Shown here: piece after piece, positions 1 to 38,597 of the stretch
Layout of the letters: every line of letters begins with the position of its first letter
How positions within the stretch are numbered: the stretch's first letter is position 1
Origin: Nitrospirota bacterium
GTDB lineage: Bacteria > Nitrospirota > Thermodesulfovibrionia > Thermodesulfovibrionales > Magnetobacteriaceae
Assembly: GCA_015233045.1 (NCBI GenBank)
Contig: JADFYL010000008.1
Span: forward strand, 1 to 38,597
DNA: 38,597 nt
Direction of reading: 5' to 3'
The notes under the pieces: generated by a model
Database searches by the model: none
Told to the model about the DNA's origin: nothing
The model's input: only the letters and a program-made list of their open reading frames with translations
Made by a program: the position numbers and the translations under genes

Positions 1-230
1 GGCGGCACAAATACCGCAGCGTATAATTATTGACGGCGGCGAGGTGCTAATACCGCTGAAACAGCAGCAGCCGGGTGACGCGATAACGCCACAGATATAT
101 GTCCCCAAAGACGGGGTGGCGGCGGCACAAATACCGCAGCGTGTAATTATTGACAGTGCCGAGGTACTAATACCGCTGAAACAACAGCAGCCGGGTGACG
201 CGGTAACACCACAAATGTCTGCTACCAAAG
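1..230 (+). repeat. 120-bp tandem repeat (40-residue unit) in the fliK-like gene
   Basis: Bases 1-60 align almost perfectly with 121-180, and 61-90 with 181-210, giving a period of exactly 120 bp, which keeps frame. About two copies are visible and the array runs off the left edge. A third, strongly diverged copy can be made out at about 241-320 (ATDGGDVLTP against IDGGEVLIP). Copy number changes would alter ruler length in 40-residue steps. Confidence 0.85.
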
Positions 231-955
231 AAGGGTCGGTGGCAGCGACACTAATAGACCAAGGCAGCCCTAAGCGCATTGCCACAGACGGTGGCGACGT
301 GTTGACCCCAAGAGATTCCATCAAAGACAGCGCGGCGGTTGCAGCCCAGACCACCACCAAAGACACCGCTATTACACCCCATAGTTCCCCCAAAAGTGAA
401 CCCGTAACGACGGTATTAAACGTAAATAACGATCAAAAGGCACTACTGCTGAAAATTAAGAATATACTGCAAGACGATAAGATGGTCGAGGCCCTTAAAA
501 ATTCCCCGGCCAAACGTGACGAATTAGTGGGCGTAGTTGATAAGTTTATTAAGAATATAGAGTTTTATCAGGTGAGTTCGCGTGCTAATGATATGGTATC
601 CACGTATCTGCCTTTTTTGTGGAATGAGCTAAGAGACGGCGAGCTGCTGTTTAAGAAGAACAAGTATCACGCAAAGAAATCGTTCACATGCGATATTAAT
701 CTCGACCTTGACAGGCTTGGCAAAATCTCGGCCTCAGTAACAGCGGCAGACGGAGGATTCTTTGTCTCTTTCAATGTTGAAAAAGATAACACCAAACAAC
801 TCATAATGGAAAACAAAGGGGAACTCGAAAAGCGGTTCGCGGCAAACGGCCTCACCCTTAAGGTAATCAATGTAGGACAAAAGACCAGGCTCGACTTTGC
901 CGAGAATAATGATAAGAAGAGAACCCCTTCCGGCGGTCTGGACTTGCGGATTTAG
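2..955 (+). CDS. fliK: FliK-like flagellar hook-length control protein, 5' end missing
   Basis: This protein probably sets flagellar hook length and switches export specificity of the flagellar type III apparatus. The frame is open to the left edge, so the true start lies outside; the GTG at 44 is an internal valine within a repeat. The N-terminal part is low-complexity, rich in Ala/Pro/Gln/Thr, and built on a 40-residue tandem repeat (LIPLKQQQPGDA...TPQ). From about base 420 a folded part begins: a helical stretch with ...YLPFLWNELRDGELLFKK, then LDLDRLGKISASVTAADGGF, which is the beta-rich core expected of the Flg_hook (FliK C-terminal) domain. A long disordered ruler followed by a C-terminal core is the FliK layout. 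The next gene, an FlhB-like protein 8 bp downstream, fits because FliK acts on FlhB. The assignment is by pattern, as FliK diverges strongly between phyla. Confidence 0.72.
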   Translation, partial: AAQIPQRIIIDGGEVLIPLKQQQPGDAITPQIYVPKDGVAAAQIPQRVIIDSAEVLIPLKQQQPGDAVTPQMSATKEGSVAATLIDQGSPKRIATDGGDVLTPRDSIKDSAAVAAQTTTKDTAITPHSSPKSEPVTTVLNVNNDQKALLLKIKNILQDDKMVEALKNSPAKRDELVGVVDKFIKNIEFYQVSSRANDMVSTYLPFLWNELRDGELLFKKNKYHAKKSFTCDINLDLDRLGKISASVTAADGGFFVSFNVEKDNTKQLIMENKGELEKRFAANGLTLKVINVGQKTRLDFAENNDKKRTPSGGLDLRI

Positions 956-963
956 GAGGCGGT

Positions 964-1260
964 ATGGAAGGCAAAAACAGAAAGGCGGCAGCCCTAAACT
1001 ATAAATCGGGTGCTGAGGCAGTTCCAAGGATAACCGCAAAAGGCTCCGGTGCCGTGGCAGAGAAGATTATAGAAATAGCAAAGGCCAACGGCGTCCCGCT
1101 CAAAGAGGACAAGCAGTTGGTAGAAATCCTCTCAGCCCTTGACTTATACCAGGAAATTCCACAAGAACTATACAAGGCAGTAGCAGAAATCCTCGCGTTT
1201 ATCTACACATTGGGCAAAAAAACTAATCCCTCACTTCCCCCCCCAACGTGGCCTGTCTGA
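964..1260 (+). CDS. Stand-alone FlhB C-terminal domain homologue (FlhX-type)
   Basis: A 98-residue protein that matches the cytoplasmic FlhB/YscU export-switch domain. AALNYKSG, VPRITAKGSGAVAEKII, IAKANGVPLKEDKQLVE and DLYQEIPQELYKAVAEILAF correspond in order to the FlhB region just after its autocleavage site. The NPTH cleavage motif and the membrane domain are absent, so this resembles the fragment left after FlhB self-cleavage. Such FlhX/FhlB-like proteins occur beside fliK-type genes and may substitute for, or modulate, the FlhB switch. A strong ribosome site (aggaggcggt) lies directly before ATG 964, and the upstream stop codon is 8 bp away, so the two genes are probably co-transcribed. 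The last codons contain a run of eight C, so the C-terminus (LPPPTWPV) may vary. Confidence 0.78.
   Translation: MEGKNRKAAALNYKSGAEAVPRITAKGSGAVAEKIIEIAKANGVPLKEDKQLVEILSALDLYQEIPQELYKAVAEILAFIYTLGKKTNPSLPPPTWPV
1237..1244 (+). repeat. C8 homopolymer tract at the 3' end of the FlhB-like gene
   Basis: Eight consecutive C residues encode part of the C-terminal LPPPTWPV. Slippage here would change only the last six or so residues, or extend the protein. Confidence 0.8.
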
Positions 1261-1549
1261 ACTGAAAGGATTAAAGGATTAACGACGAAGGGGAGGTAAC
1301 CCCCCCTTCACCCCGTAAATCTCACCACGTTTTATCTGTTGAATTTGGGCTGCCGCTTATCCCCCTGTTGGCGGCCTCAGCACCCCGGCTAAAGGTCATT
1401 TGGGCATGGCAATTACTGAAAGTCCATTGGTAAAAAAATCTGACAAAAGATACCTTGACAAAATAATTATAAAAGTATAAACTTGCTACAGGCTGGACAA
1501 CAGTACAATGAAAAGGATGTAACGCAAACCATAACGATGGATGTGAGCC
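1261..1549. other. Intergenic region between flagellar and chemotaxis genes
   Basis: This 289-bp gap contains a GC-rich inverted repeat at about 1288-1310 (gaagggg...ccccttc) that could be the terminator of the fliK-flhB-like pair, although it lacks a T-run. A promoter-like sequence follows at 1455-1481. I see no RNA gene, and no credible coding frame in the first 180 bp. Confidence 0.5.
1455..1481 (+). promoter_or_regulatory. Candidate sigma-70 promoter before the two-CW/chemotaxis genes
   Basis: A perfect -35 box TTGACA (1455-1460) and a TATAAA -10 box (1476-1481) are separated by 15 bp in an AT-rich stretch about 70 bp before the two-CW gene. The spacing is shorter than the ideal 17 bp, so strength is uncertain. 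Confidence 0.45.
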
Positions 1550-1894
1550 GTGACTATGATTGAAAAGAAGATATCTAATCTGAGGCCAGGCCAGAAAAAA
1601 AAGCCGCCGTGTCCGGCGACGATGGCCTTTGAGGCGTTTGCGAAGGCCTTTGAGGGGTTTGAGCAGACCAAAGTCGAGAGGACAAAGTGCTGGGAGTTCT
1701 TTAAGTGCGGGTTAAACAAGGTGGGATTACACAAGCATGGGCAGTGTTCGGCGTTCACTAAGTCCGCCGGAAGGCGCTGCTGGCTGGTCGCTGGTACTCT
1801 AAGCGGGACAGAGCCGGAGTGTGAAGTCGCCCGAACCCTCAAAAGTTGCAAAGAGTGTGAGTTCTATCAGAAAGTAAAAAAGGGCGAGATATAA
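1550..1894 (+). CDS. Two-CW domain Cys-rich protein
   Basis: A 114-residue soluble protein with eight cysteines (C21, 47, 53, 66, 77, 91, 100, 103). Two occur as Cys-Trp pairs, C47-W48 (CWEFFKC) and C77-W78 (RRCWLVAGT), followed by KSCKECEFYQKV. This is the pattern of two-CW domain proteins, often found beside or fused to chemotaxis receptors in anaerobes. The regular cysteines suggest metal, Fe-S or redox-disulfide binding, but the ligand is not known from sequence. The start is GTG 1550 or ATG 1556; neither has a clear ribosome site. An upstream ATG at 1541 is followed at once by a stop. It sits 176 bp before the soluble MCP-like gene and may act as its sensory partner, which is an inference from position only. 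Confidence 0.7.
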   Translation: MTMIEKKISNLRPGQKKKPPCPATMAFEAFAKAFEGFEQTKVERTKCWEFFKCGLNKVGLHKHGQCSAFTKSAGRRCWLVAGTLSGTEPECEVARTLKSCKECEFYQKVKKGEI

Positions 1895-2070
1895 TTTAAC
1901 GGCTAATGAAGCATTAATGGGCGCAAATGAGCAGTTACAAAAAATTAACGGACTGGCCGCCCCATGGGAGTTAATGTCGCTGCCTGTCGCTTTACAGGCA
2001 CTGGCGGTGTGGCGTTATGCGTGGGTCAGGCAGTTGGCGGGGGGCGCGGTGATGAGAACGGTGGCGCACA

Positions 2071-3936
2071 TTGACAGGCAAGGCAACAGCTTTGGCGGAT
2101 AAGGCTGCGGCTTTAAATTCCATTTCGGCGGGGGGGGACTCCGCGCCAGGTGGCGGTATTCACATTGAGGTTGACTCGTCGTGGGGCAGGTCGCTCCTTA
2201 AAATGGCCGATGAGCTTATCGGCATATCAAAGGCTACTGAGACAGAGTTTCTTGAGCTTGGGGCGAGTTTGCAGGATTTTTCCTTCGCGTGCATAGAGAA
2301 TTCCTCCATGGCCGGCAATCTCGTAAACGCGATAGAAAGCGGCAGCGGTTTCAATGTGCATTCTCTGAAGGAACTCTTCGAAACGGTTTACAGTGAGATA
2401 GACACTTCCTCTAAACTGATACTTGAAGGTTCCAGGGAAATGAACCTTATCATAGACGACCTGAACAGGGTCATAGATATGGAGGAGTTTTTTAAGAAAC
2501 TGTCTAAGACGATATCCATCATAGGCACATTGATAAGGATAGAGACGGCGCGCGTGGGCAACGCGGAGTTTAATATTATGACAGACTTAGTGGATACGCT
2601 TGCGAGACAGATATTAAAAGGGACAGACGAGATAATCTCATCAGTCAGGACGGCAGACGTGTGCGTGGCAGACGTAAACGACCAGCTTGCGCCATTTATT
2701 GAGACCGCCGACAGGGAACTTGACTCCGTTAAGAGCCGTGTCAGTGTCATTCTTGGAGAGCTTGACGCGATGTCAACACAGGCCAAGTGGCTGTGTGAGA
2801 GGATAAGCAGCAGGGCATATTCTATCTCGCCGGAGGTTGGCGAGGTTGTCGCCTCGATTCAGTTCCATGACATAACGCGCCAACAGATAGAACACGTCTC
2901 AGAGGCCTTTCACGAAATAGAGGCGAAAATCGGGACGTTCGACTCTGAAGACGAAAACGGCAAATTCGTCCTGATAAGGTGGGTAACAGAGGTCATAAAG
3001 ATACAGATAGGCCAGCTTAATTTCGTCCTCAACGAGACACAAAAGGCCGCCGTGACCATCTCCGGCTCTCTGTCGAAGGTGTCAGAGTTGTCAGAGGCGC
3101 AGGCCGAAGACGCCATAACAATAACCGCTGAGGAGGAATCCGGCAATAATAAGATCACACTGGTGGGCACGGCGCTGGATGCCCTCGTTAAGGTTCTGGT
3201 TGCGGTTAATGATATGACGGTAAACCTGCTTGAGTCAATTAAACTGACCAGCACAAACCTTCAGGGGATGACCAGCCAGGTGGCAAACGTCGAATCAATA
3301 AGCGAGAACATGAATCTCCTTGCGATGAACGCGATGATAAAGGTATCTCGCGTGGGGGCTGCCGGAAGGGCGCTTGGGGTTCTCGCCAACGAAATAAGCA
3401 ATCTGTCAGAAAACGCCAACGTCAGGATATCAGACTGCGCGGGGTTGATTAACTCAATACTCAAAAGGTCAGCCCAGATTAAGACATACCTGTCAGAGCA
3501 ACTGCTCTCTCGTTTAGAGACATCAAAGACAGTTGCTGAGCAAACGCGCCAGGCCATTGAGACGGTTATGGAACAGGATAAGGAAGTCATCGCGTCAATG
3601 AATAAGATATCAGCAAGCGCGGCTCAGCTCAAGGTAGACATAGAAAACGTAATAAAAAAAATCAATTTCAGCAACATAATACAATGCACCGTCACTGAGG
3701 TAATAAGTGAGCTTGAGAGAATCCTTGGCGACGTAATGGCCACAATCCCGGGACACATTCACGACGACGTGAACTTCGCGCCTGATCTAAAGGAAATGCT
3801 CAGTAGATATACGATGCAATCAGAAAGGGCAATCCACACAGGTGCCGCGGCTTCGGAGGATGGGGATTCGCTGCTTTGGGGTGAAAGCTGTGCAAAGCCT
3901 GATGATGGGGCAGGCGACAATTTTGAGTTGTTTTAA
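2071..3936 (+). CDS. Soluble MCP-like chemotaxis protein with CheZ-like motif
   Basis: A 621-residue, largely helical protein without membrane segments or signal peptide, so it should be cytoplasmic. Residues about 410-450 (SENMNLLAMNAMIKVSRVGA, then GRALGVLANEISNLSENAN) align with the MCP hairpin tip that binds CheA and CheW. Canonical acidic residues are replaced: AIEAAR becomes MIKVSR, and RAGE becomes RVGA. Residues 263-275 (QFHDITRQQIEHV) resemble the CheZ active-site helix, with D267 and Q271 in D-x-T-x-Q; a degenerate copy (NFSNIIQCTVTEV) occurs near the C-terminus. The frame is closed by a stop at 2053, leaving TTG 2071 or TTG 2092 as starts, both with poor ribosome sites, so the N-terminus is uncertain. 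A G8 run at 2130-2137 lies in the early coding region. It heads the che operon and is probably its dedicated signal input or a CheY-P sink. Confidence 0.7.
   Translation: MTGKATALADKAAALNSISAGGDSAPGGGIHIEVDSSWGRSLLKMADELIGISKATETEFLELGASLQDFSFACIENSSMAGNLVNAIESGSGFNVHSLKELFETVYSEIDTSSKLILEGSREMNLIIDDLNRVIDMEEFFKKLSKTISIIGTLIRIETARVGNAEFNIMTDLVDTLARQILKGTDEIISSVRTADVCVADVNDQLAPFIETADRELDSVKSRVSVILGELDAMSTQAKWLCERISSRAYSISPEVGEVVASIQFHDITRQQIEHVSEAFHEIEAKIGTFDSEDENGKFVLIRWVTEVIKIQIGQLNFVLNETQKAAVTISGSLSKVSELSEAQAEDAITITAEEESGNNKITLVGTALDALVKVLVAVNDMTVNLLESIKLTSTNLQGMTSQVANVESISENMNLLAMNAMIKVSRVGAAGRALGVLANEISNLSENANVRISDCAGLINSILKRSAQIKTYLSEQLLSRLETSKTVAEQTRQAIETVMEQDKEVIASMNKISASAAQLKVDIENVIKKINFSNIIQCTVTEVISELERILGDVMATIPGHIHDDVNFAPDLKEMLSRYTMQSERAIHTGAAASEDGDSLLWGESCAKPDDGAGDNFELF
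2130..2137 (+). repeat. G8 homopolymer tract near the start of the MCP-like gene
   Basis: Eight consecutive G residues fall about 20 codons after the first possible start (codons for S-A-G-G-D). Loss or gain of one G would put the 621-residue frame out of register with all upstream starts. The assembled length keeps frame 1 open. Confidence 0.8.
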
Positions 3937-3992
3937 TAGAAAAGTTTAATGAATGTATATAATTGAATGTATAATGGCAAGGAGGAGAATGA

Positions 3993-4307
3993 ATGAGTGA
4001 TTTTCAGTTGAGTAAATCAGGGGAGCTGAGAATTTCGGGCGATGTGACAATTATGAATGCCGCGGAGGTGAAAGACGCGGTATTGGGCGCGCTGAAGAAT
4101 TCAAAAAAGGTTACCATAGATATCAATGCTGTCGAGGGAGTTGACTTATCCTTTCTCCAGATATATTTTGCGGCAAGGCACTCGGCTGAGGCGTCGAAAA
4201 AGGAGCTGTCGTTGATAAATCCGCCGGAAGGGTTTTTGAGTTTGATAGAAGACGCCGGGTTTGACCGTTATTTTAATTTCCCGAAATCGGAGGCCGCCAA
4301 TGGCTAA
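3993..4307 (+). CDS. STAS domain protein
   Basis: A 104-residue single-domain STAS protein (anti-sigma-factor-antagonist/MlaB fold). It shows LRISGDVTIMNAAEVKDAVLG, a core strand KKVTIDINAVEGVDLSFLQ, and a terminal LIEDAGFDRYFNF. The D51-L52-S53 segment sits where SpoIIAA-type proteins carry the phosphorylated serine, so phospho-switching is possible. It has a strong ribosome site (aaggaggag) before ATG 3993. Its end overlaps cheY by 8 bp, so the two are translationally coupled. STAS proteins in che clusters may work as small regulatory partners of the array; the partner here is unknown. No anti-sigma kinase is visible in the window. Confidence 0.85.
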   Translation: MSDFQLSKSGELRISGDVTIMNAAEVKDAVLGALKNSKKVTIDINAVEGVDLSFLQIYFAARHSAEASKKELSLINPPEGFLSLIEDAGFDRYFNFPKSEAANG

Positions 4308-4665
4308 GGTAATAATGACAGTAGATGATTCAGCAAGTGTGAGGCAGATGGTTGCCTTTACCCTGAAGGGGGCTGGATATACGGTCGTAGAGGCCGTTGA
4401 CGGCAAGGATGCCCTTGCCAAACTGGCCCAGACGCAGATAAACATGATGATAACTGATTTAAACATGCCAAACCTTGACGGAATAGGCTTGATAAAGGGA
4501 GTGCGTGCAATGCCGGCCTATAAATTCATACCAATAGTGATGCTCACAACCGAATCGCAGGACAGTAAGAAGCAGGAGGGCAAGTCTGCCGGTGCCACGG
4601 GGTGGATAGTAAAACCATTTAAGCCTGACCAACTGTTGGCGGTGGTAAAGAAGGTGCTGGGATGA
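4300..4665 (+). CDS. cheY: Chemotaxis response regulator CheY
   Basis: A 121-residue single receiver domain. All receiver landmarks are present: acidic pair D9-D10, phospho-acceptor D53 (MMITDLNMPNLDG), T83 in VMLTTES and K105 in VKPF. It has no output domain, so it should diffuse to the flagellar switch after phosphorylation by CheA. ATG 4300 is chosen because ggagg lies 7 bp upstream and the family begins with M-A-K-x-I-M-x-V-D-D. An upstream in-frame start at 4261 would add 13 unrelated residues inside the STAS gene. The stop overlaps the cheA start (ATGA), indicating coupled translation. Confidence 0.95.
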   Translation: MAKVIMTVDDSASVRQMVAFTLKGAGYTVVEAVDGKDALAKLAQTQINMMITDLNMPNLDGIGLIKGVRAMPAYKFIPIVMLTTESQDSKKQEGKSAGATGWIVKPFKPDQLLAVVKKVLG

Positions 4666-6821
4666 GCGGCGAAGACGATGGTTTAGACGCAGGACGTGAG
4701 GCATTTAAGGAGGAGGCCGCCGAGCTCCTGACAGAGCTGGAGACATCCCTCTTAGAGCTTGAGGAACACCCAACCGATGAGGATTTGATAGGGCGCGTGT
4801 TTCGCGCCATGCACACGGTAAAAGGCTCAGGGGCGATGTTCGGATTTGACGACATAGCCGAATTCACACACGAGGTGGAGACGGCCTTTGATATGGTCAG
4901 AATGGGAAAACTTGCCGTCACTAAGGAACTGACAAACCTGACACTTCGTGCCCGCGACCAGATTCGCACGATGATAGAGGCCTCTGAGGGCAAGGCAACC
5001 GTTGACCACAGCGTCTCTAAGTCCATAATAGGCTCCCTGCAGCTTTTGACAAAGGGTGGGTCTGCTAAGGCGGCAGTACAGGAAGTCGAAGAGGTCTCAG
5101 CAAAAAAACCATCTAAGACCGCGTCAGCAGACGGTTCCCACTCAATTACATATCGAATAAGATTCAAACCCGCCTCTGACCTTTTCATAACGGGGACGAA
5201 CCCGATATTGCTGCTCAATGAGCTGCGCCAGATGGGAAGCTGCATGGTGATAGCCCAAACGGACGCCATCACGCGCCTTGAGGAATTCAACCCCGAGACG
5301 TGCGCGACATACTGGGACATCATCCTGACGACCACTCATAGCGCTAATGCCATAAAAGATGTGTTTATATTTGTTGACGACATGTGTGAATTACATGTCG
5401 AGGTGGTTGATGAGGAAGGGGAATACGACGAGGACGAAGGGTACATGAAACTCGGCGAGATATTGGCGGCGCGCGGCGACGTCAAGGTGGACGAGTTAAA
5501 AAAGCTCCTGGGCAAGCAGAAAAAAGTCGGAGAGATACTGGTTGACGCCGGGATTGTGGACAGTGGGCACATAGAATCGGCCCTCGCTGAACAGCAGCAC
5601 ATAAAGGAAGTCCGCGAACAGCGGCAGAAAACAGCCGACGGCGCGGCAAGCATAAGGGTGCCATCGGAAAGGCTTGACAAGCTCGTTGACCTTGTTGGGG
5701 AGCTTGTTACAGTGCAGGCAAGGTTGAGCCAGACAGCGGCCATAAACGGTGAGGTCTTGCTTACCTCCATAGCCGAAGAGGTGGAGCGTCTTACGTGGGA
5801 ACTGAGAGACGGCACGATGAGCATCAGGATGCTTCCCATAGGGACGACATTCAGCAAGTTTAAGAGGCTGGTGCGCGACCTTTCCAATGATTTGGGCAAA
5901 GAGATACAGATGACCACAGACGGGGCTGAGACCGAGTTAGATAAGACGGTCATAGAGAAACTCAACGATCCGCTTGTGCATATAATAAGAAACAGCATAG
6001 ACCACGGTGTGGAAAGGCCCGATGTAAGAGAGGCCGCCGGGAAACCCAGAATGGGCACTGTGCATTTGTCGGCGGGGCATTCGGGTGCGAACGTCCTGAT
6101 AAAGATAGAAGACGACGGGGCAGGGCTGGACAAAGAGAGAATATTAAAGAAGGCGATAGATAACGGCCTCGTGGCGCCGGATGCCGAGCTGTCGGAGAAG
6201 GAGATATTCGGGATGATATTTGCTCCGGGTTTTTCTACCGCCGCAAAGGTAACAAACGTATCGGGGCGAGGCGTTGGGATGGATGTTGTAAAGAAAAACA
6301 TAGACGCCCTGCGCGGCATCGTAGAGGTAAAGAGCAAAAAGGGTGCGGGGACGACTATCACGCTGCGTCTTCCCCTGACGCTTGCCATAATAGATGGTCT
6401 ACTGGTGAAGATAGCCGATGAGGTTTTTGTTATTCCTCTGGCGGTTGTTGAGGAATGCGTGGAGCTGAGCAAAAAAGATATTGAAAGGACGCACGGCAGG
6501 CATGTCTCAAACGTGCGCGGTGTCCTGATACCGTACATAAGACTTAGGGAGCATTTCCTTATTGACGCCGAAGAGCCGGAGATGGAGCAGATAGTTATAA
6601 CCGAGGTTGAAGACAAAAAGGTGGGCTTTGTTGTAGACTACGTCATAGGAGAGCATCAGACAGTAATAAAGACACTGGGAAGGGTTTTTAAGGACATAGA
6701 GGGGGTCTCGGGGGCGACCATACTGGGCGACGGCACGGTGGCCCTGATTATGGACATCCCCAGTCTGGTACGTTCTGTGGCAAGACACGAGCCGACGGTG
6801 GCAGACACTGTGGGCGTTTGA
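4662..6821 (+). CDS. cheA: Chemotaxis histidine kinase CheA with an MshEN-like insert
   Basis: A 719-residue CheA that autophosphorylates and passes phosphate to CheY and CheB. Domains in order: HPt at 1-110 with phosphorylated H51 (AMHTVKGSG); a P2-like alpha/beta domain at about 160-250; an unusual insert at 263-311; P3 dimerisation helices at about 335-400; HATPase at about 400-570 with N box (IIRNSIDHG, N444), G1 (DDGAGLD, 485-490), F box (FAPGFS) and G2 (GRGVGMD); and a CheW-like P5 domain from about 575 to the end. The insert holds two consecutive 24-residue motifs (KLGEIL...Q and KVGEIL...Q) that match the MshEN/GspE-N pattern. It overlaps cheY by 4 bp. The kinase looks fully active; the insert may bind a nucleotide second messenger. 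Confidence 0.95.
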   Translation: MSGEDDGLDAGREAFKEEAAELLTELETSLLELEEHPTDEDLIGRVFRAMHTVKGSGAMFGFDDIAEFTHEVETAFDMVRMGKLAVTKELTNLTLRARDQIRTMIEASEGKATVDHSVSKSIIGSLQLLTKGGSAKAAVQEVEEVSAKKPSKTASADGSHSITYRIRFKPASDLFITGTNPILLLNELRQMGSCMVIAQTDAITRLEEFNPETCATYWDIILTTTHSANAIKDVFIFVDDMCELHVEVVDEEGEYDEDEGYMKLGEILAARGDVKVDELKKLLGKQKKVGEILVDAGIVDSGHIESALAEQQHIKEVREQRQKTADGAASIRVPSERLDKLVDLVGELVTVQARLSQTAAINGEVLLTSIAEEVERLTWELRDGTMSIRMLPIGTTFSKFKRLVRDLSNDLGKEIQMTTDGAETELDKTVIEKLNDPLVHIIRNSIDHGVERPDVREAAGKPRMGTVHLSAGHSGANVLIKIEDDGAGLDKERILKKAIDNGLVAPDAELSEKEIFGMIFAPGFSTAAKVTNVSGRGVGMDVVKKNIDALRGIVEVKSKKGAGTTITLRLPLTLAIIDGLLVKIADEVFVIPLAVVEECVELSKKDIERTHGRHVSNVRGVLIPYIRLREHFLIDAEEPEMEQIVITEVEDKKVGFVVDYVIGEHQTVIKTLGRVFKDIEGVSGATILGDGTVALIMDIPSLVRSVARHEPTVADTVGV

Positions 6822-6857
6822 GAACAAAATAATAAGAAAAACGGGAGGTACCTGGAA

Positions 6858-7352
6858 ATGTCAGCAACCGCAACATCCGAAGCGACGCAGTATTTGACAT
6901 TTGAATTGGAGGAAGAGACGTTTGCCCTTGATATATCGAAAGTCAGAGAGGTTCTGGAGTTTAGCAGCGTAACAAAGGTACCGCGCACACCGGAGTTCAT
7001 GCGCGGGGTAATAAATCTAAGGGGAAGCGTTGTGCCAGTGGTTGACCTTAGATTAAAATTCGGAATGACCCGTACGGAAAAGACAGTAAACACCTGCGTA
7101 ATAATCGTGGAGGTGTCATTTGAGAGCGAGTCAATGGTGCTGGGGGCGCTGGCGGATTCCGTGCAGGAGGTAATAGAGCTTGAACCGGAGAAGATAGAGC
7201 CGGCCCCAAGCATAGGAATGCAGTTGAGGACGGATTTCATAAAGGGCATGGGCAAGCGTGACGAGGAGTTTATAATTATTTTGGATATAGACAAGATATT
7301 TACCGCTGACGAACTGGCATTCGCGCAAGAAGCAAGCCAATCAGCGGCATAG
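6858..7352 (+). CDS. cheW: Chemotaxis coupling protein CheW
   Basis: A 164-residue CheW-type adaptor that links receptors to CheA. It shows the family core: QYLTFELEEETFALDISKVR, PRTPEFMRGVINLRGSVVPV, VDLRLKFGM and a final FIIILDIDKIF. The NLRGSVVPVVD segment is the most diagnostic. A good ribosome site (ggaggt) lies 9 bp before ATG 6858. It follows cheA after 36 bp and precedes cheR by 11 bp, so it belongs to the same transcript. It has the normal length and no extra domains. Confidence 0.95.
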   Translation: MSATATSEATQYLTFELEEETFALDISKVREVLEFSSVTKVPRTPEFMRGVINLRGSVVPVVDLRLKFGMTRTEKTVNTCVIIVEVSFESESMVLGALADSVQEVIELEPEKIEPAPSIGMQLRTDFIKGMGKRDEEFIIILDIDKIFTADELAFAQEASQSAA

Positions 7353-7363
7353 CATAAGACGAA

Positions 7364-8239
7364 ATGGCAAACGATTATGATGACGTAAGACGCGAAGCGG
7401 CGGTTTTGTCTGACAAGGTATTTCGCCGTCTGAGTGAGTTTGTGCAAGACGAAGTGGGCATAAAAATGCCCCCCGCGAAAAAGACGATGCTTGAAGCTCG
7501 CCTGCAGAGGAGGCTTCGCAAGCTTGGCATCGGTTCATTTGAACAGTACAGCGATTACGTATTCAGTCCAAAGGGCACCGAAAGCGAATTGGTTCATATG
7601 ATAGACGCGGTGACTACGAACAAGACAGATTTTTTTCGTGAGCCAAATCATTTTGACTATTTAACGAGGCACGCCCTTCCTACGCTTATCGAAAGCACGG
7701 GGGCGGGGGCAATGCGTCCGCTGATGCTCTGGAGCGCCGGTTGCTCAACAGGTGAGGAGCCTTATACGCTCACAATGGTGCTAAGCGAATTTGCGGAGAA
7801 GGCACCCGGTGGGCGGTTCAACTTCACTATAATCGCAACAGATATTTCCACAAAGGTGCTGGGCATAGCAAAAGAGGCAATATACGACGAGGAGAAGATA
7901 CAGCCGGTAGCGATGCCGCTGAGGAAGAAATATCTACTCAAAAGCAAAGACAGTAAGAAGCAGCTCGTGCGCATTGTGCCTGAGCTGAGGCGTAGTGTAA
8001 TATTTCGCAGGCTGAACTTCATGGATGACGACTTTGGATTTAGAGAGACGATGGACATAGTATTCTGCAGAAACGTGGTAATATACTTCGATAAACCTAC
8101 GCAGGAGCGGCTTCTTACGAAGTTCGCAAAGTACTTGCAACCTGGCGGCTATCTGTTCATGGGGCATTCGGAGACAATCGGGGGTTTAAATGTGCCATTT
8201 TCGCAGGTGGCTCCGACCATATACAGGGTCAGGAAATGA
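7364..8239 (+). CDS. cheR: Chemotaxis protein methyltransferase CheR
   Basis: A 291-residue SAM-dependent methyltransferase that methylates glutamates of chemoreceptors. The N-terminal all-helical CheR-N domain covers about 15-75. The catalytic domain shows TTNKTDFFREPNHF (about 84-97), the SAM-binding LWSAGCSTGEEPYT (122-135), IIATDIS and the C-terminal FCRNVVIYFD with QPGGYLFMGHSET. No TPR or pentapeptide-tethering extension is present. The gene follows cheW by 11 bp and its stop overlaps cheD by 4 bp (ATGA). Together with CheB and CheD it gives a full adaptation system. The receptor it modifies may be encoded elsewhere, since the linked MCP-like protein has an unusual tip. Confidence 0.94.
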   Translation: MANDYDDVRREAAVLSDKVFRRLSEFVQDEVGIKMPPAKKTMLEARLQRRLRKLGIGSFEQYSDYVFSPKGTESELVHMIDAVTTNKTDFFREPNHFDYLTRHALPTLIESTGAGAMRPLMLWSAGCSTGEEPYTLTMVLSEFAEKAPGGRFNFTIIATDISTKVLGIAKEAIYDEEKIQPVAMPLRKKYLLKSKDSKKQLVRIVPELRRSVIFRRLNFMDDDFGFRETMDIVFCRNVVIYFDKPTQERLLTKFAKYLQPGGYLFMGHSETIGGLNVPFSQVAPTIYRVRK

Positions 8240-8754
8240 AATTTACAGAGATGGGATTGCCGCTGGTGTTTCTCAAACCAGGCGAGGTCTATGTAACCGA
8301 GAAACCGGCGCTGGTGAAAACGGTGTTGGGGTCATGTGTATCAATAACGATGTTTGAACCCATGCGGCGTGTTGCCGCCATATGCCACGGTATGCTTCCC
8401 GACTGCGGAGGAAAGGGCTGCGGTGATTGCCCTGAGAAACTAAAATATGTTACGTGTTCCATAAAATATATTATGAATAAGATGCAGGACAAGGGTGTAA
8501 ACACCAGGGACATTGAGATAAAGGCCTTTGGCGGAGGCGACGTCCTCACGTATAGAAATTATGACGCCAGGGCAACGGTGGGAAGGCAAAATATAGACGC
8601 GGCGCTGGGAATCCTCGAGGCCCTCGGCCATAAGCCGAAGACCTCTGACCTTGGCGGCGACAGAGGGCGCAAGATTTTTTTTAACACACAAACTGGCGAG
8701 GTTCTGCTCAGAAAATTGAGGAAGACCGCGGTGGAGTGTGTCAGGGTAACTTAA
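8236..8754 (+). CDS. cheD: Chemoreceptor glutamine deamidase CheD
   Basis: A 172-residue CheD that deamidates receptor glutamines and often interacts with CheC-type phosphatases. The catalytic cysteine C34 lies in TVLGSCVSITMFEP and the catalytic histidine H51 in AAICHGMLP; this Cys/His pair with 17-residue spacing is the family signature. Downstream IKAFGGGDVL and the GRQNI motif also fit. Between them is an extra Cys-rich loop, C57, C62, C65 and C74 (CGGKGCGDCPEK), which could bind metal and is seen in only part of the family. It overlaps cheR by 4 bp. No cheC or cheX accompanies it in the window. Confidence 0.92.
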   Translation: MKFTEMGLPLVFLKPGEVYVTEKPALVKTVLGSCVSITMFEPMRRVAAICHGMLPDCGGKGCGDCPEKLKYVTCSIKYIMNKMQDKGVNTRDIEIKAFGGGDVLTYRNYDARATVGRQNIDAALGILEALGHKPKTSDLGGDRGRKIFFNTQTGEVLLRKLRKTAVECVRVT

Positions 8755-8761
8755 TGGGTAA

Positions 8762-9859
<1,098 letters not shown>

Positions 9860-9912
9860 TAGGAATGTCCAACCGGCTGATTGATTTTCCTCTTGACAGA
9901 GGGTAGGGCGGA

Positions 9913-10638
9913 GTGCTAATTTATACCACTATGGAAGATGTCGAAACCAAAGTCTCCGAGCCGGTTGCCCCTGGGCCGGTTGTCCCTGAGCCGGTTGTCC
10001 CTGAGCCGGTTGTTCCCGCATCCGCTATCGCCACGCCCGCTGAGAGGCGGTCATATTTGAAAATTATGGCGAAGGCGGCACCGGATAATTGGTTTAAGGG
10101 TTTCCTTAAGAAGGTGTTTTTTGTTGAAATCCTCCAGGGGATGTCCCTGACGATGTCCTATATGTTCAAAAAGCCTGTCACAAGGCAATATCCAAAGGAA
10201 AAACGAGAATCAATGCCGGGCTTCAGGGGGATGCACGCCCTCGTCAGAAAACCCCTTACGCGCAGGGCGCGGTGCGTGGGCTGCGGGTTATGTGCCGCCA
10301 TATGTCCCTCTAAGTGTATCACGATATATACGTCCGAGGGGAAGACCCATGAAAAAGTGGTTGACCGGTATGAGATAGAGATTTTAAGATGCCTGTTCTG
10401 CGGGTTATGTGTCGAGGCGTGCCCGTTTCAGGCTATCGTGCTGACCGGACATTACGAATACGCCGACTCCTCAAAGGAGTCCTTTCGTCTGACCAAAGAA
10501 AAACTGATGGACAATTGGGACAAATACATGACCGACGAAAAGGGCAAGTTCTATTTTAAGAATTTTTGGGCGCCAAGGAAAAGCCATTTTGAGACCCCAC
10601 CTGACCAGGCCGTTTTTAAAGGCGGACAGGTGCGATGA
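9913..10638 (+). CDS. NuoI-type 2x[4Fe-4S] ferredoxin with Pro-rich N-terminal extension
   Basis: A 241-residue protein closely resembling complex I subunit NuoI. It has LQGMSLTMSYMFKKPVTRQY, FRGMHALVR and two [4Fe-4S] cysteine sets, CVGCGLCAAICPSKC and CLFCGLCVEACPF, then AIVLTGHYEYA. NuoI normally carries clusters N6a and N6b from the Fe-S arm to quinone. No other nuo gene is nearby, so this is an orphan or extra copy. The N-terminus adds about 45 residues with four Val-Val-Pro-Glu-Pro-like units. GTG 9913 has a purine-rich site upstream (gagggtagggcgg); ATG 9931 is the alternative. Its stop overlaps the hemerythrin start (ATGA), so the pair is made together. An electron-transfer role is likely; the partner is unknown. 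Confidence 0.82.
   Translation: MLIYTTMEDVETKVSEPVAPGPVVPEPVVPEPVVPASAIATPAERRSYLKIMAKAAPDNWFKGFLKKVFFVEILQGMSLTMSYMFKKPVTRQYPKEKRESMPGFRGMHALVRKPLTRRARCVGCGLCAAICPSKCITIYTSEGKTHEKVVDRYEIEILRCLFCGLCVEACPFQAIVLTGHYEYADSSKESFRLTKEKLMDNWDKYMTDEKGKFYFKNFWAPRKSHFETPPDQAVFKGGQVR
9958..10017 (+). repeat. Four 15-bp tandem repeats (Pro-Glu-Pro-Val-Val units)
   Basis: Four near-identical 15-bp units (gagccggttgtccct and variants) encode a Pro/Val-rich linker in the NuoI-like protein. Changes in copy number would keep frame. Confidence 0.85.
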
Positions 10639-11033
10639 GCTTTCAGTGGACTGAGAACCTGGCCGTAGGCGTTGAGCTTATGGACGAGCAGCACAAGGAG
10701 CTGTTTCAGAGGGTGAACGCCTTTGTCGAGGCGGTAGCGCAGAACAAGGAGAGCGTTTTTGTCGAGGAGCTTATAAAAAATCTTGAGAGTTATATTGAGA
10801 CCCATCTGACCCTTGAAGAGACATACATGAAGCAGTACGACTACGACGAAGAGGACACAGAGGCTCACCAAAAGCAGCACAAAACCCTAAGGACAAACTT
10901 TCAAAGGCTAAAAACAGAATACCAACGAAAAGGCTCAAGCAAGGATTTAAACCAAAAACTACAAGAGCACCTCTGCAATTGGCTTGTAACCCACGTCAGT
11001 AAAATTGATAAGAAACTCGGCGATTATTTGTAG
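10635..11033 (+). CDS. Bacteriohemerythrin
   Basis: A 132-residue single-domain hemerythrin that binds O2 at a non-haem di-iron centre. All seven ligands can be placed: H20 (MDEQH), H57 and E61 (THLTLEE), H78 and H82 (AHQKQH), H120 and D125 (VTHVSKID). The N-terminal WTENLAVGVELMDEQH is the classic family start. Such proteins store, deliver or sense O2 or NO in microaerophiles, and many are fused to MCPs. The coding frame starts inside the stop of the NuoI-like gene, which indicates a joint function, perhaps O2 protection or delivery for an Fe-S redox protein. The gene ends 77 bp before a convergent minus-strand operon; no clear terminator is visible between them. Confidence 0.95.
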   Translation: MSFQWTENLAVGVELMDEQHKELFQRVNAFVEAVAQNKESVFVEELIKNLESYIETHLTLEETYMKQYDYDEEDTEAHQKQHKTLRTNFQRLKTEYQRKGSSKDLNQKLQEHLCNWLVTHVSKIDKKLGDYL

Positions 11034-11110
11034 CCAGCCAGCACGGACGCACATTAGTATAGCGTGGCGCGTTGCCTCAATAAGTAGTCGGCATAGCACC
11101 TGTGGTTGAA

Positions 11111-11548
11111 TTAGTGGGGATATCCTAAGTCTATAAATAATGTGTCGCTGGCGTTATCGTTCCTCTGTACGGCATTAGAGTTTGAATCATCGTGGGAGGG
11201 GCCTTCGCCGATGTTGTCGTTAGGATGTGGGTCAGGTGCCGGTGTGACTGAGACTTGTCCCTCTTGACGGTGTGCCGGTTGCTTAGGCTGTTTTAACTCC
11301 ATTTTCTTTATCTCACCAGTGCTGGTATCTGTTGGAACCGTTTTATCAGGCGTTTGGAGTTTTATTATCTGCGCGTCTATTGGTTTTGGCATCAGCAAGG
11401 GACGTTGGGGTAGGCCAGTGTTAAGAAACAGCCCGAATCCCCACAACACGCCTCCACAGATAATCAGAGATATTAAGATAGTCCACGGCAGGCGCCGCCA
11501 GGGATTATCAATATGATTATTACTGTCCGGCAAGCGGCTCTTCCCCAA
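11111..11548 (-). CDS. TonB-like protein lacking the C-terminal receptor-binding domain
   Basis: A 145-residue protein with one N-terminal membrane anchor (about 21-43, WTILISLIICGGVLWGFGLF), then a periplasmic region rich in Pro, Lys, Asp and Asn. Position after exbB-exbD and the anchor-plus-proline-rich layout point to a TonB/TolA-type energy transducer. The beta-alpha-beta TonB C-terminal domain that contacts outer-membrane receptors is absent; the protein ends in TLFIDLGYPH. The proposed start, TTG 11548, overlaps exbD by 29 bp; a second TTG 15 bp downstream is also possible. It could be a truncated TonB, a short accessory partner, or a diverged protein that uses another C-terminal contact. 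The identity is inferred mainly from context. Confidence 0.5.
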   Translation of the reverse strand: MGKSRLPDSNNHIDNPWRRLPWTILISLIICGGVLWGFGLFLNTGLPQRPLLMPKPIDAQIIKLQTPDKTVPTDTSTGEIKKMELKQPKQPAHRQEGQVSVTPAPDPHPNDNIGEGPSHDDSNSNAVQRNDNASDTLFIDLGYPH

Positions 11549-11945
11549 GGCTCTTCACCGCGATCATAAAATGCTCCGCCCCGGCGCGCCGCGCCTGAAG
11601 CATCGCCTGTACCACCACGCCCTGAGGGGTGTCATTATCCGCGGCAATTACTATATGGCCGCCTTTGCCCTTTAACATTGGCTGCAATCTGTTGCTCAGG
11701 ATGGCAAGGGTTACAGGGGCGTCATTCAGCGCAATAGCGCCGTCTTTGGCGATGGCCAGCGTTACGTCGGAGCTTGTTGGCGTTGGAGAGACCGCGCCCT
11801 CCGGCAGATTAATCCCCAATGAATGGATGTTTTGCATGGCCAGTGAGGCCAGTATGAATGAGGCCAGCAGAAAGAACATCACGTCTATCATCGGGATGAT
11901 TTCTATACGCCCGCGTTTTGAGCGTCTGCTTTTATGGAATTTCAT
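11520..11945 (-). CDS. exbD: ExbD/TolR-family biopolymer transport protein
   Basis: A 141-residue inner-membrane protein that with ExbB converts proton motive force into work on a TonB-like partner. A basic N-terminus (KFHKSRRSKRGRIEIIP) is followed by one membrane helix containing the essential protonatable aspartate D21 (PMIDVMFFLLASFILASL). The periplasmic domain (about 45-135) has the ExbD pattern, with VTLAIAKDGAIALNDAPV and HIVIAADNDTPQGVVVQAM. The start overlaps the exbB stop by 4 bp (ATGA). ExbD and TolR are hard to separate by sequence; the absence of tolA, tolB and pal nearby favours ExbD. Confidence 0.9.
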   Translation of the reverse strand: MKFHKSRRSKRGRIEIIPMIDVMFFLLASFILASLAMQNIHSLGINLPEGAVSPTPTSSDVTLAIAKDGAIALNDAPVTLAILSNRLQPMLKGKGGHIVIAADNDTPQGVVVQAMLQARRAGAEHFMIAVKSLGEEPLAGQ

Positions 11946-12583
11946 GCCCCACCCCTTTTTCCCTCATCTATGCGAAGGCGGTCTATCAGCCGTGTGCCAA
12001 GCCGCTCCATCTTATCCATAGTGTTGGCGTGTATGTGCGAAAAGAAGTTAAATGAAAACAACGCGATAAGCGCTATGACAATGCCAATGGTCGTCGCTAT
12101 CAGCGCCTGTGCCACACCACCAGTAATCCCGGTTGGATTTACAAGGCCCCCCGTGCCGATCAATTTAAACGACTCCATCATGCCTATGATTGTCCCTACC
12201 AACCCCACAAGCGGCGCCGCCGTTACGATGGTCTCCAATATCCACAGCCCCCGGTTCAGCGCCTGTTCTATTAACTGCGCCTCATCAACCGCCCTTGACT
12301 CCACCCACCACGCCGGATTTGAGCGGTTGTCAAGGATAACCTGAAAGAAACGTCTGTAAAAACTGCGCCGCGCCAGAGACGCCATCCTGTCCTGCAGCAG
12401 CTCCCACTGAAAGCCATACGTCTCCGCAACGTCTACTATCTGCCTCGGCAGCCCGCAGTAACGCAGGTTGACAAATGTCCTGTCAAGCAGGATTGCCACG
12501 ACCAACACCCCCATAGCGAACAGGGGGTACACCATCAAACCGCCTAATCTCAGGGCCTGAAGCGAGGCCATAAGATATTCCAT
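11942..12583 (-). CDS. exbB: ExbB/TolQ-family (MotA-type) proton channel protein
   Basis: A 213-residue protein with three membrane helices: about 15-35 (GGLMVYPLFAMGVLVVAILL), about 110-135 and about 150-178. The cytoplasmic loop between the first two carries the usual helical region. The diagnostic MotA/TolQ/ExbB core is present (TIVTAAPLVGLVGTIIGMME, then GITGGVAQALIATTIGIVIA). It forms the proton-driven motor with ExbD. The ATG lies after tattttaaggaggataac on the coding strand, a strong ribosome site. It begins only 11 bp after the glycosyltransferase stop, so it appears to be part of the glycan gene transcript. Confidence 0.92.
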   Translation of the reverse strand: MEYLMASLQALRLGGLMVYPLFAMGVLVVAILLDRTFVNLRYCGLPRQIVDVAETYGFQWELLQDRMASLARRSFYRRFFQVILDNRSNPAWWVESRAVDEAQLIEQALNRGLWILETIVTAAPLVGLVGTIIGMMESFKLIGTGGLVNPTGITGGVAQALIATTIGIVIALIALFSFNFFSHIHANTMDKMERLGTRLIDRLRIDEGKRGGA

Positions 12584-12594
12584 TGTTATCCTCC

Positions 12595-14286
12595 TTATTT
12601 TCTCTTAATTTTATACAGCGCAAATATCCTGTTTTGTTCTGTGTGGTAGGTAATCTGCTGCCAGTCGTACGCGTTGAGCATCGCCTGACAGAACTTCTTT
12701 TGAACAGGGTTGTCCACATTGCACCAGTAGTTATAGTGGAAATAGACATTCTGGCCGTACCGGTTGAAAAAATAGTTCATCCTGTCAGGGGTATAAGTGG
12801 CAGTTGAGGTCTGCGCGGCGTTGGCACCCCAGAGTAAAAACATGCCCGGATTATGTGTAAGGATTATGGAGTTTTCCTTATCTACCGTGGAGAGCATCTT
12901 TTTTGCCTCTACATAGTCAACCCTGCACTCCCACGCGTCCTCTCCCTCCGCCCTTATATATGGCAGGTGGGCAGAGAAGGCAAGAAATAGTATAACCGCG
13001 GCCGTTGCCGCCGTGTATCGGGAAAGGTTGGTATCTCTAAAGACAGCCACCACCCGGTATAACCCCAGCCCCGCAAGAAGTGACAGTGGCATGTATGACA
13101 CTACGGAGTATCGGACATCCTGCCCATAGTCGTAGCTGCCCGCATAGAAAGTCAGAAACACCCCCCAGAGTAAAAGAAACCACGCTAAAATTATAGCCCT
13201 CTCTTTAGGAAAATCTGTTTTATAAAAAATCCCAAGGGCAAATAGTAGGGTAAACATCGTGGGAAATCTTTTGTTGTCCAGATAGAACATGCCATTGGTC
13301 TTTAAATTATTCCACATAAATGCAAGCGACATCTTGTCGCCGCTTGCCCCCCAACTGTCGCCTCTTACCGTGTACAACTGAAGCATATGGGCAATGGCCA
13401 GCACCAAGGACAACAACATAAACAAGTAAAACGCCTCACCCCTCAGTATTTTCCTATCATAGAGCAATATCGCCAGAAGCAATACCGGCAATATCAGAAC
13501 TGACTCGAACCTGAACTGTATGGAAAACGGCAGTACAACCGAAAGCAAATAAAGCGCGGGCGTTGTCTTTTCCCTGATGAAATGCAGCATAGACAGGACG
13601 GCAATACCGGCAAACAAGGCCGATGCAGGCTCCACGGCGGTCGTATTGCCCCATATGATATTATGTGGAATCAGGCAATATACTAATGATGACATCAGGG
13701 CAGCCGTAACATCCCGAAATAAACTATGGCCTATCAGAAACACTACCACCGCCGACATACAGAAAAATAGGTTGTTCAACACAAAGCCCGCCCCCTCGGA
13801 GCTGCCTGTAAATCTGAACACCAGCCCCAGAATAAATGGATAGGCGTATGGTTGTTTGTTAAATTCGTCGGTTGTACACCTATACACCCCGTAGGTGTTG
13901 TCGCCGTCGTTACACATGCTTGCCCTGCCCATATAGCCCATGTTCTGTCCTATGTTCAGGTAGATGTTCTCGTCATAAAAAATCCTGTGCACCCGCGGGG
14001 CGGCAAAGAATGCGGCGCTAAAGGCCAGCAATAAAATACCGGCCAGATAATACTTATGCCGCCTTTCCATAGTCGAAAATACAGAAAAAAGGGTCTTAAA
14101 ATTAACCGCGACGGCGATAATAATCATGGCGCAGTTGACTTCAAGCCAAATAGGAATCAACCTTATGAGGCGCACCCTGGCGGCGTCGGTGTCAAGTTTA
14201 GCAATATAATAGAAAAAGGCGGCGGTGACCGCCGCGACCGCGAAGGCCGCGATAAACCAAATTTTTTTTTTGTTTTTGAGATTCAT
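12595..14286 (-). CDS. GT39-like polytopic membrane glycosyltransferase
   Basis: A 563-residue integral membrane protein with roughly 11-12 hydrophobic helices and a soluble C-terminal domain (about 440-563). After the early membrane segments comes RIFYDENIYLNIGQNMGYMG, with the acidic D-E pair in the first periplasmic loop that marks PMT/ArnT-type glycosyltransferases. KQPYAYPFILGLVFRFTG is also typical. Such enzymes use polyprenyl-phosphate sugars to modify lipids, proteins or glycans at the periplasmic face. The start overlaps the carbamoyltransferase stop by 4 bp. A run of ten A (codons for Asn-Lys-Lys-Lys) lies within the first ten codons. Substrate and acceptor cannot be deduced. Confidence 0.75.
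   Translation of the reverse strand: MNLKNKKKIWFIAAFAVAAVTAAFFYYIAKLDTDAARVRLIRLIPIWLEVNCAMIIIAVAVNFKTLFSVFSTMERRHKYYLAGILLLAFSAAFFAAPRVHRIFYDENIYLNIGQNMGYMGRASMCNDGDNTYGVYRCTTDEFNKQPYAYPFILGLVFRFTGSSEGAGFVLNNLFFCMSAVVVFLIGHSLFRDVTAALMSSLVYCLIPHNIIWGNTTAVEPASALFAGIAVLSMLHFIREKTTPALYLLSVVLPFSIQFRFESVLILPVLLLAILLYDRKILRGEAFYLFMLLSLVLAIAHMLQLYTVRGDSWGASGDKMSLAFMWNNLKTNGMFYLDNKRFPTMFTLLFALGIFYKTDFPKERAIILAWFLLLWGVFLTFYAGSYDYGQDVRYSVVSYMPLSLLAGLGLYRVVAVFRDTNLSRYTAATAAVILFLAFSAHLPYIRAEGEDAWECRVDYVEAKKMLSTVDKENSIILTHNPGMFLLWGANAAQTSTATYTPDRMNYFFNRYGQNVYFHYNYWCNVDNPVQKKFCQAMLNAYDWQQITYHTEQNRIFALYKIKRK
14262..14271 (-). repeat. A10 homopolymer tract in the first codons of the glycosyltransferase gene
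   Basis: Ten consecutive A on the coding strand (ten T on the plus strand) lie at codons 5-8. Slipped-strand mispairing or transcriptional slippage here would shift the frame near the start and stop synthesis. Confidence 0.85.
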
Positions 14287-15998
14287 TGCCCCGACGCCCT
14301 TTGCACCATGTAGTTTCCTATGGCCATATATTCGTTTTTTGTGGCGATGAATGTCCTGACCGCATCCTCCGGGGTGCAGACAAGCGGGTCGCCGTGCAGA
14401 TTAAAGCTCGTATTGAGGACAACGCCCCGGCCAAGTAATCTTTTTACCTCAACGAGGAGTTCGTAAAATATACCGTCTCCTTCACTTACAATCTGTGGGC
14501 GGCATGTACCAGCGAGGCTTATTACGCCTCTTATTTCTGACGTCACGCATGGTTTTACCCTGTAGCCTCTGGTCATATATCTGTCATGGGACGACGCGGG
14601 AGATAGCTCTGTGAAGTAATTAATATCCTCTTTCAGGATGGAAGGGCAAAAGGGCTGATACCAGACCCGCATCTTCAGCCTCATGTTCAGGTGGTTCTTA
14701 ATGTCCTCGGAGTTTGCCACCGCGACAATGCTTCTGTTGCCAAGCGCCCTCGGCCCGTATTCCATTGCCCCCTGAAACCAAAAGATTATCTGCCCGTCGG
14801 CAATCAACCCGGCCACCTTGCTGATCAGGTCATCCATGTTTTCATACTTCGTGTATTTCAGGCCGCTCTTATTCAAAGTGTCAACGATGTCGGAGTTGCT
14901 GAACTGCGGCCCGAAGAACACGTCTTTAAAGTCATACCTTGCAATATTATTCAATTTATAGTTAGCCGCCATGGCCGCCCCAAGGGCAAGGCCGCCGTCT
15001 CCCATGTGGGGAAAGATGAAGCAGCCTTTGACTTCCTCAAGCTCATCCACAAGCATATTAACCTTTATGTTGGAGAAAACCCCGCCAGACAGCGCCACCT
15101 TATCGCAACCTGTTGCCTCAAGGGCGTTTCTTATCAGCTCTATGATTTTTACCTCAAGTGTCCTCTGCGCCATAAAGGCAAACTGTTCAGAGGGATAGCG
15201 CCAGAGGACATTCTTTAATTTCTCATATGTGTCCAAAGAGCCGTACGTTGCGTGCACGTCAATTCCACTGACCCGAAAGAAATCCATCAGTGGGTTGTCA
15301 TCGTCAGAAACGGGATAGGCGTAGTCGGCAAGGGCCATTACCTTGCCCTCGTCTTCGAGTTCCCTCATGTTCAGGAGATTTGTAACGTGCTCAAAGAATA
15401 TTCCAAACGAATCCCTGCCGCTGCTAGCCCCGATTCGGTTGAGCCGTCCATCCTCAAACACGCTGACGCTCCCTGAGAGGCCATCCCCAATACCGTCAAG
15501 GGTAAGGACGAGACATCTGTCAAAGCCGGAGCAAAAGGCCGCAGCCGTGGCGTGGCAAAGGTGGTGGTCAAAGTGCAGAAGGGCAATGTCCCTCCTGAAT
15601 CCCATAGCAATCAGGCTTCGTTTAAGAAGCAGGTTGCTGGCAAGCAGCGTTGCTCTGGACGGTGCTATTTCGGTAAGCAGATATTTTGCCTTTTTTTTGA
15701 TGGCAGAGAATTTATCCTGTTCCGCCTTACGCCTTCTTATCCTATAATATTGTTCCTTGAGGGAAGGCAATGCCCGCGTCAGAGTCTTGGCGAAGTCCGT
15801 GGTGGAACTGCTTACATAGTCAATATCCCCCATGTCCAATTTCAGGTAATCTAAACAGGCTTCAATTGAGAGGATAGGAAATCCCACATCGAGCTTACGC
15901 CGCGATAGCCTCTCTTCGTTTATGGCAAATTCGATACCGCCGTCGCGCACAACCGCCGCCCCGGCGTCATGCCCGTCCCATATGCCAAGTATGCGCAT
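14283..15998 (-). CDS. NodU/CmcH-family O-carbamoyltransferase
   Basis: An enzyme of 571 residues from ATG 15998 that transfers a carbamoyl group from carbamoyl phosphate, through carbamoyl-adenylate, to a hydroxyl of a sugar or other acceptor. The Kae1-like N-terminal domain starts MRILGIWDGHDAGAAVV and holds the metal/nucleotide histidines in HFDHHLCHATAAAF; SGGVFSNIKVN and GDGGLALGAAMA follow. The C-terminal YrdC-like part carries GPRALGNRSIVA and LNTSFNLHGDP. The frame extends 17 codons upstream, into the radical SAM gene, but ATG 15998 sits 2 bp after that gene's stop and matches the family start. Its neighbours suggest decoration of a surface glycan or a small secondary metabolite. Confidence 0.9.
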   Translation of the reverse strand: MRILGIWDGHDAGAAVVRDGGIEFAINEERLSRRKLDVGFPILSIEACLDYLKLDMGDIDYVSSSTTDFAKTLTRALPSLKEQYYRIRRRKAEQDKFSAIKKKAKYLLTEIAPSRATLLASNLLLKRSLIAMGFRRDIALLHFDHHLCHATAAAFCSGFDRCLVLTLDGIGDGLSGSVSVFEDGRLNRIGASSGRDSFGIFFEHVTNLLNMRELEDEGKVMALADYAYPVSDDDNPLMDFFRVSGIDVHATYGSLDTYEKLKNVLWRYPSEQFAFMAQRTLEVKIIELIRNALEATGCDKVALSGGVFSNIKVNMLVDELEEVKGCFIFPHMGDGGLALGAAMAANYKLNNIARYDFKDVFFGPQFSNSDIVDTLNKSGLKYTKYENMDDLISKVAGLIADGQIIFWFQGAMEYGPRALGNRSIVAVANSEDIKNHLNMRLKMRVWYQPFCPSILKEDINYFTELSPASSHDRYMTRGYRVKPCVTSEIRGVISLAGTCRPQIVSEGDGIFYELLVEVKRLLGRGVVLNTSFNLHGDPLVCTPEDAVRTFIATKNEYMAIGNYMVQRASGQ

Positions 15999-15999
15999 C

Positions 16000-17436
16000 T
16001 TAGTTCGCGGCTCTGAAAAATTTAATGGCGGAAAGGATAGTTTTACCAATATGGCGAAGGCTCGTAAGCCTTAAAACGCCGAGTATAACCCTGGGTCTCA
16101 AATAAAACTCCCTCACCGCCTGCGCCCTTATCGCCTCAACCTCATCCCGTGTGATGGTATCCAGAGACATCACCGCCTGTTCCTGCCGAAATTGGGTGAA
16201 ATCAAGGGCGGAGATATTATCTAACCACCCTTCACTTATAGCCTGTTCATACAGGGCAGAGCCGGGAAAAGGCACGGCGCAGTAGAATTGGGCAAAATCC
16301 AACTCCAGCGAAAGCACACGCCTCACGGTCTGCCGCGCTGTGACGGGGGTTTCGTAAGGCAGGCCGAAAATCACATGCGCGGAGACCAACATCCCCGCCT
16401 TCCTGGTCAGCGATACAACCTGATTAGCACGGCTCACCTCTATGTCTTTTCTTACTCCTTTTAGTATGTTCGGGTCAAAGGATTCGATTCCATAGCTGAC
16501 CATCCAGCATCCGGCCTTGTTCATCAAGTATAATAGTTCCCCATCCACAGTGTCAATTCTGCTGTTGCAGACCCATGAGATGTGTAAATTATTGGCGATG
16601 ATGGCAGTGCAGAGCGACCTGACAAAAGAGGGGTTGGCCGTAAAGGTCTCAGTCCAAAAGAAAAAGTCCCGAATTGAAAATCTCTCCACCGCCTCTTTGA
16701 TTTCCTTCACTATCAGGTCAACCTTTCTTAGTCTCAACTTCCTGCCGTAGTAGGTACTACTCGTACAAAAGGTACACGGGAAATGACACCCCCGTTGAGG
16801 CATAACCATGAGAAACGGCCTGTTGCTTAGAGGAAGCCTGTATGCGTTGACATCAATAAGGCTCCAGTCGGGAAAGGGCAGGGCGTCAATGTCCGCGATG
16901 AACTCCCTTGCGGCGTTTCGCACAATCCTACCTTCGGCGTTTCTGAAGGTTATTCCAGACATGGATGTTAAATTTGATAGCCCGCCAGGCCTTTGGAGGG
17001 CGGTTATCGTCTCCATGATCGTAATTTCAGGTTCATTTCTGACGACGATGTCCAAAGATGGCGACTGCTCAAGTGATGTCTCATCAAGCGCGGTAACATG
17101 AGTTCCTAAGACGATTGTATAAACGGCGGGGTTCAGTTGCTTTACCACAGATGACAGGTTTAAATCTCCGGCGATGGACGGCGTTGCCACGCTCCATATA
17201 ACCGCATCGGGAGAAAATGCCCTGATTATATGTGTGACATCGTTGATTGCTATATCCTGAGCCGGGCAGTCTATGATTTTTATCTCATGGCCATTATCCC
17301 TCAGAAGCGTACCGATATAAACTAAGGATATGGGCGGCCAGAGCGTAGTCCAGATGGCGCTTTGCTGGGTGCAGCGCCCCTCGCGGGTGAATTTCTCCCC
17401 TCGCGGGGATGGGGGATTAAGCAGTAATAGTTTCAT
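16000..17436 (-). CDS. B12-binding-type radical SAM protein
   Basis: A 478-residue protein of the BchE/P-methylase-like group. The N-terminal Rossmann-like domain (1-145; MKLLLLNPPSP, GTLLRDNGHEIKIIDCPAQD) is the cobalamin-binding type, although the DxHxxG base-off motif is not visible. The radical SAM core begins at about 205 with C217, C221 and C224 (GCHFPCTFC), which bind the [4Fe-4S] cluster, followed by SYGIESFDPNILKGVRKD and HVIFGLPYET. The C-terminal 90 residues form the usual helical tail. Related enzymes methylate or rearrange unactivated carbon in lipids, glycans or natural products. It opens the six-gene minus-strand operon. The substrate is unknown. Confidence 0.88.
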   Translation of the reverse strand: MKLLLLNPPSPRGEKFTREGRCTQQSAIWTTLWPPISLVYIGTLLRDNGHEIKIIDCPAQDIAINDVTHIIRAFSPDAVIWSVATPSIAGDLNLSSVVKQLNPAVYTIVLGTHVTALDETSLEQSPSLDIVVRNEPEITIMETITALQRPGGLSNLTSMSGITFRNAEGRIVRNAAREFIADIDALPFPDWSLIDVNAYRLPLSNRPFLMVMPQRGCHFPCTFCTSSTYYGRKLRLRKVDLIVKEIKEAVERFSIRDFFFWTETFTANPSFVRSLCTAIIANNLHISWVCNSRIDTVDGELLYLMNKAGCWMVSYGIESFDPNILKGVRKDIEVSRANQVVSLTRKAGMLVSAHVIFGLPYETPVTARQTVRRVLSLELDFAQFYCAVPFPGSALYEQAISEGWLDNISALDFTQFRQEQAVMSLDTITRDEVEAIRAQAVREFYLRPRVILGVLRLTSLRHIGKTILSAIKFFRAAN

Positions 17437-17634
17437 CTGTTTGGCTCCGTTATAGGGAGTTGCACCCGTTGCCCATAAATCGAAAATCCTTCGACAAGCT
17501 CAGGATGCTTAGATAATGACAATAACGTTAGCGGTTTCACGCTCACCTGCGACATTTGTAATTCTACCATTTAGTCTTTCTTATAGTAAATCAATAGGTA
17601 TTAGCTGATGTAGAAATCTATAAGGAAGGTTAAC
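17437..17634. other. Intergenic region with a short REP-like palindrome
   Basis: This stretch separates the radical SAM operon from a small plus-strand gene. At about 17487-17506 it holds ATCCTTCGACAAGCTCAGGA, an imperfect palindrome that resembles a dispersed element I know from many bacterial genomes. The part from 17560 on is AT-rich and could supply a promoter for the small gene. I see no RNA gene. Confidence 0.4.
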
Positions 17635-17832
17635 ATGAATAGTAAATTTGTCAGCGAAACAATGCAAGAGGTATTTGAGAGCTTAATGAGCACGCCAACA
17701 GATCGTTTGCGTAAAATGCTTGACAATGCTCGTGATATGGGAATATCAGGTATTCTTGAATACACAAAGGCACTGGATGCCGCTGATACTATACATCAGG
17801 AAGATTGTGATAGCCTACTAGTTAAGCAATAA
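17635..17832 (+). CDS. Small hypothetical protein
   Basis: A 65-residue, acidic, probably helical protein (FVSETMQEVFESLMSTPTDR, then LRKMLDNARDMGISGILEYT). I do not recognise it. Support for a real gene is a good ribosome site (aaggaaggtt) 4-5 bp before ATG 17635 and a balanced composition without repeats. It stands alone on the plus strand between two minus-strand genes, with no obvious operon partner. It has one cysteine and no membrane segment. It could be a small regulator, or an antitoxin-like protein without a visible toxin. Confidence 0.5.
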   Translation: MNSKFVSETMQEVFESLMSTPTDRLRKMLDNARDMGISGILEYTKALDAADTIHQEDCDSLLVKQ

Positions 17833-17894
17833 CGCTGAAAGGCTCGGCACTTAGAGACTGCTAAAAGGGCAGGTGGGGCTTATTAGCAAATCGG

Positions 17895-18575
17895 TCATAT
17901 CAAATATTTAACCAAAGAATATACATACCTGAACCACACCTTAGTCAGCCGTACCTTCGATACGCCGGCCTGCCGCTTGTACTCGTGAGCAGGGATTTCA
18001 ACCAGCTTAAACCCGCGCTTTATGGTCTTCATGATCATTTCCTGCTCAATGGTAGTGATATTCTCCGTGAGGGCGAGTTTCCTTGCCACGTCGGTCCTTA
18101 TTGCCCTGAAACCGTTTTGGGAGTCACTGATTCTTACCCTGTAACGCCAGTTTATGCAGGCCGTAATAAAGGCGCTTCCCATCAGCCTGAAAAACTCGTC
18201 AAACCCGCCGTGCAGTTCACTAGAGCCGCCCAAAAGACGTGAACCAGTAACGTGGTCGGCCTCACCGTTTAGAATTGGCTCTATCAGGCGGGGAATGTCG
18301 TCGGGGTCGTGAGAGCCGTCCGCGTCTATAAAGACAATCAGCCCGCCCGTGACCTGTTTAATTGCCTCTCTCAATGCCGCGCCCTTGCCCTTGCCGTTGT
18401 CCTGTATGACCCTCGCGCCATGTTCGATTGCCGTCTGTGCCGTGTTATCTGCCGAAGGACCGTTGACCACAAGAATGTCACCACCATACTTCCGGCATCC
18501 ATCAATAACGCGGCCTATGGTATGTTCTTCGTTCAGGGCGGGAATAACTATTGATAGTCTCAACACCGGTGTCAT
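17895..18575 (-). CDS. Family 2 glycosyltransferase (dolichyl-phosphate-mannose-synthase-like)
   Basis: A GT-A fold glycosyltransferase of 226 residues from ATG 18575 (MTPVLRLSIVIPALNEE). It shows the nucleotide-sugar site VIPALNEEHTIGRVI, VNGPSADNTA in place of the usual VDDGSTDxT, KGKGAALREAI, and the metal-binding DADGSHDP. NGFRAIRTDVARKL, the acidic EQEM segment and EIPAHEYKRQAGVSKV follow, as in DPM1/polyprenyl-phosphate sugar synthases. There is no C-terminal membrane domain. An in-frame ATG at 18611 would add 12 residues outside the family pattern. It may make the lipid-linked sugar used by the GT39-like enzyme 3.6 kb away; this is an inference. Confidence 0.88.
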   Translation of the reverse strand: MTPVLRLSIVIPALNEEHTIGRVIDGCRKYGGDILVVNGPSADNTAQTAIEHGARVIQDNGKGKGAALREAIKQVTGGLIVFIDADGSHDPDDIPRLIEPILNGEADHVTGSRLLGGSSELHGGFDEFFRLMGSAFITACINWRYRVRISDSQNGFRAIRTDVARKLALTENITTIEQEMIMKTIKRGFKLVEIPAHEYKRQAGVSKVRLTKVWFRYVYSLVKYLI

Positions 18576-18646
18576 TCCAATATGTTGCCATAGGTTAAAC
18601 CAAATATGCAAATTTCCATTCTCAAAAATTTCTCAAAAAAAAACAC

Positions 18647-18675
18647 TTGACAAAACGGTTGAATCCTTGCATAAT
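18647..18675 (+). promoter_or_regulatory. Candidate promoter of the pilY1 operon (sigma-70, overlapping a sigma-54-like site)
   Basis: TTGACA (18647-18652) and CATAAT (18670-18675) are separated by 17 bp, a good sigma-70 fit. An A9 run (18635-18643) lies just upstream. Within the same stretch GG (18657-18658) and GC (18669-18670) are 10 bp apart with TTGCAT at the -12 side, as in sigma-54 promoters; the -24 side (CGGTTG) is weak. Pilin genes are often sigma-54 controlled, so both readings are worth noting. Confidence 0.5.
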
Positions 18676-18732
18676 AGGAATTGAGTATAATAGTTATACA
18701 TGATAGCATGTCGAAGGTAAAAAGTTGTAGGA

Positions 18733-18754
18733 TAGGAGCGTAATAGGAACGTAA
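18733..18754 (+). promoter_or_regulatory. 11-bp direct repeat in the pilY1 leader
   Basis: TAGGAGCGTAA (18733-18743) is followed directly by TAGGAACGTAA (18744-18754), one mismatch, one helical turn apart. They lie 54 bp before the start codon, downstream of the proposed promoter. They could be an operator, or, since GGA recurs (also at 18730), CsrA-type RNA sites. Confidence 0.35.
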
Positions 18755-18807
18755 ATCGTTGAGGGAAGACATTATAGATAAATACCACTAACAGAGAGGG
18801 ATTGAAG

Positions 18808-21800
18808 ATGCTGACAACGACAAAAAGACATACACACAGAGTATCCTGCCGCAGTGTAAACAATTTAAAAAGGGGGCTTTATCTGGTAAGTCTGTTGTTT
18901 TTGACGGCGTTTTTGTTATTCGCGGCACATCCTGCCGAGGCCCACTGGACGGTGGATGTGTGTAAAACCGGGGCTGGCGGCGGCAACGTAGCCCAAGCTA
19001 TGAATAATGGTTCTCAGTCCGGCGCAGAGTCCACCTGTTCAAATCCCTGTACGAACTGCTGTGCCGGCAATATTGCCAGCGTCTATTGCTTTCAGTACTC
19101 AGGGAGCAGCGGTGTCACTGATGTAACTCTGACTGCGACAGCGAACTCTGGAAGCACATTCGCGGGCTGGACGGCCTGCGGCGGACAGTCAAATAACTGT
19201 GACGCCGGCACATGTAATTGGAATGGCTGTAATGGAACAGGTACCTGTCATAACGTATATTCTAATAGTAATTCTTATTGTATCTCCGCCGCGTTTAACA
19301 GCAATGCGACCACAACTACCACCACGGCAAGCACCACTACGACCACGGCGGCGACCTCGACTACAACCTCCACTACATCTTCGACGACCTCCACTACGAC
19401 CACGTCTATCTCCGCAACCAACTCGTCCATGTCCAATTATTGTAACGGTACCTCTACCCCTCCATTTATGGGCGCGAGTGTATCGCCACTTCTCATGCTT
19501 GATATATCAAAAGACCACAAGAACAGTTATAAGGCCTATAACGACTACAGCGATCTCAACGGCGATGGAACGGTTGAGACACAGTACACAGGAAGCATTA
19601 CATACTACGGTTATTTCGATCCAACTAAGTGTTACACATACTCGGGAGGTACCACTAGTTCATATACGAATTCGGCGTACTATTTCTCACCTTCCTATGT
19701 GTCGTCCACCACTCCGGCCACATGTAACGGCAGCACATGGAGCGGGAATTTTTTGAACTGGGCTACCATGTCGCGAATGGACGTCCTCAGAAAGGTACTT
19801 TATGGGGGATATAGAGTAACGGATACCGCGACTTCGACAATACTACAAAGACAATTTCTCCCGCAGGACGCCCATAGCTGGGCAAAGATATATACCCCCG
19901 GCACAGGGGATCCTACGATAAGCCAGTTGACGCCCTTGCCGAACACCGCCAGTATTACCATTTGTAATACAACGGTGGCCGCCTCGACAAATCCCCCCGC
20001 TATGCGTGTTGCCAGCGGTTCATGGCCATACTGGGCATCGGATGAAAGGTGGCAGTGTGCGAGGGCTGGAGAATATAACAACGGCGCTCAGTGGGAAGTA
20101 AGGCGTGCCCCCGCGGCAACCGGCGGTTACATGGACTATATAGTGCAAGTGCAGGTCTGTAACTCATCCTTAATTGGAAGCGAAAGGTGCCAGTTGTATC
20201 CAAGCGGCAACTATAAGCCAATCGGCCTATTGCAGGCCTACGGCGAGAGTTCGAAAATGTACTTCGGGCTTATGACCGGCAGTTGGATAAAGAATAAATC
20301 CGGTGGGGTGCTGCGCAAAAACATCGGCCCGATTACAAACGAAGTAAACTATACGACCGATGGGACATTTTGCATAAATAGCCACGGCACCGCCAACACG
20401 GCCTGCGTTACGAGTACAGGAGTTCCGGGTATTATTGATACGCTGAACAAGATAAAGATCTACAGGTACAACTATGGTTCAGGTTGGAGTGACGGCACGT
20501 ATAATACTAACGACGCCTGCTCATGGGGAAACCAGAGTTTTACTGAATCATCAGGCGGCACCTGTACCAACTGGGGAAATCCCATAGCCGAGATATATTA
20601 TGAATCCCTGAGATACTTTATGGGAAAGACCACGCCCACGTCGGCATTCAGCACTGATGACAGCTCTATCGTCACAGGGCTTAGTCCAGTTACATGGCAA
20701 GACCCCTACGCGACATATCCATATTGTGCCAAGCCGTTTATCATGGTTATAAGCGACGTGGCCCCAAGTTTTGACTCCGACCAGCTTCCCGGAGTAAACA
20801 GCAATTTTGGAAGCGGGCTGACGGCAGATATAGGAGTCAACGGTACCCTTCTTAATGTCGCCACACAGACCGACATAGTAGGGGGAAGCGCTAACGGAGG
20901 GGAGAATGTATCGGGGAATTATTTTATCGGTCAGTCCGGTTCGACAAACGATACGATAAGCGGCGTCACAACCAATATATGTACAAGTAAGAATGTTAGC
21001 TCGTTGTCATCTTTAAGGGGCCTTTGCGCTACCGCCCCGAACTTTCAGGGATCGTATTACCTTGCCGGTCTTGCCTATTGGGCGCACATCAACGACCTGA
21101 GAAGCTCCGGCAATACTCCTAATAACGCCATCACAGGCGATAATGTTACCCAGAACGTTACTACTTATTCCATAGCCCTGAGTACCACACTTCCGAATTT
21201 GACTCATAAGGTGGGTTCATCTGGCCAGTACAGTATTAATTTCATTCCTGCATGCTACAACAGCTCGAATGGCAATCCCTGTACGCTGGTCAATTTTATT
21301 ATTGACAGCAACGCCACCATCTGTACAAACCCTCCTTCCGGTACCGTCCTAGGTCGTTATTTCATAACATGGGAGGACTCACCCCAGGGAGGAGACTACG
21401 ACATGGACGCCGACGGTTGTTTGTACATTACCGCTAATAACGCGGTAAATCCTCCCACTGTTACTTTTTCGACCACTATGACCGGCAGTTCCACACCCTT
21501 TAATATGAACATGGGTTATATAGTAAGCGGCACAACTACCGATGGCCCCCACTACCTGGCTACGAACTGTAACAGCAGCTCCGCTACCCCAAATACCGGC
21601 CTGCTTGCCAGTGGGAACTGTGGGGTTAACTTTACGACAGTTCCGTCTGCCTCAGGCACTCCCCCCACTAACAACGCTAATATAGGTTCTTTAACTCACA
21701 CCGTTAATACCTCTGCCTCTACTGTTAAGCTCCTGAACGACCCGCTCTGGTATGCCGCTAAGTGGGGCGGCTTCACAGACAGCAACAGCAACAATATGCC

Positions 21801-24339
21801 CGACAATACAACTGAGTGGACAACCGGCGTCAACGGCACGGGCGTTCCAGACAACTACTATCTGGTCACTAATCCTTCAACGCTTGAGACGCAGCTTGAA
21901 ACGGCCTTCCTTAAGATTCTCAAGCAGACATCCTCCGGCACCGCCGCGACGGTTCTTTCACAGAGGACACAGGCCGGTGCCAATATCATGCAGGTACTTT
22001 TTTACCCGAACAAGTACTTTACCGGCAACACCGAGATTTCATGGGTTGGCTATCTCAACAATCTCTGGTTTTACAACACCAGCTCAGTACAGGAAATCAG
22101 GGAAGACACGGTTAACGACTTCAAGTTAAATCTCACAAACGACAATGTCATAAATTTTTCGGTTGTGAACAACAACCCCATCATCCAACTGTATAGCGAC
22201 ACAACCGGTTCCGGTACCCTGACCTCGCTGACGCCATCTACCGAGACCTTCGATACCCTCAACACTATTTGGGAGGCGGGAGGAAACAGCCGCGACCCAT
22301 CAAGTTTAAACAGCACCACTACGGCTTACACAGGTAATTTTTATGATTTGTACCATGACAACGCCACAGTGAGGACGATATATGGAAACGGCAGCAGCGG
22401 CCTCGCACTGTTCAATACAAGTAACGCGAGCCAGTTCAGCTCATACATGGGCACCACAATGGTCGCGTCGGCTACCGTGAACGATATAATAAACTATACC
22501 CGCGGGATTGACAAGGCGGGGCTTAGAAACAGGACTACCGCGAATCAGGGCTTTAGTGCACTGAACGTATGGAAACTGGGCGATATTGTTTACTCGACTC
22601 CTTTTTTACAGCAGTACACGCCGTCTTCCAGTAACGGCAACGCCGACTACTGGGTGGCCTATGTGGGTGCCAACGATGGAATGCTCCACGCCTTTAAGGC
22701 TGGCAAACTCTCCACCAGTGGCCTTGGCGCCGGCGAAGTAGAGCAATTAAGTGGCTCAGGCCTCGGCCAGGAACTATGGGGGTTCATTCCGAGGAACTCT
22801 CTGCCCTATCTGCGCTACCTGGCAGACCCCTCCTATTCGCCAAACTCAGGCTGCCACATATATTTTAATGACCTCAAGCCCTATGTATATACCTACACAC
22901 CAACTGGCGCGTCCGCTCAGAAGGTAGTCCTGATAGGCGGAATGCGTTTGGGCGGGGGATGTGGATGCGGCGGCGGCACCTGCCCCGCGAACACAGACGT
23001 ATATACCCCTCCAAGTGATACGTGTTCCACCGCTAATCGCACTGACACTACGTCGCCGATGAGCGCCTGTGTCGGCCTATCCTCGTACTATGCCCTTGAT
23101 GTTACTAATCCAACATCGCCGACCTTACTGTGGGAATTTTCTCATCCCCAACTGGGTTTCTCCTACTCAGGCCCTGCGGTTATAAACAGGGGCGGGAATT
23201 TGATGGTCATGTTTCTCTCAGGGCCGCAGACGTATACTGGCCGCTCATATCAGGATTTACAGACCTTTACCCTGGCCTTAAACAATGACTTTACGATAAA
23301 CTCCACCGCGACTGGCAGCAGTGGCGGCGTATATAAGTACGACACGGGTATCGCACGCGCCTACGGAGGCAGATTATTTACCACAGGGCTTGATGTTAAC
23401 GGCGACGGCAATACCGACTGGGTTGTGTTTGGCTACTCCTCGGCCACAGACAATACATGGAGCAATGTCTCTGGCGGGCTTATGTCAGTTTATACCGGCG
23501 CGGCAACTCCTCCTACATCCTCCGCCGCGACATGCAGTGGAAACGCGTGCCCAAGCGGCCATTGGTCAAACTGCTGGGGTTACAACACAAGTTACTTCAA
23601 CCTGTACGGCCCTATTACCAGCAAGGTGGAGATTGATAAGTGCTTTAGTCAATACTATGTCTTCGCTGGGACGGGAAAATACTTTACCTCGCTGGATTCA
23701 TACAATGTGGTTAACGGTGGCGGGACTGTACTTTCGGGAGACTTCCTGTATGGTTCTCCATTTAACTGTGATCAGAACGGGTGCTGTGACAACACTACCG
23801 TAACTCAGCTTTCGAACTCCACCGTGCCCAATACGTGTAACTCGCTTACCGGCACTTCCAAAAAGCCTTCATGGACAGTCCCGCTTGATGCCCCGGAGAC
23901 TGTCAATAGCATATCATATTTAGGTGAGCGTGATATATCTGACCCGGTGTTTACCTCCAATATGATCTTCTTTACCACCACACAGCCTACATCGGACGTG
24001 TGTTCTTTTGGAGGCAGGTCAAGGGAAATGGTCTTCAACTGCGCGACGGCGGCGGCTCCAGGCTCTGCCCTTGATAACTGTACAGGCTATACAATCCCCA
24101 CGTCAACTTTGCAGGGGACATTGTTTATGCAGCTTTCCACAAGCGCGATAACCAAGATTTCTGTAAAAACCGGGTTCCATACGTTAGGCTCCAGCGATAC
24201 AAACCAATCCTCGCTGCAGACTAACCCCATGGGCGCTGTCACAACATGGATGCCTGGAATAGCCCCCGAATCGAGCACCCCTTACACGGCGCCATCTTCC
24301 AGCGCGTTTGGGAAGGTACTGAATTGGATGGAGAGGTGA
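18808..24339 (+). CDS. pilY1: PilY1-type pilus tip adhesin
   Basis: A very large (1843-residue) secreted protein that should prime, cap or tip the type IV pilus. ATG 18808 is chosen over TTG 18802 because agagaggg is 7 bp upstream. A signal peptide (about 1-45, hydrophobic YLVSLLFLTAFLLFAA, cleavage after AEA) is followed by a Cys-rich domain (46-165) with VTLTATANSGSTFAGW, which resembles divergent InlB B-repeats, then a Thr-rich linker (168-199). The PilC/PilY1 part shows SPLLMLDISKDHKNSYKAYN, DLNGDGTVE (about 249) and FLNWATMSRMDVLRKVLYGG. The C-terminal beta-propeller has WVAYVGANDGMLHAFKAG and a calcium-type loop DVNGDGNTDW (about 1529). Many cysteines imply periplasmic disulfides. It leads the minor-pilin operon. 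Confidence 0.93.
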   Translation: MLTTTKRHTHRVSCRSVNNLKRGLYLVSLLFLTAFLLFAAHPAEAHWTVDVCKTGAGGGNVAQAMNNGSQSGAESTCSNPCTNCCAGNIASVYCFQYSGSSGVTDVTLTATANSGSTFAGWTACGGQSNNCDAGTCNWNGCNGTGTCHNVYSNSNSYCISAAFNSNATTTTTTASTTTTTAATSTTTSTTSSTTSTTTTSISATNSSMSNYCNGTSTPPFMGASVSPLLMLDISKDHKNSYKAYNDYSDLNGDGTVETQYTGSITYYGYFDPTKCYTYSGGTTSSYTNSAYYFSPSYVSSTTPATCNGSTWSGNFLNWATMSRMDVLRKVLYGGYRVTDTATSTILQRQFLPQDAHSWAKIYTPGTGDPTISQLTPLPNTASITICNTTVAASTNPPAMRVASGSWPYWASDERWQCARAGEYNNGAQWEVRRAPAATGGYMDYIVQVQVCNSSLIGSERCQLYPSGNYKPIGLLQAYGESSKMYFGLMTGSWIKNKSGGVLRKNIGPITNEVNYTTDGTFCINSHGTANTACVTSTGVPGIIDTLNKIKIYRYNYGSGWSDGTYNTNDACSWGNQSFTESSGGTCTNWGNPIAEIYYESLRYFMGKTTPTSAFSTDDSSIVTGLSPVTWQDPYATYPYCAKPFIMVISDVAPSFDSDQLPGVNSNFGSGLTADIGVNGTLLNVATQTDIVGGSANGGENVSGNYFIGQSGSTNDTISGVTTNICTSKNVSSLSSLRGLCATAPNFQGSYYLAGLAYWAHINDLRSSGNTPNNAITGDNVTQNVTTYSIALSTTLPNLTHKVGSSGQYSINFIPACYNSSNGNPCTLVNFIIDSNATICTNPPSGTVLGRYFITWEDSPQGGDYDMDADGCLYITANNAVNPPTVTFSTTMTGSSTPFNMNMGYIVSGTTTDGPHYLATNCNSSSATPNTGLLASGNCGVNFTTVPSASGTPPTNNANIGSLTHTVNTSASTVKLLNDPLWYAAKWGGFTDSNSNNMPDNTTEWTTGVNGTGVPDNYYLVTNPSTLETQLETAFLKILKQTSSGTAATVLSQRTQAGANIMQVLFYPNKYFTGNTEISWVGYLNNLWFYNTSSVQEIREDTVNDFKLNLTNDNVINFSVVNNNPIIQLYSDTTGSGTLTSLTPSTETFDTLNTIWEAGGNSRDPSSLNSTTTAYTGNFYDLYHDNATVRTIYGNGSSGLALFNTSNASQFSSYMGTTMVASATVNDIINYTRGIDKAGLRNRTTANQGFSALNVWKLGDIVYSTPFLQQYTPSSSNGNADYWVAYVGANDGMLHAFKAGKLSTSGLGAGEVEQLSGSGLGQELWGFIPRNSLPYLRYLADPSYSPNSGCHIYFNDLKPYVYTYTPTGASAQKVVLIGGMRLGGGCGCGGGTCPANTDVYTPPSDTCSTANRTDTTSPMSACVGLSSYYALDVTNPTSPTLLWEFSHPQLGFSYSGPAVINRGGNLMVMFLSGPQTYTGRSYQDLQTFTLALNNDFTINSTATGSSGGVYKYDTGIARAYGGRLFTTGLDVNGDGNTDWVVFGYSSATDNTWSNVSGGLMSVYTGAATPPTSSAATCSGNACPSGHWSNCWGYNTSYFNLYGPITSKVEIDKCFSQYYVFAGTGKYFTSLDSYNVVNGGGTVLSGDFLYGSPFNCDQNGCCDNTTVTQLSNSTVPNTCNSLTGTSKKPSWTVPLDAPETVNSISYLGERDISDPVFTSNMIFFTTTQPTSDVCSFGGRSREMVFNCATAAAPGSALDNCTGYTIPTSTLQGTLFMQLSTSAITKISVKTGFHTLGSSDTNQSSLQTNPMGAVTTWMPGIAPESSTPYTAPSSSAFGKVLNWMER
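19309..19404 (+). repeat. Thr-rich low-complexity linker in pilY1
   Basis: About 32 codons, nearly all ACN (Thr) with some Ser and Ala, join the N-terminal Cys-rich module to the PilY1 body. The imperfect ACC/ACT/ACG repetition makes it prone to in-frame length change. Confidence 0.85.
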
Positions 24340-24351
24340 CGAGGATAACTT

Positions 24352-25023
24352 ATGATTACTAATAATGATAATAGAGGCTTCACCCTTGTGGAGGTCATGG
24401 TGGTAGTGGCGATTATGGGTGTAATCGCGGGGTTGCTTGTGTATCAGATGGCCGGTCAGAAGGCGAAAAGCAACTCCGAGGCATCGGTAAAGCAGATGTA
24501 CTCTGACTTGTCCGAGATGCGGGCTGACGCTATGTCGCAAAAGAACGCGTTTGGAGCTTTTTTGACTGGCACCGCCACCGCCAATTTCAGCTTCACAAGC
24601 TATGCGTTGCGTTCGGATAACGACAGTGATGGTTCCATTACGGACACTGGCGGCTTTGCCACAGTGCGAACGACCACACTGTCACAGCTTGCCCCACTGA
24701 CGGTGTTAAACTCGATTACGGACATAACCTATGATAACAAGGGCTTTTTGTCAACCGCCAGCCCTGTAGAAATTTACGCGCCATGCCCTGGCTGCGATGC
24801 CGGTTCAGTGTCTGGCTGCAAAGGCGCATACGAAAACACTGCCTGTACATCTGCCACGGCTACGAGCTGCTGCAGGATGGCGGATATGTCAACAAATTGT
24901 AGTGACGCCTCGTATCCAGAGTTCTCCTGTCTTGTCCTGACGGTGAATTTTATAAAAATGGGAAAGTGGTGTGACGCAAACCAAAATGGAGTGTATGACA
25001 GTGGCGAATGTGTCCTTAAATAA
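24352..25023 (+). CDS. FimT/GspH-type minor pilin
   Basis: A 223-residue class-III-signal prepilin. The leader MITNNDNRG is cleaved before F10 (GFTLVEVMVVVAIMGVIAGL), with the +5 glutamate (E14) and a hydrophobic N-helix. The C-terminal region has several cysteine pairs (CPGCDAGSVSGCKGAYENTA, SCCRM) that would form disulfides. The position straight after pilY1 and before PilV/W/X-type genes identifies it as a FimT/GspH-like initiator. It begins 12 bp after the pilY1 stop. The next gene starts inside its 3' end in another frame. Confidence 0.85.
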   Translation: MITNNDNRGFTLVEVMVVVAIMGVIAGLLVYQMAGQKAKSNSEASVKQMYSDLSEMRADAMSQKNAFGAFLTGTATANFSFTSYALRSDNDSDGSITDTGGFATVRTTTLSQLAPLTVLNSITDITYDNKGFLSTASPVEIYAPCPGCDAGSVSGCKGAYENTACTSATATSCCRMADMSTNCSDASYPEFSCLVLTVNFIKMGKWCDANQNGVYDSGECVLK

Positions 25024-25498
25024 GGGTGTTCTTTCAGACAGCCCGGTTTCCAACGGCGAGGGCTTTACCCTTGTGGAGGCGATGGTCTCGATGTTGATTC
25101 TGATGGTAGTGGTGCTTGGGATGATTCAGACGATGATTTACGTAAACGCGATAAACCTGAAAAATGATGTAAGAGAAGAGGCCGTCAAAATAGGCCAGCA
25201 GGACATAGACAATCAAACGCGCCTCGTAAGGCCGTCAACGGCCTTAAATACTATCATCCTGTCAACCACTACGCCAGTTGCAATCATCAGGCATTTTAAT
25301 AACAGGGATATTACGTTTAATTTATGCAGATATGTCACTCCCAGAGGTAACAGCGTGGAAGTCAGCATCTCTGTCATATGGCAGCTTGGCGAGACAAACG
25401 CAACCGCCAATGACCCAACGGGGTATAGTTGCTTTAACGGCATGACATACACTGGTTCATACAATGTCGAAACTATAATAAGTCCATTGGTAGGGTGA
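24995..25498 (+). CDS. pilV: PilV-type minor pilin
   Basis: A minor pilin of about 167 residues with the prepilin signal GEG|FTLVEAMVSMLILMVVVLGM, including the +5 glutamate, and a leader of about 22 residues. PilV proteins join a minor-pilin priming complex at the pilus tip. The start is uncertain: GTG 24971, ATG 24986, ATG 24995 and GTG 25010 are all in frame and overlap the FimT-like gene. ATG 24995 is used because ggag lies just upstream. The stop overlaps the next gene (GTGA). Only a few cysteines are present. The family name rests on signal type and gene order. Confidence 0.78.
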   Translation: MTVANVSLNKGVLSDSPVSNGEGFTLVEAMVSMLILMVVVLGMIQTMIYVNAINLKNDVREEAVKIGQQDIDNQTRLVRPSTALNTIILSTTTPVAIIRHFNNRDITFNLCRYVTPRGNSVEVSISVIWQLGETNATANDPTGYSCFNGMTYTGSYNVETIISPLVG

Positions 25499-25500
25499 TT

Positions 25501-26832
25501 ATGAGGATTGCATTGTTGAGGAAAATATTGGGCGGCAACGCTGGGTTCACAATCGCTGAGCTTCTCGTGTCAATGTTGATTGTCTCTATTATGATGGGGG
25601 CGATTTTTGCGTCCTTTACCACTTTGACCAGCTCCTTCAAGATTCAGACCAAGACCGCCGAATCACAGATAGAAGATGTCCTTGGCCTGGAGTTGTTAAG
25701 ATACGACCTTGAATCAGCGGGTTACGGGCTACCGGAAGGAACCGGAGGCGGGTCATGCTCGACCATTACGGCCTACAGCGAGTACCCAACCGGTTTCACT
25801 CCAACCGGCAGCACTAACTTCACACCCAATCAATATACACCTGACCCTGCCACTGACTTCAACGACTCTACAAGCAGTTGTGAGCCGCGCCCGATAGTCC
25901 TTGACCATAACACCAACCCCACGCCGTCCAATTCCAATGGTTCGGACGTCTTGGTCGTCAAGTCCATAACGGCCGACAGGACGGCGGTTACCAAGAAGTG
26001 GACAATGCTTGACGCCTCCAGCCACTACATTAAATGGAACGATTCAACTTGGGACCTTGGTACAACCACTCCATCCGATAGGGCAATAGCAGTGACCTCC
26101 ACACGCCAATTGGTCAGCAACGGCGGCAATTTTCAGTATGGCCTTGCAACAGGCGGCACGGCAAGTGCAACGACCACGTATCTGCCAACAACCCCCGCGG
26201 CTGGGAATTTCTATGTCATATACGGGGTGAATTCAACGACCAACCTTAGAATGCCTTTTAATCGCGTAGATTACTATCTCCAGAGGGGGGGGACATCTGC
26301 GCCGCACCCCTATCCACTGCAGTGCAACCCCGGCGGATATACCCTCTATAGAGCTGTCCTGTCCCACTCAAACGGCCAGAGGGTGGAACAGCCCATCATG
26401 GACTGCGTCATAGATTTTCAGGTTGCCCTCGGCATAGACACCGGCTGCACAGACACACTTGGCAGTGGCTGCACAGGTACCCTGACATGGTGCAGGTTTA
26501 CAAATTTAACTTCAAACACGGCAAGTTTGACTCCGTGTAATTCTACCAGCGACGCCGGTTGCACCAACGACCCATGCCACCTGACTACCAGTTATTTAAA
26601 TAATGCGCAGAGTATAAGAAGATATCTGAAGCAGGTTAAGGTTTTTGTCCTCACGCATGAAGGTAAAATTGACCCGAATTTCACGTACGCCAACAATTCG
26701 ATAGTCATAGGCGACAGCGACATAACTCTGAAGACATATGATCTTACGACACTGACCAACTATGCCAATTACAGATGGAAGTTGCAGAAAATCAACGTAA
26801 AATTAAACTCTTTAGGAGGAAACTACGAATGA
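25501..26832 (+). CDS. pilW: PilW-type minor pilin
   Basis: A 443-residue minor pilin with the signal GGNAG|FTIAELLVSMLIVSIMMGA and the +5 glutamate. The body begins with a helical segment, SQIEDVLGLELLRYDLESAGYG, typical of PilW, then a long beta-rich, Cys-containing region. At more than 400 residues it fits large PilW proteins that interact with PilY1. ATG 25501 follows tagggtg by 5 bp; GTG 25495 would overlap the previous stop and add two residues. The 3' end overlaps pilX by 4 bp (ATGA). Confidence 0.83.
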   Translation: MRIALLRKILGGNAGFTIAELLVSMLIVSIMMGAIFASFTTLTSSFKIQTKTAESQIEDVLGLELLRYDLESAGYGLPEGTGGGSCSTITAYSEYPTGFTPTGSTNFTPNQYTPDPATDFNDSTSSCEPRPIVLDHNTNPTPSNSNGSDVLVVKSITADRTAVTKKWTMLDASSHYIKWNDSTWDLGTTTPSDRAIAVTSTRQLVSNGGNFQYGLATGGTASATTTYLPTTPAAGNFYVIYGVNSTTNLRMPFNRVDYYLQRGGTSAPHPYPLQCNPGGYTLYRAVLSHSNGQRVEQPIMDCVIDFQVALGIDTGCTDTLGSGCTGTLTWCRFTNLTSNTASLTPCNSTSDAGCTNDPCHLTTSYLNNAQSIRRYLKQVKVFVLTHEGKIDPNFTYANNSIVIGDSDITLKTYDLTTLTNYANYRWKLQKINVKLNSLGGNYE

Positions 26833-27497
26833 TAATAAAATTTTCTCCAAAGAAGGCACCGAAACTTGACGAGAGGGGTTTTATTCTCGTAATAACGATG
26901 GTTCTAGCTATGGTTGCTCTGGCATTAAGCGGTGCCATGCTGTTTATGGCTACAATTGGCACGAAGATTGCGGGGGGATATCAGCGTTACACCAGCACAA
27001 TATCTGCCGCCAGAGGGGCGTCAGATGTGGCTATGAGTTTATTGAAGAATTCTATGAGCAGCACCACCCCTGATTACGGCACAGTTTCGACCACTTATCC
27101 CAGTTGCCTTGCCACGAAACTCAATACGGCTACGTGTCTAAGCGCCCCTGCCACGGGCACGCAATGCGTCGGTGGTTCGGGGACGACATACTACCAATGG
27201 GGAGGTACCTGCGATACATACGCCAACGCCACCAGTACCAACGCCGCGGTAGACCCTGATGTGACAACCACATACAATGACGCTCGGACAAATTCCCCTG
27301 CCTATACAGTCTATACGAAGATAATAAATACACAAGCGATTATAGGGGCGGTAACAGCCCCTGGTGCGTGTAACTGTAATGCCTGTACCTACTGTTACGT
27401 ATATACTGTGCTTGTCCTTTCCCAAAATATCAACACTCCCGAAAACTCAATTGTTACTTTCACATATATGGTGTACGACGGCAATAATATTGATTAA
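26829..27497 (+). CDS. pilX: PilX-type minor pilin
   Basis: A 222-residue PilX_N-type protein. Its N-terminus reads DERG|FILVITMVLAMVALALSGAM, a prepilin-like helix without the +5 glutamate, which is usual for PilX. The conserved GGYQRYTSTISAARGASDVA follows, and the C-terminal part has Cys pairs (CNCNACTYC). ATG 26829 is preceded by a strong site (aggaggaaac) and lies in the pilW stop. A longer frame from 26775 would run through that site and is rejected. The gene ends 5 bp before the convergent MORN gene, so the two messages overlap at their 3' ends. Confidence 0.82.
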   Translation: MIIKFSPKKAPKLDERGFILVITMVLAMVALALSGAMLFMATIGTKIAGGYQRYTSTISAARGASDVAMSLLKNSMSSTTPDYGTVSTTYPSCLATKLNTATCLSAPATGTQCVGGSGTTYYQWGGTCDTYANATSTNAAVDPDVTTTYNDARTNSPAYTVYTKIINTQAIIGAVTAPGACNCNACTYCYVYTVLVLSQNINTPENSIVTFTYMVYDGNNID

Positions 27498-27502
27498 TTT
27501 TT

Positions 27503-28054
27503 TCAGCGTCCGACGAACTTGCCGCCCTCATACCTTCCGGTTTGTGTCCTGCCGTTTGGGCTGGTAGTAGTGCCCTGGCCGTCTTGTTTTCCATCTTTGA
27601 ACTCACCAACATACGTCCCTCCATCTGACCCGGTGGCAGTGCCCTGGCCGTTTGGTTTACCATTCTTAAATTCACCGGTGTATTTCCCGCCGTCCGGGTA
27701 AGTCATAGTACCCTGGCCGTTTGGTTTGCCGTCCTTAAAGTCGCCGATGTATTTCCCACCGTCAGGCACGATTGCGGTGCCCTGGCCGTTTGGTATGCCA
27801 TCTTTAAACTCGCCGGTGTACGTAACTCCATCTGGCCCGGTAGAAGTGCCCTGGCCACTTGGTTTACCGTCTTTAAAATTGCCGACATACTTCCCACCGT
27901 CGGGTCTGACCGCCGTGCCCGGCCCGTTTGGGACGCCATTTTTAAACTCGCCGGTGTATTTAACTCCATCTGGCCCGGTTAAAGTCATTTGCTCGGCATA
28001 TGCTGTTAAACACAAGAGGCTCAGCAGGGCGGCGACAAAACTTCGTATTAGCAT
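27503..28054 (-). CDS. Secreted MORN-repeat protein
   Basis: A 183-residue exported protein. Residues 1-20 form a signal peptide (LIRSFVAALLSLLCLTAYA, cleaved before Glu21). From Y33 to the end it is built from six full 23-residue MORN units (Y-x-G-x-F-K-x-G-x-P-x-G-x-G-T pattern) and a shortened seventh (TGRYEGGKFVG). MORN arrays form flat beta-hairpin sheets that bind lipids or proteins; the ligand here is unknown. A strong ribosome site (aaaggag) precedes ATG 28054. It is convergent with the pilin operon and stands alone. The C-terminus ends with the repeat and has no sorting signal or catalytic domain. Confidence 0.88.
   Translation of the reverse strand: MLIRSFVAALLSLLCLTAYAEQMTLTGPDGVKYTGEFKNGVPNGPGTAVRPDGGKYVGNFKDGKPSGQGTSTGPDGVTYTGEFKDGIPNGQGTAIVPDGGKYIGDFKDGKPNGQGTMTYPDGGKYTGEFKNGKPNGQGTATGSDGGTYVGEFKDGKQDGQGTTTSPNGRTQTGRYEGGKFVGR
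27545..27958 (-). repeat. Six 69-bp tandem repeats encoding MORN units
   Basis: Six consecutive 69-bp units cover residues 33-170 of the MORN protein. Segments such as ccctggccgtttggt recur on the plus strand with few changes, so recent duplication or gene conversion between units is likely. Confidence 0.88.
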
Positions 28055-28219
28055 GGGGGTCTCCTTTTTAAACCTTTACTTGGGACACAACAATTCTAAA
28101 GACAACGCCACTACACTACAGGGTATGATATATTTTTTCATTGGCAAAATCAAGTTTTTTTCCATTTCGTATTCAGGATTACAGATTTCTGCTTTTGCAG
28201 GAATGACAGTTTTTATTGT
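28055..28219. other. Intergenic region with a REP-like hairpin
   Basis: This gap between the transketolase operon end and the MORN gene contains TTCTGCTTTTGCAGGAATGA at 28178-28197, a short stem-loop similar to the GGAATGAC-ending palindromes at 33632-33745. It may terminate the transketolase message. The MORN promoter should also lie here, but no good -35/-10 pair stands out. Confidence 0.4.
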
Positions 28220-29152
28220 TTATTTCATATTAACGCAGTCTATGGTTTCCCTAACTATTGCGTTTGCTGACAGGCCGTTCATTTCTTTCATGTCGTCGTA
28301 TGTCCCATAGCCCCCGGCGAAGACACCCTGCAGGCCGATACGCTTAAATCTGGCTGCGATGCCGTTTTCCGCTATAACCTCCGCCACGGCGCTGCCGAGG
28401 CCGCCGATTATGCTATGCTCTTCTACTGTGATGACCGCCCTTGTCTTTGCGGCTGACGCTATTATAATATCTTTATCTATCGGTTTTATTGTATGAATAT
28501 TGATGACCCGAGCATTTATCCCCATGTGTTTCAACTCACCGTGCGCCTTCAGCACCTCGGTGATAATGCCGCCTGTTGTGAATATTGCCGCATCTACTGT
28601 TTCCGGGCCATCTCTTAATATAACGCCCTTTCCTGTTTCAAATTCATAATCGGCTTCGTATATCTCAGGGGAGCCTCCGACTGACAGGCGTATGTAAACC
28701 GGCCCGTCAATGCGGGCGGCCTCTTTTGTTATCTTCCTTGCCTCCAGAGGGCCGGAAGGTGAAAAGACCGTCATACCGGGCAGCGCCCTCATTATGGACA
28801 TATCAATAGTGGCGTGATGGGTAGCCCCAAGATTGCTGTAAACGAACCCGGCCCCAATTCCCACGAGTTTGACGTTCATGCGCTGCATACACACATCGTT
28901 CCTGATCTGCTCAAACGCCCTCATTGTCAGAAAACTTGCTATCGTGTATGTAAAAGGCACCTTGCCGCATGAGGCAAGCCCTGCGGCCACACCTATCATG
29001 TTGGCCTCGGCGATGCCGAAATTGATGAACCTGCCGGGGTAGGCCGCCCGAAACTTATCGTAGACAATGGCGCCGTTGTCGGCCACAAGGGCAAGTATTC
29101 TCTCGTCTTCTCCCGCTAATTCATATAGGGCGTCTATGTATGCGTTTCTCAT
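28220..29152 (-). CDS. Transketolase C-terminal subunit (Pyr plus C-terminal domains)
   Basis: A 310-residue protein that forms the second half of a split transketolase. The Pyr domain shows FINFGIAEANMIGVAAGLAS, with the catalytic glutamate in the GIAEAN motif that activates thiamine diphosphate, and then GATHHATIDMSIMRALPGM. The C-terminal domain has INIHTIKPIDKDIII and VEEHSIIGGLGSAVAEV. With the N-terminal partner it would transfer two-carbon units between sugar phosphates. The start overlaps that partner by 4 bp (ATGA). In a heptose operon it is likely to supply sedoheptulose 7-phosphate, although related split enzymes can have other ketol-transfer roles. Confidence 0.9.
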   Translation of the reverse strand: MRNAYIDALYELAGEDERILALVADNGAIVYDKFRAAYPGRFINFGIAEANMIGVAAGLASCGKVPFTYTIASFLTMRAFEQIRNDVCMQRMNVKLVGIGAGFVYSNLGATHHATIDMSIMRALPGMTVFSPSGPLEARKITKEAARIDGPVYIRLSVGGSPEIYEADYEFETGKGVILRDGPETVDAAIFTTGGIITEVLKAHGELKHMGINARVINIHTIKPIDKDIIIASAAKTRAVITVEEHSIIGGLGSAVAEVIAENGIAARFKRIGLQGVFAGGYGTYDDMKEMNGLSANAIVRETIDCVNMK

Positions 29153-29964
29153 TCAGGGTCTATTCCCAGCTCATTGCAAGCCACGCGCATCTCCTGCCCG
29201 TTGGGCATCCTGTAGTGCCATATCGGCTTATTTTCCATGAACGACACCCCCTTGCCCTTTATAGTGTTTGCTATTATCATAGATGGCCTTTGGGGCTGAA
29301 AGGGCAGGGCGGAGAGTACATCTATCAGCTCTTTAATATTATGCCCGTCTGCCTCTTTTACCTGCCAGCCGAAGGCACGCCATTTATCAGCCAGCGGGCT
29401 TACTGATACTATCTCATCAAGTTCATCCATCGCCTGAAGCCGGTTGTAGTCAATTATTACACAGAGATTATCAAGCCTATGCTGTGCCGCGAACATTGCC
29501 GCCTCCCACACTGACCCCTCCTGACACTCCCCATCGCCCATCACGACAAAGACCTTGAAATCCCTGTTGTCCATCTTTCCAGCCAGAGCAATCCCAGCGC
29601 CAAAAGGGAGTCCATGCCCAAGCGCGCCGGTTGAGGCCTCAACGCCCGGTATTTTAAGCATGTCCGGGTGCCCGCCCAGTATTGAGCCGCGCCTGCCAAA
29701 CGTGTCAAGCGCTGATTTATCGAAAAATCCTAAGTCCGCAAGCACCGCGTACAGCGTTACGCAGGCATGTCCTTTACTGAGGATAAATCTGTCCCTGCCG
29801 GGCTCTCCGATGGTCTCTGGCGTAACGTTCAGAACTTCATAATATAGGGCAACCAGTATCTCTACGATTGACAACGAGGCGGGGATATGCCCGCCGCCGC
29901 CGTCGCATATCATTTTGAATATGGAGCGCCGTATCTCCTCGGCCTTGTCATTCAGCCGATTCAT
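29149..29964 (-). CDS. Transketolase N-terminal subunit (ThDP-binding PP domain)
   Basis: A 271-residue thiamine-diphosphate-binding half of a split transketolase. It shows GGGGHIPASLSIVEILVALY, RFILSKGHACVTLYAVLADL, HPDMLKIPGVEASTGALGHG and the ThDP motif GDGECQEGSVWEA ending with Asn in VIIDYN. It must pair with the C-terminal subunit encoded next. Both ends overlap neighbours by 4 bp, so stoichiometric, coupled production is expected. The substrate is inferred as pentose/heptose phosphates from the adjoining isomerase and HldE-like genes. Confidence 0.92.
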   Translation of the reverse strand: MNRLNDKAEEIRRSIFKMICDGGGGHIPASLSIVEILVALYYEVLNVTPETIGEPGRDRFILSKGHACVTLYAVLADLGFFDKSALDTFGRRGSILGGHPDMLKIPGVEASTGALGHGLPFGAGIALAGKMDNRDFKVFVVMGDGECQEGSVWEAAMFAAQHRLDNLCVIIDYNRLQAMDELDEIVSVSPLADKWRAFGWQVKEADGHNIKELIDVLSALPFQPQRPSMIIANTIKGKGVSFMENKPIWHYRMPNGQEMRVACNELGIDPE

Positions 29965-30533
29965 TCAATAAAACCGCTCAAATTGTCTATTATGGCGTGG
30001 CAGATGTACTGGTGAATTACCTCGACATAACCGTAGTGTGCAACGGGCACGTAGAAGTTTATATCTCCCATTGACCTTAATGGATTGTCCGCGTTGAATC
30101 CAGAGAGGGTTATGACGGCGCAGCCTTTGGCCCTCGCCGCCCTGACAGCGTTTAATATATTTTTCGACTGCCCGGAGCTGCTAACCGCAACAAGGTAATC
30201 CCCTTTGGCGGCAAACAACTCAACAGGTTTTTCAAACACATGTTCGTATCCGAAATCATTCCCCATACACGTCAGCATTGAGGCGTCGTTAAAGGCAAGG
30301 GCGGCAATCCCCCCGTTTTTGCTGAAATCTGTCGCCATATGGCTGCATATAGCGGCGCTTCCGCCGTTTCCAACAAACATCAGTTTCAAGCCTAAGCCAA
30401 CCAGCCCCCTGATTGACACGCACGCGCAGCCTATCGCGACCGAAAAATCTATCATGCCGCCTTTTAAGTCGCTACACTCTATCTTGTCAAGCAGCAACTT
30501 AAATTTGCCGATGTATTTTTTTATAGTTTCCAT
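29961..30533 (-). CDS. gmhA: SIS-domain sedoheptulose-7-phosphate isomerase (GmhA-like)
   Basis: A 190-residue single SIS-domain protein. GNGGSAAICSHMATDF and VAVSSSGQSKNILNAVRAA are the sugar-phosphate loops. The C-terminal YVEVIHQYICHAII keeps the paired histidines of GmhA. At the place of the GmhA catalytic glutamate (AAEL in E. coli) this protein has Asp (ATDF), a conservative change. It should convert sedoheptulose 7-phosphate to glycero-manno-heptose 7-phosphate, the first committed step to ADP- or GDP-heptose. Its context between an HldE-like gene and transketolase subunits supports this strongly. It shares one base with the upstream stop (TGATG). Confidence 0.85.
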   Translation of the reverse strand: METIKKYIGKFKLLLDKIECSDLKGGMIDFSVAIGCACVSIRGLVGLGLKLMFVGNGGSAAICSHMATDFSKNGGIAALAFNDASMLTCMGNDFGYEHVFEKPVELFAAKGDYLVAVSSSGQSKNILNAVRAARAKGCAVITLSGFNADNPLRSMGDINFYVPVAHYGYVEVIHQYICHAIIDNLSGFIE

Positions 30534-32071
30534 CAGCGCAGCATCCTGTTCATAAATTGAAGCACTTCATGCTTTTCAACCGGTTTTTTATTTCCCACAA
30601 TTTGCACGGCCAGCGCCCCGACTACATTGCCGACAAAGGATGCAGCCTCTGTGGGCATATCAACCGCTAAGCACGATGCGGCATAAGTAAAAAGGGCATC
30701 CCCGGCCCCTACTATATCCACAATATTTGTGGCAAACGCCGGTACCTTCGTTATCTCGCCACGCCCGTTTATATATATTAATCCACGGCCGCCGAGCGTG
30801 ATTACCAGATGGTTGAATGATACCTCAGACATCAGCGCCCGCGCAATATTGTCAATCGCAGAGAACTTGTCCTGGACGGCCAGCCGTGCCTCATACTCGT
30901 CGAGGCAGATGAAGTTGACACGATTATATTTGGTGATAAGATTATAGCCCGAATTTGCCCCGTTTGTCTGGACGTTTACGGCGACTTTGGTGGAGAATTC
31001 CTCCATGTCCGCGATTATCTCTTTGGTGATAAGACCGTGCCCGAAGTCACAGACCATTATTAAGTCATACTCATTGATAATAGATTTTATATGCCCGATT
31101 ATCTGGCGGTTAAGGGTATCGTCTATGTAGCTGTCGTTGATGTAGTTTATCTCAAAAACTTTCTGTCTCTGATAACTGTTAATGTATCGCCTTTTGACGA
31201 TTGTAGGGCTGTCTTTTCTATAAAAAAACTTTGGTCTGATTGTGGACTTTAAGTGATTAATAATAAAATCTTCCTTTGAATCTTCCGCCCCAAGAGCGGT
31301 TATCATGTGGACATTATCGCAGATTCCGGCAAGATGGTTTGCTATGGCCATGACCCCGCCATTAAAAACCTCATGGTTGAGGTATTTGTTGACCAGGAGC
31401 TGGGCCTTGGGCGATTTGCCCATAGTTTCGCAGGTATAGTATTCGTCAATTATGCAGTCGCCGATTAGCAGAATCTTCATTGTCTTTATTTTATTAATTG
31501 ATTTTTCTATGTCCTCAAATTTATATTTTGCTGAGAAATTATTAAGAAATATTACGACATCCGCTGGATAAATATCTTGAGTATTCTTAATAGCAGGTAT
31601 GAAATACTTATTCAGCAGCTCCGTGGATGAGAATACTATTTCGTGGGTGAAACTCATCTGTGCCCCGATTTCCCTTATGACTTCATACTCTTTCTGGAGT
31701 TTTCCTGTTTTGTCAGTAAAGTTTTCGAACTCCTGTCCTTTGACGTATATGTCGGGGCGCAGGAGGCGCAGCGTCTGCTCCGCGGTAGGCCATTCATTTA
31801 TGGCCACATAATCAACGCACTCAAGGGCGGCCAGACACTCTGCCCTGATTGCCTCATTGAAGACCGGCCTGCCAGTTCCCTTATCAACGTAGACATCCGG
31901 CGTTACGGTGATGACAAGGCAGTTGCCCATTTGTCTTGCCGCCTCGAAATGTTTGATATGCCCGGGGTGCATAAGATCAAAGCAGCCGTGGCAGTGGACA
32001 ACGCGTTTACCGTCGGCCCTCAAAGTCTCCAATATTTTTGCGAGTTCCTCTAATCCGAATATTTTTTTCAT
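30533..32071 (-). CDS. Bifunctional heptose nucleotidyltransferase-kinase, reversed domain order (HldE-like)
   Basis: A 512-residue fusion. Residues 1-160 are a cytidylyltransferase-fold domain with the H-x-G-H motif at H35-H38 (HGCFDLMHPGHIKHFEAAR) and a late FSSTELLNKYF. Residues about 195-512 are a PfkB/ribokinase-type kinase, starting MKILLIGDCIIDEYY, with NGGVMAIANHLA and the catalytic VDIVGAGDALFTYAA. E. coli HldE has kinase first and adenylyltransferase second, so the order here is inverted. It likely phosphorylates heptose 7-phosphate at C1 and, after a GmhB-type phosphatase, activates it with a nucleotide. GmhB and HldD are not in the window. The start overlaps the upstream gene by 4 bp. 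Confidence 0.87.
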   Translation of the reverse strand: MKKIFGLEELAKILETLRADGKRVVHCHGCFDLMHPGHIKHFEAARQMGNCLVITVTPDVYVDKGTGRPVFNEAIRAECLAALECVDYVAINEWPTAEQTLRLLRPDIYVKGQEFENFTDKTGKLQKEYEVIREIGAQMSFTHEIVFSSTELLNKYFIPAIKNTQDIYPADVVIFLNNFSAKYKFEDIEKSINKIKTMKILLIGDCIIDEYYTCETMGKSPKAQLLVNKYLNHEVFNGGVMAIANHLAGICDNVHMITALGAEDSKEDFIINHLKSTIRPKFFYRKDSPTIVKRRYINSYQRQKVFEINYINDSYIDDTLNRQIIGHIKSIINEYDLIMVCDFGHGLITKEIIADMEEFSTKVAVNVQTNGANSGYNLITKYNRVNFICLDEYEARLAVQDKFSAIDNIARALMSEVSFNHLVITLGGRGLIYINGRGEITKVPAFATNIVDIVGAGDALFTYAASCLAVDMPTEAASFVGNVVGALAVQIVGNKKPVEKHEVLQFMNRMLR

Positions 32072-33021
32072 TGGCGAGTGCTTCTCAATTCACGCAGGGC
32101 GCTCCAAAGGGCGGGGATGGCCTCTCTGTGACTGGCCTTGATGTAACGGCTGTTGCCGCCGTCGGCCACGGTCCTTAAAAGTATTGTCTTTAACGGCCTG
32201 AAATAATATGCCGCGCTGTCCTTTGGCGGTTCATTTTTGGTATCGTTGATGTCATGGATGTCAAAGACGACTGTGGTGAAATTGTCAATGTGGAGATTTT
32301 CCTGAGACGCCACGTTTCTAGCCATGCTGAGCGCCTTAAGGAAAACCTCCGGCGCCATCACAGCGCTTCCGAAGCTCATAAGCACACCATTCTGAAGCCC
32401 CTCCACTACTGATACGAACCTGAGAAAATCATTATATGACAACGCCCCGGTTGCCGCCCCGTCGCAATTCGGATGTTCGTGGATTATATCATAACCAATC
32501 CCCACGTGTATAGTCGCCGGAATTCTGAGCCTGTACGCGGTGGCAAGCAGGCTTATGTCCTTATGCAAAAAGCCGCCCTCAGAGATTGTCCTGCCTACGG
32601 CCTCACCAAGTCCAATTTTTGTATCCTCTTCGTAGGAGACATTAATAATATCGTTGATTTGACCGGTCTCTTTCCACAAACCAAACTGGCCGTCTTTGAT
32701 ATATTTCGAAACGCTCTCGGTGGTAGCGCCAATCAGTGCCAGTTCATAGTCGTGAATTACGCCTGCCCCATTCATTGCAATACAAGACACATAACCATTT
32801 TCCATCATATCAATCAGGTATCTCTGGACGCCGCTGCGAATGACATGAGCGCCCATCATAAGAATCACAGGGGATGAACGCTGCCGTGCGGCTATGATAT
32901 CAGAGGCGGTCTGCATTAACCCGCCGCCATCGCACGCTGTCAGGGGCATTATTGCATCGGAACTCATATCGTGTATTCTGCTGTTAAGAGACAGCAGTCG
33001 CAGCCTTCGCCGGTCAAACAT
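32068..33021 (-). CDS. Deoxyhypusine-synthase-like protein of unknown function
   Basis: A 317-residue soluble protein. Its segments run parallel to deoxyhypusine synthase (DHS) in order: PVILMMGAHVIRSGVQRYLI (DHS [20 protein letters not shown]), CIAMNGAGVIHDYELALIGA (DHS [20 protein letters not shown]), LGEAVGRTISE and RIPATIHVGIGYDIIHEHP. This suggests the NAD-binding DHS fold. In the C-terminal part, where DHS has its catalytic lysine in DEAVSWGKI, this protein reads SAAYYFRPLK, so that lysine seems missing. It overlaps its neighbours in a heptose operon, hence a role in sugar or LPS-precursor metabolism is more likely than hypusination. The comparison was made from memory. Confidence 0.5.
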   Translation of the reverse strand: MFDRRRLRLLSLNSRIHDMSSDAIMPLTACDGGGLMQTASDIIAARQRSSPVILMMGAHVIRSGVQRYLIDMMENGYVSCIAMNGAGVIHDYELALIGATTESVSKYIKDGQFGLWKETGQINDIINVSYEEDTKIGLGEAVGRTISEGGFLHKDISLLATAYRLRIPATIHVGIGYDIIHEHPNCDGAATGALSYNDFLRFVSVVEGLQNGVLMSFGSAVMAPEVFLKALSMARNVASQENLHIDNFTTVVFDIHDINDTKNEPPKDSAAYYFRPLKTILLRTVADGGNSRYIKASHREAIPALWSALRELRSTRQ

Positions 33022-33541
33022 AGGTTTCTAAATCGAAAATATCCTTGATATTGACCTGGAGACCGTCTATGATTTTTGACCGAACGACACCTTCAAGTTC
33101 AGCGATGGAGTGTGTGATATATCTATTGTTTTCAATGGTAAGAATCTCAATAGTAAGTAATTCGGGGATGACAATCCAGTATTCAGGGACGCGGTATCTC
33201 TCATATATTTCTCTCTTGACGGCGGTATCTTTTCTGTACGTGCCGGGGGAGACGATTTCGCAGACCATATCAGGCACACCCCTTATCCAGTCCTGAAAGA
33301 TTGCCATATTTTCTTTCCTGATAAATATTATGTCGGGCTGAAGCCGGTTGGTTGAATCCTCAAGGATTACGTCAAGCGGGGATAAACACACCTCTCCTAA
33401 ATCGCTCTTGATAACATAATGGCGCATAATATCAGCCAAATTAAAAACAATCCTCTGATGTTTACCAAATGGACTAGGCCCCATGACTTCCTCTCCATTG
33501 ATAATCTCTGTTAAGTCTAAATCGGCTTCAAGCGTTTGCAT
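33014..33541 (-). CDS. Uma2-family (DUF820) PD-(D/E)XK nuclease-like protein
   Basis: A 175-residue Uma2-type restriction-endonuclease-fold protein. The core is visible: LQPDIIFIRKENMA with the metal-binding Asp, VPDMVCEIVSPGTYRKDTAV giving the E-x-[VS] and distal Lys of the PD-(D/E)XK site, and KREIYERYRVPEYWIV, the family hallmark. Uma2 proteins are common, often multi-copy, and poorly understood. It overlaps the next gene by 8 bp and so is the first gene of the heptose operon. Whether it contributes to that pathway, or is a passenger that landed at the operon head, cannot be told from sequence. Confidence 0.85.
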   Translation of the reverse strand: MQTLEADLDLTEIINGEEVMGPSPFGKHQRIVFNLADIMRHYVIKSDLGEVCLSPLDVILEDSTNRLQPDIIFIRKENMAIFQDWIRGVPDMVCEIVSPGTYRKDTAVKREIYERYRVPEYWIVIPELLTIEILTIENNRYITHSIAELEGVVRSKIIDGLQVNIKDIFDLETYV

Positions 33542-33631
33542 AATGATAGTATATCACCAGAGTTCAGGTTTTGTCGATATTGAAGGCAGGGCAAACGCAT
33601 TTGAAAAATAAAGCAGACGATACCTATGCAA

Positions 33632-33745
33632 TCATTCCGGGTTGTCCGGAATCTTCCCTATTAGTGGGAGTTTCATAATGATTGTACATATTCTGAGGCA
33701 TAAGGACAGATTCCGGACAAGCCGGAATGACAAAATGAGACCGGA
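33632..33745. repeat. REP/BIME-like inverted repeat pair (GGAATGAC family)
   Basis: Two 21-bp arms, 33632-33652 and 33710-33730, are inverted copies of each other with one mismatch. The right arm contains a 6-bp perfect stem (TTCCGG-N5-CCGGAA); in the left arm the corresponding inner stem is imperfect. A further partial copy, CCGGAATGACAAAA, lies at 33741 onward. This is the architecture of a bacterial interspersed mosaic element. Confidence 0.75.
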
Positions 33746-33776
33746 ATGACAAAAATAAGGGAGGCAATTCCTAATG

Positions 33777-33817
33777 CGTTTGCCCTGATATTGAAGGGCA
33801 AGGGGTCAGGGCAAACG
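33777..33817. repeat. 12-bp perfect inverted repeat, with a degenerate copy at 33576-33597
   Basis: CGTTTGCCCTGA (33777-33788) and TCAGGGCAAACG (33806-33817) form a perfect 12-bp stem with a 17-nt loop. GATATTGAAGG...CAGGGCAAACG occurs again at 33576-33597 in shortened form. The copies flank the REP-like pair, so this may be one composite element. Confidence 0.75.
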
Positions 33818-33850
33818 AATATAAGAAGATTAACGATGGAGGCGCTTATA

Positions 33851-33961
33851 ATGGGTTGGAAAAACAGACTGACCATATTAACCTCCGACGATGTGGTTGA
33901 AGAAGGCGCTGAGGAGGCAGCCAGGATAATCGTAGATATTATTTCTGACGGACTGCTGTAA
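33851..33961 (+). CDS. Possible small protein of 36 residues
   Basis: A short ORF starting MGWKNRLTILTSDDVVEEGA and ending IIVDIISDGLL, acidic and probably helical. A perfect ggagg lies 8 bp before ATG 33851, which is the main support. The frame is open upstream to 33746, but that part is only the translation of repeat DNA and is not credible. I do not recognise the protein. It converges with the tRNA nucleotidyltransferase gene, whose stop lies 8 bp away. Confidence 0.35.
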   Translation: MGWKNRLTILTSDDVVEEGAEEAARIIVDIISDGLL

Positions 33962-33969
33962 AGATAATG

Positions 33970-36585
33970 TTACTGTTTTACAAAACGCCCTCTTACGACG
34001 GCCAGCTCCTCCTCGGCTGTGGTCAGGTTTCCCCGTAGTTTCTCCTCTAATATGGCCGTAAATATCTCCGTGTATATCGGGCCGGGGGGAATTCCGAGGG
34101 TTTTTAAGTCGTCGCCCTTTAGCTCCGGTTTCATGTCCTTGTGCTCTGTAAGAAAAATGGATATTGATTTTCTCTTTTGGTCGTTTTCTGCTGTTGACAT
34201 CAAAAATATCGCCGTCTCTAACGATGTGCCCATAAGGTGGTTATACACCGAGACAGGGTCTTTGTAGTAGAATGGCTCATTGAGTTTGGCCAAGCCTAAG
34301 AGGATGTGCTTTTTTATCGTGTCAGGGGTTGCGAGCCTCTGAAGGGCGGCCTCACGGTCATCCGCTGTCAGCGGCACAATAAGCGCCATCAGATATAACA
34401 CCCCAATGTCAATCTTGTCCTCCCTGAACAGCAAATTGTACCACGAGATTGTCTCCCTCACCCTCTGAAATAGTGCGACTGACTCCCTCGAAAACCGTAG
34501 CTCCGCGTGGACGGCCTTCAGGAGGCCAAACCCCTCAAGCCTCCGCAGTGCCTTTATCGGGTCGGCCTCCCTGAATATCAACATAAGCTCATCGTAAAGC
34601 CGTGCACCCGATAGCCTCTCAAACAGATTAAACCTGATTGCCGTCTTTATCAGCCTCTCTGTGTGCTTGCTTATCCTGAAATCAAATCGTTCAGAAAATC
34701 TCACCGCCCTAAACGCGCGCGTCGGGTCCTCTATGAAACTCAGATTGTGCAGCACCCTGACCGTCCGTTCCTTCAAATCGCGCTGGGCGCCAAAGAAATC
34801 TATCAGACGCCCGAAATCCCTCTTGTTGAGAAACACAGCAAGGGTGTTAATCGTGAAATCCCTCCTGTATAAATCCTTCTTGATGGAGGACATCTCCACT
34901 TGTGGTAGAGCGGCAGGACTTTCATAGTACTCCGTGCGGGCGGCCGCGATGTCTATCGAAAAATCACCGCAATTATATAATTTAATATCGAATACCTTCG
35001 CGGTCTGAAACCGTTCGTGCGTCTTGAGTTTGCCGTCTAAGACCTTCGAAAGCGCTGAGGCAAATTTGAGTGACGCGCCCTCAATTACTATGTCTATGTC
35101 AAGATTCTGCTCCCCTCTTAGTAAATCGCGCACTGAGCCGCCTACCAGATAGGCCGACACGCCGACTGCCTCCGCCACCTCAGCCACGGTCAGAAGTATC
35201 TGGTACACATAGGAAGGGAAACGCTCACGCATGATTGTGGCGAGGCTCCTGCCTGTGGGATGCTTACTCTCGTATTGAGCCTGTTCTATGCGGCTCCTCC
35301 TGATGTGCCCCTCATAGAGAGAGCGAAGCAGGTCTGTCCTTGTAATTGCCCCTATTATCATGGCATTGCTAATAACGGGCAAAAACCGCTGATTGCTCTC
35401 AACCATCGCGGCCTCAACATCTCCTATGGCGGCCTCCGGGGGCATCGTAATTGCGTCGGTCGTTATAAAGTCGTCTATCTTGCTCGTCCTAAAGCCGTGA
35501 AACAGCGCCTTTTCCACTATCTCCCTTGAGATTGTACCGGCGTACTGCGCGTCTTTGATTACCGGCAGGACATTTATCTCGTATTTTGTCAAAAGCGCCT
35601 CGGCCTCTTTAATTGTCGAGTCCCAGTCAATGGAAATAACAGGGCTTGTCATAACATCCCTTGCCGCCTTCTCTGGCCTGATTATTTCGTGAAGGGTTGT
35701 AATTACCATTTCCTTTACTATTTCTGTGATGGTCTCTTTCATTGACGCGGATGCCGCCGCCGGATGTCCCCCGCCGTTAAACCGCCGCATGACATCGGCT
35801 ATGTTAAGTTCAGACGCCCGGCTTCGTCCTATGAGCATGGTCTTACCGGCCATGTTTAATATCAATACCACGGCGTCAATGTCCTCCATATCCATAATGG
35901 CGTGGGCTATGAAGGCCGCGTCCCCTGTGTAGTGTTCCCTTGAGGCAACCCCTATCTTCACCCTTATTCCGTGGACTATGGCCTCAGAAAGCGACGCTAA
36001 TAACTCATTTAAGAGTTCGAGGTCGTCTCTGCTTAGCTGTGGCCTGATGAATGTCGAGACAATATTGAGGTCTGCGCCGCGCCTAAGCAGATAGGCCGCG
36101 GCAAGCATGTCCCGTTCAGTTGTCGAGGAGAAGCGCATTGAGCCGGTCTCCTCATATATGCCCAGACACAATATTGTGGCCTCTATCGGTGATAATGGGA
36201 TGTTTTTTGAGTGCAATATCTCAGTGAGCAGGGTTGCGGTTGCCCCAATGGCCTCGACTAACTCAACCGTGCCCGCAATATCTCCCGACCGGGCGGCGTG
36301 GTGGTCGTATATAAACGTCTGAATGCCACGCTTTCCTATTATCTGCTTAAAATCGCCAATCCTCTCAGGGTCTTTTGTGTCAACGATGATAAGGCGGGTA
36401 ATCAGGGACATATCTATTTCCTTCACCTTTGAGATTTCAATTGGGAAGGCCTTTAAGAACTCCCTAAGCGGCCTTTCGGCGGCGCCGGGCAAGACTATCT
36501 TTGCCTCAGGGAAGAGTTTCTTTGCCGCAACCATCGAGGAAAGACAATCGAAGTCGGCATTTATATGGCATGTGATGACGTCCAT
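33970..36585 (-). CDS. DHH-CBS-tRNA nucleotidyltransferase/poly(A) polymerase fusion
   Basis: An 871-residue three-part protein. The DHH/DHHA1 phosphoesterase unit (1-300) has CHINADFDCLSSM, VDTKDPERIGD, YDHHAA and GGGHPAAASAS. Two CBS domains (about 310-425) carry DVMTSPVISI and ITRTDLLRSLY. The class II nucleotidyltransferase (about 460 to the end) shows YLVGGSVRDLLRG, LDIDIVIEGASL with the catalytic acidic pair, RRDFTINTLAV and EDPTRAFRAVRFSERF. The fusion is known in Aquifex, Deltaproteobacteria and relatives, often as the A-adding half of a split CCA enzyme; the C-adding enzyme would then be elsewhere. It follows yidC by 43 bp. The ribosome site is poor. Confidence 0.9.
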   Translation of the reverse strand: MDVITCHINADFDCLSSMVAAKKLFPEAKIVLPGAAERPLREFLKAFPIEISKVKEIDMSLITRLIIVDTKDPERIGDFKQIIGKRGIQTFIYDHHAARSGDIAGTVELVEAIGATATLLTEILHSKNIPLSPIEATILCLGIYEETGSMRFSSTTERDMLAAAYLLRRGADLNIVSTFIRPQLSRDDLELLNELLASLSEAIVHGIRVKIGVASREHYTGDAAFIAHAIMDMEDIDAVVLILNMAGKTMLIGRSRASELNIADVMRRFNGGGHPAAASASMKETITEIVKEMVITTLHEIIRPEKAARDVMTSPVISIDWDSTIKEAEALLTKYEINVLPVIKDAQYAGTISREIVEKALFHGFRTSKIDDFITTDAITMPPEAAIGDVEAAMVESNQRFLPVISNAMIIGAITRTDLLRSLYEGHIRRSRIEQAQYESKHPTGRSLATIMRERFPSYVYQILLTVAEVAEAVGVSAYLVGGSVRDLLRGEQNLDIDIVIEGASLKFASALSKVLDGKLKTHERFQTAKVFDIKLYNCGDFSIDIAAARTEYYESPAALPQVEMSSIKKDLYRRDFTINTLAVFLNKRDFGRLIDFFGAQRDLKERTVRVLHNLSFIEDPTRAFRAVRFSERFDFRISKHTERLIKTAIRFNLFERLSGARLYDELMLIFREADPIKALRRLEGFGLLKAVHAELRFSRESVALFQRVRETISWYNLLFREDKIDIGVLYLMALIVPLTADDREAALQRLATPDTIKKHILLGLAKLNEPFYYKDPVSVYNHLMGTSLETAIFLMSTAENDQKRKSISIFLTEHKDMKPELKGDDLKTLGIPPGPIYTEIFTAILEEKLRGNLTTAEEELAVVRGRFVKQ

Positions 36586-36628
36586 TGTCAGTTACCGTGC
36601 CGCCACCAGTTGCCGCGCCGCGCACACG

Positions 36629-38218
36629 TCAGACAGTTTTTTTCTTGTTTATGTAAACCTGCTGAACTATGCTCAGTACATTGCTTACCAGCCAATAGAG
36701 CACCAGCCCGGAGGGGAAGCTCAAAAACATAAACGTAAATATAACGGGCATAAACATCATGACCTTCGCCTGCGTGGGGTCCATAGTGGTAGGCGTCATC
36801 TTCTGCTGCAGGAACATCGTGCCGCCCATGATAATGGGAAGCACATAGTGCGGGTCCTTGGCCGAGAGGTCTGTTATCCAAAGCATAAACGGCGCGCCCC
36901 TAAGTTCAATGGACACGAGCAGCACCTTGTAGAGGGCAAAAAACACCGGTATCTGCACGAGCATCGGCAGACACCCGCCCATCGGGTTTACCTTGTGTTT
37001 TTTGTATAGCGCCATCAGCTCAGTCTGCATACGCTGGGGGTCTTTCTTGTATTTCTCCCTGATTTCATTCATCAGGGGCTGCACCTTCTGGAGTTTTTTC
37101 ATTGACGACTGCCCCTTGTTTATCAATGGAATAAACGGGATTCTTATGATAAGGGTAAGCAATATTATAGACCATCCGAAGTTGCCTATGTATTTATTTA
37201 TGAACATCAACATCCAGAAAATCGGCCTCGCTATGATAGAGAAAAAGCCAAAGTCAACGATATGCTCAAAGGAGGCGTTAATGGATTTCAGGACCTCGTA
37301 CTTCTTCGGGCCTGCGTAGAACATGAATTCATTTGTGCCTGAGCCTGTCTTAATCGCGCCGAGTATTGATTTATCGCTGTCATTCCACATCTGCGCGCCT
37401 TTGGTTTGAGTCAATGGAGCAAGGGCGTCGAAAAAGTACTTATTCTCCTGTGCTATCCACTTGATGTTGCCGTCGTAGAGTTTTATGCCGTCCAGTTTTT
37501 TGTCAGTCTTAAGTTCTATCCTGTCCATATCCTTGAGGATTACAGGGCCGTTGTGGGCACCGTAGCTGTCGGCGCCCTCAGAGCTGAAATCGCTGCCAGT
37601 GGTAATATAATAGTCGTCTATGCCAGCGACTTCGTCCTTTAAGGTAATCTTGTAGCTGTCGCCGTAAAACGTGAATGTCCTCTTTATATGGACATCATTG
37701 TAGTCAAGGGCAAAGGCCAGTTGTTTGGTTTCTTGTCCGGTGAGCGTGAGGCTGTCCGGCGAGGTCGTAATAAAGGCGGCCTTCATAAATGTAAAATCGG
37801 TATTATAGCCTGAGGCAAGGGCGGGGATTTTTGCCTTTTGATCAATAAGATATATCTCACCGCCATTTTTATCTTTATAGTCCTTGAGTTTAAGCGACGT
37901 GACAACGCCGCCGTTGGTGGAAATTTGGGCGGTATATAGTTGAGTGTCAACCTTGATAGTCCTTGCCTGCGGGGCCGCGGCGGCTGGAGGGGCTATCGAA
38001 CTCGCCTCTGTCTTGCCAACTACGGGAGCCACGGCGGGTGCGGGGGGGATGACGGACGGCTGTGCCTTTGATGAGGCCACAGCAGGGGACTTGGTGCGAT
38101 TGTCAATGGCGGCGGCAATCCTGGAGGCCTCCTTCATCCTGGGATTGACGTAAAAAAACTGGTACAGCATCAAGATTGAGATAGAAAGAACGATCGCAAC
38201 GAGTGCCCTTTTTTCCAT
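36629..38218 (-). CDS. yidC: Membrane protein insertase YidC
   Basis: A 529-residue YidC that inserts and folds inner-membrane proteins with or without SecYEG. The N-terminal helix (MEKRALVAIVLSISILMLYQ) precedes a Pro/Ala-rich linker (about 45-85) and the periplasmic P1 domain (about 85-330). The conserved Oxa1 core starts near PIFWMLMFINKYIGNFGWSI; IIRIPFIPLINK carries the hydrophilic-groove arginine, followed by the coiled C1 loop (KKLQKVQPLMNEIREKYKKD), NPMGGCLPMLVQIPVFFALY and the last helices to FPSGLVLYWLVSN. It ends in the basic tail INKKKTV. It follows rnpA and yidD in the usual order. Confidence 0.97.
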   Translation of the reverse strand: MEKRALVAIVLSISILMLYQFFYVNPRMKEASRIAAAIDNRTKSPAVASSKAQPSVIPPAPAVAPVVGKTEASSIAPPAAAAPQARTIKVDTQLYTAQISTNGGVVTSLKLKDYKDKNGGEIYLIDQKAKIPALASGYNTDFTFMKAAFITTSPDSLTLTGQETKQLAFALDYNDVHIKRTFTFYGDSYKITLKDEVAGIDDYYITTGSDFSSEGADSYGAHNGPVILKDMDRIELKTDKKLDGIKLYDGNIKWIAQENKYFFDALAPLTQTKGAQMWNDSDKSILGAIKTGSGTNEFMFYAGPKKYEVLKSINASFEHIVDFGFFSIIARPIFWMLMFINKYIGNFGWSIILLTLIIRIPFIPLINKGQSSMKKLQKVQPLMNEIREKYKKDPQRMQTELMALYKKHKVNPMGGCLPMLVQIPVFFALYKVLLVSIELRGAPFMLWITDLSAKDPHYVLPIIMGGTMFLQQKMTPTTMDPTQAKVMMFMPVIFTFMFLSFPSGLVLYWLVSNVLSIVQQVYINKKKTV

Positions 38219-38293
38219 AGTTATATAGGTTACCTTTTAATATTCATATTTTTGAAACCTGTAAATGTCCTTCTAATAAAAGAACTATTTAAC

Positions 38294-38503
38294 CTATTTA
38301 ACTGGGTCATAGCCGCCTTCGCTAAAGGGATGGCATCTCAAAATCCTCAGCACGGCCATGCCAGAGCCTTTCAGTGCGCCATACTTTTCGACGGCCACGG
38401 CGGCGTACTCTGAACACGACGGGTCAAACCGGCAACTCCGCGGCAAAAACGGTGAGACCGCCGCCTTGTAAAGCCAAATCACAAAGATGATTATCTTTTT
38501 CAT
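38294..38503 (-). CDS. yidD: Membrane protein insertion efficiency factor YidD
   Basis: A 69-residue protein beginning [20 protein letters not shown] at ATG 38503. The hallmark motif [14 protein letters not shown] and the terminal [16 protein letters not shown], with three conserved cysteines, are complete. YidD sits at the inner membrane and helps YidC-dependent insertion. A frame six codons longer starts within rnpA but is not needed, because ATG 38503 overlaps the rnpA stop by 4 bp (ATGA). The stop TAG is followed, 9 bp on, by a second in-frame TAG from a tandem duplication of CTATTTAAC (38285-38302, plus strand). Confidence 0.95.
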
Positions 38504-38597
38504 TTCAACGCCGCATAACACCTTTCAAGCACGAACCCCAATTCCTTATAAATATCTTTATAAGCGGCCTGAGGGGTAGTCGGCCCGGCAAGCAGCA
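38500..38597 (-). CDS. rnpA: Ribonuclease P protein component, C-terminal end only
   Basis: The last 31 codons of a gene that enters from the right edge. The translation ends [20 protein letters not shown] before ALK and the TGA, matching the C-terminal helix of RnpA. RnpA is the protein cofactor that helps the RNase P RNA process the 5' ends of tRNAs. Its stop overlaps the yidD start, as in the conserved rpmH-rnpA-yidD-yidC order. The rest of the gene lies outside the window. Confidence 0.85.

Follow-up and report, generated by a model that had tools for sequence, protein, structure and literature searches.

The CheA chemotaxis kinase encoded in the window, by which we mean the whole 38,597-nucleotide stretch of Nitrospirota DNA analyzed here, contains an insert in front of its P3 domain that, judged from its sequence, is almost certainly homologous to the c-di-GMP-binding half of the MshEN domain. 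The insert is probably a c-di-GMP sensor on CheA and may act through the CheA dimer. The cheA gene and its surroundings are laid out as follows; cheR, cheD and cheB are named from sequence only.

4303..4665, + strand: cheY (Response_reg, Pfam), directly upstream of cheA
4662..6821, + strand: cheA, 719 aa (Pfam domains)
5118..5432, + strand: P2-like domain, CheA residues 153-257, between P1 and the insert (conservation)
5448..5519, + strand: motif I, CheA residues 263-286, KLGEILAARGDVKVDELKKLLGKQ (NF053729 match)
5520..5522, + strand: spacer of one residue, K287; almost every homologue has K or R here
5523..5594, + strand: motif II, CheA residues 288-311, KVGEILVDAGIVDSGHIESALAEQ
5595..5636, + strand: predicted extension of helix 4 in the direction of P3, residues 312-325, joined with the last part of motif II into a single long helix
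6858-7352, + strand: cheW (Pfam)
7364-8239, + strand: cheR
8236-8754, + strand: cheD
8786-9859, + strand: cheB

Apart from the insert, CheA is ordinary and its domains are intact. The Hpt, H-kinase_dim, HATPase_c and CheW matches all lie above the Pfam cut-offs and follow the expected CheA order, and the P1 motif HTVKGSG and the P4 motif GRGVGMD are readable in the protein. Hpt occupies residues 13-108, the P2-like domain residues ~153-257, the MshEN_N-like insert residues 263-311, and P3 residues 329-388, followed by HATPase (436-573) and a CheW-like domain (579-705). These positions agree with the original prediction, which had placed the insert between P2 and P3. The P2-like domain is well kept across several phyla. 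It has no Pfam match in the window protein and a weak Pfam P2 match in 1 of 26 P2-like members, and a profile of P2-like domains found no relative in the PDB.

Window positions 5448-5594 translate exactly to CheA residues 263-311, which read KLGEILAARGDVKVDELKKLLGKQ-K-KVGEILVDAGIVDSGHIESALAEQ. The translation bears out the two adjacent 24-residue motifs that had been proposed, K263-Q286 and K288-Q311, and all positions named at that time are correct (K1, L/V2, G3, L6, L/I17, L21 and Q24). Both motifs also contain Gly10, which the original prediction had not listed and which is needed for the turn between helices of the MshEN motif according to PMC5013675. The extended MshEN consensus (R/K/L)LGxx(LVI)(LVI)xxG..LxxxLxxQ (PMC11731258) is satisfied by both motifs, with conservative deviations at V2 and I17 in motif II and at A7 and D11 in motif I. 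A motif pair with a spacer of 1-7 residues occurred in none of 20,000 shuffles of CheA, and the expected number is ~1e-8.

Profile comparisons relate the insert to the N-terminal half of MshEN. The NCBIfam model NF053729 (c-di-GMP_motif), whose 53 positions make up the binding unit, spans CheA residues 263-311 over its full length with an E-value of 3.1e-6 for the whole protein. On the isolated CheA segment, the E-value is 1.4e-8 and the score of 34.3 bits is slightly under the curated cut-off of 38 bits. The same model matches every one of 44 homologous inserts (best E-value 1.2e-14). When a profile of the inserts was searched against the PDB, all 13 matches with an E-value below 0.001 were PilF, MshE or PilB chains, the best being PilF (3e-18), and MshE (5htl) was matched at 5.9e-7. 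An hhalign comparison between the inserts and seven canonical MshEN units of the bacterium's own genome gave a probability of 98.3 and an E-value of 1.1e-14 over 49 columns, and the sole gap in this alignment, of four residues, lies exactly at the spacer. Pfam reported nothing above its cut-off on the insert segment, and PF05157, the C-terminal subdomain, was absent from CheA. The lack of a Pfam match on the segment carries little weight, because PF05157 begins at residue 53 to 60, past both motifs, in three genuine MshEN proteins from this genome. The profile check that had been suggested against PF05157 gave no match and is not decisive, whereas NF053729 does match; we rejected PF05157 as an arbiter of the insert, since the motif region lies outside it.

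A survey of CheA homologues, also suggested earlier, found the insert with its one-residue spacer conserved in ~110 CheAs from several phyla (Nitrospirota, Geobacterales, Desulfobulbales and SAR324). A whole-CheA search of 60 related genomes returned 30 loci, one of which (L038) is without the insert. With the insert plus P3 as the query, 80 loci were found in named genomes, including Nitrospirae (Ca. Magnetobacterium, Magnetominusculus and Magnetomicrobium), Geomonas, other Geobacterales/Desulfuromonadales, Desulfobulbus, SAR324 and others; the closest named records are Nitrospirae MAGs and Ca. Magnetominusculus, which makes the host bacterium a relative of magnetotactic Nitrospirota. Matches across insert and P3 were counted among those listed in 82 of 198 genomes of the host's phylum and, at an E-value below 1e-25, in 22 of the 148 genomes of the Geomonas phylum sample, counts that give no rate of CheA without the insert because the insert was part of the query.

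Position conservation was assessed in 68 inserts that share less than 80% identity. G3 is present in 100% of both motifs, L6 in 100% of motif I and 84% of motif II, L21 in 93% and 99%, and Q24 in 81% and 100%, respectively, with Gln24 of motif I lost in 13 of the 68. Position 1 is basic (K/R) in motif I of 67 inserts (99%); in motif II it is R/K in 51 and P in 12, and Leu in some. The ligand-contact positions rank among the best-conserved in the inserts, and most of these conserved positions correspond to residues that touch c-di-GMP in MshE, according to PMC5013675. Invariants specific to the insert, ERGD and SALxEQ, are found as well.

The insert is an MshEN_N-derived variant and not a standard MshEN domain. 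Its spacer is one residue, compared with five in the canonical 53-residue unit, including the canonical MshEN proteins of the same genome. One-residue spacers were scored in 108 of 111 distinct inserts and a nine-residue spacer in one; two inserts missed by the scorer (L097 and L173) also have one residue by eye. Of 100 close members, 99 carry K or R at the spacer. We looked for the canonical spacer of five residues and for the C-terminal subdomain and found neither in the insert, so we do not class it as standard MshEN. We note that the bacterium's genome encodes another CheA (656 aa frame; G000:C177:9556-10950, - strand; L011/L012) with a weaker pair, PVGEILVERGSVTTEEVDDALKIQ ... KVGDILAATEKVSKEEVKKALSKQ, separated by 13 residues, so that spacer length differs between CheA types within one genome. 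A 325-residue frame elsewhere (G000:C115:18733-19053, + strand; L008/L010) apparently contains four tandem 24-residue motifs with five-residue spacers.

AlphaFold predicted the isolated insert with a mean pLDDT of 90.4 and four helices (7-14, 19-28, 32-38 and 44-67 in model numbering), which match MshEN helices 1 to 4, helix 4 running on towards P3. When the insert was modeled together with P3, the pLDDT was ~50 for the insert and >90 for P3; this model was left out of claims about the fold, as the insert is poorly ordered in it. A Foldseek search with the insert monomer against 350,542 PDB chains returned MshE with c-di-GMP (5htl) as the best match, which is not significant (E-value 2.8, TM 0.39, rmsd 11.3 Å) for this ligand-free monomer model. 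Of the proposed overlay on MshE, the helices at MshEN positions were thus recovered and the superposition was not. In these predictions the four MshEN helices are present and the monomer fails to close like MshE, and the earlier caution that a one-residue spacer may prevent the fold was justified. There are three options: closure of the unit by the ligand, sites shared between both chains of the CheA dimer, or a fold that has drifted and lost binding. As a whole, the likeness to MshEN holds for a relation to the binding half (profile, profile-profile, PDB-sequence and conservation) and does not extend to the five-residue spacer, the C-terminal subdomain or superposition on MshE.

The insert has Lys at position 1, where MshEN has Arg. 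Lys1 is also present in the tightest known binders, namely PilF GSPII-B (KD 6 nM) and two PilB proteins or homologues (KD 13.5 and 53 nM), and changing Lys1 of PilF GSPII-B to Arg weakened c-di-GMP binding (PMC11731258). The difference pointed out in the original prediction is therefore harmless or even favorable on these affinities, and we rejected it as a bar to binding. In PilF GSPII-A, binding required a restored Gln24 and position 1, high affinity required Gly3, and Ile in place of Leu at positions 17 and 21 cost little (PMC12002112). The C-terminal subdomain is dispensable, because engineered variants of PilF residues 9-65, which consist of the N-terminal half alone, bind c-di-GMP, one such construct at 0.7 µM (PMC12002112). 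Ligand-induced folding was observed for the truncated PilF domain. Since the residues of the CheA insert satisfy these PilF/PilB binding rules, the insert should be binding-competent if its geometry allows.

The likeliest reading, which we consider probable, is that the insert binds c-di-GMP and controls CheA. Signaling by c-di-GMP is present in the organism, as its genome (73.6% complete) contains 21 GGDEF matches and 8 PilZ matches, together with several canonical MshEN proteins. We infer the binding, the direction of its effect and its biological role; the basis is the motif pair, the homology to MshEN_N, the conservation, the intact CheA domains, the four-helix prediction and the diguanylate cyclases of the genome. 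Several observations speak against this reading: the short spacer, the missing C-terminal subdomain, the Foldseek match without significance, the low pLDDT of the insert when modeled with P3, the NF053729 score under the cut-off, and the homologues that lack Gln24 in motif I or have Pro or Leu at position 1 of motif II. In the proposed mechanism, the insert would be a compressed relative of the N-terminal c-di-GMP-binding half of MshEN, located within the P2-P3 linker of CheA, and its two half-site motifs would together bind one c-di-GMP. The guanines would be stacked by the basic residue 1, Leu/Val2 and the hydrophobic residues 17 and 21, the main chain at positions 3 (Gly) and 4 would read the Hoogsteen edge, and the ribose-phosphate would be held by Gln24. 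On binding, the four helices would become ordered or shift position. Because helix 4 extends towards P3, such a change would affect the linkage between P2 and P3 or the dimer, and would thereby raise or lower phosphotransfer to CheY at high c-di-GMP. If this is true, CheA would carry a receptor module through which the swim-versus-settle messenger sets the gain of the entire pathway.

A rather unlikely alternative is that the insert derives from MshEN_N and no longer binds c-di-GMP, serving as a structural linker or as a docking site for CheY, CheW or a receptor. The spacer, shortened to a single residue in almost every member, the insert model that does not superpose on MshE, and the invariants ERGD and SALxEQ, which suggest a different constraint, would fit such a role, and the family can lose binding, as described for XpsE and PilF GSPII-A in PMC5013675 and PMC12002112. 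However, the non-binding GSPII-A has both Gln and one Gly replaced (PMC12002112), whereas the Gln24 polar contacts and Gly3 of the inserts have been kept over several phyla.

It is also possible, and we think unlikely, that a site is formed by motif I from one CheA subunit and motif II from its partner, so that the dimer held by P3 would bind c-di-GMP between its two chains. The strictly kept one-residue spacer would not let a single chain wrap around the ligand, the model of the isolated monomer has high confidence yet is not MshEN-shaped, the insert adjoins the P3 dimerization helices, and c-di-GMP itself has two-fold symmetry. A one-residue link might nevertheless close within one chain, because in MshE one and the same half of the ligand is contacted by both Gln24 (motif I) and Leu2 (motif II), according to PMC5013675. 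As pairing across the dimer is a sub-case of direct c-di-GMP sensing, the probabilities that we assign to the two overlap. The broader statement that a widespread CheA subfamily directly senses c-di-GMP through a compressed MshEN_N unit closing only across the dimer is less likely still; if true, the second messenger would be a co-ligand of the CheA kinase dimer itself. Finally, a chance likeness or a low-complexity helical linker, with which the lack of a Pfam match above the cut-off would agree, is very improbable, as the shuffles and the analytic expectation, the NF053729, PDB-profile and hhalign results, the conservation over ~110 proteins and the fact that PF05157 leaves the motif region uncovered all oppose it, and a chance origin of the motif pair is excluded at the sequence level by the shuffles, profiles and conservation.

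Several known systems come close to a CheA insert that would sense c-di-GMP. The MshEN domain of MshE (Vibrio cholerae, 5HTL) and the GSPII domains of Thermus PilF likewise have two 24-residue motifs in which the same positions are conserved, significant profile matches to the insert, and four helices in the order predicted for it; Lys at position 1 is shared with PilF GSPII-B. The insert differs from them in its one-residue spacer instead of five, the absence of the PF05157 C-terminal subdomain, its P2-P3 location inside CheA, and a monomer model that is not superposable. The MshEN-CheA combination is not wholly new, as Wang et al. 2016 named CheA among the MshEN-fused proteins in one phrase pointing to a supplementary table; the domain combination is the same, and the main text gives no spacing, binding or function (PMC5013675). 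A literature search covering few subscription journals returned no report of c-di-GMP binding to CheA, of an experiment on MshEN-CheA or of the compressed form. The routes by which c-di-GMP is known to reach chemotaxis involve either adaptor proteins, MapZ for example, or the motor. MapZ-CheR1 of Pseudomonas aeruginosa resembles the present case in bringing c-di-GMP input to chemotaxis, but MapZ is a separate PilZ adaptor on the methyltransferase and not part of CheA, as described in PMC10519070 and PMC7288161. In CckA, c-di-GMP likewise acts directly on a histidine kinase, but it binds at the CA domain, a different site and fold, and CckA is not a chemotaxis kinase, according to PMC7288161. 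The insert-bearing subfamily is present in cultured Geomonas and in magnetotactic Nitrospirota, which puts the question within reach of work on a single purified domain.

In 71 of the 80 named loci, a cheY gene resembling the one in the window lies in the flank, which makes this a conserved chemosensory cluster. In the window, a small two-CW domain protein (1550-1894, + strand; NF045718, E-value 9e-16) lies between the flagellar and chemotaxis genes. An MCP-like protein (2071-3936, + strand) has its signaling domain at residues 383-531 and, N-terminal of it, a weak CheZ match below the cut-off (E-value 0.0007) around SIQFHDITRQQ; the protein may be a receptor that contains a CheZ-like segment. 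Directly after cheB, a NuoI-like ferredoxin and a bacteriohemerythrin are encoded (9913-11033, + strand), and a hemerythrin beside chemotaxis genes hints at oxygen sensing. Further downstream, a 1845-residue protein within 18802-27497 (+ strand), PilY1-like by the look of its sequence, which is all that its name is based on, is followed by prepilin-like ORFs, and this region apparently encodes a cluster of type IV pilus minor pilins.
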